From: Variovorax guangxiensis
GTDB lineage: Bacteria > Pseudomonadota > Gammaproteobacteria > Burkholderiales > Burkholderiaceae_C
Direction of reading: 5' to 3'
Length of the DNA: 64,000 nucleotides
Assembly: GCF_003952165.1 (NCBI RefSeq)
Contig: NZ_RXFT01000008.1
Span: forward strand, 62,001-126,000
Shown: piece after piece, positions 1-64,000 of the stretch
How positions within the stretch are numbered: the first letter of the stretch is position 1
How the letters are laid out: the number at the start of each line of letters is the position of its first letter
The notes under the pieces: model-generated
Databases searched by the model: none
Seen by the model: the letters and a program-made list of their open reading frames with translations, nothing else
What the model was told of the DNA's origin: nothing
Made by a program: the position numbers and the translations under genes

Positions 1-359
1 CCTTCGGCAAGACCGGCGGCACGGCCTTCGGCTTCGCCGTCGATGCGGGCTTCCTTGCGGATGCGCGCGAGATCGGCGAGGTCGATCTTGGGTGCGGGCG
101 GCGGCGGTGGCGGCGCGGTGTTCCGGCGTTCGGCCGCCGTCTTGCGGGCGGCGGGTGAGGGCGTGCGAGGGCTGCCGTCGATGGTGCCCATTTCCCAGCG
201 CTCCCATGCCGAGAGCGCGGGCGGGCTGGGCGGCGTGCGCTCGGTCCTCGGCCCGCCGGCAGCGTGGCGTGCGGCGGCGTGGATGGCTGCGAGCCGCTCG
301 CGCGATTCGCCGAAGCCGCCGAAGCCGCCGAAGTTGCCGTTGGAATCAGACGAACTCAT
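1..359 (-). CDS. fliH: Flagellar assembly protein FliH, N-terminal part (partial)
   Basis: FliH is the cytoplasmic regulator of the flagellar export ATPase FliI and tethers FliI to the export gate and C ring. The visible 119 residues begin MSSSDSNGNF, contain the family's N-terminal tryptophan motif (WERWE, residues 52-56, the part that contacts FlhA or FliN in studied systems), then a Pro-rich linker and the start of a charged helix rich in Ala, Glu and Arg. The rest lies beyond the left edge. Its ATG overlaps the end of fliG by 14 bases, so translation is probably coupled in a fliF-fliG-fliH operon. The call rests on position and the tryptophan motif. Confidence 0.85.
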   Translation of the reverse strand, partial: MSSSDSNGNFGGFGGFGESRERLAAIHAAARHAAGGPRTERTPPSPPALSAWERWEMGTIDGSPRTPSPAARKTAAERRNTAPPPPPPAPKIDLADLARIRKEARIDGEAEGRAAGLAE

Positions 360-1344
360 CGGTGCCAGGCGTCGCGATCACGATTTCGCCGGCCTCCGCC
401 AGGCGGCGGGCGACCTGCAGGATGGCCTTCTGCTCGGTTTCGACCTGCGACACGCGCACAGGTCCGCGCAGCTCCATGTCCTCGCGCAGCGTCTCGGCGG
501 CGCGCTGCGACATGTTGTTGAGGAACTTGTCGCGCAGCTCCATCGGCGCGCCCTTGAGGGCGATGATGAGCGAGTCGCTCTCGATGTCCTTGAGCAGGCG
601 CTGGATGCTGCGGTCTTCCAGGCCCAGCAGGTTCTCGAACACGAACATCTCGTCGACGATGCGCTGTGCCAGCGCCTCGTCCTGCTCGCGCACGTGGGCG
701 ATGGCTTCTTCCTCCACGCTGGTGCTCATGAGGTTGACGATCTCGGCCGCGGTGCGCACGCCGCCCAGGCGGCTGCGGCGCAGGCCCTGGCCCGCGAGCA
801 TCTCGGTGAGCACGTCGGTCAGTTCGTTCAGGGCCGAGGGCTGCACGCCGCCGAAGGTGGCCACGCGCATGATCACGTCGTGGCGCAGGCGCGCGGGCAG
901 CTTCTCGAGCACCTCGGAGGCCTTCATGCGGTCCAGGTGCACGAGCAGCGTCGCCAGGATCTGCGGGTGCTCGTCGCGGATGAGCTCGGCCACTTCGCCG
1001 GCCTCGAGCTCGTTGAGCCGCTCGATGCCGCCGTGCGGCTCGTCGGGCTGCAGGATGTCTTCCAGCAGGTTGCTGGCGCGGTCTTCGCCCAGCGCCTTGC
1101 GCAGCACGGCGCGGATGTAGCTGGTCGAGCCCAGGTGCAGTGCCGAGAGCTGCTCGGTCTCGTTGCGGAACTCGGCCAGCACCTCGGCCAGCTCTTCCTT
1201 CGAGACTGAGGTGAGCTTCGACATCGCGAGCCCCAGCGCCTGCACCTCGGAGGTGGGCAGCTGGTGCAGCGCGGCCGCCGCGCGGTCTTCGCCCAGTGCC
1301 ATCAGCAGGATGGCGCTCTTGCGTGTTCCCTGTTCGCTACTCAT
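346..1344 (-). CDS. fliG: Flagellar motor switch protein FliG
   Basis: FliG is the rotor protein that receives torque from MotA and sets rotation direction; it sits on the cytoplasmic face of the FliF MS ring. The 332-residue product has normal length. It has the N-terminal FliF-binding helices (starting KSAILLMALGED), the middle-domain EHPQ motif, and the charged C-terminal torque domain (MFVFENLLGLEDRSIQRLL and a following KDIES helix). Its start ATGA overlaps the fliF stop, and its 3' end overlaps fliH, so the three genes form one operon read leftward. The protein is complete with no missing key region. Confidence 0.97.
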   Translation of the reverse strand: MSSEQGTRKSAILLMALGEDRAAAALHQLPTSEVQALGLAMSKLTSVSKEELAEVLAEFRNETEQLSALHLGSTSYIRAVLRKALGEDRASNLLEDILQPDEPHGGIERLNELEAGEVAELIRDEHPQILATLLVHLDRMKASEVLEKLPARLRHDVIMRVATFGGVQPSALNELTDVLTEMLAGQGLRRSRLGGVRTAAEIVNLMSTSVEEEAIAHVREQDEALAQRIVDEMFVFENLLGLEDRSIQRLLKDIESDSLIIALKGAPMELRDKFLNNMSQRAAETLREDMELRGPVRVSQVETEQKAILQVARRLAEAGEIVIATPGTDEFV

Positions 1345-3076
1345 CGTTGTTCATCCAGTGCTGGATCAGCGCCGCCACAACCTTCGGGTCCTTGTCGGCG
1401 GTCTGGTGGGCGTATTCCATGTCGGCCTTGCGGCGGTTGGCCTCGCGTTCGCGCAGGCTCTCCTCGGCGGAGGGCGTGTTCTCATCCGGTGCGGCAGCGG
1501 CCACCACGGCCGGGGCTTCCGCAGCGGCCGGCGCGGGCGGGGGCGCCAGGTGCTTGCGCATCAGCGGGCGCAGCACCGCGAACCAGGCGAAGAGCGCGAG
1601 CAGCGCGTACAGCAGGTACTGGCCGGCGGTCCTGGCGAGGTCGAGGTTCTCGCGGTCGCGCCAGAACGGCACCTCGGGCGCGGGAGCGTTGTCGGTGTCA
1701 CGGGCGAAGGCGCTGTTCACCACGTTGAGCGAGTCTCCTCGTTCCTGGCTGAAACCCATGGCTTCCTTCGCGAGGTTGCGGATCTGCTCCAGCTCGGCCG
1801 GCGTCAGCGCGCGGCTGGCGGTCTTGCCCGCGGCATCCACCGCGTCGCGGTTGTTCACGACGACGGCGACCGACAGGCGCTTCACGCCGCCGGCGGCCTG
1901 CTGCACGTGGCGGATGGTGCGGTCGAGCTCGTAGTTGGTGGTGGTGTCCTTGCGCGAGCTGCTCGGGCCGGTGGGCGCGGTGCTGGCCGTCGATGCGGTG
2001 GCGGTGCCGGGGGCTCCCGGCGCGCCGGGCGTTCCCGGGGCGGGCGGGGTTCTGGGTGCGTTCGGTGCCCTCGGGCCGGTGATCGGCGCAACGGGATTCA
2101 CCGGCGGCTGGTTCGACAGCGCGCCCGGCACGCCGCCGGGCTGTCCGCCGCCGTGCTGCGACGATTCGCTGCTCTGCTGGCTGCGGATGGCGGCCTGCGC
2201 CGGGTCCTGGTTGGGCTTGTATTTCTCGTCGGTGTGCTCGACCACCGAGAAGTCGATGTCCGCCGCCACCTGCGCGCGCACGTTGTTCGCGCCCACGATG
2301 GGCTGCAGGATCGCCTCGATGCGGCGGATGTAGCCCTGCTCGATCTCCTGCGCGTACTTCAGCTGGCTCACGTCCAGCCCGCGGTCGGCGCCGCGCGCGG
2401 AAGAAAGCAGGTTGCCGCGCTGGTCCACCACGGTCACGCTCTTGGCGTCGAGGTCGGGCACGCTGCTGGAGACCATGTGCACGATGGCGCTGACCTGGCC
2501 CTCGTCGATGCTGCGCCCGCGCGCCAGCGCGAGCACCACGGAGGCCGAGGGCTTCTTCTGTTCGCGCACGAAGAGCGAGGGCTTGGGCAGCGCCAGGTGC
2601 ACCCGGGCCGACTCGATGGCGCCGATGGATTCGATGGAGCGCGCGAGCTCGCCTTCGAGCCCGCGCTGGTAGTTGACCTGCTCGGCGAACTGGCTGGTGC
2701 CGAACTTCTGGTTGTCCATCAATTCGAAGCCCACCCCGCCGGCCTTGGGCAGGCCCTGCGCCGCGAGCTTGAGGCGGGTCTCGGCCACCTTGTCGCCCGC
2801 GATCAGGATCGCGCCGCCGCCGTCGGCGAACTTGTAGGGCACGTTCATCTGCTGCAGCGACGCGATGATCGCGCCGCCGTCGCGGTCCGACACATTGGTG
2901 TAGAGCACCTTGTATTCGGGGCCGCGGCTCCAGAGCATGAACGCGGCCGCGGCGGCCACCAGGGCCGCGCCGCCGATGATCAGCGGCAGCCTCGGCTGCG
3001 CGCGGAGGCGGTCGAGCAGGGCCGGCTGGCCGTCGCCGGACTGGGGCAGCGCGTCCGCGGGCGCAGCCGTGCTCAT
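1337..3076 (-). CDS. fliF: Flagellar MS-ring protein FliF
   Basis: FliF forms the inner-membrane MS ring that houses the export gate and carries the FliG rotor. The 579-residue protein has one N-terminal transmembrane segment (about residues 31-50), a large periplasmic region with ring-building motifs, a Pro/Gly/Ala/Thr-rich insert (about residues 310-370) typical of the variable periplasmic loop, a second membrane segment (about 487-505), and a C-terminal tail ending in a helix (PKVVAALIQHWMN) that binds FliG. It is the first gene of the leftward fliFGH operon and is divergent from fliE. Its stop overlaps the fliG start by a few bases. Confidence 0.97.
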   Translation of the reverse strand: MSTAAPADALPQSGDGQPALLDRLRAQPRLPLIIGGAALVAAAAAFMLWSRGPEYKVLYTNVSDRDGGAIIASLQQMNVPYKFADGGGAILIAGDKVAETRLKLAAQGLPKAGGVGFELMDNQKFGTSQFAEQVNYQRGLEGELARSIESIGAIESARVHLALPKPSLFVREQKKPSASVVLALARGRSIDEGQVSAIVHMVSSSVPDLDAKSVTVVDQRGNLLSSARGADRGLDVSQLKYAQEIEQGYIRRIEAILQPIVGANNVRAQVAADIDFSVVEHTDEKYKPNQDPAQAAIRSQQSSESSQHGGGQPGGVPGALSNQPPVNPVAPITGPRAPNAPRTPPAPGTPGAPGAPGTATASTASTAPTGPSSSRKDTTTNYELDRTIRHVQQAAGGVKRLSVAVVVNNRDAVDAAGKTASRALTPAELEQIRNLAKEAMGFSQERGDSLNVVNSAFARDTDNAPAPEVPFWRDRENLDLARTAGQYLLYALLALFAWFAVLRPLMRKHLAPPPAPAAAEAPAVVAAAAPDENTPSAEESLREREANRRKADMEYAHQTADKDPKVVAALIQHWMNNDE

Positions 3077-3250
3077 GGGCGCGCCCTCGTCGCGGCCATG
3101 GCCATGGTGGGAGAGGAATTTCGGTTTAGAGATTTCATTCCGGGTGGCCGGTGATGTCGTCCGCGGCCTGTTCGTTTCGCGGACGATTGTCAGCAGTCAC
3201 CCGGAATTCGAATGGCCGAACAGCCGGGGTTTTCGCCCTCAGTTGCGCGC

Positions 3251-3278
3251 TTGAATCGGGGTCTTCCCTTGATACGCT
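3251..3278 (+). promoter_or_regulatory. Possible sigma-70-type promoter for fliE
   Basis: The 282-bp fliF/fliE divergent spacer holds a TTGAAT -35-like box at 3251-3256 and, after 16 bases, a weak TACGCT -10-like box at 3273-3278, about 80 bases before fliE. In FlhDC systems such class II promoters are weak and need FlhDC. I see no clear FlhDC box and no sigma-28 motif in this spacer, so the assignment is tentative. Confidence 0.25.
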
Positions 3279-3358
3279 GCAAGCCAGCCGGAGGGCCCTG
3301 GTCCCTCCGTGTCAAGTCACGCAGAAGTGTTCAGACAAACAAGAGGAAGAGGATCACC

Positions 3359-3676
3359 ATGTCCATCAGCGCCATCGAATCGGTCCTGCAGCAGATGCGG
3401 GCCACCGCGGTCCAGACGGGCATCGCGCCGCAGACGGCAGCCCCGGCCGAAGCCGGCGGCTTCGCGGCCGAACTCAAGCGCTCGCTCGCCAACATCAGCG
3501 GCGCCCAGCAGCAGGCCTATGCGCAGGCCGAGTCCTTCGAGCTGGGCAAGCCCGGCGTCGCGCTGAACGACGTGATGGTCGACATGCAGAAGGCGAACGT
3601 CGCGTTCCAGACCGGGCTGCAGGTTCGCAACCGGCTCGTGACCGCCTACCAGGAAGTGATGAACCTGCAGGCTTGA
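3359..3676 (+). CDS. fliE: Flagellar hook-basal body protein FliE
   Basis: FliE is a small export substrate that joins the MS ring to the rod. The ATG at 3359 was chosen because it follows a purine-rich Shine-Dalgarno run (AGAGGAAGAGGA) and gives a 105-residue protein, the usual FliE size; longer readings upstream are non-homologous. The C-terminal half (ALNDVMVDMQKANVAFQTG, then VRNRLVTAYQEVMNLQ) is the conserved FliE signature. It is transcribed away from fliF and stands alone before the fliC promoter. Confidence 0.95.
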   Translation: MSISAIESVLQQMRATAVQTGIAPQTAAPAEAGGFAAELKRSLANISGAQQQAYAQAESFELGKPGVALNDVMVDMQKANVAFQTGLQVRNRLVTAYQEVMNLQA

Positions 3677-3729
3677 GGGGTGAACGGGTGATGTGGAGAG
3701 GGGCGCGCAACTTTTTCGTGCATGCCCCC

Positions 3730-3756
3730 TAAAGGTTCGCAGGGCCCCGCCGATAA
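3730..3756 (+). promoter_or_regulatory. Sigma-28 (FliA) promoter of fliC
   Basis: The sequence TAAAGGTT (3730-3737), an 11-base spacer and GCCGATAA (3749-3756) match the sigma-28 consensus TAAAGTTT-N11-GCCGATAA at 15 of 16 positions. It lies 100 bases upstream of the fliC start, giving a long leader. The cognate sigma factor gene fliA is in this same window at 26.9 kb. Confidence 0.93.
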
Positions 3757-3855
3757 CCAAGTCAACGATGGCTTGAGTCTCTAAGTGGAAGCGGGTCCAG
3801 CGTTACGGCCAAAAGCCGGAGTCCACAACCTTTTTTCATCAATCAGGAGTCGAAC

Positions 3856-5145
3856 ATGGCGCAAGTCATCAACACGAACAGCCTCTCTCTCGTCACGCAG
3901 AACAACCTCAACAAGTCGCAGGCGTCGCTGAACAGCGCGATCCAGCGCCTGTCTTCGGGCCTGCGTATCAACAGTGCCAAGGACGATGCCGCCGGCCAGG
4001 CCATCGCCAACCGCTTCACGGCCAACATCAAGGGCCTGACGCAAGCTTCGCGCAACGCCAACGACGGCATCTCGCTGGCTCAGACGACCGAAGGCGCGCT
4101 GACCGAAGTCAACAACAACCTGCAGCGCATCCGTGAACTGGCTGTGCAGGCCTCCACCGGCACCAATTCCCCCGGCGACCTGAAGTCGATCCAGGACGAA
4201 ATCGGCCTGCGCCTCGCCGAAATCGACCGTACTTCGGCCCAGACCGACTTCAACGGCGTGAAGGTCCTGTCCGCCGGCGCAAAGCCGCTGACGGTGCAGG
4301 TCGGCGCCAACGACGGCGAGACCATCAAGATCGACCTCAAGCAGATCGACTCGTCGACGCTGGGCCTGTCGGGCTTCTCGGTCAGCAGCAACGCGCTGCC
4401 CGTGAGCGAAGCCATCACGCAGACCAACCTGGGCGCCACGCCCACGGCAGTCGATATGAGCGCCGTCGTGGCCAAGCTCGGCGGCTCTGCCAGCGACTAC
4501 AGCTTGCGCAACGTGCAGACGGCAGCAGGTGCTGCGACCGCCAACTTCGTGGTGAAGGCCGGCAACGACTACTACGCCGCGTCGGTGAACAACACCACCG
4601 GCGCAGTCACGCTGAACGTGGCGGACCTCGAGTTCACCGACCCCAGCAACGGCGTCGCCACGGCAACGGCCCTGGCGAACCAGTTGGTCAAGGTTGGCGT
4701 GGACTCTGCCGGTACGGCCACGGCCTTTGCCACGGTGCAGGGCCGCAACTTCGCCATCGGCGCCGGCGCGCTGGCCAACGGCGGAGCGACCCCGACGGAC
4801 TTCGACAACACCGCCTCCGACATCGTTCTGAGCGGTGCTGGTGCCTCGGCCGAGTTCACCGGCGCAGCTTCCATCAACCCGCTGAAGAAGCTCGACGCTG
4901 CACTCAAGATCGTCGACGACCTGCGCAGCTCGCTGGGTGCGGTGCAGAACCGCTTCGACTCCACCATCGCCAACCTCGGCACCACGGTGACCAACCTGTC
5001 CTCGTCGCGTTCGCGCATCGAAGACGCCGACTATGCGGTCGAAGTGTCGAACATGACGCGCGCCCAGATCCTGCAGCAAGCCGGTACCTCGGTGCTGTCG
5101 CAGGCCAACCAGACCACGCAAGGCGTGCTGTCGCTCCTGCGTTGA
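3856..5145 (+). CDS. fliC: Flagellin FliC
   Basis: This is the filament subunit, exported through the flagellar type III apparatus and polymerised under the FliD cap. The 429-residue protein has a canonical N-terminal D0/D1 region (starts [40 protein letters not shown]) and a C-terminal D1/D0 region ending [15 protein letters not shown]. The central ~150 residues are a Thr/Ala/Gly-rich variable domain. A Shine-Dalgarno AGGAG lies 7 bases before the ATG. It is preceded by a strong sigma-28 promoter. Only one flagellin gene is in the window. Confidence 0.98.
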
Positions 5146-5176
5146 TCGAAGGAGCCTAGCCAGAAGTGAAAGAAAT

Positions 5177-5207
5177 GCCGGGGCCCTTCCGCAAGGGCGG
5201 CTCCGGC
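5177..5207 (+). other. Stem-loop 1 in fliC-flaG spacer
   Basis: Left arm 5177-5188 and right arm 5193-5207 pair through a CCGC loop (core CCCTT/AAGGG inside an outer GCCGG/CCGGC). No T-run follows, so it looks more like an mRNA 3'-end stabiliser or partial read-through signal after fliC than a classical terminator. Confidence 0.55.
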
Positions 5208-5245
5208 CGGGGCAGGCCTGTGGCGCGAGCCGCGAGTGCCTGCCT

Positions 5246-5287
5246 TGTCCTCTGCGGCCATGCCCATCGGCGAGGCCGCAGAGGACA
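5246..5287 (+). other. Stem-loop 2 in fliC-flaG spacer (14-bp perfect arms)
   Basis: TGTCCTCTGCGGCC at 5246-5259 is perfectly complementary to 5274-5287 across a 14-base loop. It sits 26 bases before the flaG start and lacks a T-run. With stem-loop 1 it would separate expression of abundant fliC mRNA from flaG. Confidence 0.65.
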
Positions 5288-5312
5288 GGAAACCCAGCAA
5301 GACAAGGTGGAA

Positions 5313-5675
5313 ATGATGTTGAACCCCGTGCCTGCAAATTCCGCGACGGAAAGCCCTTGGGCGCAGCTGCTTCGCGGCGGCGCCGCGGCTGCGGGCGCGC
5401 GCGGCGCGGTTGCCGACTCGAAGGGCGGCGCCGATGCGAAGGACGAGGCGACGCCGGTGCAGGTCGAGCAGGCGGTGCGCCAGGCGAATGAGGTGCTCGC
5501 GGTGCGCGAGGTCGGTGTGCGCTTCGAGGTCGACAGGGACGCCGAGATGCTGATCGTCAAGGTGGTGGACAGCTCCAGCGGCGAGGTCATCCGCCAGATT
5601 CCCAACGAAGAAGCGGTGCGCATCGCGAAGCTGATGAACGACGGCAACGGCCTGCTGGTGGACCAGGCGGCCTGA
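5313..5675 (+). CDS. flaG: FlaG family flagellar protein
   Basis: FlaG proteins are small cytoplasmic proteins that influence filament length; the mechanism is poorly known. The 120-residue reading from ATG 5313 (ATG 5316 is equally possible; an AAGGTGG motif lies just upstream) keeps the conserved C-terminal FlaG domain: VRFEVDRDAEMLIVKVVD followed by SGEVIRQIPNEEAVRIAKLM. Longer upstream readings run through the fliC-flaG stem-loops and are not credible. It lies between fliC and fliD, its usual place. Confidence 0.9.
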   Translation: MMLNPVPANSATESPWAQLLRGGAAAAGARGAVADSKGGADAKDEATPVQVEQAVRQANEVLAVREVGVRFEVDRDAEMLIVKVVDSSSGEVIRQIPNEEAVRIAKLMNDGNGLLVDQAA

Positions 5676-5733
5676 GACCGCATCGGGCACGCATACACGA
5701 AGCACATCCATCCAGATTCAAGAAAGCATAGAC

Positions 5734-7176
5734 ATGGCAACCATCAGCAGCCTCGGCGTCGGCGCCAATCTCGACCTCGCCTCCCTGCTCACGCAACTCG
5801 AGACCGCCGAGAAGCAGCCCATGGTGGCGCTGCAGGCCAAGGCCAAGAGCTACACGAGCAAGCTGTCGGCCTACGGCACGATCCAAAGCGCGCTCGCCAC
5901 GCTGCAGACGGCCGCCAAGAAACTGGGCGACCCGACGCTGTTCCAGAGCGTGACCGGCACGCCGACGGTCAGCGGCATTCTTTCCGCGACCTCCACGGAT
6001 TCGAGCGCGGCAGGCAACTACACCATCGACGTTTCGCAACTTGCGCAAGCGCAGACCGTGGTCACCGCGGGGCAGGCCAGTTCCAAGACCGCGATCGGCA
6101 ACGGCAAGATCACCATCGACTTCGGCGCCATCACCGGCGGCACGCTCGATCCGGCGACCGGCAAGTACACCGGCGCCACCTTCACCGCCGATGCGAGCCA
6201 GCCGGCCAAGTCGATCACCATCGATCCGACCAACAACACGCTCGAAGGCATTCGCAACGCGATCAACGGCGCCAACGCCGGCGTGACGGCCTCCATCGTG
6301 AATGACGGCAGCGGCACGCCCAACCGCCTGGTGCTGACCTCCACGCAGACCGGCGAGAAGTCGAGCATGCGGATCTCGGTCGACGGCGACACGGCGCTGC
6401 AGGGCCTGCTGAACAACGACCCGGCCGGCGCGCAGAACCTGAAGCAGACCTCGGCGGCGCAGAACGCGAAGCTCAACGTCAACGGCATCGACATCACGAG
6501 CTCGACCAACACCGTGAAGGAAGCCATCCAGGGCGCCACGCTGACGCTGGTGAACACCGGCAGGACGGGGCTCTCGATGAAGGAGAACACGGCCAGCGTG
6601 ACAACGGCCATCAACGATTTCGTGAAGGCCTACAACAGCCTGCAGAGCACCGCCAAGACGTTGACCGCATACGACGCCGACACCAAGACCGGTGCCGCGC
6701 TGGTGGGCGACACCACGCTGCGCAACCTGCAGACGCGCATCCGCCAGGCACTCACCACGCCGCAGTCCGGCGGCACGAACGACATGAAGGTGCTGACCGA
6801 GATCGGCGTGTCCTTCCAGAAGGACGGCACCCTGGCCGTGGATTCCGCCAAGCTGGACAAGGCACTGGCCAACAACCTCAAGGGCGTGGCGAACCTGTTC
6901 TCCAGCGCCACCGGCGGCACGGCCGGCTACGGCAAGCAGATCGACGCACTGGTGGACGACGTGACCAAGGGTGCGCTGAAGGTGGCCAGCGACGGCGTGA
7001 CGGCGACGATCAAGGAGCTCGACACGCAGTACGACGCGATGCAGATGCGCGTGGATGCGACGGTGGACCGCTACCGCAAGCAATTCAACCAGCTGGACGT
7101 GCTGATCAACAAACTGAACAACACCAAGAACTACCTCACACAGCAGTTCGAGGCGCTGTCGAGCCAGACCAAGTAA
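5734..7176 (+). CDS. fliD: Flagellar filament cap protein FliD
   Basis: FliD (hook-associated protein 2) forms the pentameric cap at the filament tip that inserts flagellin. The 480-residue protein begins MATISSLGVGANLDLASLL, the FliD N-terminal signature, has the Ala/Thr/Gly-rich central region, and ends with a coiled-coil C terminus (QFNQLDVLINKLNNTKNYL then TQQFEALSSQ). It heads the fliD-fliS-fliT chaperone cluster. The ATG follows AAGAAAG, a modest ribosome-binding site. Confidence 0.97.
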   Translation: MATISSLGVGANLDLASLLTQLETAEKQPMVALQAKAKSYTSKLSAYGTIQSALATLQTAAKKLGDPTLFQSVTGTPTVSGILSATSTDSSAAGNYTIDVSQLAQAQTVVTAGQASSKTAIGNGKITIDFGAITGGTLDPATGKYTGATFTADASQPAKSITIDPTNNTLEGIRNAINGANAGVTASIVNDGSGTPNRLVLTSTQTGEKSSMRISVDGDTALQGLLNNDPAGAQNLKQTSAAQNAKLNVNGIDITSSTNTVKEAIQGATLTLVNTGRTGLSMKENTASVTTAINDFVKAYNSLQSTAKTLTAYDADTKTGAALVGDTTLRNLQTRIRQALTTPQSGGTNDMKVLTEIGVSFQKDGTLAVDSAKLDKALANNLKGVANLFSSATGGTAGYGKQIDALVDDVTKGALKVASDGVTATIKELDTQYDAMQMRVDATVDRYRKQFNQLDVLINKLNNTKNYLTQQFEALSSQTK

Positions 7177-7213
7177 GGCGCGGGACGCGCAAAGAGACCC
7201 GGAGCATCAGCCG

Positions 7214-7633
7214 ATGTACACCCCCCACAACATGCGCACAGGTGCCGGTGCCTACGCGCGCCTCGGTGTCGAGACCAGCGTGATGAGCGCGTCGCCGCAC
7301 CAGCTCATCACGATGCTGTTCGATGGCGCCAAGACCGCCATCGGCATGGCGCGCCACCACATGGCCGCCGGCGACACCGAAGCCAAGGGCAACGCGATCT
7401 CCAAGGCCATCGGCATCGTCGACAACGGCCTGAAGGCCGGGCTCGACGCCCAGGCGGCCGGCGAGGCCGGCGCCGAACTGGTGGCCAACCTGTCGGCGCT
7501 GTACGACTACATCGTGCAGCGGCTGTTCCGCGCCAACCTGCACAACGACGTGCTGGCCCTGGACGAGGCCGACCGGCTGCTCGAGAACGTCGCTTCCGCG
7601 TGGCGGGAGATCGACGACCGGGCTCGTGGCTGA
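7214..7633 (+). CDS. fliS: Flagellin export chaperone FliS
   Basis: FliS binds the C terminus of flagellin in the cytoplasm and keeps it unpolymerised until export. The 139-residue protein shows the family's start (YTPHNMRTGAGAYARLGVET then SASPHQLITMLFDGA) and the helical bundle with the LYDYIVQRLFRANL helix. CGGAG precedes the ATG. It lies 37 bases after fliD, with fliT close behind. Confidence 0.97.
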   Translation: MYTPHNMRTGAGAYARLGVETSVMSASPHQLITMLFDGAKTAIGMARHHMAAGDTEAKGNAISKAIGIVDNGLKAGLDAQAAGEAGAELVANLSALYDYIVQRLFRANLHNDVLALDEADRLLENVASAWREIDDRARG

Positions 7634-7661
7634 AATGCAACCGCAAGAGAAACAGGAAAAC

Positions 7662-7994
7662 ATGGCATTCCGGAGTGAGGTCGTTCATTGCTACGAAGAG
7701 CTGGCCACCGGCATCGCATCGATGCTCGTGCTGGCGCGCGCCAAGGAGTGGGGCCAGCTCCCCGCGCTCGAAGCCCGCTGCTCGGCGATGGTGGAGCGCC
7801 TGAAGGCCATCGAGCCCCACGAGCTGCTGGACGCGACGCAGGTCGAGCATGTGCTCGATCTGCTGGAGCGCATACGTTCCGACCAGGCCGAGGTGTCGGG
7901 GCTCATCAAGCCGCAGCTCGAGAGCCTGATCAGCCGCATGGGATATCTCACGCAGCAGAAGAACCTGGGCAGGGCCTACGGGCCGCCGCACTGA
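7662..7994 (+). CDS. fliT: FliT-like flagellar chaperone
   Basis: In enterobacteria FliT binds FliD and also FlhC, damping class II transcription. This 110-residue, mostly helical protein (MAFRSEVVHCYEELATGIAS and onward) matches FliT in size, helix content and position directly after fliS. The ATG at 7662 was preferred to an upstream GTG at 7626 because AGGA lies 5 bases before it. FliT proteins are weakly conserved, so the name rests partly on position. Confidence 0.75.
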   Translation: MAFRSEVVHCYEELATGIASMLVLARAKEWGQLPALEARCSAMVERLKAIEPHELLDATQVEHVLDLLERIRSDQAEVSGLIKPQLESLISRMGYLTQQKNLGRAYGPPH

Positions 7995-8028
7995 GCGCGG
8001 CTGCCGGACGACCTGAGGAAGCCGCACC

Positions 8029-9330
8029 ATGACTGGACTCGCCGGACTGCTCGACGCGCTGCTGGCCGCAAGGCTCGCGCCGCGGCTGGACGTGCTCGGC
8101 ATCAAGCCCGAGACCACCATCGGCGCGCCCGGGCCGGCGGTGGCGATCGGCAAGGTCGAGAACGATGTCAGGCTGCCTTCCAATGCGGCGCTCGACAGGC
8201 AGATCCCGGGGGCGGCTGCCGGCGGTACTCCCCATGCCGGCTCCGGCGCCCAGCCTTCGATGGAGACGCGGCTGTCGGTGGCGGCGCGCGTCATCGGCGC
8301 GGTGCTGGCCGACCTGCAGGCGCAACCGGGGCCGGTGCGTGGCGCCGTGCCCCTGATGCCGTCGCGCGCGCAGCCGGTGAACGCCGCGGCGCTGGCGGGC
8401 ACGCTGGCGCAGGCTGTGTCGGACAGCGGGCTCTTCTATGAATCGCACCTGGCGTCGTTCACGGTTGGCGGCCGCACGCTCGCGCAGATGAAGCAGGAGC
8501 CGCAGGCGCAGTGGGCCGTGCCGGTGATCGCGAAGACGCAGGCGGGTGCATCGGTCGCGTCGCAGGTGGTGGCTGCCGCATCGACGGCGGCGATCGTCGA
8601 TTCGCCGGATGCACTGCCTTCGCTCGTGGCGCAAGCTCAGGTGCCGGCGGTGCAGGGCGACGGCGCCCGCGCGGTGGGCGTTGCCGCGTCACAGGCGCCG
8701 GTCACAGCCGGGCAGCCGCAGGACGCCGGTGTCTCCTCCTCGCAAGGCAAACCGCAGGCTCTGGAACAGCAAGCTGCGGCGAACGACGCGGCGCGGGTGC
8801 AGGCCGCCTATCGGCAACCCGAGAGCGCATCGCCCGGCGGCGGCTTCGATTCGATGCCCGCGCACCGCGCCAGCGAATCCGCGCGCCAGGCCGACAGCGC
8901 CACGGCCCTGCCGGCATCGCGCGGCGGCGAAGTGATCCACCCCCAGGCCGTCACGCTGGTGCACCAGCAGCTCGATCTGCTGGCCAGCTCGGTCTTCCGC
9001 TGGAACGGCCATGCCTGGCCCGACGTGCCGATGAGCTGGACCGTGGAGGAAGAACAACAGGCCCGGTCCGAGGCGCGCGAGGGCGCGGTTGCTGAAGAAG
9101 AGGGTGCGCGCCGCTGGTCGACCACGGTCTCGCTGGAGCTGCCGAAGCTTGGCGAGGTCGACTTGCGGCTGAGCCTCGACGGCCAGGCCGTGCAGGCGCA
9201 TCTGTTCGCGCGCGAGGCTTCGACCATGGCGCGCCTGCGCGGCGACACCGGCCGGCTCGCGAAGCGTTTCGACGCCGCGGGCCTGCAGCTGCAGCAGGTG
9301 CTGGTCGCCGCGAAGGAGGTTGCCGTATGA
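8029..9330 (+). CDS. fliK: Flagellar hook-length control protein FliK-like
   Basis: FliK measures hook length and triggers the FlhB switch from hook to filament export. The 433-residue protein has a low-complexity Ala/Gln/Ser/Pro-rich first part (to about residue 320) and a C-terminal domain with beta structure (LPKLGEVDLRLSLDGQAVQA) followed by a helix (TGRLAKRFDAAGLQLQQVLV), the FliK C-terminal pattern. Its place directly before an FlhB C-terminal paralogue supports an export-switch role. A second, canonical fliK may lie with fliI/J beyond the left edge, so this could be a FliK paralogue. Its stop overlaps the first 65-bp repeat ATG. Confidence 0.75.
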   Translation: MTGLAGLLDALLAARLAPRLDVLGIKPETTIGAPGPAVAIGKVENDVRLPSNAALDRQIPGAAAGGTPHAGSGAQPSMETRLSVAARVIGAVLADLQAQPGPVRGAVPLMPSRAQPVNAAALAGTLAQAVSDSGLFYESHLASFTVGGRTLAQMKQEPQAQWAVPVIAKTQAGASVASQVVAAASTAAIVDSPDALPSLVAQAQVPAVQGDGARAVGVAASQAPVTAGQPQDAGVSSSQGKPQALEQQAAANDAARVQAAYRQPESASPGGGFDSMPAHRASESARQADSATALPASRGGEVIHPQAVTLVHQQLDLLASSVFRWNGHAWPDVPMSWTVEEEQQARSEAREGAVAEEEGARRWSTTVSLELPKLGEVDLRLSLDGQAVQAHLFAREASTMARLRGDTGRLAKRFDAAGLQLQQVLVAAKEVAV

Positions 9331-9395
9331 GCGCCGCGCCGGGCCGCCCCAAGCAAGCTCGCACCGCAGTGCGAAGCACGAAGGTATTCCAATGA
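9327..9395 (+). CDS. 22-residue mini-ORF in repeat copy 1
   Basis: The frame starts MSAAPGRPKQ and ends STKVFQ, then TGA. Its ATG overlaps the fliK stop and its stop overlaps the next mini-ORF start, an arrangement typical of translational coupling. The peptide is basic (five Arg/Lys in 22 residues) and has no family I recognise. Translation is plausible from the layout, but function of the peptide itself is not supported. Confidence 0.35.
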   Translation: MSAAPGRPKQARTAVRSTKVFQ

Positions 9396-9456
9396 GCGCT
9401 GCGCCGGGCCGCCCCAGGCAAGCTCGCACCGCAGTGCGAAGCACGAAGGTATTCCA
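9327..9456 (+). repeat. Two tandem 65-bp repeats between fliK and fhlB
   Basis: Copies at 9327-9391 and 9392-9456 differ at two positions only. Each begins with an ATG that overlaps the preceding stop (ATGA), carries a 22-codon reading frame, and ends with GAAGGT about 8 bases before the next ATG, so each unit supplies a ribosome-binding site and start for what follows. The unit resembles a short repeat that I recall scattered in Variovorax-type genomes, which needs a genome search. Confidence 0.9.
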
Positions 9457-9460
9457 ATGA
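9392..9460 (+). CDS. 22-residue mini-ORF in repeat copy 2
   Basis: It is identical to the first mini-ORF except Lys9 to Arg (the other change is silent). Its stop TGA overlaps the ATG of fhlB. It may act as a leader that passes ribosomes from fliK to fhlB. Confidence 0.35.
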   Translation: MSAAPGRPRQARTAVRSTKVFQ

Positions 9461-9732
9461 ACGAGGTGCTCGACAACCGCAACAGCGCCGTCGCGCTGTC
9501 CTATGCGGACAAGACGCGGGCGCCCGTCGTCGTGGCCAAGGGTTATGGCGTGGTCGCCGAATCGATCATGCGCGAGGCGCGCGAGCACGGGCTTTACGTG
9601 CACTCGTCGGCCGACCTCGTGAAGCTCCTGATGCAGGTCGACCTGGACAGGCAGGTCCCGCCGCAGCTGTACCTCGCCGTGGCGGAGGTGATGGCGTGGA
9701 TCTACCGCCTCGAGGGTCGCGCAGGCGACTAA
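9457..9732 (+). CDS. fhlB: FhlB: free-standing FlhB C-terminal domain-like protein
   Basis: The 91-residue protein aligns with the cytoplasmic C-terminal domain of FlhB (FlhB_CC). SAVALSY, AP.VVAKG and QLYLAVAEVMAWIYRLEG match FAVALKY, APRVVAKG and LYTAVAEVLAWVYQLRRW in the full-length FlhB at 20.2 kb. It lacks membrane segments and the autocleaving NPTH tetrapeptide (here DNRN precedes SAVAL). Such FhlB proteins are thought to replace or modulate the cleaved FlhB C domain at the export gate. It follows the FliK-like gene and is coupled to it through the two 65-bp repeats. Confidence 0.85.
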   Translation: MNEVLDNRNSAVALSYADKTRAPVVVAKGYGVVAESIMREAREHGLYVHSSADLVKLLMQVDLDRQVPPQLYLAVAEVMAWIYRLEGRAGD

Positions 9733-10039
9733 TTGACCAGATGGACCAATGTGAAATCATGAATCGAGAAATTCGTTCAAATGGTCTTTCATCGGGGCTA
9801 AATAAACCCATAGCGTTTATCAATTCGATGTTGTTGACGAATAAATTCGCGCTTTTTTGGGTGGCGTCTGAAACATTTGTTACCCAAACGGCTGACACCT
9901 GTAAACGCGGGGCCTCCATTGGGGGATGAGAGGAGCCTTGTCAGATGCCTCCTACCTTTTTTACCCTCATGTCATACAAAACACTTCAACATGTAAAACT
10001 TTGTGTATATAATGTATACACGATTGTTAGGAGCACGAA
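9733..10039 (+). promoter_or_regulatory. AT-rich flhDC regulatory island (307 bp, no gene)
   Basis: This stretch is strikingly AT-rich against flanking high-GC genes, with runs such as AATAAATTCG, GTTTATCAATTC and CATACAAAACAC. Short readings through it have no recognisable product. It holds the flhD promoter near its 3' end and ample room for regulators. flhDC promoters in other bacteria are large integration sites for many regulators, and the base composition fits that role. Confidence 0.75.
9985..10021 (+). promoter_or_regulatory. flhDC promoter with dyad over the -10
   Basis: A consensus -10 TATAAT lies at 10008-10013 with TTCAAC as -35 at 9985-9990 (17-bp spacer). A perfect inverted repeat GTGTATA (10003-10009), 5 bases, TATACAC (10015-10021) covers the -10 and probable start site, suggesting a repressor operator. 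The start codon follows 19 bases after the dyad. Confidence 0.7.
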
Positions 10040-10432
10040 GTGAGCTTTGAATCGGAAATGGGATCAGACATGGAAAACGTCAACATCACCGCCAACGGCG
10101 TGATTTCGAGGGAAATCGGCGAGATAAATCTGGCCTATATGCTGCTGGCGCAGAAGCTGGTGAAGCAGGACAGGGCCGAGGCCATGTTCCGCCTCGGCGT
10201 GGGCCGTGAGCTGGCCGATCTGCTGGCGAACATGTCGCTCAGCCAGATCGTGAAGCTGGCCGCGTCCAACTTCCTGCTGTGCAGCTTCCGGCTGGACGAC
10301 CGCCCCATGTTCGCGGTGGTCGGCGAGGGCAAGGAGCCCGCGCTGCAGCAGGCGCATATGTCGATCCTGATGGCCGCGCGCCAGGCGCAAGCACAGTCGC
10401 AGGCGCAGATGCGCGGAGCGAGCGCGGCGTGA
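10040..10432 (+). CDS. flhD: Flagellar master regulator subunit FlhD
   Basis: FlhD pairs with FlhC in the FlhD4C2 activator of class II flagellar promoters. The core INLAYMLLAQKLVKQDRAEA, MFRLGVGRELADLLANMSLS and QIVKLAASNFLLCSFRLDD is typical FlhD. The GTG at 10040 follows GGAG at good spacing and gives 130 residues; ATG 10070 would give 120 and cannot be excluded. The C-terminal tail is Gln/Ala-rich. Its stop overlaps the flhC start. The promoter is AT-rich and probably highly regulated. Confidence 0.95.
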   Translation: MSFESEMGSDMENVNITANGVISREIGEINLAYMLLAQKLVKQDRAEAMFRLGVGRELADLLANMSLSQIVKLAASNFLLCSFRLDDRPMFAVVGEGKEPALQQAHMSILMAARQAQAQSQAQMRGASAA

Positions 10433-11016
10433 CCAGCAAGAGCGTCCTGGGCGAGGTGCGGCAGGTCCAGCTCGCGATCGAGCTGATCGGCCTCGGCGCG
10501 CGCCTGCAGTTCCTGGAAGCCGCGGTCACGCTGAGCCGCGAGCGCCTGATCCGCCTCTACAAGGAACTCAAGGGCGTCTCTCCGCCCAAGGGCCTGCTGC
10601 CGTTCTCCACCGATTGGTACATGACGTGGCTGGCCAACATCCACTCGTCGATGTTCTACAACATCTACCGGTTCATGCTCGACGAGGCGGACGAGAACGA
10701 GCTGCCCGCGCTCATCAAGGCCTACCGCCTCTACACGCAGCAGGTCGAGGCCAACGGTGGCGAGGTGGTGCTCGACTTCACCCGCGCCGAGACCATGGTC
10801 CGCTTCTTCGACAGCGACATGCTGCAGCTGAGCACCTGCTGTCGCTGCGGCGGCCATTTCGTGGCGCATGCGCACGACAACAAGAACGGATACGTGTGCG
10901 TGCTGTGCCGTCCGCCTTCGCGCGCGGGCAAGGCACGCAAGCCCAAGGCGACAGAGCGCCGCCGCGGCGGGCTCGTCGCGGTGGCGCCGGTGATGGACAT
11001 CGGCGGCGCCGTCTAG
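10429..11016 (+). CDS. flhC: Flagellar master regulator subunit FlhC
   Basis: FlhC supplies most DNA contacts of the FlhDC complex and binds zinc. The 195-residue protein, read from a GTG that overlaps the flhD stop, has cysteines at 137, 140, 157 and 160, exactly the zinc-ligand positions of E. coli FlhC (CCRCGG and CVLCRP). The N-terminal VRQVQLAIELIGLGARLQFL is characteristic. A strong hairpin follows the gene, so flhDC may be a bicistronic unit separate from motAB. Confidence 0.97.
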   Translation: MTSKSVLGEVRQVQLAIELIGLGARLQFLEAAVTLSRERLIRLYKELKGVSPPKGLLPFSTDWYMTWLANIHSSMFYNIYRFMLDEADENELPALIKAYRLYTQQVEANGGEVVLDFTRAETMVRFFDSDMLQLSTCCRCGGHFVAHAHDNKNGYVCVLCRPPSRAGKARKPKATERRRGGLVAVAPVMDIGGAV

Positions 11017-11024
11017 GAAAAGTG

Positions 11025-11055
11025 CCCCGCCGGCGGCCATGGCCGCCAGGGGTTT
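11025..11055 (+). terminator. Hairpin terminator after flhDC
   Basis: CCCC (11025-11028) and GGGG (11049-11052) enclose the perfect palindrome GGCGGCC-AT-GGCCGCC (11032-11047), followed by TTT. The T-run is short, so termination may be partial. No convincing sigma-28 promoter for motA is visible in the 36 bases that remain before the motA GTG. Confidence 0.5.
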
Positions 11056-11091
11056 GTTGATTCGACGCCCGCTGGGCGATAGGGGAAGCGC

Positions 11092-11952
11092 GTGCTGGTT
11101 CTGGTTGGATACATCGTGGTGATCGGTGCCGTCTTCGGTGGCTACGGCCTCATGGGCGGGCACTTCGGCGTCCTGTTCCAGCCGGTCGAACTGCTCATGA
11201 TCGGCGGCTCGGCGCTGGGCGCCTTCATCGCCGGCAACAACGGCAAGACCATCAGGGCCACCATCAAGGAGCTGCCCCTGCTGCTGCGCACCTCCAAGCA
11301 CAACCGCCAGCTCTACATGGACCTGCTCGCGCTGCTGTACGAGCTGCTCGCCAAGGCCCGCAAGGAAGGGATGATGAAGCTGGAGACCGACGTGGAAGAC
11401 CCGTCCCAGAGCGAGATCTTCACGCGCTATCCGAACATCATGGCGCACGAGGGCATCACCGTCTTCCTGTGCGACTACCTGCGCCTGGTCATCAGCGGCA
11501 ACACCGATGCGCACGAGATCGAGGCGCTGATGGACCACGAGATCGAGACCATCCGCCATGAGGCCGCGGTGCCCGGCCACAGCCTCTCGCGCGTGGGCGA
11601 CGCGCTGCCCGCGCTGGGCATCGTCGCGGCAGTGATGGGCGTGGTGCACGCACTCGGCTCCGCCAACCTGCCGCCCTCCGAAATGGGCGCGCTGATCGCT
11701 CACGCGATGGTGGGCACCTTCCTCGGCGTGCTGCTGGCCTACGGCTTCGTCTCGCCGCTGGCCTCGCTGATCGAGCAGAAGGTGGAAGAGGGCATGAAGA
11801 TCTACCAGTGCGCCAAGGTCACGCTGCTGGCCAACCTCAACGGCTACGCGCCTCAGCTCGCGGTGGAATTCGGCCGCAAGGTGCTGTTCTCGACCGAGCG
11901 CCCCTCCTTCACCGAGCTGGACGACCACGTCCGCGAAGTCAAGGCGCGCTGA
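11092..11952 (+). CDS. motA: Flagellar stator protein MotA
   Basis: MotA is the inner-membrane stator subunit that converts proton flow into torque on FliG. The 286-residue protein has four hydrophobic segments and keeps R90, E98 and P173 at E. coli numbering. The start is a GTG preceded by AGGGGAAG. MotB follows after 40 bases. The residues near P173 (PALGIVAAVMGVV) match proton-type stators. Confidence 0.97.
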   Translation: MLVLVGYIVVIGAVFGGYGLMGGHFGVLFQPVELLMIGGSALGAFIAGNNGKTIRATIKELPLLLRTSKHNRQLYMDLLALLYELLAKARKEGMMKLETDVEDPSQSEIFTRYPNIMAHEGITVFLCDYLRLVISGNTDAHEIEALMDHEIETIRHEAAVPGHSLSRVGDALPALGIVAAVMGVVHALGSANLPPSEMGALIAHAMVGTFLGVLLAYGFVSPLASLIEQKVEEGMKIYQCAKVTLLANLNGYAPQLAVEFGRKVLFSTERPSFTELDDHVREVKAR

Positions 11953-11992
11953 CGCGCCCATCGCACGAGCCAGCACAGAGCAGCCAGCGATC

Positions 11993-12871
11993 ATGAGCGA
12001 CGACAAGCCAAGAGTCATCTTCAAGCACGTCCACAAGGGCAAGCACGGCGGCGCGCACGGCGGCGGCTGGAAGATCGCCTATGCCGACTTCATGACGGCC
12101 ATGATGGCCTTCTTCCTCGTGATGTGGCTGCTCTCCATTTCCAGCACCAAGCAGCGCGAAGGCATCGCGGAGCACTTCCGCATGCCGTTGCGCGTGGCGC
12201 TCACCGGCGGCGACAAGTCCAGCCTCAGCACCAGCATGATTCCCGGCGGAGGCGCCGACCCGGTGCACGTGGAGGGCGAGGTCAAGCTCACCGAGACCGC
12301 GAGCGAGGACGAGGCCGACGCCAGCCGCCTCGCCGAGATGAAGAGAAATCTCGACGCGCTGATCGAGAAGAGCCCTGTGTTCCAGCAGTTCCGCTCCCAG
12401 ATCCTCATCGACATCACCACCGAGGGCCTGCGCCTGCAGATCGTCGACACCGAGAACCGCCCGATGTTCGAGCTGGCCAGCGCGCGCGTGGTGCCGCACA
12501 TGCGCGCCATCCTGCGCGAGCTTGCGCCGGCGCTCAACGGCCTGCCCAACAAGATCACCCTGTCGGGCCACACCGACGCCATCGTCTACACCAACGACCG
12601 GTCCTACGGCAACTGGGAGCTGTCGTCAGACCGCGCCAACGCCTCGAGGCGCGAACTCGTGGCCGGCGGCATGGCCGAGGGCAAGGTGCTGCGCGTGATC
12701 GGCCTGGCCGACAGCATGCACCTGGACAAGGCCGATCCGCGCAACCCGATCAACCGGCGCATCAGCATCATCCTGCTCAACCACCGGACCCAGGAGCGCA
12801 TCGAGCGCGAGAACAGCGCGGAGCCCGTCGGCGGGCTGCGCATCGGCAAGGCGGCCGCGAAAGCGGACTGA
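11993..12871 (+). CDS. motB: Flagellar stator protein MotB
   Basis: MotB forms the proton channel with MotA and anchors the stator to peptidoglycan. The single membrane segment follows WKIAYADFMTAMMAFFLVMW, with the proton-carrying Asp at residue 32 as in E. coli. An OmpA-like domain occupies the C-terminal half (ITLSGHTDA, then NWELSSDRANASRRELV, RVIGLAD, NPINRRISIIL). Length is 292 residues, slightly shorter than E. coli. Confidence 0.97.
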   Translation: MSDDKPRVIFKHVHKGKHGGAHGGGWKIAYADFMTAMMAFFLVMWLLSISSTKQREGIAEHFRMPLRVALTGGDKSSLSTSMIPGGGADPVHVEGEVKLTETASEDEADASRLAEMKRNLDALIEKSPVFQQFRSQILIDITTEGLRLQIVDTENRPMFELASARVVPHMRAILRELAPALNGLPNKITLSGHTDAIVYTNDRSYGNWELSSDRANASRRELVAGGMAEGKVLRVIGLADSMHLDKADPRNPINRRISIILLNHRTQERIERENSAEPVGGLRIGKAAAKAD

Positions 12872-12924
12872 ACGGTCGCACGACAGCAGACGGCACAACA
12901 ACAAGAAACACACAAAGACACGAG

Positions 12925-15036
12925 ATGGACCTCAGTCAATTCACCCAAGCCTTCTTCGTCGAAGCCATCGAACTGCTCGCCGAGATGGAGCAGCTCCTGC
13001 TGGAACTCGATGTCGACGCCCCCGACAGCGAACAGCTCAACGCCATATTCCGCGCGGCGCACTCCATCAAGGGCGGCGCAGCGACTTTCGGTTTCACTGC
13101 CCTTACCAACACCACGCACGTTCTCGAGTCGCTTTTGGACCGCGCCCGCCATGGGCAGCTGCGTCTGACTGGCCGGATGATCGATGCATTCCTGGAAACG
13201 AAGGACGCCTTGCAAGAACAACTCACCGCCTACCAGGCAGGCAACGAGCCGGACCCGGACATGGTCGCGCACATCTGTGGCGTGCTTCAGCAACTCGCGC
13301 TCGAAAGCGGTGACGCAAGTGCGGCGGCACCCGCGCCCGCTCCGGCTCCTGCGCCGGCTCCTGCGCCGGCTCCAGCGCCGGCTCCAGCGCCTGTGGCGGC
13401 CTCCGAGCCCGTGGCTGCGCCGGCCGATGCCGGCGGCGGCAAGGGCGGCGGCGGCGCGCTGCGCGTCCGCTTCGCCCGCCTGTCGGAAAGCGAATGCGAG
13501 CTGCTGACCGGCGAGCTGGCCAATCTCGGCAAGGTGCTCTCGAGCACGCGCAGCAACGACCAGCTCACAGTGCTGCTCGAAACCACCTGCTCGCCAGACG
13601 ACATCGTCGCCGTCTGCTGCTTCGTCATCGACGAATCGCAGATCGACATCACGCACGAAGCGGTTGCCGAAGCTCCGGCAGCGGTGGCCGCACCCGCGCG
13701 CGCGCCCGAGCCCGAGCCCGCCGCGATCGTGGAAGCCGCGAAGCCGCAACCCGCGCCTTCTCCCGCACCCTCGGCGCCCACCACGGCAGCCGCTTCGTCC
13801 GCCGCCGCCAAGGAATCCAGCTCGATCCGCGTCGACGTCGAGAAGGTCGACCAGCTCATCAACCTCGTGGGCGAGCTCGTCATCACCCAGTCGATGCTCA
13901 CGCAGGCCGCGACCATGCTCGACCCGGTGGCCTACGAGCGCTTCCTCAGCGGCCTGGGCCACCTGGAGCGCAACGCACGCGACCTGCAGGAATCGGTCAT
14001 GTCCATCCGCATGATGCCGATGGACTACGTGTTCAGCCGCTTCCCGCGCGTCATCCGCGACGTGAGCGCCAAGCTGGGCAAGCAGGTCCGCCTGGACACC
14101 TACGGCAAGGAAACCGAGCTCGACAAGGGCCTGATCGAGCGCATCGTCGACCCGCTCACGCACCTGGTGCGCAACAGCCTCGACCACGGCATCGAGACGC
14201 CCGAGGTGCGCCTGGCCAAGGGCAAGGACGCCACCGGCCAGCTGCTGCTGTCGGCGCAGCACCACGGCGGCAACATCGTGATCGAGGTGAGCGACGACGG
14301 CGCGGGCCTCAACCGCGAGCGCATCCTTGCCAAGGCCATGCAGCAGGGCCTGCCGGTGAGCGAAACCATGCCCGACGACGAGGTGTGGCAGCTCATCTTC
14401 GCGCCCGGTTTCTCCACCGCCGAGCAGGTCACCGACATCTCGGGCCGCGGCGTGGGCATGGACGTGGTCAAGCGCAACATCCAGGAAATGGGCGGCCACG
14501 TCGAGATCCACTCGCGCGGCGGGCAGGGCACCACCACGCGCATCGTGCTGCCGCTGACGCTGGCCATCCTCAACGGCATGTCGGTCAAGGTGGGCAGCGA
14601 GGCCTACATCCTGCCGCTGAGCTACGTCATCGAGTCGCTGCAGCCGCTGCCGGAGCACCTGCATTCCATCACCGCCGACGGCCACGTGATCCGCGTGCGC
14701 GGCGAGTACCTGCCGCTCATCGAGCTGCACCGCGTGTTCGACGTGGCCGGCGCGCAGACGCACCCCACGCAGGGCATCCTGGTGATCGTGCAGGCCGACG
14801 ACAGCCGCTTCGCGCTGCTGGTGGACGAGCTGCTCGGACAGCACCAGGTGGTGGTGAAGAACCTCGAGACCAACTACCGCAAGGTGCCCGGCATCTCCGC
14901 CGCGACCATCCTCGGCGACGGCAGCGTGGCCTTCATCATCGACGTGGGCGCCATGCCGCGCATCCAGCGCGCGCAGGCCGCGAGTGCGGCCGCGCTCGCG
15001 GGCGCGGCCCGGAGGACCGACGCCATTGCACTCTGA
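12925..15036 (+). CDS. cheA: Chemotaxis histidine kinase CheA
   Basis: CheA autophosphorylates on receptor signals and passes phosphate to CheY and CheB. The 703-residue protein has the P1 phosphotransfer domain with His46 (AAHSIKGGAATFGF), an Ala-Pro repeat linker (about 133-160), a P2-like middle domain (about 170-245), a second Ala-Pro linker, dimerisation and kinase domains (LVRNSLDHGIE, then EVSDDGAGLNRE, FSTAEQVTDISGRGVGMDVV), and a C-terminal CheW-like regulatory domain. ATG 12925 was chosen because it starts P1. No cheW follows, which is unusual. Confidence 0.97.
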   Translation: MDLSQFTQAFFVEAIELLAEMEQLLLELDVDAPDSEQLNAIFRAAHSIKGGAATFGFTALTNTTHVLESLLDRARHGQLRLTGRMIDAFLETKDALQEQLTAYQAGNEPDPDMVAHICGVLQQLALESGDASAAAPAPAPAPAPAPAPAPAPAPAPVAASEPVAAPADAGGGKGGGGALRVRFARLSESECELLTGELANLGKVLSSTRSNDQLTVLLETTCSPDDIVAVCCFVIDESQIDITHEAVAEAPAAVAAPARAPEPEPAAIVEAAKPQPAPSPAPSAPTTAAASSAAAKESSSIRVDVEKVDQLINLVGELVITQSMLTQAATMLDPVAYERFLSGLGHLERNARDLQESVMSIRMMPMDYVFSRFPRVIRDVSAKLGKQVRLDTYGKETELDKGLIERIVDPLTHLVRNSLDHGIETPEVRLAKGKDATGQLLLSAQHHGGNIVIEVSDDGAGLNRERILAKAMQQGLPVSETMPDDEVWQLIFAPGFSTAEQVTDISGRGVGMDVVKRNIQEMGGHVEIHSRGGQGTTTRIVLPLTLAILNGMSVKVGSEAYILPLSYVIESLQPLPEHLHSITADGHVIRVRGEYLPLIELHRVFDVAGAQTHPTQGILVIVQADDSRFALLVDELLGQHQVVVKNLETNYRKVPGISAATILGDGSVAFIIDVGAMPRIQRAQAASAAALAGAARRTDAIAL
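13330..13393 (+). repeat. 12-bp tandem repeat encoding Ala-Pro linker in cheA
   Basis: Units of about 12 bp (CCGGCTCCTGCG and close variants) encode a run of Ala-Pro pairs between the P1 and P2 regions of CheA. Such repeats can vary in copy number between strains and would change linker length without shifting frame in steps of four residues. Confidence 0.8.
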
Positions 15037-15056
15037 CATCCGACGGAGACAGCTGA

Positions 15057-16355
15057 ATGCGGTTTGATTTCTTCCGTCGCGCTTCCGAAGGCGCCGGCGC
15101 CGAAACCGGCGCCTCCACCCAGCCCGAGGCCGGCTGCGAAGGCCACCTGGCCTACGCGATGCTGCTCGACGCGCAGAGGCGCGTGATCGGCTATCGCATG
15201 GCCTGGCGCGCCGCCGGCGCGGCTTCCGATGCGTGCGGCGCAGCGGGCGTCAAGGCGCTCATGGACACGCTCGCCATGCACCTCAACCCTGGCGACGAAG
15301 GCTGGCTGCTGGGCTCGCAGCTGCTGTTCGTCGACGTGACGGTCGATGCGCTCTTCCAGAGCGAGCTCCAGTCGCTGCCGCCGCAGCAGGTGGTGCTGTG
15401 CATGCGCGCGGACGAACTGATGGACGCCGACCTGCGCTCCATCCTGCTGTTCCTGCGCGAGCAGGGCTTCGGCTTCATGCAGTGCGCAGGCGCCGTACTG
15501 CCTGAAGACCCGGAGCTGCGCTCCATCGTCACCCACCTCGAAGTCGGCGCGAACGACGCGGACACCGTCGCGCGCCTGCGCCAGGACGCCCAGCTGGGCC
15601 ACCCGCCAGTGGAGCCGGTGGCCTCGCGCGTGGAAGACTGGATCGAGTTCGATGCCTGTGCGTCGCGGCGCGTGAACGTGTTCATCGACGGCGCCTTCCG
15701 CAACCCGCCGGTGCTCGAGACCGAAGACGCGCTGCAGCCCGAGTCGCTGCTGATCGTGCAGCTGATGCAGATGCTCCAGCGCAACGAAGACCTGCGCGTG
15801 ATCGAGGCCGCGCTCAAGCACGACGCCGCGCTCACCTACCGCCTGCTGCGCTACATCAACTCGCCCGCAGTGGGCATGGCGGTGGAGATCCACTCGCTGC
15901 GCCACGCGGTCGCCATGCTCGGCTATTCGCCGCTTTACCGCTGGCTCTCGCTGCTGCTGGCCACCAGCAACAAGGCGGGCTCGCCCTACATGATGAAGAA
16001 GGCCATCCTGCGCGGGCGCTTCGTCGAGCTGGTGGGGCAGGGCATGCTGCCCGCCAGCGAGGCCGACAACCTTTTCGTGGCGGGCATGTTCTCGCTGCTC
16101 GACCAGCTGCTGGGCGTGTCGATGGAAGGCGTGCTGCGCAAGGTGCAGCTCACCGAGGCGGTACAGCAGGCCATTCTTTCGCGCGGAGGACTGTACGGCC
16201 CCTTCGTGGCGCTGGCCGAGAGCTGCGAGCTCGACGACGGGCAGGCGGCGCGCCTGTCGGAGGCGCTGTTCCTGAGCCCGGCGCAGGTCAATGCCGCGCA
16301 GCTCTCCGCGCTGGTGTGGGCGCAGGGCGCCAGCCCTGCCGCGAGCGAGCAATGA
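15057..16355 (+). CDS. EAL-like/HDOD domain protein (YuxH type)
   Basis: The 432-residue protein has a degenerate EAL-like N-terminal half (AYAMLLDAQRRVIGYRMAWR, LLGSQLLFVDVT, VVLCMRADELMDADLR). No E-A-L triplet is visible, so cyclic-di-GMP hydrolysis is unlikely. The C-terminal half is an HDOD domain (IEAALKHDAALTYRLLRYIN, MAVEIHSLRHAVAMLGY). This architecture is seen in signalling proteins of unknown output. It follows cheA by 20 bases, in the slot where cheW or a receptor gene often lies, and probably shares its transcript. A role linking second-messenger sensing to motility is inference. Confidence 0.8.
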   Translation: MRFDFFRRASEGAGAETGASTQPEAGCEGHLAYAMLLDAQRRVIGYRMAWRAAGAASDACGAAGVKALMDTLAMHLNPGDEGWLLGSQLLFVDVTVDALFQSELQSLPPQQVVLCMRADELMDADLRSILLFLREQGFGFMQCAGAVLPEDPELRSIVTHLEVGANDADTVARLRQDAQLGHPPVEPVASRVEDWIEFDACASRRVNVFIDGAFRNPPVLETEDALQPESLLIVQLMQMLQRNEDLRVIEAALKHDAALTYRLLRYINSPAVGMAVEIHSLRHAVAMLGYSPLYRWLSLLLATSNKAGSPYMMKKAILRGRFVELVGQGMLPASEADNLFVAGMFSLLDQLLGVSMEGVLRKVQLTEAVQQAILSRGGLYGPFVALAESCELDDGQAARLSEALFLSPAQVNAAQLSALVWAQGASPAASEQ

Positions 16356-16430
16356 AGCAAGCCGCGGCCGGAGTGCCAAAAGTGCGGGGCATTTGCGCGT
16401 CTGATCGGTCCATTGGAAACGGTGGCCGCT

Positions 16431-17300
16431 ATGTACATTGAAAGCCAACCTTCCAGGCTGGCCGTGACCACCGAGTTCCTTTTCACCGACAGCGACTTCT
16501 CGCGCGTGCGCACCCTCATCCATCGCCGCGCCGGCATCGCCCTGGGCGAGCAGAAGCGGCAGATGGTCTACAGCCGCCTCTCGCGCCGGCTGAGGGAGCT
16601 GCAGCTGCCCGACTTCGCCTCGTACCTCGACTGGCTCGAACAGCGCCAGGACGGCGAGGAGTGGCAGCTCTTCATCAACTCGCTGACCACCAACCTCACC
16701 TCGTTCTTCCGCGAGGCGCATCACTTCCCGACGCTGGCCGAGCACGTGCGCAAGGCGAAGCAGCCCGTCACCGTGTGGTGCGCGGCGGCATCGACGGGCG
16801 AGGAGCCCTATTCCATCGCCATCACGCTGATGGAGGCGCTGGGCGACAAGGCCGCGGCCTCGCGCGTGATCGCCACCGACATCGACACGGCGGTGCTGGC
16901 CAAGGCCTCTGCCGGCGTCTTCACCGCGGAGCAGGTGCGCAGGCTCGCGCCCGAGCGGCTGCGGCGCTTCTTCAACAAGGGCACCGGCTCCAACGCGGGC
17001 AAGGTGCGCGTGCGGCCCGAGGTCGCGGCGATGGTGAAGTTCTCGCGGCTCAACCTGCTCGACAGCGCCTGGGCGGTGAAGGAGCCGGTGGACGCGATCT
17101 TTTGCCGCAATGTGATGATCTATTTCGACAAGCCGACGCAGAAGAAGGTGCTCGACCGCTTCGCGCCGCTGCTCAAGGCCGACGGCCTGCTGTTCGCCGG
17201 GCATTCGGAGAACGCCTCGCTGGTCAACCAGGCCTTCCGCCCGCTGGGCCAGACCGTGTACGAGCTGGCGCGCTCGCGTGCCGCGGGTGCTTCCTCATGA
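16431..17300 (+). CDS. cheR: Chemotaxis protein methyltransferase CheR
   Basis: CheR methylates glutamates on chemoreceptors using S-adenosylmethionine. The 289-residue protein carries [12 protein letters not shown], the SAM-binding [20 protein letters not shown] and the [10 protein letters not shown] motif. ATG 16431 is chosen; an in-frame TTG at 16413 is possible and neither has a clear ribosome-binding site. The stop overlaps the cheD ATG. The 75-base gap before it holds no gene or clear promoter. Confidence 0.95.
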
Positions 17301-17941
17301 GCGCGGCCTCGAATGCGGCCGCCCCGGGCTCGGTGGCGAGCCATCATTATTTCGACCGCGACGTCGGGATGATGGCCGTGAAGCTGCTGCCCTCCGAGTA
17401 CTACGTGACATCGAGCAACACCGCGCTCAGCACGGTGCTGGGCTCCTGCGTGGCCGCCTGCCTGCACGACCGCGAGGCGGGCGTGGCCGGCATGAACCAT
17501 TTCATGCTGCCCGACGACGGCGAAGCCGGCGCCTCGGCCGGCACGCGCGACGCCACCGAATCGATGCGCTACGGCACCTACGCCATGGACGTGCTGATCC
17601 GCGAGCTGGTGCGCGCGGGCGCGCGCCGCGACCGGCTCAAGGCCAAGGTCTTCGGCGGCGGCGCGGTGCTGGCGAACATGACCACGCTCAACATCGGCGA
17701 CCGCAACGCCGACTTCGTGCTGCGCTACCTGGGCAACGAGCGCATCGAGGTCGCCGCGCAGGACCTGCGCGGGCCGCATGCGCGCCGCGTGTGCTTCGTG
17801 CCGGCGACGGGAAAGGCCATCGTGCGCAAGCTGCGCGCGCAGACAGAAGTGCGCCAGGTGCAGCACGAGGAGGGCGAGCTGCTGCGCAGACTGTCCGGCT
17901 CGCGCGCTGCATCGGCTGCCGATAACAAAGGAAACCTGTGA
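17297..17941 (+). CDS. cheD: Chemoreceptor glutamine deamidase CheD
   Basis: CheD deamidates glutamines on receptors and in some species works with CheC. The 214-residue protein has the catalytic Cys51 in [10 protein letters not shown] and His68 in GMNHFMLP, and [12 protein letters not shown] further on. The ATG overlaps the cheR stop and the stop overlaps the cheB GTG, so cheR-cheD-cheB are translationally coupled. No cheC is present in the window. Confidence 0.95.
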
Positions 17942-19023
17942 GCGTGAAGAAGATCAAGGTGCTGTGCGTCGACGACTCGGCGCTCATCCGCAGCGTGATG
18001 ACGGAGATCATCAACAGCCAGCCCGACATGACGGTGGTGGGCACGGCGGCCGACCCGCTGGTGGCGCGCGACCTCATCAAGGTCACCAACCCCGACGTGC
18101 TCACGCTCGATGTGGAAATGCCGCGCATGGACGGGCTCGAATTCCTCGAGAAGCTCATGCGGCTTCGGCCCATGCCGGTGGTCATGGTTTCCTCGCTCAC
18201 CGAGCGCGGCTCGGAGATCGCGCTGCGCGCGCTCGAGCTGGGCGCCATCGACTTCGTGACCAAGCCGCGCCTCGGTGTGCGCGACGGCCTGCTCAACTAC
18301 ACCGAACTGATCGCCGGCAAGATCCGCACCGCGGCAAGCGCGCGCCTGCTGCCCGCCCGACACGCCGCCGCGGCGCGCCCCGGCGGCGAGGCGCCGCAGG
18401 AATCGCTGCTGCGCAGCCCGCTGCTGAGTACCGAGAAGCTCATCATCATCGGCGCCTCCACCGGCGGCACCGAGGCCATCCGAGAAGTGCTGCAGCCGCT
18501 GCCGCCCGACTCGCCGGCCGTGATGATCGCGCAGCACATGCCCGCGGGCTTCACGCGCTCGTTCGCGCAGCGCCTGGACGGCCTGTGCCGCATCAACGTG
18601 AAGGAAGCCGAGCACGGCGAGCGCGTGCTGCCGGGCTATGCCTACATCGCGCCCGGCGGTTTCCACCTGTCGCTCGCGCGCAGCGGTGCCAACTACGTGG
18701 CGCACCTCGACCAGGAGCCGCCGGTGAACCGCCACCGGCCGTCCATCGACGTGCTGTTCGATTCGGCCGCCAAGCATGCCGGCAAGAACGCCATCGGAAT
18801 CATCCTGACCGGCATGGGCAAGGACGGTGCCGAGGGCCTGCTGCGCATGCGGCGCGCCGGCGCCCACACGCTGGCGCAGGACGAAGCCAGTTGCGTGGTC
18901 TTCGGCATGCCGCGGGAGGCCATCGCGCTGGGCGCGGTGGACGACGTGTCGCCCCTGGCCGAAGTCAGCCGCCGCGTGCTGGCGCACCTTCGCACGTTCG
19001 GTGAACGTACGAACCGAGTTTGA
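17938..19023 (+). CDS. cheB: Chemotaxis methylesterase/response regulator CheB
   Basis: CheB removes receptor methyl groups when phosphorylated by CheA. The 361-residue protein has a receiver domain (Asp12-Asp13 and phospho-acceptor Asp58 in [12 protein letters not shown]) and a methylesterase domain with the Ser174 ([11 protein letters not shown]), His200 ([10 protein letters not shown]), Asp296 ([10 protein letters not shown]) triad. It starts at GTG, overlapping cheD. Confidence 0.96.
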
Positions 19024-19057
19024 GAGAAAAGAAAACGACCTTGGAGTTGGAAATATC

Positions 19058-19456
19058 GTGATCGACAAGAGCATCAAAATCCTGGTTGTGGACGACTTCC
19101 CGACCATGCGCCGCATCGTGCGCAACCTGCTGAAGGAGCTGGAGTTCCACAACGTGGACGAAGCCGAGGACGGCGCAGCCGGCATCGAGAAGCTGCGCGG
19201 CGGCAACTTCGGCTTCGTGGTGTCGGACTGGAACATGCCCAACATGGACGGCCTGACCATGCTGCAGACCATCCGCGCCGACCCCGAGCTCAAGAAGCTG
19301 CCGGTGCTGATGGTCACGGCCGAGGCGAAGAAGGAGAACATCGTGGCGGCGGCCCAGGCCGGCGCCAACGGCTACGTGGTGAAGCCCTTCACCGCGGCAA
19401 CGCTCGAAGAAAAGCTCACCAAGATCTTCGAGAAACTCGCGAAGGAAGCGGCCTGA
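19058..19456 (+). CDS. cheY: Chemotaxis response regulator CheY
   Basis: Phospho-CheY binds FliM and changes motor direction. The 132-residue protein keeps Asp12, Asp13, phospho-acceptor Asp57, Thr87, Tyr106 and Lys109 at E. coli positions. The GTG start at 19058 follows TTGGAGTTGG. Next is cheZ two bases after the stop. Confidence 0.97.
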
Positions 19457-19457
19457 C

Positions 19458-20105
19458 ATGAGCCAGAACACCGCCGCCGCCGCCGTCGCGGAACCCGCGA
19501 ACACCACCGAAGAACTGCTGGGCCGCATCGGCCAGCTCACGCGCCAGCTGCGCGAAGGCCTGCGCGAGCTGGGCCTCGACAAGCAGGTGGCCAGGGCCGC
19601 GCAGGCCATTCCGGATGCGCGCGACCGCCTGAGCTACGTGGCCGCCACCACCGAGCGCGCGGCGCACCGCGCGCTCAACGCCATCGACGTGGCCCAGCCG
19701 CTGCAGGAAGCGCTGTCCACCGATGCCAAGGGCCTGAGCAAGCGCTGGGACGAGTGGTTCAAGAATCCCATCGAGCTCGACCACGCGCGCGAACTCGTGC
19801 TGGACACGCGCGGCTACCTCGACGGCGTGCCCGAGCGAGCGAGCGCGATCAACTCGCAGCTCATGGAGATCCTCATGGCGCAGGATTTCCAGGACCTCAC
19901 GGGCCAGGTCATCAAGAAGATGATGGAAGTGGTCAACGACGTCGAAACGCAGCTGCTGCAGGTGCTCATCGACAACTCGGCACCCGAAAAGCGCCACGAG
20001 GCCGCGCAGAGCCTGCAGAACGGCCCGCAGGTCAAGCCCGGCAACCCCGATGCCGTCACCGACCAGGCGCAGGTCGACGACCTGCTGGAGAGCCTCGGCT
20101 TCTGA
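19458..20105 (+). CDS. cheZ: CheY phosphatase CheZ
   Basis: CheZ removes phosphate from CheY. The 215-residue protein has the catalytic stretch MAQDFQDLTGQVIKKMM, with Asp146 and Gln150 corresponding to the catalytic pair, and ends with the CheY-binding tail QVDDLLESLGF. It is directly coupled to cheY. Confidence 0.96.
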   Translation: MSQNTAAAAVAEPANTTEELLGRIGQLTRQLREGLRELGLDKQVARAAQAIPDARDRLSYVAATTERAAHRALNAIDVAQPLQEALSTDAKGLSKRWDEWFKNPIELDHARELVLDTRGYLDGVPERASAINSQLMEILMAQDFQDLTGQVIKKMMEVVNDVETQLLQVLIDNSAPEKRHEAAQSLQNGPQVKPGNPDAVTDQAQVDDLLESLGF

Positions 20106-20107
20106 TC

Positions 20108-20130
20108 TCAAGGGGCCTGCCGACCCCTTT
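20108..20130 (+). terminator. Weak hairpin after cheZ
   Basis: AAGGGG and CCCCTT pair across an 8-base loop, followed by TTCTATT. It is short; read-through into flhB is likely. A weak TTGTTC/TAATTT promoter-like pair (20174-20202) precedes flhB. Confidence 0.35.
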
Positions 20131-20247
20131 CTATTGTCCGAATTGCAGGGCTATCAGGGCCCTGATCGACAGATTGTTCCGGAGGGTCGAATTCAATAAT
20201 TTGGCCATGAGCAAGGCGTACTTCGCCACTGCTGGTTCGGAGCATGA

Positions 20248-21405
20248 ATGGCTGAGGAAAGCGATCTCGAGAAAACGGAACCCGCCTCCGAGCGGCGCCT
20301 TGAAAAGGCCCGCGAGGAAGGCAACGTAGCCCGTTCCCGCGAGCTCACCACCTTCGTCATGCTGGGCACGGCCTGTGCCGGCCTGTGGCTCGCGTCGGAG
20401 TCGCTTGGCTCCAGCATGAACGGCGCGCTGCGCATGGGACTGCAGTTCGACCGCGCGGCAGCCTTCGACCCTTCCTACATGCTGGCCCGCACCGGGCTGA
20501 TGTCGATGCAGGCGCTGGGCGCCATCGGCCCGATGTTCGCGATGATGATCGTCGCCGCCGTGGTCGCGCCGATGATGCTCGGCGGCTGGCTCTTCTCCAC
20601 CAAGTCGGTGGCGCCGAACTTCGGCAAGCTCAACCCGTTGGCCGGCATCGGCCGCATGTTCTCCTCGCAGTCGCTTGCCGAGCTGCTCAAGGCGCTGGCC
20701 AAGTCGGCGCTCATCGGCGGCGTGGCCTGGTGGGTGGTGTCGAGGGACATCGGTACCCTGATGGCCCTGATGGCGCAGCCCGCGCAGTACGCGCTGCCGC
20801 ATGCGGTCGTGCTGGTGGCCAGGCACTGCGTGCTGATCGCCGCGACGCTGTTCCTGGTGGCGCTGATCGACGTGCCCTTCCAGCTCTGGAGCTACTACCG
20901 CAAGCTGCGCATGTCGCGCGAGGACGTGCGCCAGGAGCACAAGGAAAGCGAAGGCGATCCGCACATCAAGGCCGCGATCCGCCGCCAGCAGCAGCAGATG
21001 GCGCGCCGCCGGATGATGTCCGAGGTGCCCAAGGCAGACATCGTGCTGACCAACCCCACGCACTTCGCCGTGGCGCTCAAGTACCAGGAGGGCGGCATGC
21101 GCGCCCCCCGCGTGGTGGCCAAGGGCACCGAGCTCGTGGCCGCGCGCATCCGCGAACTGGCGAAGGAGCACAAGGTGGCGATCCTCGAAGCGCCGCCGCT
21201 CGCGCGTTCCCTCTACAGGCACACGAAGCTGGGCGACGAGATTCCGGCAGGCCTCTACACCGCCGTGGCCGAGGTGCTCGCCTGGGTCTACCAGCTTCGG
21301 CGCTGGAGGGCCGAAGGCGGCGAAGCGCCGCGCACGCCCACCGACCTGCCGGTTCCCGCAGATCTTCAATACACCGCCGCCGATGCGGCAGAGCTTGCCG
21401 CATGA
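20248..21405 (+). CDS. flhB: Flagellar export switch protein FlhB
   Basis: FlhB is the export-gate component that autocleaves at NPTH to switch substrate class. The 385-residue protein has four membrane segments and NPTH at residues 269-272 (IVLTNPTHFAVAL). The N-terminal ESDLEKTEPASERRLEKARE is characteristic. CGGAG lies 5 bases before the ATG. The stop overlaps the flhA start. A short paralogue of its C-terminal domain (fhlB) lies at 9.5 kb. Confidence 0.97.
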   Translation: MAEESDLEKTEPASERRLEKAREEGNVARSRELTTFVMLGTACAGLWLASESLGSSMNGALRMGLQFDRAAAFDPSYMLARTGLMSMQALGAIGPMFAMMIVAAVVAPMMLGGWLFSTKSVAPNFGKLNPLAGIGRMFSSQSLAELLKALAKSALIGGVAWWVVSRDIGTLMALMAQPAQYALPHAVVLVARHCVLIAATLFLVALIDVPFQLWSYYRKLRMSREDVRQEHKESEGDPHIKAAIRRQQQQMARRRMMSEVPKADIVLTNPTHFAVALKYQEGGMRAPRVVAKGTELVAARIRELAKEHKVAILEAPPLARSLYRHTKLGDEIPAGLYTAVAEVLAWVYQLRRWRAEGGEAPRTPTDLPVPADLQYTAADAAELAA

Positions 21406-23504
21406 ACGCGATGACAAACCTGATGCGCTTGCCCGCGCGCTTCTTCCCGGGCTCGCAGCTCAAGGGGCTGGCCGGGCCGATCCTCATCATCATGATCCTG
21501 AGCATGATGGTGCTGCCGCTGCCGCCCTTCCTGCTCGATCTTCTGTTCACCTTCAACATCGCCATGTCGGTGATGGTGCTGCTGGTGAGCATGTACACGA
21601 TGAAGGCGCTGGACTTCGCGGCCTTCCCGGCGGTGCTGCTGTTCTCCACGCTGCTGCGCCTGTCGCTGAACGTGGCTTCCACGCGCGTGGTGCTGATGAA
21701 CGGCCACACCGGCGCCGACGCGGCGGGCAAGGTGATCGAGGCCTTCGGGCACTTCCTCGTGGGCGGCAACTTCGCCGTGGGCGTGATGGTCTTCATCATC
21801 CTCGTGCTCATCAACTTCATGGTGATCACCAAGGGCGCGGGCCGCATCGCCGAGGTGGGCGCGCGCTTCATGCTCGACGCGATGCCCGGCAAGCAGATGG
21901 CCATCGACGCCGACCTCAACGCCGGCCTGATCGGCGAGGACGTGGCCCGCAAGCGCCGCACCGAGGTGGCGCAGGAAGCCGACTTCTACGGCTCGATGGA
22001 CGGTGCCAGCAAGTTCGTGCGCGGCGACGCTATCGCGGGCCTGCTCATCATGGTCATCAACATCATCGGCGGCCTGGTGGTGGGCATGGTGCAGCACGGG
22101 CTGGACTTCTCCACCGCCGGCAAGACCTACACGCTGCTGGCCATCGGCGACGGCCTGGTGGCGCAGATCCCGGCGCTGGTGATCTCCACCGCCGCGGGCG
22201 TGATCGTCTCGCGCGTGACCACCGACGAGGACGTGGGCAGCCAGCTCACGGGCCAGCTCTTCTCCAACCCGCAGGTGCTGTTTCTCACGGCCGGCATCGT
22301 CGGCCTGCTGGGCATGATCCCTGGCATGCCGAACCTGGCCTTCCTGCTGATCGCGGGCGGCCTGGTGTGGCTGGGCCGCGGGCTGCTGCAGCGCAAGCCG
22401 AAGCAGCAGGCCGCGCAGGAAGCCGCCGCCGCGCAGGCCGCAAACATCGCCGCGTCTTCCGCCGAGACGGCCGAGGCGACCTGGGACGACGTGGCCATGG
22501 TCGACCCGCTGGGCATGCAGGTCGGCTACCGGCTCATTCCGCTGGTGGACCAGTCGCAGCAGGGCGAGCTGCTGGGCCGCATCAAGAGCATCCGCAAGAA
22601 GATCGCGCAGGAAGTCGGCTTCCTGGTGCCGGTGGTGCACATCCGCGACAACCTGGAGATCAAGCCCAACACCTACGTCATCACGCTGAAGGACGTGGAG
22701 ATCGGCCGCGGCGAAGCCTTCCCCAACCAGTGGATGGCCATCAACCCGGGGCAGGTCAGCGGCACGCTGCCCGGCACGCCTACGCGCGACCCGGCCTTCG
22801 GCCTCGCGGCGACATGGATCGACGCGAGCCTGCGCCAGCAGGCGCAGGTGTACGGCTACACGGTGGTCGACGCCTGCACGGTGATGGCCACGCACCTGAA
22901 CCACCTCATACAGACGCATGCCGCCGAGCTGCTGGGCCGCCAGGAAGTGCAGCAGCTGCTCGACCAGATCGCCAAGACCGCGCCCAAGCTCACGGAAGAC
23001 CTGGTGCCCAAGGTGCTGTCGCTCAGCACGCTGCACAAGGTGCTGCAGAACCTGCTCGACGAGGAAGTGCCGATCCGGGACATGCGCACCATCCTCGACG
23101 TGATGGCCGAGCACGCGCCGACCGTGAAGGACCCGACCGAGCTCACCACGCTCACGCGCCTGGCGCTGGGCCGCGCGATCACGCAGCAGCTCTTCCCGGG
23201 CGACAGCGAGATGCAGGTCATCGGCCTGGACGGCTCGCTCGACGGCGTGCTGCAGCAGGCGCTGACCAACAGCAGCGGCATCGAACCCGGCATCGCCGAC
23301 AACCTGCTGCGCCAGGCGCAGGCCGCCATCACCCGCCAGGAGCAGATGGGCCTCGCGCCCGTGCTGGTGGTGCAGCACGCGCTGCGCGTGCTGCTGTCGC
23401 GCTTCCTGCGGCGCAGCCTGCCGCAGCTCAAGGTGCTGTCGCACGCAGAGATTCCTGATTCCCGAACCATCAAGGTCACCACCGCCATCGGAGGACGAGG
23501 TTGA
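21402..23504 (+). CDS. flhA: Flagellar export gate protein FlhA
   Basis: FlhA is the nonameric export gate whose cytoplasmic ring receives chaperone-substrate complexes. The 700-residue protein has eight predicted hydrophobic segments in the first ~330 residues, the conserved cytoplasmic loop GRIAEVGARFMLDAMPGKQM with DADLNAGLI, and a large C-terminal cytoplasmic domain. Its stop overlaps the flhF TTG. Confidence 0.97.
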   Translation: MNAMTNLMRLPARFFPGSQLKGLAGPILIIMILSMMVLPLPPFLLDLLFTFNIAMSVMVLLVSMYTMKALDFAAFPAVLLFSTLLRLSLNVASTRVVLMNGHTGADAAGKVIEAFGHFLVGGNFAVGVMVFIILVLINFMVITKGAGRIAEVGARFMLDAMPGKQMAIDADLNAGLIGEDVARKRRTEVAQEADFYGSMDGASKFVRGDAIAGLLIMVINIIGGLVVGMVQHGLDFSTAGKTYTLLAIGDGLVAQIPALVISTAAGVIVSRVTTDEDVGSQLTGQLFSNPQVLFLTAGIVGLLGMIPGMPNLAFLLIAGGLVWLGRGLLQRKPKQQAAQEAAAAQAANIAASSAETAEATWDDVAMVDPLGMQVGYRLIPLVDQSQQGELLGRIKSIRKKIAQEVGFLVPVVHIRDNLEIKPNTYVITLKDVEIGRGEAFPNQWMAINPGQVSGTLPGTPTRDPAFGLAATWIDASLRQQAQVYGYTVVDACTVMATHLNHLIQTHAAELLGRQEVQQLLDQIAKTAPKLTEDLVPKVLSLSTLHKVLQNLLDEEVPIRDMRTILDVMAEHAPTVKDPTELTTLTRLALGRAITQQLFPGDSEMQVIGLDGSLDGVLQQALTNSSGIEPGIADNLLRQAQAAITRQEQMGLAPVLVVQHALRVLLSRFLRRSLPQLKVLSHAEIPDSRTIKVTTAIGGRG

Positions 23505-26017
23505 ATTCCCCCCAACAGACAGACGTGCGCGCCACTGCGCGCAAATTCGTCGCGGCCACCAGCCGCGAAGCCCTGCGACTGGTCAGGGAGGCGCTGGGCG
23601 CCGACGCCATCGTGCTCTCGCATCGCGTCACCGCCGAAGGCGTGGAGATCGTCGCCATGGTCGAGGGCGAAGTGCAGGGCGTGGTGCAGCAGGGCAGTGC
23701 GCCTGCGAAGCCCGTGGCTGCACCGGTCGTGGCGGCACCGGTTGCCGTGCCGGCGCCGGTCGCGCATGCGATGCCGATGCCGCCGGTGCCTGCTCCCGTC
23801 GCGCCCGTCGCAGCCGCTGCGCCGATTGCAACACCCGTCCCGGCCCCCGCCGACACGGTGCTCGAAGAGCTGCATTCCATGCGCGGCATGATCGAGGAAC
23901 AACTCGCCAGCGTGGTATGGAACGACAGGCAGCGCCGCGACCCGGTGCGCGGCCGCCTGCTGCGCACGCTGCTGGGCGCGGGCTTCAGCGCGCGGCTTTC
24001 CAAGGCCATGCTCGAGAAGCTGCCCACCGGGCGCACTTACGCAGAAGGCATGGCCTACGTGCGTTCGGAGCTCATCCGCGCCGTGCCCGTTCACGAAGAT
24101 GAGGATGCCCTGTTCGCCCAGGGCGGCGTCTATGCGCTGATGGGCCCGACCGGAGTGGGCAAGACCACCACCACCGCCAAGCTGGCCGCGCGCTGCGTGA
24201 TGCGCTTCGGCGCCGACAAGCTCGCGCTGGTGACCACCGACAGCTACCGCATCGGCGCCTACGAGCAGCTGCGCATCTACGGCCAGATCCTCAACGTGCC
24301 GGTGTACGCGGTGAAGGACGCCGCCGACCTGCACCTGGTACTGCGCGACCTGCGCGAGAAGCACATGGTGCTGATCGACACCGTCGGCATGAGCCAGCGC
24401 GATCGCGCCGTGCCCGAGCAGATCGCCATGCTGGGCCAGAGCCCGAGGCCGGTGAAGAAGCTGCTGCTGCTCAACGCCACCAGCCACGGCGACACGCTCA
24501 ACGAGGTGGTGCACGCCTACCGCCACGGCAACGAGCTTGCCGGCTGCATCTTCACCAAGGTCGACGAGGCCACGCATCCGGGCGCGCTGATCGACACCGT
24601 GATCCGCCACCGCCTGCCGGTGCACTACATCTCCAGCGGCCAGAAGGTGCCCGAGAACCTGATGCAGGCCGACCGCGCGCAGCTGGTGGACAGCGTGTTC
24701 CAGCCGCGCCAGCACAGCCCGCTGTTCGTGCCTGCCGAGAGCGACCTGCAGGAAGACGCCGCTTCGGGCGCCGCCTCGCAGCAGGCGGTGCAGAAGGCGC
24801 AGGGCGAGACCGACCTGCTGCGCCTGAAGTACCAGAACCTGATCCGCGCGATGGCGCACGATGCGCAGGAGCTCGCCACCACCGCGAGCGCGCTGGCCGG
24901 CTCGCAGATCGGCTTCGAGCGCGCACGTACGCTGTGGCGCCAGGCCACGGACGAGGAGGCGGGCCAGAAGGCCGTGCTGCAGGACTTGCTGGTGCATGCG
25001 CGCAGCGAAGTGGCCACAGGCTGCGAGAGCTACGTGCTCGCGCTGTGCGGCCAGGTCGGCCTGCGCTCGAACGAAGGCGGCGATGCCTACGAATGCCATG
25101 GCAGCCTGCTGCTGTCGGACCGCACGGGCCTGCCGATGGCGGCGCCCAACCAGTGGCTTTCGACGGCGGCCACGCGCGGCGCCAAGGACGCCGCGCGCAA
25201 GCCCGGTGCACGCCAGGTGCCATGGCTGCGCCAGCAGGATTTCGGCCATCGCCCGATGGTCCATCTGCTGACGCGGCTGCCCGGCATCGAGGCCATGGTG
25301 CAGTGGCAGGCCGCGGGCCAGCGCTGGCTGGCGCGCGCGCCGGGTTCCACGGCCGTGATCGATTCGCGCACCGGCTCTCCCGACACGCTCGCGCGCATGG
25401 ATTTCGAGTTCGCCGAGGAGCGCCCCGTGCGCTTCCGCGGCAAGGCGGCGCTGCTCGCCGTGGCGCATGCCGACGTGGTGCTGCGCTTCAATGCCGCCGC
25501 GATGGCGGCGGGCATCGCACGCGACGAGATGCCGGCGCTGCGCTGCATCGCCACGCGCGTGGTCGATGCGCGCAGCGGCAACGTACTGGCGCTGAGCCAT
25601 GCGCTGTCGAACGTCGGCACCGAGGTTTCCGCGCCGCAGCTCGCGCAGTGGCTGGGCTGGGCCGTGGATGCGGAGCCCTGCTTCCGCCTGCTGCGCGACG
25701 GCGTGCAGCTGGTGGGCGGCATCGGCGAGCTGGGCGATCCGGACATCATGAAGCGGCTGCTGATTGCCGGGCAGATGACCACCACCGTGTGGCGCCTGCT
25801 GCAGGCCGAAGGCGAATGGGCCGACCGTGCCCGCGCGCTGATGGGCCAGCTCACCGGCCGCCCCGCACGCAACGGCCGCGCCATGAGCGGCAGCGCGCTC
25901 TACGCGGGCTTTGGCAAGCTCTTCCTGCTGCTGGACGCGCTCGGCACCGAATCGACCGCGCCGGTGCAGTCGCCCCGCGCGCTGGAGAAGCCGCAGAAGC
26001 TGGAACGGCAGGATTGA
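23501..26017 (+). CDS. flhF: FlhF GTPase with ~435-residue C-terminal extension
   Basis: FlhF is an SRP-type GTPase that sets the site and number of flagella, usually with FlhG. Residues 1-402 form a regular FlhF: basic N terminus, Ala/Pro linker, N domain, P-loop GPTGVGKT (215-222), DTVGM (293-297) and FTKVDE (351-356). The reading frame then continues for about 435 residues with no recognised domain and no sign of frameshift or change in codon bias. Family length is normally about 400-500 residues. The extension has a helical start and a mixed alpha/beta rest (MVHLLTRLPGIEAMVQWQ, HADVVLRFNAAAMAAGI). The start is a TTG overlapping the flhA stop. Confidence 0.92.
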   Translation: MNSPQQTDVRATARKFVAATSREALRLVREALGADAIVLSHRVTAEGVEIVAMVEGEVQGVVQQGSAPAKPVAAPVVAAPVAVPAPVAHAMPMPPVPAPVAPVAAAAPIATPVPAPADTVLEELHSMRGMIEEQLASVVWNDRQRRDPVRGRLLRTLLGAGFSARLSKAMLEKLPTGRTYAEGMAYVRSELIRAVPVHEDEDALFAQGGVYALMGPTGVGKTTTTAKLAARCVMRFGADKLALVTTDSYRIGAYEQLRIYGQILNVPVYAVKDAADLHLVLRDLREKHMVLIDTVGMSQRDRAVPEQIAMLGQSPRPVKKLLLLNATSHGDTLNEVVHAYRHGNELAGCIFTKVDEATHPGALIDTVIRHRLPVHYISSGQKVPENLMQADRAQLVDSVFQPRQHSPLFVPAESDLQEDAASGAASQQAVQKAQGETDLLRLKYQNLIRAMAHDAQELATTASALAGSQIGFERARTLWRQATDEEAGQKAVLQDLLVHARSEVATGCESYVLALCGQVGLRSNEGGDAYECHGSLLLSDRTGLPMAAPNQWLSTAATRGAKDAARKPGARQVPWLRQQDFGHRPMVHLLTRLPGIEAMVQWQAAGQRWLARAPGSTAVIDSRTGSPDTLARMDFEFAEERPVRFRGKAALLAVAHADVVLRFNAAAMAAGIARDEMPALRCIATRVVDARSGNVLALSHALSNVGTEVSAPQLAQWLGWAVDAEPCFRLLRDGVQLVGGIGELGDPDIMKRLLIAGQMTTTVWRLLQAEGEWADRARALMGQLTGRPARNGRAMSGSALYAGFGKLFLLLDALGTESTAPVQSPRALEKPQKLERQD

Positions 26018-26027
26018 GGGCGCTGCG

Positions 26028-26837
26028 ATGAACAAGCTGGTTGCGGATCAGGCGGACGGCCTCCGGCGCCTGCTCGCGCCGACGCAGGCGCGCGTGCTCG
26101 CGGTGGCCGGCATGGGGCGCGGCGCGGGCGGCACCACCGCCGCGATGAACTTCGCCGTGGCGCTGGTGGGGCAGGGCCGCAACGTGCTGCTGCTGGACGA
26201 GCATTGCCGCGCCGAGGGCTCGGCCTGCGAGGTCTGGGACATCGACCCGCTGGGCGGCCTGGTCGACGTCGCGGCCGGGCGCCTCACGCTGGATGGCGCC
26301 GAGGTGCGCATGGCCTGCGGGGTGCATGTGCTGCCGGCGCCGCCCGCGGCTGCAAGAGGAACATCGCAAGGCGCGGCCGACCCGCGCAGGTTCTGGCACG
26401 ACGGCGTGGTCGTCATCGACGCGGCCTTCGACGGCGAGGGCCGGCTGTCGCCGCTCGCGCAGTGCGCGGACGACCTGCTGCTGGTGCTGCAGCCGCATCC
26501 GGCCTCGGTCACCTCGGCCTATGCGGGCATCAAGCGCCTGCATCACGCCCACGGCCTGAAGCAGATGCGCTTCCTGCTCAACGGCGTGGTCGACGTGCAG
26601 GCCGCGCGCCAGATCATGAACAACCTCGCCCACGCCGGCAGCCGCTACCTCGCGCTGTCGCTGCAGGCGGCGGGATGGGTGCGCTTCGATCCGCTCGTCT
26701 CCGACGCATGGCGGCTGAAGAAGACCATCGCCGAGGCCTTTCCCGCGAGCCATGCGGCGGTCGACTTCCGCCGCGCCGCGGGCGAGATGGACGGGTGGCC
26801 ATGGCCCGAGGCAGCCCCGCTGCAGGCCGTGGCCTGA
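26028..26837 (+). CDS. flhG: FlhG/FleN-like MinD-family protein with degenerate P-loop
   Basis: FlhG is a MinD-like ATPase that controls flagellar number with FlhF. The 269-residue protein has the family fold and position (after flhF, before fliA). The deviant Walker A is altered: where MinD has SGKGGVGKTT, this has GMGRGAGGTT (residues 28-37), so both lysines are replaced (the ATP-binding Lys is Gly35). Asp57 (LLLDEH) is kept. ATP binding may be weak or lost. I recall that FlhG of other betaproteobacteria also deviates here, which needs checking. Confidence 0.85.
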   Translation: MNKLVADQADGLRRLLAPTQARVLAVAGMGRGAGGTTAAMNFAVALVGQGRNVLLLDEHCRAEGSACEVWDIDPLGGLVDVAAGRLTLDGAEVRMACGVHVLPAPPAAARGTSQGAADPRRFWHDGVVVIDAAFDGEGRLSPLAQCADDLLLVLQPHPASVTSAYAGIKRLHHAHGLKQMRFLLNGVVDVQAARQIMNNLAHAGSRYLALSLQAAGWVRFDPLVSDAWRLKKTIAEAFPASHAAVDFRRAAGEMDGWPWPEAAPLQAVA

Positions 26838-26879
26838 GCCGCCGGCTCCGCACCGAGGAAGGAAGGACGCACGACGGCC

Positions 26880-27614
26880 ATGTACACCGCACAAGGAACC
26901 ATCGAGAAATCGCACCTGCTCGCGCAGCACCAGCCGCTGGTGCGCCGCATCGCGCTGCAGATGATGGCGAAGCTGCCGGCCAGCGTGGAGCTGGACGACC
27001 TGATCCAGGCCGGCATGCTGGGCCTGCTTGACGCATCCGCGCGCTACCAGGACAACCGCGGCGCGCAGTTCGAGACTTTCGTGAGCCAGCGCATCCGCGG
27101 CGCCATGCTCGACGAGCTGCGTGCCGCCGACTGGGGCTCGCGCGGCCTGCGCCAGTCGGCGCGCGGCATCGAGAAGGCGATGCAGGCGCTGGGCCACAGG
27201 CTCGGCCGCGCTCCCACCGAAGGGGAGATCGCCCGGGAACTGAAGATGGACATCGAGGCCTACCAGTCGCTGCTGCAGGAGATCCAGGGCTGCCAGCTGC
27301 TGTATGTGGAAGACTTCTCCAAGGACGACGCCGACAACGGTTTTCTCGACAGCCACTCGCAGGACGCCCGCAAGGACCGGCGCAGCAGCGACGATCCGCT
27401 GGAGCAGCTGCTGGAAAGCGGCTTCCGCCACCAGCTGGTGGACGCCATCTCGGCGCTGCCCGAGCGCGACCAGCTGCTGCTGAACCTCTACTACGAGGAG
27501 GAGCTGAACCTGCGCGAGATCGGCGCCATCCTCGAAGTGAGCCAGTCGCGGGTGTGCCAGCTGCACAGCCAGGCGATCAGCAGGCTGCGGGCGAAGCTGA
27601 AGGATGTGCTCTAG
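26880..27614 (+). CDS. fliA: Flagellar sigma factor FliA (sigma-28)
   Basis: FliA directs class III flagellar transcription such as fliC. The 244-residue protein has region 2 (LVRRIALQMMAKLPASVELD, DDLIQAGMLGLLDAS, QFETFVSQRIRGAMLDELR), region 3 and region 4 (LREIGAILEVSQSRVCQLHS). A strong GAGGAAGGAAGG motif precedes the ATG. The final G of its TAG stop is the first base of a 265-bp palindromic element, so the present C terminus may be defined by that insertion. Confidence 0.97.
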   Translation: MYTAQGTIEKSHLLAQHQPLVRRIALQMMAKLPASVELDDLIQAGMLGLLDASARYQDNRGAQFETFVSQRIRGAMLDELRAADWGSRGLRQSARGIEKAMQALGHRLGRAPTEGEIARELKMDIEAYQSLLQEIQGCQLLYVEDFSKDDADNGFLDSHSQDARKDRRSSDDPLEQLLESGFRHQLVDAISALPERDQLLLNLYYEEELNLREIGAILEVSQSRVCQLHSQAISRLRAKLKDVL

Positions 27615-27878
27615 GGTCTGTTCACACTATTTCCGGGGTCGCGTTGGTGCTCCAAGGGGCTGGCTGCAAGGCGCGCGTGCGCAGTAAGGCTGGCGCCTTG
27701 CAAGCGCGGGCAACGCCGCAGACGGCCCCTTGGAGCACCAACCCTGCGGGAAGGGCAGCCAGGGCGGGCCACTCGGCGTTGCGCTCCTAGCGTGTGCGCA
27801 TGCACACGCGTCGTCACGCGCCTTGATTGGCCCGCCCTGGCTGCCCTTCGCGACCCCGGAAATAGTGTGAACAGACCC
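27614..27878 (+). mobile_element. 265-bp palindromic element able to form a three-way junction (MITE-like)
   Basis: Perfect 30-bp terminal inverted repeats (27614-27643 and 27849-27878, beginning GGGTCTGTTCACAC) enclose two perfect hairpin arms. Arm A pairs 27643-27660 with 27725-27742 (18 bp), with an inner 10-bp stem (27665-27674 with 27693-27702). Arm B pairs 27750-27771 with 27828-27849 (22 bp), with an inner CGTGTGC/GCACACG stem around 27791-27808. The arms abut the terminal stem, so the single strand would fold as a three-way junction. It encodes no transposase. TGAAGGATGYGCT flanks it on both sides (27598-27610, 27880-27892), perhaps a target duplication or chance. Confidence 0.8.
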
Positions 27879-27968
27879 TTGAAGGATGCGCTGAATAGGC
27901 GTTGTCCGTCAGCCAGGCGCGCTCGCCTCCGGCGCAGGGCGCTTGCGAGGGCACGAAAACTCGGAGTC

Positions 27969-29912
27969 TTGCCAAAGACCCGCAACAAGCAACTCTCTTC
28001 GAGGCTGCAGGCCAGCCGCCCCATCGGCGAATACGCGCTCATCGGCTCGACCCACAGCGCGGCGCTGGTGCATCTGGGCGGCGACATCGAGTGGCTGTGC
28101 CTGCCGCGCTTCGACTCGGCCGCGATGTTCGCCAGCCTGCTGGGCGACGAGCGCAACGGCCACTGGACCATGTGCGCGCGCGACCGCAAGGCGCGCGTCT
28201 CGCGGCGCTACCTTCCCGGCACCGTTGTGCTGGAGACCACGATTCGTACAGGCACCGGCGTGGCCGTCGTCACCGACTTCATGCCTCGCCCCGCGCTCGA
28301 CGGCACACACGAGGTGGTGCGCATCGTGCGGGGCGTACGGGGCACGGTGAGCATGCACACCGAGTTCCGCATCCGCTTCAACTACGGCGAGTGGTGCCCG
28401 TGGATGGAGCGGCGCGATGGCGCGGTGTTCGCCACGGCCGGGCCGGATTCGGTGCGCATCAGCTCCGGCGTGCCGCTGGTCAACGAGAACTTCGCGAGCT
28501 TCGCCGACTTCACCGTGTCGGCGGGGCAGTCCATCGCGTTCAGCCTCGACTGGTTTCCCTCGCACCTGAAGCCGCCGGTGACGCGCGATGCCAACGCGCT
28601 GCTGGCGCGCACAGTCGCCGAATGGAGTGCGTGGACCGATCGCTGCGGCTACCACGGCGAATTCCGCGAGCCGGTGATGCGCTCGCTGCTCACGCTCAAG
28701 GCGCTGACCTACGAGCCGACCGGCGGCATCGTCGCCGCGCCGAGCACCTCGCTGCCCGAGCTGCCCGGCGGCGAGCGCAACTGGGACTACCGCTTCTGCT
28801 GGCTGCGCGACGCGGCGCTCACGCTCTACGCGCTGATCGGCTCGGGCTATGTCGAGGAGGCCAGCGCATGGCGCTGGTGGCTGATGCGTGCGGTCGGCGG
28901 GTCGCCCGAGGAACTGCAGGTGATGTACGGCCTGCACGGCGAACGCTCGCTCACCGAACTCGAGCTGGGCTGGCTTCGCGGCTACGAGGACAGCCGCCCG
29001 GTGCGCATCGGCAACGGCGCGCACGGGCAGCGCCAGCTCGACGTGTACGGCTCGGTCATCGCGGCCTTCCATGCGGCGCGCAAGGCCGGCCTGTCGGACA
29101 TGGACAAGCTGTGGCCGCTGGAGCGCGCCATCGCGAAGCAGCTGATGGAACTCTGGCGGGAGCCCGACTGCAGCCTGTGGGAGGTGCGCGGCGAGCCCCG
29201 CCACTTCGTGCATTCCAAGATCATGTGCTGGCTGGCCTTCGACCGCGTGATCGCGAGCGCCACGGAATACGGGCTCGAAGGCCCCATCGAACGCTGGCGC
29301 GAGGCGCGCGACCAGATCCACGCCGAGGTCTGCGCGCGTGGCTACGACGCGTCGAGCAACTCGTTCGTGCAGTACTACGGCGCCGACACGATGGACGCGG
29401 CGCTGCTGTGGATGCCGCTGATCGGCTTCCTGCCGATCCATGACGAGCGCGTTCAGGGCACGGTCGCGCGCATCGAGAAGGAGCTGGTCTTCAACGGGCT
29501 GGTGTACCGCTACCGCGCCGAGAAAGGCGTGGACGGGCTCGGCGGCGGCGAGGGCGCGTTCATGGCGTGCAGCTTCTGGCTGGCGAACGTGTACGTGGCC
29601 ATGGGCAAGGTGCGCAAGGCGCGCGCGCTCTTCAGGCGGCTGCTGGCGCTGGGCAACGACCTGGGCCTCTTCGCCGAGGAATACGACCCGGTGGCGCAGC
29701 GGCAGCTGGGCAACTTTCCGCAGGCCTTCTCGCACATCGGGCTGATCAACAGCGCGCACGCGCTGGTGTCGGCGGCCGGCGGCGTGTGGGAGCTGGCGGA
29801 CCTCGATGGCAAGGCGCCGCAGAAGAAAAAGGAAGAGGGCAAGGAAGCGAAGAAGGAAGCGAAGAAGCCGCCCGTCAGGAAGCGTTCGCGAGCGCGAACT
29901 CCTCGGCGCTGA
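27969..29912 (+). CDS. Glycoside hydrolase family 15 protein (glucoamylase/trehalase-like)
   Basis: GH15 enzymes remove glucose from starch-like glucans or split trehalose. The protein has the family N-terminal beta domain (IGEYALIGSTHSAALVHLGG, IEWLCLPRFDSAAMFASLL) and the (alpha/alpha)6 catalytic domain with GGERNWDYRFCWLRDAALTL and LGWLRGYEDSRPVRIGNGAH. The tail is Lys/Arg-rich (about 30 residues after the catalytic domain). The start is uncertain: TTG 27969 gives 647 residues, and longer readings run into the palindromic element. Its 3' end overlaps the convergent gene by 38 bases. Substrate is not evident from sequence. Confidence 0.85.
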   Translation: MPKTRNKQLSSRLQASRPIGEYALIGSTHSAALVHLGGDIEWLCLPRFDSAAMFASLLGDERNGHWTMCARDRKARVSRRYLPGTVVLETTIRTGTGVAVVTDFMPRPALDGTHEVVRIVRGVRGTVSMHTEFRIRFNYGEWCPWMERRDGAVFATAGPDSVRISSGVPLVNENFASFADFTVSAGQSIAFSLDWFPSHLKPPVTRDANALLARTVAEWSAWTDRCGYHGEFREPVMRSLLTLKALTYEPTGGIVAAPSTSLPELPGGERNWDYRFCWLRDAALTLYALIGSGYVEEASAWRWWLMRAVGGSPEELQVMYGLHGERSLTELELGWLRGYEDSRPVRIGNGAHGQRQLDVYGSVIAAFHAARKAGLSDMDKLWPLERAIAKQLMELWREPDCSLWEVRGEPRHFVHSKIMCWLAFDRVIASATEYGLEGPIERWREARDQIHAEVCARGYDASSNSFVQYYGADTMDAALLWMPLIGFLPIHDERVQGTVARIEKELVFNGLVYRYRAEKGVDGLGGGEGAFMACSFWLANVYVAMGKVRKARALFRRLLALGNDLGLFAEEYDPVAQRQLGNFPQAFSHIGLINSAHALVSAAGGVWELADLDGKAPQKKKEEGKEAKKEAKKPPVRKRSRARTPRR

Positions 29913-30216
29913 ACACGGTGTGGAAGACCGTGCCGTCGAACATCTCGAACAGCTTCTTCGACACTTCGCGGCTTTCGTAGCGCACGGGCGATTCGAGCGC
30001 GCGGGCGATGTCCTCGCGGCTCGCGTAGCGGATCGACAGCACCATCGCCAGTTCGGGGTCGCTCACGTCGCTTTCCAGCTGGCGCAGCACGCGCACCTCG
30101 AGTGCGCCGGGAAAGCGGGTCCACAGCGGCACGAGCTTCTCGTGCACGTGGCGGTCGAAGGCTTCTTCCATGCCGGGCTTGACCCGGCCCCTGAAGAACG
30201 CGCAGCGGATGAACAT
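29875..30216 (-). CDS. Small dimeric alpha/beta-barrel protein (EthD/ABM-like)
   Basis: The 113-residue protein has the size and pattern of the dimeric ferredoxin-like barrel superfamily: beta strand MFIRCAFFRGRVKPG, helix MEEAFDRHVHEKLVPLW, strand ALEVRVLR, strand ELAMVLSIRYAS, helix. These include EthD-like and antibiotic-biosynthesis-monooxygenase-like proteins. It is the last gene of the leftward dehydrogenase group and may act on a sugar-acid intermediate, but no function can be assigned. Confidence 0.6.
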   Translation of the reverse strand: MFIRCAFFRGRVKPGMEEAFDRHVHEKLVPLWTRFPGALEVRVLRQLESDVSDPELAMVLSIRYASREDIARALESPVRYESREVSKKLFEMFDGTVFHTVFSAEEFALANAS

Positions 30217-30266
30217 GGCTTCTCTCTTTCCTGTGTCGAATCTGTGCGATGACGGCGGCGGACCGT

Positions 30267-31172
30267 TCAGCCGCGTTCGTAGCCGCTGAACTGCCGCATC
30301 ATCTCGGCCGTGTCGTGCGCGCCCAGCCCGGCCGCGACGAAGGCGCGATGCAGCTCCGAGACGGCGCCCGCCAGCGGCAGCGGAAGCCGCTGGCCCTGCG
30401 AGAAGGCCTGTACCGCCTCGAGGTCCTTGAGCATGTTGTCGATGCGGCCGGTGGGCGAGTAGTCGCGCGCGGCCATCTTCGGGCCGAACTCGCGCAGGAT
30501 CTGGCTGTCGGCACGTCCGCCGGAGAGCGCCGCGGGCAGCTTCGAGGCATCGACGCCGCCGGCCTCGGCCAGCCGCACCGCTTCGGCAACAGCCTGGAAG
30601 CCGATGGCGCACAGCAGCTGGTTGACCAGCTTGGTGGTCTGGCCCGCGCCGCTTTCGCCCATGTGGGTGTAGTTGGCGCACAGGCTGTCCATCACGGCGC
30701 GTGCGCGCTGCACGTCTTCGGCGCTGCCGCCGGCCATCACCGTGAGCTGGCCGAGCAGCGCCTTGGGCGCGCCGCCCGAGAGCGGCGCATCGACGAAGCC
30801 CATGCCCGTGCGCTCGCGCAGCGACTGCGCGAGCCGGCGCGTGGAAGGAGGGTCGATGGACGACATGTCGATCAGCAGCCGCTGCGCATCCGCCGGCACG
30901 GCGGCCGCGATGCCGTCCTCGCCGAAGATGGCGCGCTCCACCACCGCGGCCGAGTTGAGGCTGGTGATGACGAAGTCGCTGGCACCGGCTGCCTCGCGCG
31001 CCGTGGCGGCAGCGATCGCGCCGTGTTCTGCCAGCGCCGCGACCTTGGCGGCATCGAGGTCGAACACGCTCACCCGGTGGCCGCATTCGAGCAGACGGCG
31101 CGCGATGGCCGAGCCCATGATGCCGACGCCGATCACGGCCACGCGCGTCGTCGGGGCGGTCGTCTTCGTCAT
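30267..31172 (-). CDS. NAD(P)-dependent beta-hydroxyacid dehydrogenase (3-HIBADH/GarR family)
   Basis: This family reduces or oxidises small beta-hydroxyacids such as tartronate semialdehyde, 3-hydroxyisobutyrate or glucuronate-derived acids. The 301-residue protein has the N-terminal Rossmann motif VAVIGVGIMGSAIARRLL, the substrate motif VDAPLSGG, and the catalytic-lysine region GQTTKLVNQLLCAIGF. It follows the idnO-like gene in the leftward operon downstream of a LacI-type operator. The actual substrate is unknown. Confidence 0.85.
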   Translation of the reverse strand: MTKTTAPTTRVAVIGVGIMGSAIARRLLECGHRVSVFDLDAAKVAALAEHGAIAAATAREAAGASDFVITSLNSAAVVERAIFGEDGIAAAVPADAQRLLIDMSSIDPPSTRRLAQSLRERTGMGFVDAPLSGGAPKALLGQLTVMAGGSAEDVQRARAVMDSLCANYTHMGESGAGQTTKLVNQLLCAIGFQAVAEAVRLAEAGGVDASKLPAALSGGRADSQILREFGPKMAARDYSPTGRIDNMLKDLEAVQAFSQGQRLPLPLAGAVSELHRAFVAAGLGAHDTAEMMRQFSGYERG

Positions 31173-31216
31173 GCGAAGGCCTTCATGGATGGCCGATGTG
31201 GGTTCGCGGCACGGTG

Positions 31217-31978
31217 CTACAGGCTCGCGGTGATGCCGCCGTCCACATACAGGATGTGGCCGTTGACGAAGCTCGATGCGTCCGAGGCCAGGAAGATGGC
31301 CGCGCCGCCGAGTTCCTCCACGTCGCCCCACCGGCCCGCGGGCGTGCGGCCCGAGAGCCATGCGGTGAAGGCCTCGTCGGCCACCAGCGCCTGCGTGAGC
31401 TCGGTCTTGAAGTAGCCCGGCCCGAGGCCGTTGACCTGGATGCCGTGCTTGCCGAGGTCGATCGCCATGCCCTTGGTGAGCATCTTCACCGCGCCCTTGG
31501 TGGCGGCGTAGGGCGCGATGCCCGGGCGGCCCAGCTCGCTCTGCACCGAGCACACGTTGATGATCTTGCCGCGCTTGCGCTCGATCATGCGCTGCGCGAC
31601 CGAGCGGCCCACCAGGAACACGCTGTCGATGTTGGTGGTGGTGATCTTGTGCCACGCATCCACCGGGAACTCGGCGAAGGCCCCGCGATGCTGCATGCCG
31701 GCGTTGTTGACGAGGATGTCGATGGGCCCGACCTCGGCCTCGATGGCGGCCACGCCGGCTTCCACGGCATCGGCGTCGGTCACGTCGAAGGCCTTTGCTT
31801 CGGCCGCGATGCCCCTGGCGCGCAGGGCGTCGCGGGCGGCGGCGAGCAGGGCGGGGTCGCGCGCATTGAGCACGACGCGGGCGCCCGCATTGCCGAGCGC
31901 GCCGGCCAGCGCGAAGCCGATGCCCTTGCTGGAGCCGGTGACGAGGGCGGTGCGCCCGGAGAGGTCGAACAGTTTCAA
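31217..31978 (-). CDS. SDR oxidoreductase, gluconate 5-dehydrogenase-like
   Basis: IdnO-type SDRs interconvert 5-ketogluconate and gluconate. The 253-residue protein, from TTG 31978 (AGGA 7 bases upstream on that strand), begins MKLFDLSGRTALVTGSSKGI, has NNAG and the catalytic Ser with YAATK, and ends FVNGHILYVDGGITASL, all as in IdnO. It heads the leftward operon. A LacI-type operator overlaps its predicted -10. The idnD-like gene lies in the divergent unit, which supports an idonate/ketogluconate role by context. Confidence 0.8.
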   Translation of the reverse strand: MKLFDLSGRTALVTGSSKGIGFALAGALGNAGARVVLNARDPALLAAARDALRARGIAAEAKAFDVTDADAVEAGVAAIEAEVGPIDILVNNAGMQHRGAFAEFPVDAWHKITTTNIDSVFLVGRSVAQRMIERKRGKIINVCSVQSELGRPGIAPYAATKGAVKMLTKGMAIDLGKHGIQVNGLGPGYFKTELTQALVADEAFTAWLSGRTPAGRWGDVEELGGAAIFLASDASSFVNGHILYVDGGITASL

Positions 31979-32007
31979 GGGAGTTTCCTGGTGCGTGACA
32001 GGCAAAT

Positions 32008-32036
32008 AAGTTACCGGTATCTTTTGATGCGGTCAA
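32008..32036 (-). promoter_or_regulatory. Predicted promoter of the leftward idnO-like operon
   Basis: On the minus strand TTGACC (32036-32031) and TAACTT (32013-32008) are separated by 17 bases. The -10 is covered by the operator GTTACCGGTATC at 32010-32021, a layout typical of repression. Confidence 0.4.
32010..32021. promoter_or_regulatory. LacI-family operator 1 (GTTACCGGTATC)
   Basis: The core TACCGGTA is a perfect 8-bp palindrome with central CG, the classic LacI/GalR operator form. Identical 12-mers occur at 32079 and 49208. Confidence 0.75.
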
Positions 32037-32078
32037 TGGGTAAACCCCGAGTTCGCGCGGTTCTCTGAAACTATTAAA

Positions 32079-32090
32079 GTTACCGGTATC
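32079..32090. promoter_or_regulatory. LacI-family operator 2 (GTTACCGGTATC)
   Basis: It lies 28 bases before the start of the rightward 2-hydroxyacid dehydrogenase gene. Its centre is 69 bp from operator 1, so each divergent unit has its own site. Confidence 0.75.
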
Positions 32091-32118
32091 ATTGTGCGCC
32101 AGCCAAAAGGACACCAGC

Positions 32119-33072
32119 TTGACCACCACCGCCGCTCTTCCGCATGTGCTGATGCCTGGCACCTACCCCGAATGGGACATGGCGCCGATGCGGGAGGCCT
32201 ACACGCTGCACCGCCTTTGGGAGGCGCCTGACCGGCAGGCCTTCATCGCCGAGCACGCACCGCAGATCCGCGCGATCGCCACGCGCGGCGAACTCGGCGC
32301 GAGCACCGAACTCATCGCGGCGTTGCCGAAGCTGGAGCTGGTCGCCTGCTACGGCGTGGGCACCGACGGCATCGACCTCGCCGCCTGCCGCGCGCGCGGC
32401 ATCCGTGTGACCAACACGCCCGACGTGCTCAACGGCGACGTGGCCGATCTTGCCGTGGGCCTCCTGCTGGCTGTGCAGCGGCGCATTCCGGCAGGCGACC
32501 AGTTCGTGCGCAGCGGCGCCTGGGCCCACGGCGGCATGCCGCTGGCCACGCGCGTCTTCGGCCAGCGCATCGGCATCGCGGGCTTCGGCCGCATCGGCGG
32601 CACCATCGCGCGGCGGCTCTCGGGCTTCGACGTGGAGGTGGGTTACTTCAGCCGCACGCCGAAGGCGGAGAGCCCGCACCGCCATTTCGCCAGCCTGAGC
32701 GCGATGGCCGAGTGGTGCGACGTGCTCATCGTCATCCTCCCCGGCGGCGAGGCCACGCGCGGCATCGTCAACGGCGAAGTGCTGCAGGCGCTGGGCCCCA
32801 GGGGCTGGCTGGTGAACGTGTCGCGCGGCACCACCGTCGACGAAGGCGCGCTGCTGCAGGCGCTGGAGACGCGCGCCATCGCCGGCGCGGCGCTCGACGT
32901 GTTCCTCAACGAGCCGCGCATCGACCCGCGCTTCGCCGCGCTCGACAACGTGGTGCTCACCCCGCACCATGGCAGCGGCACCGAAGCGACGCGCCGCGCC
33001 ATGGGCGAGCTGGTGCGCCGCAACCTCGAGGCCCACTTCGCGGGCCGACCCCTGATCACCCCCGTTGCCTGA
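32119..33072 (+). CDS. D-2-hydroxyacid dehydrogenase (hydroxypyruvate/2-ketogluconate reductase-like)
   Basis: The 317-residue NAD(P)-dependent enzyme has the Rossmann motif IAGFGRIGGTIARRL and the catalytic Arg (NVSRGTTVDE), Glu (NEPR) and His (LTPHHGSG) of the family. TTG 32119 was chosen for the AAGGA 8 bases upstream. It is followed by the idnD-like gene after 30 bases, so a ketogluconate or hydroxypyruvate substrate is a reasonable inference. Confidence 0.85.
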   Translation: MTTTAALPHVLMPGTYPEWDMAPMREAYTLHRLWEAPDRQAFIAEHAPQIRAIATRGELGASTELIAALPKLELVACYGVGTDGIDLAACRARGIRVTNTPDVLNGDVADLAVGLLLAVQRRIPAGDQFVRSGAWAHGGMPLATRVFGQRIGIAGFGRIGGTIARRLSGFDVEVGYFSRTPKAESPHRHFASLSAMAEWCDVLIVILPGGEATRGIVNGEVLQALGPRGWLVNVSRGTTVDEGALLQALETRAIAGAALDVFLNEPRIDPRFAALDNVVLTPHHGSGTEATRRAMGELVRRNLEAHFAGRPLITPVA

Positions 33073-33102
33073 CACCTGACAAAGACAGAAGGAAGAAGAA
33101 CC

Positions 33103-34182
33103 ATGCGCCTGCGTTGCATGTGCCTCGTGATCCACGCCCCCGACGACCTGCGCCTGGACGAGCAGGACGCCGGCGAGATCGGCCCCGGCCAGGTGCTGGT
33201 GAAGGTCGGAATGGGCGGCATCTGCGGCTCCGACCTGCACTACTTCCACAACGGCGGCTTCGGCACCGTGCGCATCAAGGAGCCAATGGTGCTGGGCCAC
33301 GAAGTTGCCGGCACCGTGGTGGCGGTGGCGCCCGGCGTCGAGAGCGTGCGCATCGGCGACAAGGTCGCCGTCAACCCGAGCCGCCCCTGCGGCGCCTGCA
33401 AGTTCTGCCTCGAAGGCCTGCCCAACCAGTGCCTGGACATGCGCTTCTACGGCAGCGCGATGCGCACGCCGCACGTGCAGGGCGCGTTCCGCAACATGCT
33501 GCTGTGCGAGGCCACGCAGTGCGTGAAGGTGGCCGACCACGTGCCGCTGCGGCTGGCGGCGCTGGCCGAGCCGTTCTCGGTGGGGCTGCACGGCGTGTCG
33601 CGCGCCGGCCCCTTGCTGGGCAAGCGCGTGCTGGTGTCCGGCTGTGGGCCAATCGGCGTGCTCGCCATCGCGGCGGCGCGCGCGCACGGCGCGGCCGAGA
33701 TCACCGCCACCGACGTGGTCGACGAGCCGCTGGCCATCGCGCGCGCCATGGGGGCCGACAACGCCATCAACGTCGCGCAGGACAAGACCTGGGTCTCGCG
33801 CTACTCCGCCGACAAGGGCACCTTCGACGTGATGCTCGAATGCTCCGGCAACGAGCGCGCGCTGCGCGACGGCCTGGAGGTGATGCGCCCGCGCGGCGTG
33901 GTCGTGCAGCTGGGCCTGGGCGGCGACGTGAGCATTCCGCAGAACATGGTGGTGGCGAAGGAGCTCAGCATCTGCGGCTCGTTCCGCTTCCATGCCGAGT
34001 TCGCGCTGGCGGTGAAGCTCATCAACGAAGGGCGGGTCGATCTTTCCCCGGTGGTGTCGCACACCTTCCCGATGCTGCAGGCGCGCCAGGCCTTCGAGCT
34101 GGCGAGCGACAGGCGCAAGGCGATGAAGGTGCTGATCGACTTCGCCGGAGAGGCGGCGCAGGCGGAGGCCGTCGCCGCCTGA
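33103..34182 (+). CDS. idnD: Zinc-dependent L-idonate 5-dehydrogenase-like
   Basis: IdnD oxidises L-idonate to 5-ketogluconate. The 359-residue medium-chain dehydrogenase has the catalytic zinc motif GGICGSDLHYFHNGGFGTVR, GHEVAG, the structural zinc cysteines CGACKFCLEGLPNQC, and the Rossmann motif VSGCGPIGVLAIAAARAHGA. The HYFHNGGFGTVR pattern is characteristic of IdnD rather than general alcohol dehydrogenases. It is second in the rightward unit behind LacI operator 2. Confidence 0.8.
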   Translation: MRLRCMCLVIHAPDDLRLDEQDAGEIGPGQVLVKVGMGGICGSDLHYFHNGGFGTVRIKEPMVLGHEVAGTVVAVAPGVESVRIGDKVAVNPSRPCGACKFCLEGLPNQCLDMRFYGSAMRTPHVQGAFRNMLLCEATQCVKVADHVPLRLAALAEPFSVGLHGVSRAGPLLGKRVLVSGCGPIGVLAIAAARAHGAAEITATDVVDEPLAIARAMGADNAINVAQDKTWVSRYSADKGTFDVMLECSGNERALRDGLEVMRPRGVVVQLGLGGDVSIPQNMVVAKELSICGSFRFHAEFALAVKLINEGRVDLSPVVSHTFPMLQARQAFELASDRRKAMKVLIDFAGEAAQAEAVAA

Positions 34183-34209
34183 TCCGTCGAGGGAGAGGCC
34201 TCGATCACG

Positions 34210-34232
34210 CCGGGTGAAGCGGCTTCGCCCGG
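34210..34232. terminator. Stem-loop between convergent idnD-like and lysR genes
   Basis: CCGGGTGAAG pairs imperfectly with CTTCGCCCGG around CGG. No T-run follows; a bidirectional terminator is possible. Confidence 0.35.
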
Positions 34233-34247
34233 TTCCTCGAATCGCCG

Positions 34248-35213
34248 TCAGTCGTTCACGTGCGATTTCTTGTGCGCGTCCTGGAAGATCTGATGGATCA
34301 GCTCCCTGAACCATTTGTGGCCGGGATCGTGGTCGTTGCGGGGATGCCAGACGGCATCGATGGAAAGCGCCAGTTCGGGCAGCGGGAACGGAAAGGCGAC
34401 GCAGTTCGAGCCTGAGAGCACGCTGCCCATCCAGTGGGCCGGCATGGCGGCAATCAGGTCGGTGGATTCGATCACCGGCACCATGCCTTGCCAGGTGGGC
34501 ACCTGGATCATGACCCGGCGTGCCAGCCCGCGCTCGGCCAGCAGTTCATCGAGGATGCTGCTGCCCACCCCCGAGACCTTCAGGTGCCCGAGTTCGAGGT
34601 ATTTGTCCAGGGTCAGTGGCGCGGATGCCGCGGGGTGGCCTTTTCTCATCAGCACCATCCATCGGTCGTCCAGTATTCGTCGGGAGGCGGAAAGAACGGA
34701 GTGCCCCCGGGAAACGGAGAGCCTGATCTCCACGCCTTCGTATTCGACGCGGTCCGACGGCTGGCGCATCTCGAAAGACTGCACCGAGAGGCTGACACCT
34801 GGCGCCACGGTGCACAGTTCGACGCACAGGCGCGGCAGTAGGAGGATGCCGACATAGTCGGACACGCGCAGAAGAAAAGTCCTTCTCGCGGTGGCAGGGT
34901 CGAACTCCCCGGCAACCCCGATGGCGTTCTCGATTTCGCTGAAGGCCTTTCGGAAACTCTTCGCGAGGCGAACGGCCTCGGGGGTCGGAACCATGCCTTC
35001 CGCGGTTCGCAGCATCAGCGGGTCCTTGAACTGCTCCCTGAGACGGCGCAACGCGTGGCTCACGGCTGAAGAGGTCAGGTTGAGCCTGGCCGCCGCCTTG
35101 CTCACGCTTCGCTCTTCGACGAGCGCTTCGAACATCACCAGGAGGTTGAGGTCGATCCGGCGAAGGTTGATCGCTGCGCGATCCTGGGTTGGGGAAAGCT
35201 GAATTTCATTCAT
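34248..35213 (-). CDS. LysR-family transcriptional regulator (LigI-like/Bug module)
   Basis: The 321-residue protein has a winged helix-turn-helix N terminus (RIDLNLLVMFEALVEERSVS, KAAARLNLTSSAVSHALRRL) like NodD/LinR-type LysR proteins, and a substrate-binding C-terminal domain. It is divergent from the lactonase gene with 85 bases between them, the usual LysR target layout. A dyad at 35206-35221 overlaps its own start. Inducer unknown. Confidence 0.92.
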   Translation of the reverse strand: MNEIQLSPTQDRAAINLRRIDLNLLVMFEALVEERSVSKAAARLNLTSSAVSHALRRLREQFKDPLMLRTAEGMVPTPEAVRLAKSFRKAFSEIENAIGVAGEFDPATARRTFLLRVSDYVGILLLPRLCVELCTVAPGVSLSVQSFEMRQPSDRVEYEGVEIRLSVSRGHSVLSASRRILDDRWMVLMRKGHPAASAPLTLDKYLELGHLKVSGVGSSILDELLAERGLARRVMIQVPTWQGMVPVIESTDLIAAMPAHWMGSVLSGSNCVAFPFPLPELALSIDAVWHPRNDHDPGHKWFRELIHQIFQDAHKKSHVND

Positions 35214-35221
35214 CTGAATGA
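35206..35221. promoter_or_regulatory. 7-bp dyad at the lysR start (possible LysR site)
   Basis: TCATTCA and TGAATGA flank TC and cover the lysR ATG. A further ATGAAT copy lies a few bases on. It could be an autoregulatory site. Confidence 0.45.
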
Positions 35222-35298
35222 TGATGGTAATGAATTTGACTGCCTATGGGCCGAGCCAAAACAATCTGGCCTGCACTCAACCAGACAGTACGGAATCC

Positions 35299-36174
35299 AT
35301 GGCAATCACAGGCCGCCAAGGCGCAGCCCACCAGGCGCCTCCTGGTGAAAAACAAAGAATCTTTCCCGAGGGCGCATGCGACACGCATCTGCACGTCTTC
35401 GGATCTCCGGAGGAATTTCCTTTCATCGCCGAGCGCTCGTACACCCCGCCGCCGGCCACCATCGAACAGTACTGGTCTGCCTATGGGCCCTTGGGCATGG
35501 ATCGCTGCGTTCTTGTCCAGCCGAGCGTGTACGGCCGCGATCACTCGCTCCTGAAGCGGACACTCGGCGACGCGGTTCCCGGCAGCATGCGCGGCGTGGC
35601 CGTGATCTTCGAAGACACGCCGGATGCCGAGATCGAGGAACTGCATCGACTCGGAGTCAGGGGCGCCAGATGCAATGCGCTGTTCAGCGGAGGCGTTTCC
35701 GCCGCCGGCCTGCAATCCATTGCGGATCGGGTGAAGGGCCTTGGGTGGCACATCCAGCTGCTCGTGAACATCGATGCGGATTTCAGCCTCGTCCAGCGCC
35801 TGGCCGAAAAGGGCATGAGCGTCGTGGTGGACCACTTCGGCCATCCGTCGAACTGCGGCGACATCGACAGCAGGGGCGTCAAGGGCCTTCGAAGCCTGCT
35901 TCAGGAGGGATGTGCCTGGGTCAAGTTCTCGGGCGCATACCGGATATCCGCGACAGGCTCAGGCGTCGACCCCGCCGTGCTGCCGCTCGCGCACAGCCTG
36001 GCGCACGCGAATCCCGATCGCATCGTCTGGGGCTCTGACTGGCCCCATCCCGGCATCAGCGCGAAGTCGATCGCCAGCATCGAGCTGGCAAACCTGATCA
36101 CCCACTGGTTTCCCGAGGAAATCAGGCGCAAGGCCTTGGTCGAGAACCCGACCCGGCTTTATTGGAACGACTGA
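35299..36174 (+). CDS. Amidohydrolase, 2-pyrone-4,6-dicarboxylate lactonase-like (LigI family)
   Basis: LigI-family TIM-barrel hydrolases open lactones. The 291-residue protein has the metal motif CDTHLHVFG, the active-site strand VVDHFGHP, and IVWGSDWPHPG, the family's final Asp. ATG 35299 leaves a reasonable intergenic region for the divergent lysR. It is followed by a Bug protein gene. A paralogue lies at 41.5 kb. The lactone acted on is not known. Confidence 0.85.
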   Translation: MAITGRQGAAHQAPPGEKQRIFPEGACDTHLHVFGSPEEFPFIAERSYTPPPATIEQYWSAYGPLGMDRCVLVQPSVYGRDHSLLKRTLGDAVPGSMRGVAVIFEDTPDAEIEELHRLGVRGARCNALFSGGVSAAGLQSIADRVKGLGWHIQLLVNIDADFSLVQRLAEKGMSVVVDHFGHPSNCGDIDSRGVKGLRSLLQEGCAWVKFSGAYRISATGSGVDPAVLPLAHSLAHANPDRIVWGSDWPHPGISAKSIASIELANLITHWFPEEIRRKALVENPTRLYWND

Positions 36175-36195
36175 TTTTTCAAGAAGGAGACATTC

Positions 36196-37185
36196 ATGTT
36201 CAATCAAAAAAGCAGCCGCAGAGCTTTCCTGCAATGTGCCGCATCGCTCGCTGCCTGCGCCGCACTCCACCCCGCCATTGCGCAGAATCGCTTTCCTTCG
36301 AAGCCGATCACCCTGGTGGTTCCCTTCGCACCGGGAGGGAACGTGGACATCGTCGCGCGCTCGCTGAGCGTGCCGCTGACCAGGCTGGTCGGCCAGTCCG
36401 TGATCATCGACAACCGTGCCGGCGGCGGCGGCGCCGTGGGAACGGGCGCAGTTGCGAGAGCCGAGCCCGACGGGCACACGCTGCTGGTGGCGACACCCGG
36501 TCAGCTGGGAACCCTTCCGGAGATCATCAAGGTGCCCTACAAGGCCGACAGCCTGACGCCGGTCGCTCTGCTCAGCCGTACGCCCGTCGTCGTGGTCGTG
36601 CGCGCCAACGACCCGCGGTTCAAGACCGCTGCGGACTTCCTGAAGGTCGCCAAGGCTGCCAGCCAGAGCGTGACGGTCGGCCACGCAGGCCCCGGCTCTC
36701 CCAACCACCTGGCGCTGCTCCAGTTCGAGGACTCCGCCAAGGCGCAGGTCAATGCCGTGCCCTACAAGGGGTCGGGGCCCGCCCTGGTCGATCTGATGGG
36801 TGGCCAGATCGACGCCGTAGTCGACCAGATCACGAGCTCCACTCCGCACATCAAGAGTGGCGCGCTGCGTGCTCTGATCGTGCTGGGCCCCCAGGCCGGC
36901 GGACTTCTCGCGAACGTCCCGACACTTGCGCAACTGGGCTTGCCCTCGTTCGACGCAACCACCTTCGTCGGATTGTTCGCGCCCCGGGGCACGCCTGCCG
37001 CCAGCGTCGCCAGCCTGCAGGACTGGGCGACCAAGGCCGTGGCCCAGCCGGAGTTTTCCAACGTGATCAGAGACCTGGGCAGCGAGCCCGTTGGAGGCCC
37101 TGGCGCCGCGCTCCAGAAGCTGGTCAATGCCGAGGCAGCCCTGGCTGCGCAGATGGTGAAGCAGGGGCGTCTGAAGTCCGATTGA
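36196..37185 (+). CDS. Bug/TctC-type periplasmic solute-binding protein
   Basis: Bug proteins bind carboxylates and usually serve TctAB permeases. The 329-residue protein has a signal peptide (RRAFLQCAASLAACAALHPA ending AIAQ), then FPSKPITLVVPFAPGGNVDI, the family's first-strand motif, and a normal C terminus. No tctA or tctB is nearby. It lies between the LigI-like and YdiJ-like genes, suggesting a shared substrate. Confidence 0.92.
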   Translation: MFNQKSSRRAFLQCAASLAACAALHPAIAQNRFPSKPITLVVPFAPGGNVDIVARSLSVPLTRLVGQSVIIDNRAGGGGAVGTGAVARAEPDGHTLLVATPGQLGTLPEIIKVPYKADSLTPVALLSRTPVVVVVRANDPRFKTAADFLKVAKAASQSVTVGHAGPGSPNHLALLQFEDSAKAQVNAVPYKGSGPALVDLMGGQIDAVVDQITSSTPHIKSGALRALIVLGPQAGGLLANVPTLAQLGLPSFDATTFVGLFAPRGTPAASVASLQDWATKAVAQPEFSNVIRDLGSEPVGGPGAALQKLVNAEAALAAQMVKQGRLKSD

Positions 37186-37362
37186 TCGGCATCGAAGCGC
37201 GTGGCGAAAGGATCGCGACGCGCCTGGCTTTCTGAAAGCGCGGCTGTGCAGGCGCTGCCTGTCGGCAGAAGCGCTGCAGGCTTTCCCGGCCACGCCCTTG
37301 CAGCAGGGGCGGGCAGGTCCGACCGCTCCGTGCGTGCTCCTTGCAATAGTGGAACCCTGAAA

Positions 37363-40300
37363 TTGATCGAGATCATTCCAGCGCCCGCCGCGCTGCAAAG
37401 CGGCTACCAGCGCTTTCTCCATGCGTTGGCTGCGGCGGGCTTCCGGGGCGAGATCTCGCCGCGATACGCCGACCGCACCGTCCTCGCCACGGACAACTCG
37501 ATCTACCAGCGCCTGCCCCAGGCCGTGGTCTTCCCGCTGGACGGGGCGGACGTCGAAACGCTCGCGAAGCTGCTCGCCGCGCCGGAGCATCGGCAGGTGG
37601 TCGTTTCCGTGCGTGGCGGCGGGACGGGCACCAACGGGCAGTCGCTGACGGACGGCATCGTGGTCGACCTCTCCCGGCATCTCAACCGGATTCTCTGGAT
37701 CGATCCCGTCCGGCGCGTGGCAAGGGTGCAGGCGGGCGTGGTCAAGGACCAGCTCAACGCGGCGCTGCAGGAGCATGGACTCTTCTTCGCCCCGGAGCTG
37801 TCGACCTCCAACCGCGCCACGATAGGCGGGATGATCAACACGGACGCGAGCGGCCAGGGAAGCTGCACCTACGGCAAGACGCGGGACCATGTGCAGGAAC
37901 TCGACATGGTCATGCTGGGCGGCATTCGCTTTTCGAGCAGATCCGTCGATGCCCGCGAACTGCAGGTGCAGTTGCAGAAAGACGGGCCAGTGGGTGCCGT
38001 GTGGCGCTGCGCACACCAGATCGCCACCCGGCATGCCGACCTGATCGCCGCGCGCTTTCCTCCGCTGAATCGCTGCCTCACCGGCTATGACCTGGCACAC
38101 CTCGGGGAACCCGGCGATCGCTTCAACCTCAACAGCGTCCTGTGCGGCGCAGAAGGTTCGCTGGGATTCGTGGTCGAGGCCGAGATCGGGCTGCTCCCCA
38201 TTCCCCGGTATTCGGTGCTGGTCAATGTGCGGTACGCCAGCTTCATGGATGCTCTGCGGGACGCAAGATTCCTGATGCAGCATCGCCCGCTGTCGATCGA
38301 GACGGTCGATTCACAGGTGTTGAGCCTGGCGATGGGCGACATCGTCTGGCAGGACGTGGCGGAGTACTTCTCTGTCGACGGCGACAGGCTTCCGACCCGT
38401 GGCATCAACCTGGTCGAATTCTGCGCAGACTCGCAGGAGGAACTGCGCGAGCGCGTGGCGGCCTTCGTCGGCCATCTTGCGGACGATGCCACTGCGGCGC
38501 GCATCGGCCACACGGTCGCTTGGGGGAAGGCTTGCGTGGAGAAGGTCTACGCGATGCGCAAGCGCGCCGTCGGATTGTTGGGCAACGTGCCGGGCGAGGC
38601 CCGGCCTCAGCCTTTCGTCGAAGACACTGCGGTGCCGCCGGAGAAGCTTGCCGACTACATCGAAGAGTTCAGGGCGCTGCTCGACGGCCATGGGCTGAGC
38701 TATGGCATGTTCGGCCATGTGGATGCGGGCGTGCTTCATGTCCGGCCGGCGCTGGATCTGAGAAACCCGGCCCACGCGGCGTTGATCCGCACGATCTCCG
38801 ATGAGGTCGCGGAGTTGACGCTGAAATACGGCGGCGTGTTGTGGGGCGAGCACGGGAAGGGCGTTCGTTCCGAGTACGCGCCGAAGTTCTTCGGTCCGTT
38901 GTACCCGGCACTGCAGCAACTCAAGGCTGCGTTCGACCCATACAACCAGCTGAACCCGGGAAAGATCGCCACTCCCGCGGGCCAGCCTGCAGAGTTGCTG
39001 CGTATCGACGAAGTCCCTTTGCGCGCCGATGCCGATCGCCAGATCGACGAACGCGTCTGGCAAAGCCACGCAAGTGCGCTTCGCTGCAACGGCAACGGCG
39101 CCTGCTACAACTTCGACCCTGACGATGCGATGTGCCCCTCATGGAAGGCCACGCGTGAACGCAGGCATTCGCCCAAGGGCCGTGCGGCCCTGATGCGGGA
39201 GTGGCTGCGTTTGCAGGGCAATGCGGGGGGCGATGTACTCGGGGTGGCTGCGCAGCAGCCTTCGTTCGTCGCCGGATTCGTCAGGCGCTGGAAGAGCGGC
39301 CGTGGGCGCGCGGTGGCCGGCATCGGTGCTTCCGATGACTTCTCCCACGAGGTCTACGAAGCGATGAGTGGTTGCCTGGCCTGCAAGTCGTGCGCGGGGC
39401 AGTGCCCTGTCAAGGTCAACGTCCCGGATTTCCGCTCGCGCTTCCTGGAGCTCTATCACTCCCGTTACTCGCGGCCGATGAAGGACTACCTGATCGGTTC
39501 GCTCGAATTCAGCGTGCCGTTCTTCGCGCGGGTTCCGTGGCTCTACAACGCGGCGATGTCCTCCGGCCTGCTGCGCCGCATGCTCGAACGCCATGCGGGC
39601 ATGGTCGACAGTCCGCTGCTGAGCCGTTTCGACTTCAAGGCCACGCTGCGTCGCTGGGGCGTACGCACTGCCACTGAGCGGTCGCTGATGGCTCTGACGG
39701 ATGCGCAGCGGGCCCGGTCCGTCGTCCTCGTTCAGGATGCCTTTACGCGCTATTTCGATACGCACGTTCTCTCGGCATTCATCGAACTCGCTTCACGGCT
39801 CGGGTACACGGTGTGGCTGGCGCCTTTCATGCCGAACGGCAAGCCGCTTCACGTTCTTGGCTTTTTGAAGGGGTTCGGCCGTGCAGCGCGCAGGAACGCG
39901 GCGATGCTCGACGAACTGGCTTCGTGCGGCGTGCCGCTCGTCGGCCTCGACCCTGCGATGACGCTCGTGTATCGACAGGAATACGCGAAGCTCCCAACAC
40001 TGGAGAAGCCTCCCGCCGTGCAGCTTCCGCAGGAGTGGCTGCTCGATGTTCTGCCCCGGATGAATCCGCAACCCGCAGCGGGAGACTTCCGGCTTCTGGG
40101 CCATTGCACCGAAAGGACGAACGCGCCTGCGGCCGCGGCCTTGTGGCCCGATGTGTTCGCCCGCGCCGGTTTGAAGCTCCAGCAGCAAGCCAGCGGCTGC
40201 TGCGGCATGTCGGGGACCTATGGCCATGAGAGCGTGAACGTCGCGACGTCCCGCCAGATCTACTCCCTGTCCTGGGAGCCGATACTGAAGGATGGGGAGA

Positions 40301-40446
40301 CGCAGAAGACGGAGTTCCTGGCGACGGGCTACTCCTGTCGCAGCCAGGCCAAGCGAATGGAGGGCCGGCATCTCCGGCATCCCGTGGAGGTATTGCTCCA
40401 GTTCCATGCCCGGACCGCGTCACCCGCGACGGGCCGAAGGCAATGA
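37363..40446 (+). CDS. FAD-binding and Fe-S oxidase (YdiJ / D-2-hydroxyglutarate dehydrogenase-like)
   Basis: YdiJ-type enzymes oxidise D-2-hydroxyacids such as D-2-hydroxyglutarate. The 1027-residue protein (YdiJ is about 1018) has a FAD-binding PCMH domain (VSVRGGGTGTNGQSLTDGIV, STSNRATIGGMINTDASGQG), a C-terminal FAD oxidase domain (GVLWGEHGKGVRSEY), a ferredoxin-type domain (CNGNGACYNF near 573; CLACKSCAGQCPVKVN near 669) and a CCG-type cysteine motif (GCCGMSG near 943). TTG 37363 was chosen after GGAA. It would complete a pathway that yields a D-2-hydroxyacid. Confidence 0.88.
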   Translation: MIEIIPAPAALQSGYQRFLHALAAAGFRGEISPRYADRTVLATDNSIYQRLPQAVVFPLDGADVETLAKLLAAPEHRQVVVSVRGGGTGTNGQSLTDGIVVDLSRHLNRILWIDPVRRVARVQAGVVKDQLNAALQEHGLFFAPELSTSNRATIGGMINTDASGQGSCTYGKTRDHVQELDMVMLGGIRFSSRSVDARELQVQLQKDGPVGAVWRCAHQIATRHADLIAARFPPLNRCLTGYDLAHLGEPGDRFNLNSVLCGAEGSLGFVVEAEIGLLPIPRYSVLVNVRYASFMDALRDARFLMQHRPLSIETVDSQVLSLAMGDIVWQDVAEYFSVDGDRLPTRGINLVEFCADSQEELRERVAAFVGHLADDATAARIGHTVAWGKACVEKVYAMRKRAVGLLGNVPGEARPQPFVEDTAVPPEKLADYIEEFRALLDGHGLSYGMFGHVDAGVLHVRPALDLRNPAHAALIRTISDEVAELTLKYGGVLWGEHGKGVRSEYAPKFFGPLYPALQQLKAAFDPYNQLNPGKIATPAGQPAELLRIDEVPLRADADRQIDERVWQSHASALRCNGNGACYNFDPDDAMCPSWKATRERRHSPKGRAALMREWLRLQGNAGGDVLGVAAQQPSFVAGFVRRWKSGRGRAVAGIGASDDFSHEVYEAMSGCLACKSCAGQCPVKVNVPDFRSRFLELYHSRYSRPMKDYLIGSLEFSVPFFARVPWLYNAAMSSGLLRRMLERHAGMVDSPLLSRFDFKATLRRWGVRTATERSLMALTDAQRARSVVLVQDAFTRYFDTHVLSAFIELASRLGYTVWLAPFMPNGKPLHVLGFLKGFGRAARRNAAMLDELASCGVPLVGLDPAMTLVYRQEYAKLPTLEKPPAVQLPQEWLLDVLPRMNPQPAAGDFRLLGHCTERTNAPAAAALWPDVFARAGLKLQQQASGCCGMSGTYGHESVNVATSRQIYSLSWEPILKDGETQKTEFLATGYSCRSQAKRMEGRHLRHPVEVLLQFHARTASPATGRRQ

Positions 40447-40467
40447 CCTGCGGGTGCGCGACGAAAA

Positions 40468-40530
40468 ACTGACTCGGCAACTGCCTTCGCGAGTGCTCGC
40501 GCCACGCGCGAGCCCCTAGCGAAGCTCAGT
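40468..40530. terminator. Nested triple stem between two convergent operons
   Basis: Three nested pairs occur: ACTGA/TCAGT (40468-40472, 40526-40530), CTTCGC/GCGAAG (40485-40490, 40519-40524) and GCTCGCG/CGCGAGC (40495-40501, 40507-40513). It lies exactly between the two convergent genes and is likely a bidirectional transcript end, although no T-run is present. Confidence 0.5.
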
Positions 40531-40533
40531 CCC

Positions 40534-41454
40534 TCAGTCGTCCAATCGATGCAGCTCCACGCCCGGCGCGTCGAGCTCTGCCTTCAACACATTGCCGTGC
40601 GTCGAATCGGTGACGAACAGCGTGCACCTGTCCGGCCCGCCGAAGGCGATGTTCGTGGTGGACGCGCCGACGGGGCCGCGCAGCACCATGACCGGCTCGG
40701 CACGCGCATCGAGCACCCACACGATGCCCAGGCCCGGGTTTGCGACCAGCAGCCGCCCCTGTGCGTCGACGGCGAGCCCGTCGGGGCCGCTCGGACCATG
40801 GGACGTGAAGAACTGGCCCACCTTGGCGACGCTGCCGTCCGCGAGCAGCGGCACGCGCCACACGCAGTTGCCGCGCGTCACGGCGAGGTAGAGCACCTTG
40901 CCGTCGGGCGAGAGCGCCACGCCGTTGGGGCTGGGCACGTTCGACAGCAGCAGGTCGAGCTGACCGTCGGGCCGCAGGCGATACAGACGCCCCGACGGGT
41001 CGTGCAGGCCGCTCTGGCCCTGGTCGGTGAAGTAGATGTTGCCCCGCGCGTCCAGCACCAGGTCGTTCACGCCCTTGAAGCTCTCGGTGTTGCGCCGCTG
41101 CAGGTGCGGCGTGACGCTGCCGGTGCGTATGTCCACGCGCATCAGGCCGTTCCTGTAGTCGGTGACGAGCAGCGTGTTCGCGTCGATGAACTTCATGCCG
41201 TTCGGTTCGCCGTCGTACTCGGCGACCAGCGTCCACTCGCCCGAGGCGTCGATGCGGAAGATGCGGCCGAAGGGAATGTCCGAGACGTAGAGGTTGCCGG
41301 CGGCGTCGAACACCGGCCCTTCGAGGAAGGAGTCGGTCGGCTGGCCGCCGCGGTTGGCGTCGGCCCAGACGCTCGGCTCGCGGCGCCGGAAATGTCCGGG
41401 CATGCTGGTGAAGGTCTGGAGCTCCAGCACCTGGGGCGCTTGCAGGAAGTACAA
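40534..41454 (-). CDS. SMP-30/gluconolactonase-like lactonase
   Basis: SMP-30 beta-propellers hydrolyse sugar lactones with a divalent metal. The 306-residue protein has the family pattern FLEGPVFDAAGNLYVSDIPF, GPSGPDGLAVDAQGRLLVAN and GVNDLVLDARGNIYFTDQGQ. TTG 41454 follows AAAGGAGA. It is the last gene of the leftward IclR-linked operon, next to a LigI-like lactonase, so two lactonases of different folds lie side by side. Confidence 0.85.
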   Translation of the reverse strand: MYFLQAPQVLELQTFTSMPGHFRRREPSVWADANRGGQPTDSFLEGPVFDAAGNLYVSDIPFGRIFRIDASGEWTLVAEYDGEPNGMKFIDANTLLVTDYRNGLMRVDIRTGSVTPHLQRRNTESFKGVNDLVLDARGNIYFTDQGQSGLHDPSGRLYRLRPDGQLDLLLSNVPSPNGVALSPDGKVLYLAVTRGNCVWRVPLLADGSVAKVGQFFTSHGPSGPDGLAVDAQGRLLVANPGLGIVWVLDARAEPVMVLRGPVGASTTNIAFGGPDRCTLFVTDSTHGNVLKAELDAPGVELHRLDD

Positions 41455-41477
41455 GTCAGTCTCCTTTGCGGCGCGGA

Positions 41478-42365
41478 TCAGGCGGCCGCGAATCCATAGA
41501 GCTTCGCCGGGTTGTCGACGAGGATGCGCTTGCGCACGGCTTCGTCGCCGCACCATGAGGCGAGCACGTTCGCTAGGGCCGCGTCGTCCACCGTTCCCGG
41601 CGTCTCGGTCGTGTGCGGCCAGTCGCTGCCCCACACCAGCCGCTCGGGCGCGGCCTCGACCAGCGCGCGGCCCAGCGCGAAGGCATCGCGGTAGGCGGGG
41701 GCTCCGTCGCGCGATCGCATGTAGACGCCCGAGAGCTTCATCCATGTGTTGCCGCCGTCGAGCAGTCGCCGCGCCACGGTGAACGCCGCTGCATTGGCAC
41801 CTTCGGCCGGATCGATGCGCGCCATGTGGTCGATGACCAGCGGCACGGGAAGCGTTGCCAGCACTGGCTCGAGCTCCACCAGCTGTTCCGGATGCACGAA
41901 GACCTGGATGTGCCAGCCCAGCCGCGCCACCTTGCGCGCCAGCGTCGTCAGCATCTGCGGCGCGGTGATGCCCCAGGACTGCGGCGTCACGAAATTCACG
42001 CGCAGGCCGCAGACGCGCTGCGCCGCAAGGCGGTCGAGTTCGCTGTCGGCCACGTCCTCGGCGACGACCGCGACGCCGCGCGCCTGTTCGCCCAGCTGCG
42101 CGAGCGCATCGAGCGTGCAGGCGTTGTCGGTGCCGTAGGTCGAAGGGTTGACGACCACCGTGCGCGAGGTGCCCAGCCGCTGCTGCAGCAGGCGGTAGGC
42201 TGCCACCTCGGCGCGAGGCGGCTGGCGCTTCCAGTGCGGCGACGCGGCGAAGCGCGCATCGAAGATGTGCATGTGGCTGTCGCACGCGCCCGCGGGCAGC
42301 GCGGGCGCGGGGCGATCCAGGCCCACCGAGTGGGGAACCGGCTGTGCGATGGAGGTGGCGTTCAT
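41478..42365 (-). CDS. Amidohydrolase, LigI-like lactonase (second copy)
   Basis: The 295-residue protein resembles the amidohydrolase at 35.3 kb: CDSHMHIFD for the metal site, LVIDHMARIDP, and LVWGSDWPHT with the active-site Asp. Differences in the loop between strands suggest a different substrate. It lies between a Bug gene and the SMP-30 gene in the IclR-linked operon. Confidence 0.85.
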   Translation of the reverse strand: MNATSIAQPVPHSVGLDRPAPALPAGACDSHMHIFDARFAASPHWKRQPPRAEVAAYRLLQQRLGTSRTVVVNPSTYGTDNACTLDALAQLGEQARGVAVVAEDVADSELDRLAAQRVCGLRVNFVTPQSWGITAPQMLTTLARKVARLGWHIQVFVHPEQLVELEPVLATLPVPLVIDHMARIDPAEGANAAAFTVARRLLDGGNTWMKLSGVYMRSRDGAPAYRDAFALGRALVEAAPERLVWGSDWPHTTETPGTVDDAALANVLASWCGDEAVRKRILVDNPAKLYGFAAA

Positions 42366-42378
42366 TCGTGCGCTGTGG

Positions 42379-43335
42379 TCAATCGAGCTTGATGTTGCCC
42401 TTGCGGATCACTTCCGCCCACTTCGCATCTTCCTTCTTCAGGAAGTCGGCGAACTCGGCAGGCGTTGAGCCGACCGGCTGCACGCCGACGTCGACGAAGC
42501 GCTTCTTCACTTCCTCTTCCTTCAGCGCCTCGACCACCGCCTTGTGCAGCTTCTCGGCAATGGGTACCGGCGTGCCGGTGGGCAGGAAGACGCCGTTCCA
42601 TTCGTAGGCCTTGTAGCCGGGTGCCACGATCTCGGCGATGGTGGGCACGTCGGGCAGCCGAGGCGAACGCTGCGGCGAAGACACCGCCAGCGCGCGCAGC
42701 TTGCCGGAGGACACGAGCGGATACGAGGCGGCGATGGTGCTGAACATGAAGTCCACCTGCCCGCCCATCACGTCGGTGATGGCGGGGCCGCCGCTCTTGT
42801 AGCCCACGTGCACCATGTCCAGCCCGAGCCGCTGGCGCAGCAGCTCCGCCGCGAGCCGCTGCACGGTGCCGCTGCCGCCCGATGCGAAGTTGATCTTTCC
42901 GGGCTCGGCCTTGGCCTTGTCGGCAAGGTCCTTGATGCTCTTCAAGGGCGAATCGGCGCGCACGATCACGATGTTGGGCGCCAGCGCCACGAGCGCGAGC
43001 GGCTGCAGCGCAGTGGCGGCATAGGGCATGCGCGCGAAGAGATGCGGATTGATCGAGTAGGGCGTAGCGTCGTAGAGCACGGTGTAGCCGTCGGGCGCGG
43101 CCTTGGCCGCGAAGCCCGCGCCGATGGTGCCGCTGGCGCCGGGCCGGTTGTCGACGACCACGGCGGTGCCCAGCTTCGCGCCCACGCGCACGGCCAGCAC
43201 GCGCGCCAGCGCGTCGGCCGAGCCGCCGGGCGCATAGGGCACGACGAGCGTGATCGGGCGCTCCGGAAAGGCCGCCTGCGCGGAGGCAGCGGCGACAAGG
43301 ATGCATGCGGCGAGCACGCGTCGGATGGCTTTCAT
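42379..43335 (-). CDS. Bug/TctC-type periplasmic solute-binding protein
   Basis: The 318-residue protein has a short signal peptide ending ASAQA and FPERPITLVVPYAPGGSADA, the Bug signature, with GYKSGGPAITDVMGGQVDFM further on. It is part of the IclR-linked operon and adjoins a frameshifted Bug copy upstream. No permease partner is in the window. Confidence 0.92.
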   Translation of the reverse strand: MKAIRRVLAACILVAAASAQAAFPERPITLVVPYAPGGSADALARVLAVRVGAKLGTAVVVDNRPGASGTIGAGFAAKAAPDGYTVLYDATPYSINPHLFARMPYAATALQPLALVALAPNIVIVRADSPLKSIKDLADKAKAEPGKINFASGGSGTVQRLAAELLRQRLGLDMVHVGYKSGGPAITDVMGGQVDFMFSTIAASYPLVSSGKLRALAVSSPQRSPRLPDVPTIAEIVAPGYKAYEWNGVFLPTGTPVPIAEKLHKAVVEALKEEEVKKRFVDVGVQPVGSTPAEFADFLKKEDAKWAEVIRKGNIKLD

Positions 43336-43357
43336 TCTGTGTTCCTCGGGTATGCGG

Positions 43358-44342
43358 TCATTCGGTCTTGAGGTCGAGCGTTGGGGCCAGATCGCCGTAG
43401 AGCCTGACCTCGCCCGCCAGCTGCGCGCCGAATGCATCGGCGCAGGTGTTGCGGGCCTCCATGCCCAGCGAGCGCAGCTTTTCCTGCGTGGCCGGCGCCT
43501 GCGCGAATTCGGTCGCCACGCGGCGAAGGGTGGCCAGCACCTCGGGCGGCGTCTTCGCCGGCGCGAGCAGGCCGTACCAGGCGTCGGCCGTGTAGCCCCT
43601 GACGCCGGCCTCCTCGAAGGTCGGCACACCGGGCAGCAGCGCGGAGCGCTTCGGGGCGGCCACCGCCAGGGCGGTCAGCTTGCCGGTCTGCACCTGCGCG
43701 AGCACCGAGCCCAGCGTGGCGAAGGAGCTGTCGACCTGCCGCCGATGAGATCGGTCACGGCCTGCGCCGCGCCTTTGTAGGGGATGTGGTTCATCGACGT
43801 GCCCGTGAGCTGCGTGAACTGCGCGCTCGCGAAGTGGCCGGAGCTGCCGGAGCCCGGCGTGGCGTATGTGCGCTTGCCCGGCTCGGCCTTCACGGCCTGC
43901 AGGAAGGCGCCGAGCGACTTCACCGGCATCGACGGCCCCACCACGAGCACCGTGGGCTCACGGCCAGCGAGCACACCGGCGCGAAGGAGTGCACGGCGTC
44001 GAACTTGACGCGCTGGCTGTAGAGCGCCGGGATCATCGTGTGGTTCGTCGCGCCCAGCAGCAGGGTGTAGCCGTCCGCTGGCGCGGCGGCGACCGCCTCG
44101 GCCGCGAGGATGGTGTTGGCGCCGGGCTTGTTGTCCACGACGAATGGCTGGCCCAGCGCGCGCGATGCGTGGTCGGCGAAGGCGCGCGCCACCACGTCGG
44201 TGGGGCCGCCCGCCGAGAAGCCGACGAGCACGCGCACCGGCTTGGCAGGCCAGCTCTGGGCCTGCGCCTGCATTTGAACTGCCAGCGCGAACGGCAGGCC
44301 GATTGCGAGCGCGGTCCAGCGGGCCTTCTTGCCGCTCTTCAT
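43358..44342 (-). pseudogene. Frameshifted Bug/TctC solute-binding protein gene
   Basis: Three consecutive frames together spell one Bug protein: signal peptide and SWPAKPVRVLVGFSAGGPTD from ATG 44342; then REPTVLVVGPSMPVKSLGAF and HIPYKGAAQAVTDLIGG in a second frame; then QVQTGKLTALAVAAPKRSAL to the stop at 43358 in a third. The breaks are near 43968-43976 and 43736-43742, the latter consistent with one missing base in the codons for the QVD stretch. It is either a decayed gene or one with two sequencing errors. The flanking operon is intact. Confidence 0.8.
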
Positions 44343-44385
44343 TCTCTTGTCTCCTTGTCTGGATCGGGGTAGCGGCGATGCTGCC

Positions 44386-45315
44386 TCAGCAGCTCGCCGC
44401 CGTCTGGCGCGCGAGAACCTGCAGCAGGTTCTTTGCTGCGCCGACGCCCATGTTCACGTAGGCATCGCTGGTCACGCCGCCGATGTGCGGGCTCAGCACG
44501 ATGTTCTTCTCGCCCTGGAATGGATGGCCGGCGGTCATCGGCTCGATGGCGAAGCTGTCCAGCCCGGCCATGGAAACCTGGCCCGAGCGCAAGGCTGCCA
44601 GCAGCGCCTCTTCGTCGATCAGGCCGCCGCGCGCGGTGTTGACGACGATCACGCCGCGCTTGCAGCGCGCCAGCGTGTCCGCATCAAGCAGGCCCCGGTT
44701 CTCGTCGGTCAACGGGCAGTGCAGCGAGATGACGTCGGACTCGGCCCAGAGGGTCGCGAGGTCGGCGGCCTGCACGCAGGCCGGCAGATTCTTCGCGTAA
44801 GGATCGAACCCGAGCACGCGCATGCCCAGCGCATCGACCATGCGCGCGAAGCGCAGCCCGATGGCGCCGAGCCCGATGAGGCCGATGGTGCGGCCGCCGA
44901 GTTCGAGGCTCTTGTGCGTCGCCTTGTCCCAGTGGCCAGCGTGCATGCGCGCATCCAGCGCCACCACCGACTTCGCGCAGGCCAGCAGAAGCGCGAGCGC
45001 CTGCTCTGCCACCGCCGCCGCGTTCGCGCCCACGGCCGCGACCACCTCGATGCCGCGCGCCTGCGCTGCCACCTTGTCGATGGTGTCGGTGCCGCTGCCG
45101 TGCTTGGAGATCACCTTCAGCGAAGGCGCGGCGTCCATGACGGCCGCGCCCACCTTGCCGTAGCGCACGATGATGGCTACCGGGTCGTGCGCGCGGCACA
45201 GCGCGACGAGGTCGTCTTCGGTCGGCGTCTTGCCCGCATAGACGATTTCGTAGCCCTCGAGCAGGCCGACCGCCTGCGGCGCCAGGTCGGCGCCCGTCAC
45301 CAGAATGGCTGTCAC
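44386..45315 (-). CDS. D-2-hydroxyacid dehydrogenase (phosphoglycerate dehydrogenase-like)
   Basis: The 309-residue NAD-dependent enzyme has GLIGLGAIGLRFARM (Rossmann motif), NTARGGLIDEEALLAAL with the catalytic Arg, and LSPHIGGVTSDA with the catalytic His. It starts at a GTG overlapping the RraA-like gene stop. Together they could split and reduce a keto acid. Actual substrate unknown. Confidence 0.88.
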   Translation of the reverse strand: MTAILVTGADLAPQAVGLLEGYEIVYAGKTPTEDDLVALCRAHDPVAIIVRYGKVGAAVMDAAPSLKVISKHGSGTDTIDKVAAQARGIEVVAAVGANAAAVAEQALALLLACAKSVVALDARMHAGHWDKATHKSLELGGRTIGLIGLGAIGLRFARMVDALGMRVLGFDPYAKNLPACVQAADLATLWAESDVISLHCPLTDENRGLLDADTLARCKRGVIVVNTARGGLIDEEALLAALRSGQVSMAGLDSFAIEPMTAGHPFQGEKNIVLSPHIGGVTSDAYVNMGVGAAKNLLQVLARQTAASC

Positions 45316-46001
45316 AGCGTCTCGCCTTCCTTCAGCACGCCCGCTGCGCGCAGTGCGGAGTCGAGCCACTTGGCGGCGGTGTTGCCTTCCTTGATGGCGG
45401 CGATGCGCGCGGCCTCGTCCTTCACCTTCTTAGCCGCGTGGGGCAGCAGCGACTCTATCTTGTCGCGCTCCACCGCGACCACGCCGTCTGCGTCGCCCAC
45501 GATGAAGTCGCCTGCATGCACCGTCACGCCGCCGATCGACACCGGATGCCCGATGCGACCGCCGATGCTCTTGGTTGGCCCGTTCGGATTGGTGCCCGCG
45601 CAGAAGACCGGGAAGTCCATCTCGTCGATCTCCAGGCTGTCGCGGCAGGCGCCGTCCATCACCACGCCGGCGATGCCGATCTGCCGGCAGGCGGTCATCA
45701 TGATCGTGCCCATGAGCGCGGAGCCGAGGTCGCCCTTGCCATCGATGACGAGCACGTCGCCGGGCTTCGCCATGGCGATGGCGGCGTGGATCATCAAATT
45801 GTCGCCGGGGCGCACTTCCACGGTGAGCGCGGTGCCCGCCAGCTTCATGCGGGGCCGCAGGGCCTTGATGCGACCGTCCAGCGCGCCGCGACGGCCGGCC
45901 ACGTCGGCAAGGATGGCGGGCTGGAACTCGGCCGCCTGCGCCACGATGTGCGCGGGCACGCGTTCGAAGTCGCGGATGACGTCGGGGAGGGGAGATGACA
46001 T
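45312..46001 (-). CDS. RraA-like / 4-hydroxy-4-methyl-2-oxoglutarate aldolase family protein
   Basis: Class II pyruvate aldolases of this fold split 4-hydroxy-2-oxo acids; E. coli RraA instead inhibits RNase E. The 229-residue protein has the conserved core (VRPGDNLMIHAAIAMAKPGD, VLVIDGKGDLGSALMG) and Arg120-Asp121 in MDGACRDSLEI, matching the Arg-Asp pair used for substrate and metal in the aldolases. Its position among catabolic genes favours the aldolase function. Stop overlaps the downstream dehydrogenase start. Confidence 0.82.
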   Translation of the reverse strand: MSSPLPDVIRDFERVPAHIVAQAAEFQPAILADVAGRRGALDGRIKALRPRMKLAGTALTVEVRPGDNLMIHAAIAMAKPGDVLVIDGKGDLGSALMGTIMMTACRQIGIAGVVMDGACRDSLEIDEMDFPVFCAGTNPNGPTKSIGGRIGHPVSIGGVTVHAGDFIVGDADGVVAVERDKIESLLPHAAKKVKDEAARIAAIKEGNTAAKWLDSALRAAGVLKEGETL

Positions 46002-46052
46002 GAAAGTGCTTTCGGGAAAGGAGGGAAAGGAGAAAAGGGAAACGCCGCGCCG

Positions 46053-47039
46053 TCAGTCGAGCCGGATGCCCGAGGCCTTCACGATCGCGCCCCAGCGCAC
46101 GCCGTCGGTGCGGATCAGCGAGGCGAACTTCTCGGGCGGGCCGGACAGCACCTCTGCGCCCTGCGCCGCGAGCTTCTTCTGCACGTCGGGCGTCGCGAGG
46201 GCCTTGTTGAACGCGGTGTTGAGCTTCGCGATCGCGTCCTTCGGCATCGCCGCGGGGCCCGCCACGCCGAACCAGGTGACGGCCTCGAAGTCCTTGTAGC
46301 CGGCCTCGACCATGGTCGGCACGTCGGGCAGGTCGCGGTTGCGCTGCAGCGAGGTCACTGCCAGCGCGCGCAGCTGCCCGCTCTTGATCTGCGCGATGAG
46401 CGTCGGCACCGACGACACGTAGATCTGGATCTGCCCGCCGACGAGATCGGTCAGGCCCTGCGATGCGCCCTTGTAGGGCACGTGCGTGAGCTGGATGCCG
46501 GCGACCTTCTGGAACTGCTCGGTCGCGAGGTGCGCCACGGTGCCGTTGCCCGAGCTCGCGTAGTTGAGCGCGGTGGGTTTGGCCTTGGCGGCGGCGACCA
46601 CGTCGGCGAGCTTCCTGTAGGGCGAAGCGGAGGACACGACCACCACCAGCGGTGCCGATGCGACGAGGCCCACCGCCGCGAGATCCTTCACCGGGTCGTA
46701 GGGCAGCCTGGCGTAGAGCGACGGGTTGATCGCGAGGTTGTTGGTCTGGCCCAGCACCAGCGTGTAGCCATCGGGGCTGGCCTTGGCTGCCGCGTCGACG
46801 CCGATGTTGCCGCCGGAGCCGGGCTTGTTGTCGATGACGATGGTCCAGCCTTCGGAAGTAGCGACCTTGTTCGCCACTTCGCGGGCAATGATGTCCGTGC
46901 CGCCGCCCGGCGGGAAGGGTACGACGAGCTTGATCGGGCGCGCCGGATAGGCCTGCGCCAGCGCCATGCCCGAGGCGAGAAGAAGGGCGAGGCCGAGGGC
47001 CGCGCGGCGAGGGGTGGAGCCGAGGCTCGAGGTACGCAT
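46053..47039 (-). CDS. Bug/TctC-type periplasmic solute-binding protein
   Basis: The 328-residue protein begins with a twin-basic N terminus and signal peptide ending ALAQ, then YPARPIKLVVPFPPGGGTDI and HVPYKGASQGLTDLVGGQIQ, the Bug hallmarks. It is the first gene of the leftward operon and divergent from the IclR gene, so uptake probably leads the induced pathway. Confidence 0.93.
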   Translation of the reverse strand: MRTSSLGSTPRRAALGLALLLASGMALAQAYPARPIKLVVPFPPGGGTDIIAREVANKVATSEGWTIVIDNKPGSGGNIGVDAAAKASPDGYTLVLGQTNNLAINPSLYARLPYDPVKDLAAVGLVASAPLVVVVSSASPYRKLADVVAAAKAKPTALNYASSGNGTVAHLATEQFQKVAGIQLTHVPYKGASQGLTDLVGGQIQIYVSSVPTLIAQIKSGQLRALAVTSLQRNRDLPDVPTMVEAGYKDFEAVTWFGVAGPAAMPKDAIAKLNTAFNKALATPDVQKKLAAQGAEVLSGPPEKFASLIRTDGVRWGAIVKASGIRLD

Positions 47040-47129
47040 TGATCTGTCTCCGAATCGTTCGTTGGGCACCTGCAGGCCGTGCTGCGAGGCGTGGAGCGAC
47101 TGTAGGTTTGCGTTCCATTCCATACAATG

Positions 47130-47157
47130 GTGGTCCACTGAACGGACCTTGGACCAC
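47130..47157. promoter_or_regulatory. IclR operator dyad (GTGGTCCA-N12-TGGACCAC)
   Basis: Perfect 8-bp arms at 47130-47137 and 47150-47157 lie between the divergent Bug and iclR genes, ending just before the iclR GTG. The site fits autorepression together with control of the Bug operon. Confidence 0.7.
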
Positions 47158-47160
47158 TGT

Positions 47161-47955
47161 GTGAAACGAAATTCGAAGACCGGATCCGCGCTCAAGGAAG
47201 TGATCGAGACGCCCCGCGAGGCCGACGCCGAGGCCTCGGGTGGTGTCACCGCCGTCACCCGCGCGCTGCAGCTGCTCGACGCCTTCGGCATGCAGGACGA
47301 GCATCTCTCGCTCGCGGAGCTCACGCGCCGCAGCCAGATGCACAAGACGACCGCCCTGCGCCTGCTGCGCACGCTGGCGCTCGCCGGCTACGTTGTGCAG
47401 CGCGAGGACGGCGGCTGGAGGCTCGGCCCCGCGGCCGGCTGGCTCGGCGCGCGCTACCAGGCCAGCTTCGACGCCAACGGCGTGGTGGAGCCGATGCTGC
47501 TAGCCCTGTCGCAGGCAACGGGCGAGAGCGCCGCGTTCTACGTCCGCGAAGGAAACTCCAGAACCTGCCTGGCCCGCGTGGAAGGACCGCAGCCCATCCG
47601 GCACCACGCACGCATGGGCGCGATGCTGCCCCTGGACCTTGGCTCACCGGGCCGCGTGATCCTCGCGTTCTCGGGCGAGCCCGGAAAGCTCTACGAGGAC
47701 ATCCGCAAGAAGGGCTACCACTACTCCATCGGTGAGCGCGAGAAGAACGTGGCGACGGTGTCGGCGCCGGTCTTCGGGCTGCGCTGGGCGCTGCTGGGCT
47801 CGGTGTGCATCTCCGGCCCCGCGGACCGGTTGCCCAAGGCCAAGCTGATCGGGCATGCGAAGACGATCATGAAGGCCGCGAACGAGCTCTCCTATGCGCT
47901 CGCGGGAAGGCCTACGGCGCAGACGCCTGCCGTGGTCTCGACCTGGCACCCCTGA
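47161..47955 (+). CDS. IclR-family transcriptional regulator
   Basis: The 264-residue protein has the IclR winged helix (VTAVTRALQLLDAFGMQ, LSLAELTRRSQMHKTTALRL) and the effector-binding domain (ATGESAAFYVREGNSRTCLA, FGLRWALLGSVCISGPADRL). The GTG at 47161 was chosen because the frame upstream crosses the operator and is not homologous. It likely controls the divergent Bug-aldolase-dehydrogenase operon. Effector unknown. Confidence 0.92.
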   Translation: MKRNSKTGSALKEVIETPREADAEASGGVTAVTRALQLLDAFGMQDEHLSLAELTRRSQMHKTTALRLLRTLALAGYVVQREDGGWRLGPAAGWLGARYQASFDANGVVEPMLLALSQATGESAAFYVREGNSRTCLARVEGPQPIRHHARMGAMLPLDLGSPGRVILAFSGEPGKLYEDIRKKGYHYSIGEREKNVATVSAPVFGLRWALLGSVCISGPADRLPKAKLIGHAKTIMKAANELSYALAGRPTAQTPAVVSTWHP

Positions 47956-47967
47956 ACGAGGGAGGGC

Positions 47968-49035
47968 CTAGGAACTCTCGCGCTGCTCGATATGGAACGG
48001 AATCAGCACCGTCTCCGCGGGCGGCCGATGCCCCTCGCGCGTGCCGTCGATCACGCGCAGCAGCAGTTCGCCCGCCGCCTTGCCGATGCCCACGCAATCA
48101 ACCGCCACGGTGGTGATGCGCGGATGGCAGGCGCGTGCGACCTCGAAGTCGCCGAAGCCCGCGATCGCGATGCGGCCGGGCACTTCCCAGCCGCGGCGCT
48201 GGCATTCCATCAGTGCGCCGAAGGCAGAGAGGTCGGACACGCAGATCACGGCGTCCACGTCGGGCCACTGGCGGATGAGTTGCGCCACGGCCTCGCCGCC
48301 CTGCGCCATCGAGATTGGCGGCTGGCCGAAGCTGATGACGCGGCCGTCGGGCAGGCCGAGTTCGCGGATCGCGTTCGCATAGCCGCGCTGGCGGTCGGCG
48401 CCGCGCGTGTCGCGGTTGGAGGTGCCGCCGATGAAGGCGATGCGCCGGTAGCCCTTGCCGTGCAGGTGGCGCACCATCGCGGCGGCGGCCTCGGCGTTCG
48501 AGAAGCCCACGGTGTGCTCGATGGGCGTGGCCGGCAGGTCCCAGGTCTCGACCACCGGCACGCCCGCTGCCTGCAGCATGGCGCGCGCGGCCGGCGTGTG
48601 CGAGCCGCCGGTGAGGATCACGCCCTCGGGCCGGCGCGCGAGCATGGCGCGCAGCAGGCGCTCCTCGGTCTCCACGCGGTAGTCGGTGTAGCCCAGCAGC
48701 ACCTGCAGCCCGCGCGCTTCCACGGCGGCCGTGATGCCCTGCGCGGTTTCGGAGAAATTGGAGTTGTTGAGCGACGGGATCAGCACCGCGACGAAGCCCG
48801 ATCGCTTGCTGGAGAAGGTGCGCGCCGTCTGGTCGATGACGTAGCCCATCTCCTCGCAGGCCTGCAGGATGCGCTGGCGCAGCGCCTCGGAGGTCACGCG
48901 GTCGCTGCTCGCACCGCGGTTGAGCGCGCGCGAAACCGTCATCTTCGACACGCCGACGCGCGCGGCCACGTCGGCCATCGTCGCGGGGCGGGTGAGGGCG
49001 GGAGCAGGGGCGGCGGAGGCTTTGGTCGGAGGCAA
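47968..49035 (-). CDS. LacI-family transcriptional regulator (GntR-type)
   Basis: The 355-residue protein has an N-terminal helix-turn-helix (TMADVAARVGVSKMTVSRAL) and hinge helix, followed by a sugar-binding domain resembling gluconate repressor GntR (SGFVAVLIPSLNNSNFSETA; LGYTDYRVETEERLLRAML). TTG 49035 is the likely start; upstream in-frame codons lack a ribosome-binding site and the domain. An operator-like GATACCGATAAC lies at 49102. Its predicted targets are the ABC operon at 49.2 kb and the idn-like genes at 32 kb. Confidence 0.9.
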   Translation of the reverse strand: MPPTKASAAPAPALTRPATMADVAARVGVSKMTVSRALNRGASSDRVTSEALRQRILQACEEMGYVIDQTARTFSSKRSGFVAVLIPSLNNSNFSETAQGITAAVEARGLQVLLGYTDYRVETEERLLRAMLARRPEGVILTGGSHTPAARAMLQAAGVPVVETWDLPATPIEHTVGFSNAEAAAAMVRHLHGKGYRRIAFIGGTSNRDTRGADRQRGYANAIRELGLPDGRVISFGQPPISMAQGGEAVAQLIRQWPDVDAVICVSDLSAFGALMECQRRGWEVPGRIAIAGFGDFEVARACHPRITTVAVDCVGIGKAAGELLLRVIDGTREGHRPPAETVLIPFHIEQRESS

Positions 49036-49101
49036 GGAGCTTCTTTCTTTCTCTCTCGGAAGGCAGGTTCGAGGATATGCGACGAGGCCCGTGCGGCGCG
49101 A

Positions 49102-49113
49102 GATACCGATAAC
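49102..49113. promoter_or_regulatory. Imperfect LacI-type operator (GATACCGATAAC) in the lacI leader
   Basis: It differs by one base from the reverse complement of the three perfect operators and lies upstream of the lacI start, suggesting weaker autorepression. Confidence 0.55.
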
Positions 49114-49207
49114 TGTATGAGTGCGTGAATCGATGCGCAAAGAATACAGCGCATACCCGTGAAAGCAGAATGAAATTGTGGTCCCTGCGCCTACGGGAAA
49201 AGCCTAA

Positions 49208-49219
49208 GTTACCGGTATC
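49208..49219. promoter_or_regulatory. LacI-family operator 3 (GTTACCGGTATC) before gluconolactonase/ABC operon
   Basis: It is identical to the two sites near 32 kb and lies 45 bases before the predicted start of the SMP-30 gene. Confidence 0.75.
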
Positions 49220-49264
49220 TTTTTGGTGCCACACTGCGATCCCAAGTTCAGGGAAACCAGCGCC

Positions 49265-50203
49265 GTGGCCATGACCATCGAAGTCTTCGACTCCCGTTTC
49301 GCTCCCGTCGCCCAGGGGGCCGGCCCGCTCGAACGCCTGTGCACCGGCGCCGTCTGGAGCGAAGGGCCGGTGTGGATGCGCGAGGACGGCTCGGTGCTGT
49401 GGAGCGACATTCCCAACAACCGCATGCTGCGCTGGCACGCAGAAGAAGGCATGAGCGTGTGGCGTGAAGGCGTGGAGTTCACCAACGGCCACACGCGCGA
49501 GGCCGACGGATCGCTGCTGCATTGCTCGCACGGGTTGCGCGCCATCGTGCGCACGCGTTTCGCGGGTTCCGGCGAAGGCCTGCAGGCGCTGCCCGACGAG
49601 GTGGTGGTCGACCGCTACCAGGGCCGCCGGCTCAACTCGCCCAACGACATCGTCGTGAAGCGCGACGGCAGCATCTGGTTCACCGATCCGCCCTACGGCA
49701 TCGTCTCCGACCGCGAGGGGCACAAGGCTCAGAGCGAGTTGGGCCGCAACCACGTGTTCCGATTCGACCCGGCGAGCGGCGCACTTCGCTCGGTGAGCGA
49801 CTTCGTGGAGGAGCCCAACGGCCTGGCGTTCTCGCCCGACGAGCGCATCCTGTATGTGAGCGACACCTCGGCCGCGCTGCGCACCGACGGCTCGGGGCAT
49901 CACCACATCGTGGCGTTCGACGTGATCGGCGGGCAGGACCTCGCGAACCCGCGCGTGTTCGCGGTGGTGAACCCGGGGCTGGCCGACGGATTCCGCGTCG
50001 ATGTGCACGGCTTCGTCTACACCAGCAGCGCCGACAGCGTGCAGGTCTACCACCCCGACGGCACGCGCCTCGCGCGCGTCGCGGTGCCGGAGAAGGTGGG
50101 CAACCTCAGCTTCGGCGGGACCGACGGCAACGAGCTCTTCGTGTGCGCGTCGACCTCGCTCTACCGCATCCGGCTGAACACGAGCGGGGCGGTGCGCGCA
50201 TGA
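49265..50203 (+). CDS. Gluconolactonase (SMP-30 family)
   Basis: The enzyme would hydrolyse an aldonolactone to the sugar acid. The 312-residue protein has GAVWSEGPVWMREDGSVLWS, FTNGHTREADGSLLHCSHGL and RLNSPNDIVVKRDGSIWFTD, the pattern typical of bacterial gluconolactonases. GTG 49265 follows GGGAAA; ATG 49271 is also possible. Its stop overlaps the ABC ATPase gene start, so lactone cleavage and sugar uptake are co-expressed behind a LacI-type operator. Confidence 0.87.
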   Translation: MAMTIEVFDSRFAPVAQGAGPLERLCTGAVWSEGPVWMREDGSVLWSDIPNNRMLRWHAEEGMSVWREGVEFTNGHTREADGSLLHCSHGLRAIVRTRFAGSGEGLQALPDEVVVDRYQGRRLNSPNDIVVKRDGSIWFTDPPYGIVSDREGHKAQSELGRNHVFRFDPASGALRSVSDFVEEPNGLAFSPDERILYVSDTSAALRTDGSGHHHIVAFDVIGGQDLANPRVFAVVNPGLADGFRVDVHGFVYTSSADSVQVYHPDGTRLARVAVPEKVGNLSFGGTDGNELFVCASTSLYRIRLNTSGAVRA

Positions 50204-51714
50204 GCACGCCGCTGCTGCAGTTCCAGGCCGTGAGCAAGCGCTTCGGCGGCACGCAGGCGGTCGACAAGGTCACGCTGGACGTGCGTGCCGGAGAAATCCT
50301 CGCGCTGCTGGGCGAGAACGGCGCGGGCAAGTCCACGCTCATCAAGCTGCTCGCGGGCATCCACGCGGAGGACGACGGGGAGATTCTTTTCGACGGCCGG
50401 CCGCAGTCCGAGTGGCGGCGCGGCGACCGGCGCGAGCAGCCGGTGGCATTCATCCACCAGGACCTTGGCCTCGTCGAGTGGATGACCGTCGCCGAGAACG
50501 TGGGCCTGGGCACCGGCTATCCGCGCCGCTTCGGCCTCATCGACTGGAAGGCGGCGAACGACACGGCGCGCCGCGTGATGGCGCGCGTGGGCTGCGACAT
50601 CGACCCCGGCCGCCGTGTCTTCTCGCTCACGCGCGCCGAGAAATCGCTGCTCGCCATCGGCCGCGCACTCGAGGTGAAGGCGCGGCTGCTGGTGCTCGAC
50701 GAGCCCTCGGCCAGCCTGCCGATGAGCGACGTGGAGCGCATGTTCGGCGTGCTGCGCGAACTGCGCCGCCAGGGCATGGCGATGATGTACGTGTCGCACC
50801 GGCTCGACGAGGTGATGGCCATTTCGGACCGTGCAGCCGTGATGCGCGACGGCCGGCTGGTGGCGGTGAAGACCACGGCGCAGACCAGCGAGAGCGAACT
50901 GGTGGGGCTGATCGTGGGCAAGGCGCTCTCGGCCTCGGTGCAGAAGGCGAAGGCGCCCGCGCGAAGCGAGCCCTTGCTGAAGCTCGACGGCGCGGCCAGC
51001 GGCAACGCCGGCCCGCTGAGCCTGGCCGTGCATCGCGGCGAGGTGCTGGGCCTCGTGGGCCTGCGCGGTGCGGGGCACGAGGCCATCAGCCGCGCGATCT
51101 TCGGGCGCGAGCCGCTGTCTGCAGGGCGCATGCAGTTGCTGGGCAAGGCCTGCGGCTTCACCTGCCCGGCCGATGCGATTCGCGCCGGCGTGGCCTATGT
51201 GGCTGGCGAGCGGCTCGAGGAGAACCTGGCCGGCTCGATGAGCGTGCTGGAGAACCTGTTTCCCAATTCGACGCTGCGCGGCGACCGCGGCCTGGCCTTC
51301 GACCGGCCACGCCGCGAGACCGAGGGCGCGCTCGCGCTCATCCGCCGCTTCGACATCAACCCGCCCGCGCCGTCGGCCGAAGTGCAGCAGCTCTCGGGCG
51401 GCAACCAGCAGAAGGTGGTGTTGGCGCGCTGGTTCCATCTCGACAAGCCGCTGGTGGTGCTCGAGGAGCCCACCGCGGGCGTCGACGTGGGCGCCAAGCG
51501 GCAGATCTACGGCGTGCTGCGCGAGCGCGCCGAGGCCGGCACCGCGCTGGTCGTCGTCTCCACCGACTTCGAGGAGATCGCGACCGTGTGCACCCGCGTG
51601 CTCGTCTTCCGCGACGGGCTGATCGCGGCCGAGCTCACCGGCGAGGCGATCACCGTCGAAAGACTCCTGGCATTGGCAGCAGGCGCGGCGACGCGCGAGG
51701 AAGTTTCAGCATGA
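50200..51714 (+). CDS. Sugar ABC transporter ATP-binding protein (RbsA-like, two NBDs)
   Basis: The 504-residue ATPase has two nucleotide-binding domains. The first keeps Walker A (GENGAGKST, 38-46) and Walker B (LLVLDEPSAS), but its signature motif is degenerate. The second has a degenerate Walker A (GLRGAGHEAI), an intact LSGGNQQKV signature, and LVVLEEPTAGVD in which the usual Asp of Walker B is Glu. Such asymmetry is common in this family. It is coupled by stop/start overlaps to the gluconolactonase and permease genes. Confidence 0.94.
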   Translation: MSTPLLQFQAVSKRFGGTQAVDKVTLDVRAGEILALLGENGAGKSTLIKLLAGIHAEDDGEILFDGRPQSEWRRGDRREQPVAFIHQDLGLVEWMTVAENVGLGTGYPRRFGLIDWKAANDTARRVMARVGCDIDPGRRVFSLTRAEKSLLAIGRALEVKARLLVLDEPSASLPMSDVERMFGVLRELRRQGMAMMYVSHRLDEVMAISDRAAVMRDGRLVAVKTTAQTSESELVGLIVGKALSASVQKAKAPARSEPLLKLDGAASGNAGPLSLAVHRGEVLGLVGLRGAGHEAISRAIFGREPLSAGRMQLLGKACGFTCPADAIRAGVAYVAGERLEENLAGSMSVLENLFPNSTLRGDRGLAFDRPRRETEGALALIRRFDINPPAPSAEVQQLSGGNQQKVVLARWFHLDKPLVVLEEPTAGVDVGAKRQIYGVLRERAEAGTALVVVSTDFEEIATVCTRVLVFRDGLIAAELTGEAITVERLLALAAGAATREEVSA

Positions 51715-52799
51715 GCAGCTCTATCAAGTCCACGGCGCTGGAGCCCGACAAGTCCCTCGATGGCGAGGCTGTCTCCCTCGCGCAGAGCCTCGGGCGCGCG
51801 ATGCCGGTGTACGGCCTCGTCGTGCTCACGGTGGCGCTCGCGCTGCTGTTCTCGGTGCTGCTGCCCGAGACCTTTCCGACGCTGTTCAACCTGCGCGCGA
51901 TCCTGGCCGACAAGTCGGTGATCGCGCTGCTGGCGCTGGCCGCGACCATCCCGATGATCACCGGCAAGATCGACCTCACCGTGGGCTACGGCATCGTGCT
52001 GTGGCACATCCTCGCCATCAGCCTGCAGACGCAGCTGGGCCTGCCGTGGCCGGCGGCGGTGCTGGTGGTGTTGCTGTGCGCGGCGCTGTTCGGGGTGCTC
52101 AACGGACTGCTGGTCGAGCTCGCGCAGATCGACTCGTTCATCGCCACGCTGGGTACGGGCACGGTGATCTACGCGGTGGCCATGTGGCACAGCGGCGGGC
52201 GGCAGGTGGTGGGCGAGCTGCCCGATGGCTTCGTGGGCATCGCGGGCGGCAGCCTGCTGGGGCTGCCGGTGGGCGCGTTCTACGTGCTGGCGGTGAGCCT
52301 CACGCTGTGGGTGGTCACCGAGTTCACGCCGCTGGGCCGGGCGCTGTACGTGATCGGCGCGAACCCGAAGGCGGCGCAGCTCAACGGCATTTCGGTGCGC
52401 AGGCATGTGATGGGCGCCTTCGTCGCCTCGGGTCTGCTGTCGGGCTTTGCTGGCGTGCTGCTGGCCTCGCGGCTGCAGATCGGGCAGGCGAGCGTGGGGC
52501 TCGAATTCCTGCTGCCGGCGCTGGTGGGCGCCTTTCTCGGCTCCACCACCATCCGGCCCGGCCGCGTGAACGTGTGGGGCACGCTGGTGGGCGTGGCGAT
52601 TCTCGCCATCGGCATCTCGGGCATCCAGCAGTTCGGCGGTGCCTTCTACGTGGAGCCGCTCTTCAATGGCCTGACGCTGCTGGTCTCCATCGGCATCGCG
52701 GGCTGGGCGCAGCAGCGGCGCAACCGCTCGATCAAGCGGCGCATCGCCGAGCGGCAGCTCGATCACGCGCAACCGGTTCCCTCAACGCCGTCGGAATGA
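51711..52799 (+). CDS. Sugar ABC transporter permease (RbsC family)
   Basis: The 362-residue protein has about eight to ten hydrophobic segments and the RbsC-type patterns (ITGKIDLTVGYGIVLWHILA, LIDSF-like AQIDSFIATLGTGTVIYAV, ALYVIGANPKAAQLNGISV). It forms the inner-membrane channel with the two-NBD ATPase. The overlap with the ATPase stop indicates co-translation. Confidence 0.93.
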   Translation: MSSSIKSTALEPDKSLDGEAVSLAQSLGRAMPVYGLVVLTVALALLFSVLLPETFPTLFNLRAILADKSVIALLALAATIPMITGKIDLTVGYGIVLWHILAISLQTQLGLPWPAAVLVVLLCAALFGVLNGLLVELAQIDSFIATLGTGTVIYAVAMWHSGGRQVVGELPDGFVGIAGGSLLGLPVGAFYVLAVSLTLWVVTEFTPLGRALYVIGANPKAAQLNGISVRRHVMGAFVASGLLSGFAGVLLASRLQIGQASVGLEFLLPALVGAFLGSTTIRPGRVNVWGTLVGVAILAIGISGIQQFGGAFYVEPLFNGLTLLVSIGIAGWAQQRRNRSIKRRIAERQLDHAQPVPSTPSE

Positions 52800-52827
52800 C
52801 GGCCCACTACGACGACTGGAGACAAGC

Positions 52828-53943
52828 ATGAAGAAGAGTGTTCCCGCGCGCGCCGCTGCTGCCGCGGTGCTGGCGCTGTGCACAGCCGCGCTGGCGCCGA
52901 AGGCCATGGCCGACGACTTTCTGGACGCCGCGAAGAAGAAGGTCGAGGTCGCAACCATGACCAAGGAGAAGTGGGACGGCCCCACCGCCGGCCCGAAGGC
53001 GGCGGCCGGCAAGACCATCGTCTTCGTCGCGGGCGACATGAAGAACGGCGGCATCGTCGGTGTCAGCAAGGGCGTGGAGGAAGCGGGCCGGGCCATCGGC
53101 TGGACGGTGCGCGTCATCGACGGGCAGGGGACGGTGAGCGGACGCACCGCCGCACTCAACCAGGCGCTGGCGGTGAAGCCGGCGGGCATCGTGGTCGGCG
53201 GCTTCGACACCACCGAGCAGAAGGCCGCGTTCGCGGGTGCCGCCAAGTCGGGCATTCCGCTGGTCGGCTGGCACTCGGGCGAGCAGCCGGGCCCGAACGA
53301 CAAGGCGGGCCTCTTCGCCAACGTGACCACGGTGACCGACGACGTGGCCGACGTCGCGGCCTCGTGGGTGGTGGCCGACTCCAACGGCAAGGCCGGCGTG
53401 GTGATCTTCACCGACTCGCAGTACGCCATCGCGCTCTACAAGGCGAGGGCCATGGAGGCGGTCATCAAGAAGTGCGGCGGCTGCACCGTGCTGAGCTTCG
53501 AGGACAGCCCGATCGCCGAAAGCTCCACCCGCATGCCGCAGCTCACCACCGCGCTGCTGCAGCGCTTCGGCGACAAGTGGACGCACTCGCTGGCCATCAA
53601 CGACCTGTACTTCGACTTCATGGGCCCTTCGCTCACCGCAGCGGGCAAGAAGGGCGACGGCGCGCCCAAGGCTGTGTCGGCCGGCGACGGCTCCGAGGCC
53701 GCGTACCAGCGCATCCGCACGCAGCGCTTCCAGGCCGGCACCGTGCCCGAGCCGCTGAACATGCAGGGCTGGCAGATCGTCGACGAGCTCAACCGCGCCT
53801 TCGCCAAGGAGAAGTGGTCGGGCTACGTGCCCAAGGTGCACCTGGTGACCGTGGGCAACGTCGGCAAGGACGGCGGGCCGAGGAACGTGTTCGACCCGGA
53901 CAACGGCTACCGCAACCAGTACAAGGCGATCTGGGGCAAGTAG
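52828..53943 (+). CDS. Sugar ABC transporter substrate-binding protein
   Basis: The 371-residue periplasmic protein has a signal peptide (MKKSVPARAAAAAVLALCTA, cleavage near AMA) and a type I sugar-binding fold (KTIVFVAGDMKNGGIVGVSK, QALAVKPAGIVVGGFDTTEQ). It ends the operon with gluconolactonase, ATPase and permease. The ligand is probably a sugar acid, lactone or sugar alcohol, inferred from context. Confidence 0.92.
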   Translation: MKKSVPARAAAAAVLALCTAALAPKAMADDFLDAAKKKVEVATMTKEKWDGPTAGPKAAAGKTIVFVAGDMKNGGIVGVSKGVEEAGRAIGWTVRVIDGQGTVSGRTAALNQALAVKPAGIVVGGFDTTEQKAAFAGAAKSGIPLVGWHSGEQPGPNDKAGLFANVTTVTDDVADVAASWVVADSNGKAGVVIFTDSQYAIALYKARAMEAVIKKCGGCTVLSFEDSPIAESSTRMPQLTTALLQRFGDKWTHSLAINDLYFDFMGPSLTAAGKKGDGAPKAVSAGDGSEAAYQRIRTQRFQAGTVPEPLNMQGWQIVDELNRAFAKEKWSGYVPKVHLVTVGNVGKDGGPRNVFDPDNGYRNQYKAIWGK

Positions 53944-53965
53944 GCCGCAGCCCGCGGGAAGGCCT

Positions 53966-54910
53966 TCAGCGGATCTCCTGGTGCATGAAGGTGGCGTTGT
54001 CGATGACGTTGTGCATCTCCAGCCCCCGCTTGTCGAACAGCTTGATGTCGGTGCTCCCGGGCGTGTATTCGAGGATGCCGAAGTTCTCGCGCTCGCCCGT
54101 GAGGTAGTACTTGGTGACGAAGGCGCCCGACGAGACCACCTCGAACATCTTCGTCTCTCCGGCCGGCGGCAGGAATGCGTTCTCGTGGATGTCGCCGGTC
54201 AGGAAGATCGACTTGCGCCCCTGGATGATCGCGCGGAACCTGGCGTAGTCGTCGCGGTAGCGCATCCATCCGTTGCCGGTCGCGCGAATGGGCATGCCGG
54301 CGCAGATCAGCACGTAGCCCTGCTCGTCGGCCAGTTCCTGCTTCAGGTAGTCGAGCTGCTTCTGGCCGAGCAGGGGCTTGGAGTCGCCGGGGGCGGTGCT
54401 GTACCAGCGGGTGTCGAGGAAGATGGCCTTGCCGATGCGCTGCTGCTGGTGCATCAGCGGAATCGAGTAGTAGATGCCGTCGACGGCCGGGTCGAGATGC
54501 GCCGGGTTCTTCAGTTGCTCGATCTGCATGTACTGGGTGAAGAGCCTGCGGGTCTGCTGCTTCACCGGCGCGCTGACGTCCGAGCCCTGCGCGTTGTTCC
54601 AGGCGAAGTCGTGGTCGTCCCAGGTGCCGTACACACCGCCGCCGTTGCCCTGCTTCTGGCGCAGCGCGTCGCGCAGGGCCTTGAAGTTCGGCACGCTCCA
54701 CTGCGCTTCGTACTTGCCCTGCATCACGTCGGCGAACTTCGCCGCGTCCCATCCGGACGGCTCGCCCAGCCTGGGAAAGAAGTCCATGTAGATCTGGTCG
54801 CCCAGGAGGAACAGGTAGTCGGGCTGCTCCTGCGCGATGCGGTTCCACACGCGCTGGTAGCCGTCGGGGCCGGGCTTGAAGTTCATGCACGACGTGAAGG
54901 CGATCTTCAT
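53966..54910 (-). CDS. PhoD-like alkaline phosphatase/metallophosphatase family protein
   Basis: The 314-residue protein has IAFTSCMNF, FLLGDQIYMD, GTWDDHDFAWNN and FLTGDIHENAFLP, the metal-binding pattern of PhoD-type phosphatases. No signal peptide is visible, so it would act in the cytoplasm, unlike PhoD itself. ATG 54910 follows GAGGAG. Its substrate could be a phosphodiester or nucleotide; this is not determined. Confidence 0.85.
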   Translation of the reverse strand: MKIAFTSCMNFKPGPDGYQRVWNRIAQEQPDYLFLLGDQIYMDFFPRLGEPSGWDAAKFADVMQGKYEAQWSVPNFKALRDALRQKQGNGGGVYGTWDDHDFAWNNAQGSDVSAPVKQQTRRLFTQYMQIEQLKNPAHLDPAVDGIYYSIPLMHQQQRIGKAIFLDTRWYSTAPGDSKPLLGQKQLDYLKQELADEQGYVLICAGMPIRATGNGWMRYRDDYARFRAIIQGRKSIFLTGDIHENAFLPPAGETKMFEVVSSGAFVTKYYLTGERENFGILEYTPGSTDIKLFDKRGLEMHNVIDNATFMHQEIR

Positions 54911-55009
54911 GGGGGCTCCTCGTTCCGCCGGTCTGGGCGCCGGGGTGAGGCGGATCATAGGCAGCGGCCGCGCGCTGTCCCTCCGCAGAATATGGGATGG
55001 CGCCCGGGC

Positions 55010-55909
55010 TCAGGCCTGCTCTTTCTTCAGCTGGCGCAGCGCGGTCTGGGCATGGGCGACGAAGCGGTTCGCCAGCAGCGAGGCCGCGAAGTTCTCGTTG
55101 GTCACGGCGAAGATGTCGAAGGAAGGCGCGTTGCGGATCGGCCGGAAGCTGAGCCTGTCGGTCATGCAGCCGCGCGCGGTGAGGTCGTCGACGATGGCCA
55201 CGCCCGCGCCCGCCGCCGCCATGGCGCAGGCGCTCTGGCCGGCGCGCACCTCGACGCGGGCGTCGGGCTGCAGCCGGTGCTGCACGCACCAGTCGGCAAT
55301 GATGCGGCCCTGCGGCGTGTCGGGGCTGAAGGAGATCATGCGTTCCTTCAGGATGTCGGCAGGCGCCAGCGTGCGCCGCGCCTCCAGCGCATGGCCGCGC
55401 GGGAACACGCCGGCCAGCGTCCACTGGCCGATGGGGCGGGAGGTGAGCAGCGGGTCGTCGATGGCCAGCGTGGAGATCGCCACGTCGGCCTCGTGCGCCG
55501 CGAGGCGCTTGACCATCTCCCTCGCGAGCAGTACCTCGAAGTAGATGCGCGCGGAGGGAAACTCCTCGCCCAGCGCGGTGAGCGCACGCGGCACCATGTC
55601 CAGCCCGGTGCTGGGGCTGCACAGCACGCGCAGCGTGAGCATCTTGCCGTCCTTCAGCGCCTGAGCGCAGTCGTCGATGCGGGCCACGCCCCGGTACACC
55701 TGCTCGACTTCGGCGAAGAGCGCCTGCGCCTCGGGCGTGGCCAGCAGCCTGCCCTTGCGCCGCTCGAAGAGGCGCAGCCCCAGCTGCAGCTCGATGTGCG
55801 AGAGCATGCGGCTGATGCCCGGCTGCGAGACGTGCAGCGAGCGCGCGGCATCGGTGACGGAGCCTGCCAACATGACGGCGCGGAAGACTTCGATCTGTCG
55901 GAGGTTCAT
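55010..55909 (-). CDS. LysR-family transcriptional regulator (Bug/FAD unit)
   Basis: The 299-residue protein has the typical N-terminal helix-turn-helix (MNLRQIEVFRAVMLAGSVTD, AARSLHVSQPGISRMLSHIE) and a C-terminal effector domain. It is divergent from a Bug gene and FAD-oxidoreductase gene with 138 bases between, which are its likely targets. CGATGCTA (55945-55952) and TAGCATCG (55998-56005) in the spacer form a spaced inverted repeat. Confidence 0.92.
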   Translation of the reverse strand: MNLRQIEVFRAVMLAGSVTDAARSLHVSQPGISRMLSHIELQLGLRLFERRKGRLLATPEAQALFAEVEQVYRGVARIDDCAQALKDGKMLTLRVLCSPSTGLDMVPRALTALGEEFPSARIYFEVLLAREMVKRLAAHEADVAISTLAIDDPLLTSRPIGQWTLAGVFPRGHALEARRTLAPADILKERMISFSPDTPQGRIIADWCVQHRLQPDARVEVRAGQSACAMAAAGAGVAIVDDLTARGCMTDRLSFRPIRNAPSFDIFAVTNENFAASLLANRFVAHAQTALRQLKKEQA

Positions 55910-56047
55910 GACATCGCCCGTTCCATCGGCGTGATTCGATAACGCGATGCTATGGCGTTGCCACATGTTGGTATTTGCCGGGCCGACGGCCGCTTCCTAG
56001 CATCGGGCTTCTTTTCAAGAACAACCAGATCAAGAGGCAAACAGGAC

Positions 56048-57058
56048 ATGGCTACAGCCACCGCCGCGGCGCGCGGCATCACGCGCAGGCATGCGATCTC
56101 CGCAATCTCGGCAGCGACGCTCGCGGCGGCCCTCGGTCGCCGCGCGCATGCCGCCGACGCCTGGCCCACGAAGCCGGTGCGCATCATCGTGCCCTTCGCA
56201 CCCGGTGGCGGTGCCGATGGCTCGGCCCGCGTGCTGGCCGAGGTGCTGGCGCCGCAGCTCGGCCAGCCGGTGATCGTGGAGAACAAGCCCGGCGCGGGCA
56301 GCGCCATCGGCGTGATGGCGGCGTTGCAGAGCCGCGACGGCCATACGCTGCTGATGGGCAGCAACAGCATGGTGATCAACCCCTCGCTCAACCCGAAGCT
56401 GAGCTACGACGTGGCGCGCGACTTCGACGCCGTCGGCATGGTCTCGCGGCAGCCGCTGGTGCTGGTGGTGCCGGCCGACTCGAAGGCGAAGACGCTGGCC
56501 GATCTCGTCGCGCTGGCCAAGGCGCAGCCAGGCAAGCTCAGCGCAGGCAACAGCGGCACCGGCACGCTGGCGCACCTGACGGCGGAACTGTTCGCGCAGG
56601 AGACAGGCACCTCGCTGGTCAGCGTGCCCTACAAGGGAGAGAGCGCGCTGATGCCCGACCTGATCTCGGGGCTGGTGTCGATGGGCTTCCTGAACCTGCC
56701 GAGCGTGATCGTGCACATCCGCTCGGGCCGGCTGCGCGCGCTGGCCGTGTCGTCGGCGCAGCCGGTGGCGGAACTGGCCGACGTGCCCACGCTGCGCAGC
56801 CTGAAGCTGCAGAGCCTGGAGGTCGAGGGCTGGGCCACGCTGGTGGCGCCCAAGGGCAGCATTCCGGCCGAAGGACTGGCGCGGCTCGAGAAGCTGCTGA
56901 CCTCGGCGCTGCAGTCCGATGCGGTGAAGAAGCGCTTCGACGCGCTGAGCCTCGAGACCTTCATCCGTGGCCGAGAGGCCACCGCGCAGTACCTCAAGGC
57001 CGAAGGCAGCCGATGGGGGCAGGTTGTGAAGAGCCGTGGCATCCAGGTCGAGAACTAG
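56048..57058 (+). CDS. Bug/TctC-type periplasmic solute-binding protein
   Basis: The 336-residue protein has a twin-arginine-like signal region (RRHAISAISAATLAAALGRR, ending AHA) followed by WPTKPVRIIVPFAPGGGADG and VPYKGESALMPDLISGLVSM, Bug hallmarks. It is followed directly by an FAD-dependent oxidoreductase gene, and both are opposite a LysR gene. Confidence 0.92.
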   Translation: MATATAAARGITRRHAISAISAATLAAALGRRAHAADAWPTKPVRIIVPFAPGGGADGSARVLAEVLAPQLGQPVIVENKPGAGSAIGVMAALQSRDGHTLLMGSNSMVINPSLNPKLSYDVARDFDAVGMVSRQPLVLVVPADSKAKTLADLVALAKAQPGKLSAGNSGTGTLAHLTAELFAQETGTSLVSVPYKGESALMPDLISGLVSMGFLNLPSVIVHIRSGRLRALAVSSAQPVAELADVPTLRSLKLQSLEVEGWATLVAPKGSIPAEGLARLEKLLTSALQSDAVKKRFDALSLETFIRGREATAQYLKAEGSRWGQVVKSRGIQVEN

Positions 57059-57059
57059 G

Positions 57060-58376
57060 ATGAGCAACGAGAACATCGGAACGAGCCATGCGGTCGAGGC
57101 CGACGTGGTGGTGTGCGGCGGCGGCGTCGCGGGCACCATGGCCGCGGTGGCGGCGGCGCGGCAGGGCGCTTCGGTCGTGCTGGTCGAGCGCTATGGCTTC
57201 CTGGGCGGCAACGCCACGGCCGGGGCGGTGGCGCAGTTCAACAGCTGGCAGACCGGCAACGGCCGCGCGGTGGTGGCCGGACTGGCCGACGAGGTGGTCC
57301 GGCGGCTGCGCGCCTACGGTGGCGCGCGCGCGCACGACCGCTTCGTGATGTCCACCGGCCATCACATGGACCGCGTCGAGTACGAGCCCGAGGTGCTCAA
57401 GCTGGTGCTCGACGACATGGTGGCCGAGGCCGGCGTGCGGCCGCTGCTGCATGCCAGCCTGCTGGATGTGCAGTGCGAGGGGCGGCGCATTGCCGGGTTG
57501 CGTGTGTTGACGAAGGGCGGCGTGTTGTCTGTGCGCCCCGGCGTGCTGATCGATGCCTCGGGCGACATGGATGCGCTGAAGCAGGCGGGCGCGCGCTTCC
57601 TCGAACTGGACGGCGGCGAGGCGCTGCAGCCGGCCACGATGATGTTCCGCTTCGGTCCGATCGATTTCGGGCGCTTCGGCGCGCTTTCGAAAGCCGAGCT
57701 TGCCGAACTGGCCGCCAGGGGCTATGCGCAGGGCGGGCTCGCGCGGGCGGCGCTGCATTCGAGCCGCGTGCCGCATTCGGACGATGCGTGGTTCAACATC
57801 AGCCGCCTGGCCATCGATGCCACCGATCCGATGGCGCTCGGCGGCGCCGAGATCGAAGGCCGGCGCCAGGCATGGAAGGCGGCGGAGTTCATTGCGGCCC
57901 ACGTGCCCGGCTGCGGCGACGGGCGGCTGCGCGCCTTCGCCACGCAGGTGGGCGTGCGCGAGACGCGCCGGGTGGAAGGCGACCATGTGCTCACAGCCGC
58001 CGAGCTGCTGGAGCCGGTGCAGTTCGCCGACGCGATCGCAGCGGGCGCGTACCCGATCGACATCCACCCCGCGAAGGGCGGCTCGCTGCACTACGTGCCC
58101 ATGGGCGACGACCACGCCTACCGGATCCCGTACCGCAGCCTGATCCCGTCCACGCTCGACAACGCGCTGGGCGTGGGCCGGGGCATCTCGGCCAGCCACG
58201 AGGCGCTGGCGGCCATCCGGGTCATGACGATCTCGATGGCCGTGGGGCATGCGGCCGGCATCGCCGCGGCCATGGCGGCGCGGTCGGCCGGCGAGGGCAT
58301 GGGGGCGCAGGTGCGGGCGGTTGCCGTGCCGGCGCTGCGCGAGGCGCTGCTGCGCGAGGGCGCAGTGCTCGCCTAG
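57060..58376 (+). CDS. FAD-dependent oxidoreductase
   Basis: The 438-residue flavoprotein begins with a Rossmann dinucleotide motif (VVVCGGGVAGTMAAVAAARQ, ending in VVLVER) and has a C-terminal FAD contact region (NALGVGRGISASHEALAAIR). It resembles the large FAD-dependent oxidoreductase family (FAD_oxidored type) rather than amine oxidases. It starts one base after the Bug gene stop. The substrate, probably a carboxylate bound by the Bug protein, is unknown. Confidence 0.85.
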   Translation: MSNENIGTSHAVEADVVVCGGGVAGTMAAVAAARQGASVVLVERYGFLGGNATAGAVAQFNSWQTGNGRAVVAGLADEVVRRLRAYGGARAHDRFVMSTGHHMDRVEYEPEVLKLVLDDMVAEAGVRPLLHASLLDVQCEGRRIAGLRVLTKGGVLSVRPGVLIDASGDMDALKQAGARFLELDGGEALQPATMMFRFGPIDFGRFGALSKAELAELAARGYAQGGLARAALHSSRVPHSDDAWFNISRLAIDATDPMALGGAEIEGRRQAWKAAEFIAAHVPGCGDGRLRAFATQVGVRETRRVEGDHVLTAAELLEPVQFADAIAAGAYPIDIHPAKGGSLHYVPMGDDHAYRIPYRSLIPSTLDNALGVGRGISASHEALAAIRVMTISMAVGHAAGIAAAMAARSAGEGMGAQVRAVAVPALREALLREGAVLA

Positions 58377-58380
58377 CCGT

Positions 58381-58782
58381 TCACAGCCAGTTGCCGCTCT
58401 GCGGCATCTGCACCTTCTCGGCGGGGTCGCTGCCGGTCACGAACGATCCGATGACCACGCTCAGCAGCGAGATGAAGATGCTCGCGAAGAGCGCGGTCCA
58501 GAAGCCGGACACCCTCAAGCCCTTCACCAGCGCGGCCACCAGCAGGATCATCAGCGCGTTGATCACCAGCAGGAAGAGCCCGAAGGTCACCAGCGTCAGC
58601 GGCAGCGTGAGCACGATCAGCAGCGGCTTGACGATGGCATTGGCCAGGCCCAGCAGCAGCGCCGAGACGACCAGCGCACCGGTGCTGTCGAACTTGAGCC
58701 CGCGGAAAAGATGGCTGGCCACCCACAGCGAGATGCCGGTGATGGCCCAGTGGACGAGGAAGGGAGTCAGGTTGTCGAGCAT
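58381..58782 (-). CDS. Small membrane protein of the YvlD/phage-holin-4-like family
   Basis: The 133-residue protein has four hydrophobic segments (including LVVSALLLGLANAIVKPLLI and LVTFGLFLLVINALMILLVA), with the conserved GLKFDSTGAL and NAIVKPLL patterns of this family. These chromosomal proteins are not linked to phage; no other phage gene is near. Function is unknown, probably envelope related. Confidence 0.82.
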   Translation of the reverse strand: MLDNLTPFLVHWAITGISLWVASHLFRGLKFDSTGALVVSALLLGLANAIVKPLLIVLTLPLTLVTFGLFLLVINALMILLVAALVKGLRVSGFWTALFASIFISLLSVVIGSFVTGSDPAEKVQMPQSGNWL

Positions 58783-58879
58783 CGGTTAATTCTTCCGGGT
58801 TATCGCCCGCATTTTGGGGGCGGCGATCGATTGTTACCCGGTGAAACATTGCCGGATGGGCCGTTAAGATCGCCGGCTT

Positions 58880-60295
58880 ATGGCCAATGCGTCGATCGCC
58901 AGCATGACCCCCGCCCCGGCTTCGGCCGATGAAGCCGAATCGTGGGTACGCGGCGAGCTCATCCGCAGCCTGATGCGCTCGGCGAAGGGCTCGTACTTTG
59001 TCTCCGCCGCGCTGATGCCGGCGATGGTCGGCCTGAACTGGGCCTATGTGCCGCGCTGGGAACTGCTGATCTGGCTCCTGGCCGGCGTCATCGCCACCGC
59101 CTGCCGTGCCTGGGGGGCGCGCGTCTATGCGCTGCGCTATGCCGGGCGCAGCGCGGCCGCCCAGCAGCAGTTCACCGAGCGCTACGGCTTCGTCTGGAGC
59201 ACCAGCGCTGTGGTGTGGGGCTTGTCGGTGCTGCTCTTCTTCGAGCGCACGCCGCAGGTCAATCAGTTCATGAGCTGGCTCATCGTGGCCGGCGTGGGCA
59301 CCTTTCCGCTCAACGGGCTGGCGCTGCATCCGCCGCTGCTCAAGCGCTACGTCAACACGCTGTTCATCACGATGCTGGGCGCGGTGCTGATACGGCTGGT
59401 GTCCATCACGCTGCAGCATCCGCAGTTCCAGTACGGCTACCTGATGCCGATATTGCCGATCCTCCACTGGTTCCTGCTGCTGCGGGCCGGGCGGCACATC
59501 CACGAGACGGCGCGCAACAGCCTGGAGCTGCTGTTCCACAACCACATCCTCATCAAGTCGCTGACCCAGCAGCGGCAGGCGGCGGTATCGGCCGTGGCCA
59601 TGAAGAACCGCTTCCTCGCCAGCGCCGCGCACGACATGCGCCAACCCGTGCTGGCACTTTCGTTGTACGCCGACTGGTTGCGCAATGAGCCCGAACTGGT
59701 TCTGGAACTCGCGCCGAAGATCGTGCGCGCCACGCACGCGGTGAATGCGCTCTTCGATTCGATGTTCGACCTGGCGCGCATCGATTCGGGCCAGGTGCGC
59801 CTGCACGTCGAGCGGGTCGACGTGCCCGAGCTGCTGCACGACCTGGAACTGCAATACCGCCCCGTGGCCGAGAGCCGCGGCCTCGACTTCCGCGTGCACA
59901 TGTGCGAGGGCTCCTTCCTCACCGACCCGATCCGCGTGCGCCGCATGATCGGCAACCTGCTGGCCAACGCGATCAAGTACACGACCGAAGGCGGCGTGCT
60001 GCTGGCCGCCCGCCAGACCCGCGACGGCCTGCGCGTGGAGGTGTGGGACACCGGCATCGGCATCGCGCCCGAGCATCTGCGCGACGTGTTCCTGGAGTTC
60101 TACAAGGTCGCCGACCACGCCGGTACCTCGGACGGCTTCGGCCTGGGCCTCGCCATCGTCGCGCGCCTCTCGCACGTGCTGGGGCACCCGGTGAGCGTGC
60201 GTTCGCGCCTGGGCAGCGGCAGCGTGTTCCGCGTGGCGCTGCACGATGCCGATGAAGCGGTGGCGCAGGCGCGGGTGACGGCTTCCGGCGGTTAA
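58880..60295 (+). CDS. Membrane sensor histidine kinase
   Basis: The 471-residue protein has about six N-terminal membrane segments (about 40-200), then a kinase core with phospho-acceptor His251 (AAHDMRQPVLALSL), N-box (GNLLANAIKYT, Asn364), D-box (VWDTGIGIAPEH, 390-401) and G-box (FGLGLAIVARL). It has no receiver domain. A LuxR-type response regulator lies convergently, just beyond a strong terminator, and is a likely partner. The stimulus is unknown. Confidence 0.92.
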   Translation: MANASIASMTPAPASADEAESWVRGELIRSLMRSAKGSYFVSAALMPAMVGLNWAYVPRWELLIWLLAGVIATACRAWGARVYALRYAGRSAAAQQQFTERYGFVWSTSAVVWGLSVLLFFERTPQVNQFMSWLIVAGVGTFPLNGLALHPPLLKRYVNTLFITMLGAVLIRLVSITLQHPQFQYGYLMPILPILHWFLLLRAGRHIHETARNSLELLFHNHILIKSLTQQRQAAVSAVAMKNRFLASAAHDMRQPVLALSLYADWLRNEPELVLELAPKIVRATHAVNALFDSMFDLARIDSGQVRLHVERVDVPELLHDLELQYRPVAESRGLDFRVHMCEGSFLTDPIRVRRMIGNLLANAIKYTTEGGVLLAARQTRDGLRVEVWDTGIGIAPEHLRDVFLEFYKVADHAGTSDGFGLGLAIVARLSHVLGHPVSVRSRLGSGSVFRVALHDADEAVAQARVTASGG

Positions 60296-60324
60296 GGACG
60301 AACTGCCGCTGCGTCCATCCCAAT

Positions 60325-60353
60325 GAAAAAACCGCGCCAAGCGCGGTTTTTTC
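60325..60353. terminator. Bidirectional rho-independent terminator
   Basis: Perfect 13-bp arms GAAAAAACCGCGC and GCGCGGTTTTTTC flank a CAA loop, giving T-runs in both directions. It separates the convergent histidine kinase and response regulator genes. Confidence 0.93.
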
Positions 60354-60373
60354 AATTCGGGAACACCGAGGAG

Positions 60374-60450
60374 CCGGCTTTGCCGGTCCTCAGGTGTTGC
60401 CCCCTGCAAGGGGGTTGGCGCAGCGACACGAAGTGCGCGAAGCCTGGGGG
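60374..60450. repeat. GC-rich hairpin repeat of the kind dispersed in Comamonadaceae
   Basis: A CCGGC/GCCGG hairpin (60374-60386) is followed by CCCCC-TGCAA-GGGGG (60400-60414) and a tail GCGCAGCGACACGAAGTGCG. I recall such units scattered between genes in Variovorax-like genomes. It abuts the end of the response regulator gene. Confidence 0.4.
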
Positions 60451-61053
60451 TCAGCCGGACAACAAGCCGTTGGTGCGCGCGTAGTGCAGCGCCTGGGTGC
60501 GGCTCTTCACGCCCAGCCTGCGGAACAGGCGCCACAGGTGAACCTTCACCGTGTGTTCGCTGATCTCCAGGTCGGTCGCGATGTCGCGGTTGCTCATGCC
60601 CTTGTCGAGCATGGCGATCAGCTGCGTCTGGCGCTTGGAGAGCTTGCCGCTGTTGGCGGCCGGCATCTCGTCGGCTTCGTCTTCCGAGCCGGCCATCAGG
60701 AGGCCGCGAAGGGCGGCCGCCAGCTCGTTGGAGCTGGCCGACTTCTCGATGTAGGTGTCGGCGCCGGCCTCGATGCAGGCGTCTTCCATGTCGGCGGACG
60801 GCGCGGCCGAGTACACGGCGATCGGCACGTTCGGATAAACCTGCTTGACCGCGATCACGCCCGACACGCCGTTGGTGTCCGGCAGCTTCAGGTCCAGGCA
60901 GAAAAGCGTAGGCGCACCACGCTGCTGCACGGAGCCTGCGAGCTTGTCGAGGCGTTCGAGCTCGACGATGTTCTCGGCCGGGCGCAAGCGCCGCAGGACC
61001 ATCACGATCGCGTCGCGCATCAGGGGGTGGTCGTCGATGACATAAATGCTCAT
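60451..61053 (-). CDS. LuxR/NarL-type response regulator
   Basis: The 200-residue protein has a receiver domain (Asp7-Asp8, phospho-acceptor Asp54 in FCLDLKLPDTNG, Lys104) and a C-terminal LuxR-type helix-turn-helix (about 138-197: LSKRQTQLIAMLDKGMSNRD, ISEHTVKVHLWRLFRRLGVK). ATG 61053 was chosen because the receiver begins there. The convergent histidine kinase is the probable partner. Target genes cannot be read from the window. Confidence 0.93.
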   Translation of the reverse strand: MSIYVIDDHPLMRDAIVMVLRRLRPAENIVELERLDKLAGSVQQRGAPTLFCLDLKLPDTNGVSGVIAVKQVYPNVPIAVYSAAPSADMEDACIEAGADTYIEKSASSNELAAALRGLLMAGSEDEADEMPAANSGKLSKRQTQLIAMLDKGMSNRDIATDLEISEHTVKVHLWRLFRRLGVKSRTQALHYARTNGLLSG

Positions 61054-61127
61054 GTTTTCTTCCTTTGTGATCGCACCGTCTTCTCTCGTCGTGCTCACCG
61101 GCCGATAAGCCGATGGGCGTTGCCGGA

Positions 61128-62462
61128 TCAACTCCCGCTGGTTGTGCCGGGTGTCGCTTCCGTCAGTGCCTCCAGCGCCTCTTCGACGGCGCGTATTCCT
61201 TCTGTACCGATGGGCTCCATCTGGCTGGCCAGCGCGGGCAATGCTTCGCCGCGCTGCGCCTGCAGGATTGCGATGGTACGGCCCGCTTCCTGCGGCGAGG
61301 CGAATCCACGGCTTTGCAGCAGGGTTTCGCCGCGCGCATCCAACAGCTTGAAATAGAAAAGTCCGTCCGCCTTCTCGCGGTACTGCTTGAAACTGGGTTT
61401 GGCGACCTTGGCCGCCTTGGCGACGCCCTTGTCCTTGCCGGCCGCCAGGTTGCGCAGGCCGACCGCGTGGCGCAGGCTGGCCATGAAAGGCTTCGACAGC
61501 GCCTGCGCCTTCTCGGCGCCCAGCAGCAGGGTGCGCTCGATCTGGGCCGGGTCGTTCATCAGCGCCTCGTAGCGCTCGCGCAGCGGCGCCACTTCGAGGT
61601 CGATGCGCTCGAACAGCATCTGCTTGGCGTCGCCCCAGCCGATGCCATCGGCGTACGCCTTGCGCAGCGTGTCGGTTTCCTCGGCGCTGGCGAAGGCCTG
61701 GTAGATCTGGAAGAGCGCCGAGCCTTCGGTTTCCTTGGGCTCGCCGGGGGCGCGCGAGTCGGTCACGATGCTGGAGATCTGCTTTTGCAGCTGCGCGCGC
61801 GGCGCGAACAGCGGGATCGTATTGCCGTAGCTCTTGCTCATCTTGCGGCCGTCGAGGCCGGGCAGGGTGGCGACCGCGTCGTCGATCTCGGCCTCGGGCA
61901 GCGTGAAATGCTCGCCGTAGAGGTGGTTGAAGCGCTGCGCCATGTCGCGCGCCATCTCGATGTGCTGCACCTGGTCGCGGCCCACGGGCACCTTGTGGGC
62001 GTTGAACATCAGGATGTCGGCGCCCATGAGCACCGGGTACATGAAGAGGCCGGCCGTCACGTCGGCGTCGGGGTCCTCGCCCTTGGCCACGTTCTTGTCG
62101 AGCTGCGCCTTGTAGGCATGCGCGCGGTTGAGCACGCCTTTGCCGGTCACGCAGGTGAGGAACCAGGTCAGCTCGGGAATCTCGACGATGTCCGACTGGC
62201 GGTAGAAGGTGACGCGCTCGGGGTCGAGCCCGCAGGCCAGCCAGCTGGCGGCGATCTCGAGGGTGGAGCGCTGGATCAGGGCCGGCTCCTGCACCTTGAT
62301 GAGCGCGTGGTAGTCGGCCAGGAAGAAGAAGCTCTGCACGCCGGGCGCGACGCTTTGCCGCACCGAGTGGCGGATCGAGCCGACATAGTTGCCGAGGTGC
62401 GGCGTGCCCGAAGGCGTGATGCCGGTCAGGACGCGCAGGGGAGCTTTGGAAGACGGAGCCAT
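61128..62462 (-). CDS. trpS: Tryptophan--tRNA ligase with DUF1508-like C-terminal extension
   Basis: TrpRS charges tRNA-Trp. The 444-residue protein has the class I motifs HLGN (22-25) and KMSKS (207-211) in a usual core of about 340 residues. Then follow a Lys/Ala linker (341-357) and a small domain (358-400: KQYREKADGLFYFKLLDARG, TLLQSRGFASPQEAGRTIAI) like the YegP/DUF1508 family, and a tail. Standard TrpRS is about 330-340 residues, so the tail is an addition. Confidence 0.95.
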   Translation of the reverse strand: MAPSSKAPLRVLTGITPSGTPHLGNYVGSIRHSVRQSVAPGVQSFFFLADYHALIKVQEPALIQRSTLEIAASWLACGLDPERVTFYRQSDIVEIPELTWFLTCVTGKGVLNRAHAYKAQLDKNVAKGEDPDADVTAGLFMYPVLMGADILMFNAHKVPVGRDQVQHIEMARDMAQRFNHLYGEHFTLPEAEIDDAVATLPGLDGRKMSKSYGNTIPLFAPRAQLQKQISSIVTDSRAPGEPKETEGSALFQIYQAFASAEETDTLRKAYADGIGWGDAKQMLFERIDLEVAPLRERYEALMNDPAQIERTLLLGAEKAQALSKPFMASLRHAVGLRNLAAGKDKGVAKAAKVAKPSFKQYREKADGLFYFKLLDARGETLLQSRGFASPQEAGRTIAILQAQRGEALPALASQMEPIGTEGIRAVEEALEALTEATPGTTSGS

Positions 62463-62495
62463 GGGACGGAGAGACGAAGAATTACTTAAAGCAAT

Positions 62496-63167
62496 CTAGA
62501 GCAGGAGTGCCTTGAGCGGAGTGATCAGCAGGTTGATGACGAAGTAGCCCACGTCCATCAGCGGCCGCAGCCAGTATGTGCTGACGATGCCCGCGAGGAC
62601 GAGGCCCATCACGATGAAAAAGCCGTATGGCTCGATGCGTGCCAGGAACATCTGGGCCTGGCCGCTGGGAAGAAGGCCGGCCAGCACGCGCCCGCCGTCG
62701 AGCGGCGGCAGCGGGAACAGGTTGAAGGCCCACATCACGAGGTTGACCAGGATGCCGCCTTGCGCCATCTTGATGAAAAAGGTTTCAGTGACGCCCGCCG
62801 CGACCAGCGCCACCAGCAGCAGAGCCCACAGGATCGCCTGGACGAAATTGGAAAGAGGCCCTGCCAGAGCCACCCAGACCATGTCGCGCTTCGGATGGCG
62901 CAGCCGCCCGAAGTTGACCGGCACCGGTTTGGCATAGCCGAACAGGAAGGCACCGGAGGTCGCGAAGTACAGCATCAGCGGCATCAGGATGGTCCCGATG
63001 GGATCGATGTGCTTCACCGGGTTGAGCGTGACGCGCCCCATGACCTCGGCCGTGTTGTCGCCGAAGTGGCGAGCGACGTAGCCGTGCGCCGCCTCGTGCA
63101 CTGTGATCGCGAAGATCACGGGCAGCGCATAGATCAGTACTGTCTGTATGAGGTTGGAAATATCCAC
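62496..63167 (-). CDS. Site-2 protease-type M50 family membrane metalloprotease
   Basis: The 223-residue protein has the zinc motif HEAAH (in ITVHEAAHGYVARHFGD), NPVKHIDPIGT, and the second motif NLFPLPPLDGGRVL, as in M50B (Rv2869-independent, small cytosol-facing) proteases, with about five to six membrane segments. No PDZ domain is present. Substrate unknown. It lies between trpS and the Sua5-like gene, a common housekeeping order in this group by recollection. Confidence 0.9.
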   Translation of the reverse strand: MDISNLIQTVLIYALPVIFAITVHEAAHGYVARHFGDNTAEVMGRVTLNPVKHIDPIGTILMPLMLYFATSGAFLFGYAKPVPVNFGRLRHPKRDMVWVALAGPLSNFVQAILWALLLVALVAAGVTETFFIKMAQGGILVNLVMWAFNLFPLPPLDGGRVLAGLLPSGQAQMFLARIEPYGFFIVMGLVLAGIVSTYWLRPLMDVGYFVINLLITPLKALLL

Positions 63168-63208
63168 TGGGCGATTGTGTCAGACGGGGCGTGTTTCTCT
63201 GCCCGATT

Positions 63209-63844
63209 TCAGAGGCCCAGAACGGCCAGTTGGCCGCGCCCTTGCCGCACCACGACAGGGTCGTCGCCGCTGCCCATGGGCGTGAGGTCGACCACCGTGG
63301 TCGGCTGCGAAGGGCAGGCGCCGGCGTCGATGACCGCGGCGATCTGCTTCTCGAAACGCTCGCGGATGGTCTGCGCGTCGTTCAGCGCCTCGGTCTCGCC
63401 CGGGGCGATCAGCGTGGTGGCCAGCAACGGCGCGCCGTGCAGCGACAGGAGCTCCAGCAAGACCTTGTGGTCGGGCACGCGCAGGCCGATGGTCTTGCGC
63501 TGCGGATGGCTCACGCGGCGCGGCACTTCCTTGGTGGCTTCGAGCAGGAAGGTGTAGGGGCCGGGCGTGGCCGCCTTCAGCAGGCGGTATTGCTTGTTGT
63601 CGACGCGCGCGTAGTTGGCCAACTCGCTGAGGTCGCGGCACAGCAGCGTGAGGTGGTGCTTCTCGTCGACCTGGCGGATGCGGCGCAACTGGTCGACCGC
63701 GTCCTTGTCGTCGAGGTGGCAGGCCAGCGCGTAGCTGGAGTCGGTGGGCACGGCCACGATATCGCCGCGCTCCAGCAGCGTGACGGCCTGCTTCAGCAGC
63801 CGCTGCTGCGGGTTCTCTGGGTGGACTTCGAAGTACTGGGCCAT
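63209..63844 (-). CDS. Sua5/YciO/YrdC-family protein (L-threonylcarbamoyladenylate synthase-like)
   Basis: Family members make threonylcarbamoyl-AMP for the t6A37 modification of tRNA; YciO members may have other roles. The 211-residue protein has the YrdC fold pattern (GDIVAVPTDSSYALACHLDD, KHHLTLLCRDLSELANYARV, PGPYTFLLEATKEVPRRVSH). The presence of the KxxR-like start suggests the YciO branch, but I cannot decide from the sequence alone. Confidence 0.87.
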   Translation of the reverse strand: MAQYFEVHPENPQQRLLKQAVTLLERGDIVAVPTDSSYALACHLDDKDAVDQLRRIRQVDEKHHLTLLCRDLSELANYARVDNKQYRLLKAATPGPYTFLLEATKEVPRRVSHPQRKTIGLRVPDHKVLLELLSLHGAPLLATTLIAPGETEALNDAQTIRERFEKQIAAVIDAGACPSQPTTVVDLTPMGSGDDPVVVRQGRGQLAVLGL

Positions 63845-63864
63845 GATGAAGAAAGGTTTCCTGG

Positions 63865-64000
63865 TCAGGATTCGGCGGGCTCGATGGGCACGCGGCGCTC
63901 GCGCACCGTGAGCCACGCGCCGGCCGCGCCGCAGACCGCGATCATCCCCATGCCGATGAGCGAGAAGCGGTCCGGCACGTGGGAAAAGACGATCCAGCCG
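63865..64000 (-). CDS. C-terminal end of a DMT/EamA-type transporter (partial)
   Basis: The last 44 residues before TGA read WIVFSHVPDRFSLIGMGMIA and CGAAGAWLTVRERR, the final membrane helix and basic tail typical of EamA (drug/metabolite) transporters. The rest lies beyond the right edge, so the call rests only on this tail. Confidence 0.6.
   Translation of the reverse strand, partial: GWIVFSHVPDRFSLIGMGMIAVCGAAGAWLTVRERRVPIEPAES

Follow-up and report, generated by a model that had tools for sequence, protein, structure and literature searches.

A dispersed repeat with a mini-ORF at operon start codons in Variovorax and its relatives, a putative portable translational coupler

Introduction

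REP, ERIC, RUP and similar elements are short, dispersed, hairpin-forming repeats without genes of their own, and we know of none among them that is defined by insertion at start codons together with a coupled ORF. In the mycobacterial MIRUs, for which Supply et al. (1997) is the primary source, orientation follows that of the neighbouring genes. To our knowledge, MIRUs are described as lacking dyad symmetry, and no MIRU is known to us to have a structured SD. As portrayed in PMC12548453, MIRUs appear to be mobile, insert at start codons and contain an ORF coupled at -4 nt, and their insertion is supposed to have little effect on the gene (PMC12548453). The same article reviews two textbook models of translational coupling, namely reinitiation and unfolding of RNA (PMC12548453). 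Overlapping gene pairs offer a further point of reference: in one study of termination-reinitiation, 13 of the 14 tested pairs are reported to be strictly coupled (PMC6728339).

Here we describe a repeat found between fliK and fhlB of Variovorax guangxiensis. Like REP, ERIC and RUP, the Variovorax unit is short, dispersed, hairpin-forming and without genes of its own. Our search of openly licensed PubMed Central papers found no description of this repeat family. The reading we favor, with a probability of about 0.7, is that the unit is a repeat that inserts at ATGA or GTGA starts within operons, preferring those overlapped by an upstream stop, and that it may act as a portable translational coupler, the coupling being what the arrangement of its sequence suggests.

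Results

The window, that is, the whole 64,000-nucleotide stretch of V. guangxiensis DNA that was analysed, contains fliK (8029-9330), whose product has a Pfam Flg_hook match, with the flagellar genes fliD, fliS, flhD and flhC nearby. All features given for this locus lie on the + strand. A direct-repeat search of the window revealed two end-to-end copies of 65 nt that are 97% identical, unit 1 (9327-9391) and unit 2 (9392-9456), both of type A1 and scoring 95 and 92.2 bits, respectively, with a covariance model trained on 40 units. They are followed by a small fhlB-like gene (9457-9732) of 91 aa, which starts in the third ATGA and has a Pfam match to Bac_export_2, covering the C-terminal part of the FlhB family. 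The junctions of fliK with unit 1, of unit 1 with unit 2 and of unit 2 with fhlB are all ATGA. At the first (9327-9330), the TGA stop of fliK, which is bases 2-4 of unit 1, shares bases with the ATG of mini-ORF 1 (9327-9395), a predicted ORF of 22 codons and a stop that closes inside the ATGA at the start of unit 2. Mini-ORF 2 (9392-9460), read from the sequence and likewise of 22 codons and a stop, closes inside the opening ATGA of fhlB, and the reading chain from unit 1 gets to 9457 (array L001); both mini-ORFs have an ATGA overlap at each end.

An earlier note on this DNA had described two near-identical 65-bp copies that chain fliK, two mini-ORFs and fhlB by ATGA overlaps, a description borne out by the identity of the copies, the ORFs and the three junctions. 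It had also placed a GAAGGT about 8 nt before each next ATG; this SD-like sequence is present in both units (9380-9385 and 9445-9450), but the distance from its end to the ATG is 6 nt. Window searches with a 21-nt core and with the 15-nt SD-ATGA end (≤3 mismatches) gave matches confined to the two copies, with 0.03 and 0.16 matches, respectively, expected by chance.

Elsewhere in the V. guangxiensis genome the unit recurs. Blastn and pattern searches found seven full units at six loci, and the covariance model recovered these and added four gene junctions, two with type B units and two with other variants, one of the latter being just 56 nt long. At all 10 loci with units or variants the genes called on both sides follow the direction of the unit, and the upstream stop lies within the unit ATGA at eight, occurs as TGATGA at one and is 38 nt upstream at one. 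This is the arrangement that the earlier note expected of genome copies, which it proposed to count between co-directional genes with ATGA at the ends. An eleventh copy (C38:186821) is partial and without the 5´ ATGA; at C38:186821-186871 (L375, L429) the 3´ half of a unit supplies the last stretch of the upstream reading frame, and this frame enters the next gene via ATGA.

A search with the core pattern as bait, without the unit ends, returned at least 117 stretches, equivalent to 118 arrays, for which gene neighbors were obtained from a codon-based caller trained on known genes of the window. A called gene encloses none of the 118 listed arrays. For 108 of them both flanking genes were called, and 96 of these are in sense with co-directional neighbors, six have a divergent upstream gene, four are antisense and two have an opposing downstream gene; because some arrays are orthologous, these counts are not fully independent, and because most units were found via the core, the variation visible among them is limited. 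Among the first 76 listed arrays with both neighbors, 67 are sense and co-directional, versus 39% expected from the gene order of the same loci. The earlier note had reasoned that mostly reversed or non-operonic copies would speak against coupling, and the listed arrays are distributed in the opposite way. Three of the four antisense arrays (L091, L104 and L120, the fourth being L168) have common flanking sequence and may represent one old insertion.

The ends of the arrays are as regular as their orientation. The 5´ end is [AG]TGA in 103 and the 3´ end [AGT]TGA in 110 of the 118 listed arrays. An upstream stop overlaps the 5´ ATGA in 48 of 65 classifiable listed arrays (L080-L159), compared with 29 of 134 other ATGA-starting genes at those loci, giving an odds ratio of 10. 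We also examined 20 sites in three further genera as a second set, which overlaps the first by two sites (L420, L421). This set has [AG]TGA at the 5´ end in 18 and at the 3´ end in all 20; every called neighbor is in sense, and an upstream gene was called near the unit at 19. In the deposited annotation of two plasmids, one CDS stops at base 4 of the unit and the next begins 65 bases past the unit start. Downstream genes open with ATG-AGC after 53 of 100 units, versus 29 of 147 other genes, an excess that may be due in part to further, diverged units.

Comparison of the same junction with and without units is possible within the genus. We found fhlB in 64 of 101 genus genomes and read the fliK-fhlB junction in 63 (all except G015). 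Fifty-eight are empty, with a bare stop/start overlap that is ATGA in 51 and GTGA in seven. Five are filled: our genome and G059 with two A1 units each, G095 with two A5, G013 with one A5 and G019 with one A3. The comparison of relatives for 0, 1 or 2 copies that the earlier note suggested therefore yields all three states, in 58, 2 and 3 genomes. The presence of three variants (A1, A3 and A5) at one fliK-fhlB codon implies repeated insertion. An empty site has one ATGA and a filled site reads ATGA-unit-ATGA with no bases lost, which shows that the unit inserts precisely at the start codon, duplicates the ATGA and renews both the SD and the start.

Other junctions extend this picture. Among the 30 of 99 rnhA-dnaQ junctions that were read, three hold type A, five hold type B and 22 are empty. 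In L332, a unit sits at a start ATGA of this junction that is 14 nt past the upstream stop, and the close relatives L328 and L330 are empty there; thus, the start codon, and not the overlap, is the requirement. The cobS junction has one unit in the V. guangxiensis genome and three in G059 at what is apparently the same junction. With regard to the marks of a MITE of a DDE transposon, a target-site duplication is present, in that ATGA occurs once at empty sites and on both sides of filled ones, and a repeat search for terminal inverted repeats detected no inverted pair at the ends of the units. In L226 (at about 2539, reverse strand), three units stand in tandem, with the inner ATGA junctions decayed and the outer ones kept.

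Unit length and reading frame go together. Type A units are mainly 65 or 62 nt long and type B units 86 or 89 nt; type B has the 5´ half of type A and resembles type A plus about 23 nt. Out-of-frame lengths occur in 15 of 136 bounded units, which is 15 of the 18 with a length other than 65 or 62. The earlier note had made its coupling idea depend on the ATGA phase, and this phase is kept: before a downstream ORF of ≥60 codons, the chain from the unit ATG runs to the next start and stops there in 100 of 107 single units; among arrays it does so in 19 of 20. The exceptions are seven single units and array L384, which has a long downstream ORF. In the seven arrays that hold an out-of-frame unit of a length divisible by 3, such a unit is never the last (permutation, 0.001; about 0.008 by hand when the failing array L384 is added). 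In L382 and L172 every unit is out of frame and short ORFs only follow, making them uninformative for this comparison.

The predicted RNA fold of an A1 unit has two hairpins. In unit 1, hairpin 1 (9329-9360) pairs GAGC (9329-9332) with GCTC (9357-9360) and takes in the G and A of the ATGA. Hairpin 2 (9363-9385) pairs ACC (9363-9365) with GGT (9383-9385) and GTGC (9369-9372) with GCAC (9376-9379) around a GAA loop, and covers the SD; its general form is ACC-GCA-GTGC-GNA-GCAC-GRA-GGT. Matching positions in unit 2 place the hairpins at 9394-9425 and 9428-9450, the latter again with the SD-like sequence. Across 58 distinct arm pairs of hairpin 1, 303 of 406 cells are paired, exceeding the shuffles (mean 272.6, maximum 289 of 2000). 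The stem of hairpin 2 varies between GTGC/GCAC, GCGC/GCGC, ATGC/GCAT and GCCC/GGGC, and the pair that closes over the SD (n=218) is A-T in 195, C-G in 16, G-C in one (our own genome), G-T in one and unpaired in five. For alignment A1, none of 500 shuffles reaches the covariation score or the double changes observed; further pair types are not above chance, being matched by 100/500 shuffles, and one slid version of the alignment scores 0.052 for covariation, compared with 0.065. We conclude from these variants that both hairpins, including the SD-closing pair, have been kept by compensatory changes.

The folding predictions also gave several other results. The final GGGGGC of type B is predicted to pair with GCCCCC. 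The minimum-energy folds of two variants, L109 and L087, on which this check rests after exclusion of L244 (not a unit) and L404 (starts inside one), are without the modelled hairpin 2. An alternative hairpin, GCAC-CGCA-GTGC, was rejected: it is paired in 332 of 340 cells with no double change, whereas hairpin 2 is paired in all 340 and does show double changes. Separately, type B-related intergenic repeats of the V. guangxiensis genome, which depart from the junction rule, carry the loop CGCCGGGCCGCCCCAAG on a stem that differs at each site, the inner arm being an inverted copy of the host flank. The sites in this genome are L033/L009, L034/L010, L038/L015, L041/L012, L045/L013 and L014 (type B, intergenic). 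Over nine sites, these six included, the stem lengths sum to 54, whereas shuffled arms give 27.9 (highest of 1000 shuffles, 45), and several of the repeats are antisense and adjoin start codons.

It is quite possible, if not what we expect, that the hairpins serve movement as single-stranded DNA, with the downstream gene using the new SD alone, the phase kept by selective loss, and neither an SD lock nor obligatory coupling. Of 157 distinct units, 146 carry a GNA loop in hairpin 2, a loop type of very high stability in DNA; as RNA, the folds do not exceed shuffled sequences in stability (z 0.53 for A1 and 0.58 for type B), and the seven single units without a reading chain nonetheless stand before long ORFs. 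Against this explanation, the SD-closing pair covaries in the sense strand, as a role in RNA predicts, and the seven mixed arrays all end in an in-frame unit, with the probabilities given above.

A match to the repeat at E 1e-6 was obtained in 92 of 100 Variovorax genomes, with at most about nine candidates per genome fully scored, which makes the copy numbers lower bounds; one match is on replicon CP063167 of V. paradoxus VAI-C. Named hosts are Variovorax, which accounts for the majority of named matches, Xenophilus, Xylophilus, Aquabacterium, Polaromonas and relatives. In the family, a 24-nt core (≤2 mismatches) occurs in 93 of 399 genomes and 47 of 141 genera (none for a reversed-pattern control), and since two of the 30 family loci that were read (L236 and L243) are not units, the count of 47 genera is one of core matches rather than proven units. 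An order-wide search of 399 genomes matched seven, six of them from the same family and one whose match is not a unit. Matches were found in 4 of 72,556 plasmid records and in none of 50,697 phage records, and there was no exact core match among viral contigs. A search of Rfam with 9200-9600 gave no match above the gathering score and a single match below it. One unit (NZ_CP065408.1:67581-67644, L294) lies between ABC transporter and acyltransferase genes of pDCB2, a conjugative IncP plasmid from Diaphorobacter sp. JS3051. This plasmid offers a possible route between genera.

Hairpin repeats without a gene of their own could be REP-like elements moved by a RAYT (Y1) transposase, and a Y1 gene (Y1_Tnp) is indeed present in 97 of 101 genus genomes. 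We nevertheless regard this origin as very unlikely, because the Y1 gene is found in all eight genomes without units, units are found in all four genomes without the Y1 gene, and the Y1 gene of the V. guangxiensis genome adjoins gltB with no unit within 12 kb. The presence of Y1 is unrelated to that of units across the genus genomes, and the link was rejected.

Slighter still are the prospects of the mini-ORF as a functional small protein copied into many operons. The main length classes of 65, 62, 86 and 89 nt do hold the frame, and all seven type B units from one pattern are open in frame, but a Pfam search with the mini-ORF peptide gave no match, the 51 synonymous changes, versus 42.5 expected, are no clear excess and give no evident sign of selection on the peptide, and frame-broken units exist. 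Finally, an explanation confined to fliK-fhlB, either plain tandem duplication or an artefact of assembly, which the restriction of the copies to two in the window might have suggested, is refuted by the many loci, genera and independent assemblies with units and by a sister genome with two units at fliK-fhlB.

Discussion

A repeat that inserts at start codons within operons and carries its own coupled mini-ORF could work as follows. Its target is the ATGA, less often GTGA, start of an operon gene, by preference one that overlaps the upstream stop. After insertion, the mini-ORF occupies the former upstream region of the gene, which receives the SD of the unit and a new start codon. A ribosome finishing the upstream gene could then restart on the mini-ORF, open hairpin 2 as it passes and unmask the SD, stop at the next ATGA and restart on the downstream gene. 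In this way, the unit would combine reinitiation with RNA unfolding, the two textbook models of coupling. Because coupling would be handed on through the mini-ORF, insertion should cost little. Weighing against this account are RNA folds that do not surpass shuffles in stability, the two variants whose folds are without hairpin 2, the broken reading chains and out-of-frame units, the absence of clear selection on the peptide, and the arrays that are antisense or have a divergent upstream gene. We infer both mini-ORF translation and low polarity of insertion from the arrangement of the junctions. The earlier note had proposed a repeat that preserves coupling at every junction, a behavior that it called unusual for an intergenic repeat; the proposal finds support at the sequence level, but "unusual" has to be qualified, with mycobacterial MIRUs as a precedent.

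A more demanding version, which we consider doubtful, is that a start-codon-targeting mobile element installs an obligatory coupler, in which hairpin 2 locks the SD and only a ribosome on the mini-ORF opens it, and that the element arose apart from MIRUs and is moved by an unrecognised mover, perhaps on single-stranded DNA. If this were the case, neighboring genes would become strictly coupled pairs, and tandem stacking could tune the ratio of two proteins. The empty, single and tandem sites in harmless species that are close relatives provide an opportunity to study the effect of insertion on operon coupling, and to search for machinery that aims DNA at start codons.

Among systems with related parts, the intergenic small ORF mgtQ (between mgtC and mgtB) also has stem-loops and affects translation of the next gene, whereas mgtQ is a single locus and not a repeat family (PMC8092293). 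Synthetic bicistronic designs and coupling elements likewise use a short first cistron to guide ribosomes to the next start, and differ in being engineered, the Variovorax unit being natural and dispersed (PMC6302717, PMC5995908, PMC11602170). By analogy, the unit may act like a natural, movable leader-ORF (bicistronic) cassette. With overlapping gene pairs, it has in common ATGA or TGATG overlaps as junctions; in contrast to such a known overlap, which joins two genes, the Variovorax repeat recreates the overlap at each of its ends (PMC6728339).

The closest likeness is to MIRUs. The Variovorax unit also inserts at start codons, as judged from the fliK-fhlB junction in 63 genomes and the 30 of 99 rnhA-dnaQ junctions read, its ORF is predicted to overlap the next gene by -4 nt (100 of 107 single units), and among the listed arrays 96 are in sense and four antisense at co-directional junctions. 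Unlike MIRUs as described, it has a pair of hairpins in which compensatory changes occur, the second containing an SD, and its hosts are not mycobacteria and belong to another phylum. It looks like the same kind of start-codon repeat as the MIRUs, in a separate family in another phylum with hairpins of its own. If true, start-codon-seeking repeats with a coupled mini-ORF, known in mycobacteria, extend to Burkholderiales.
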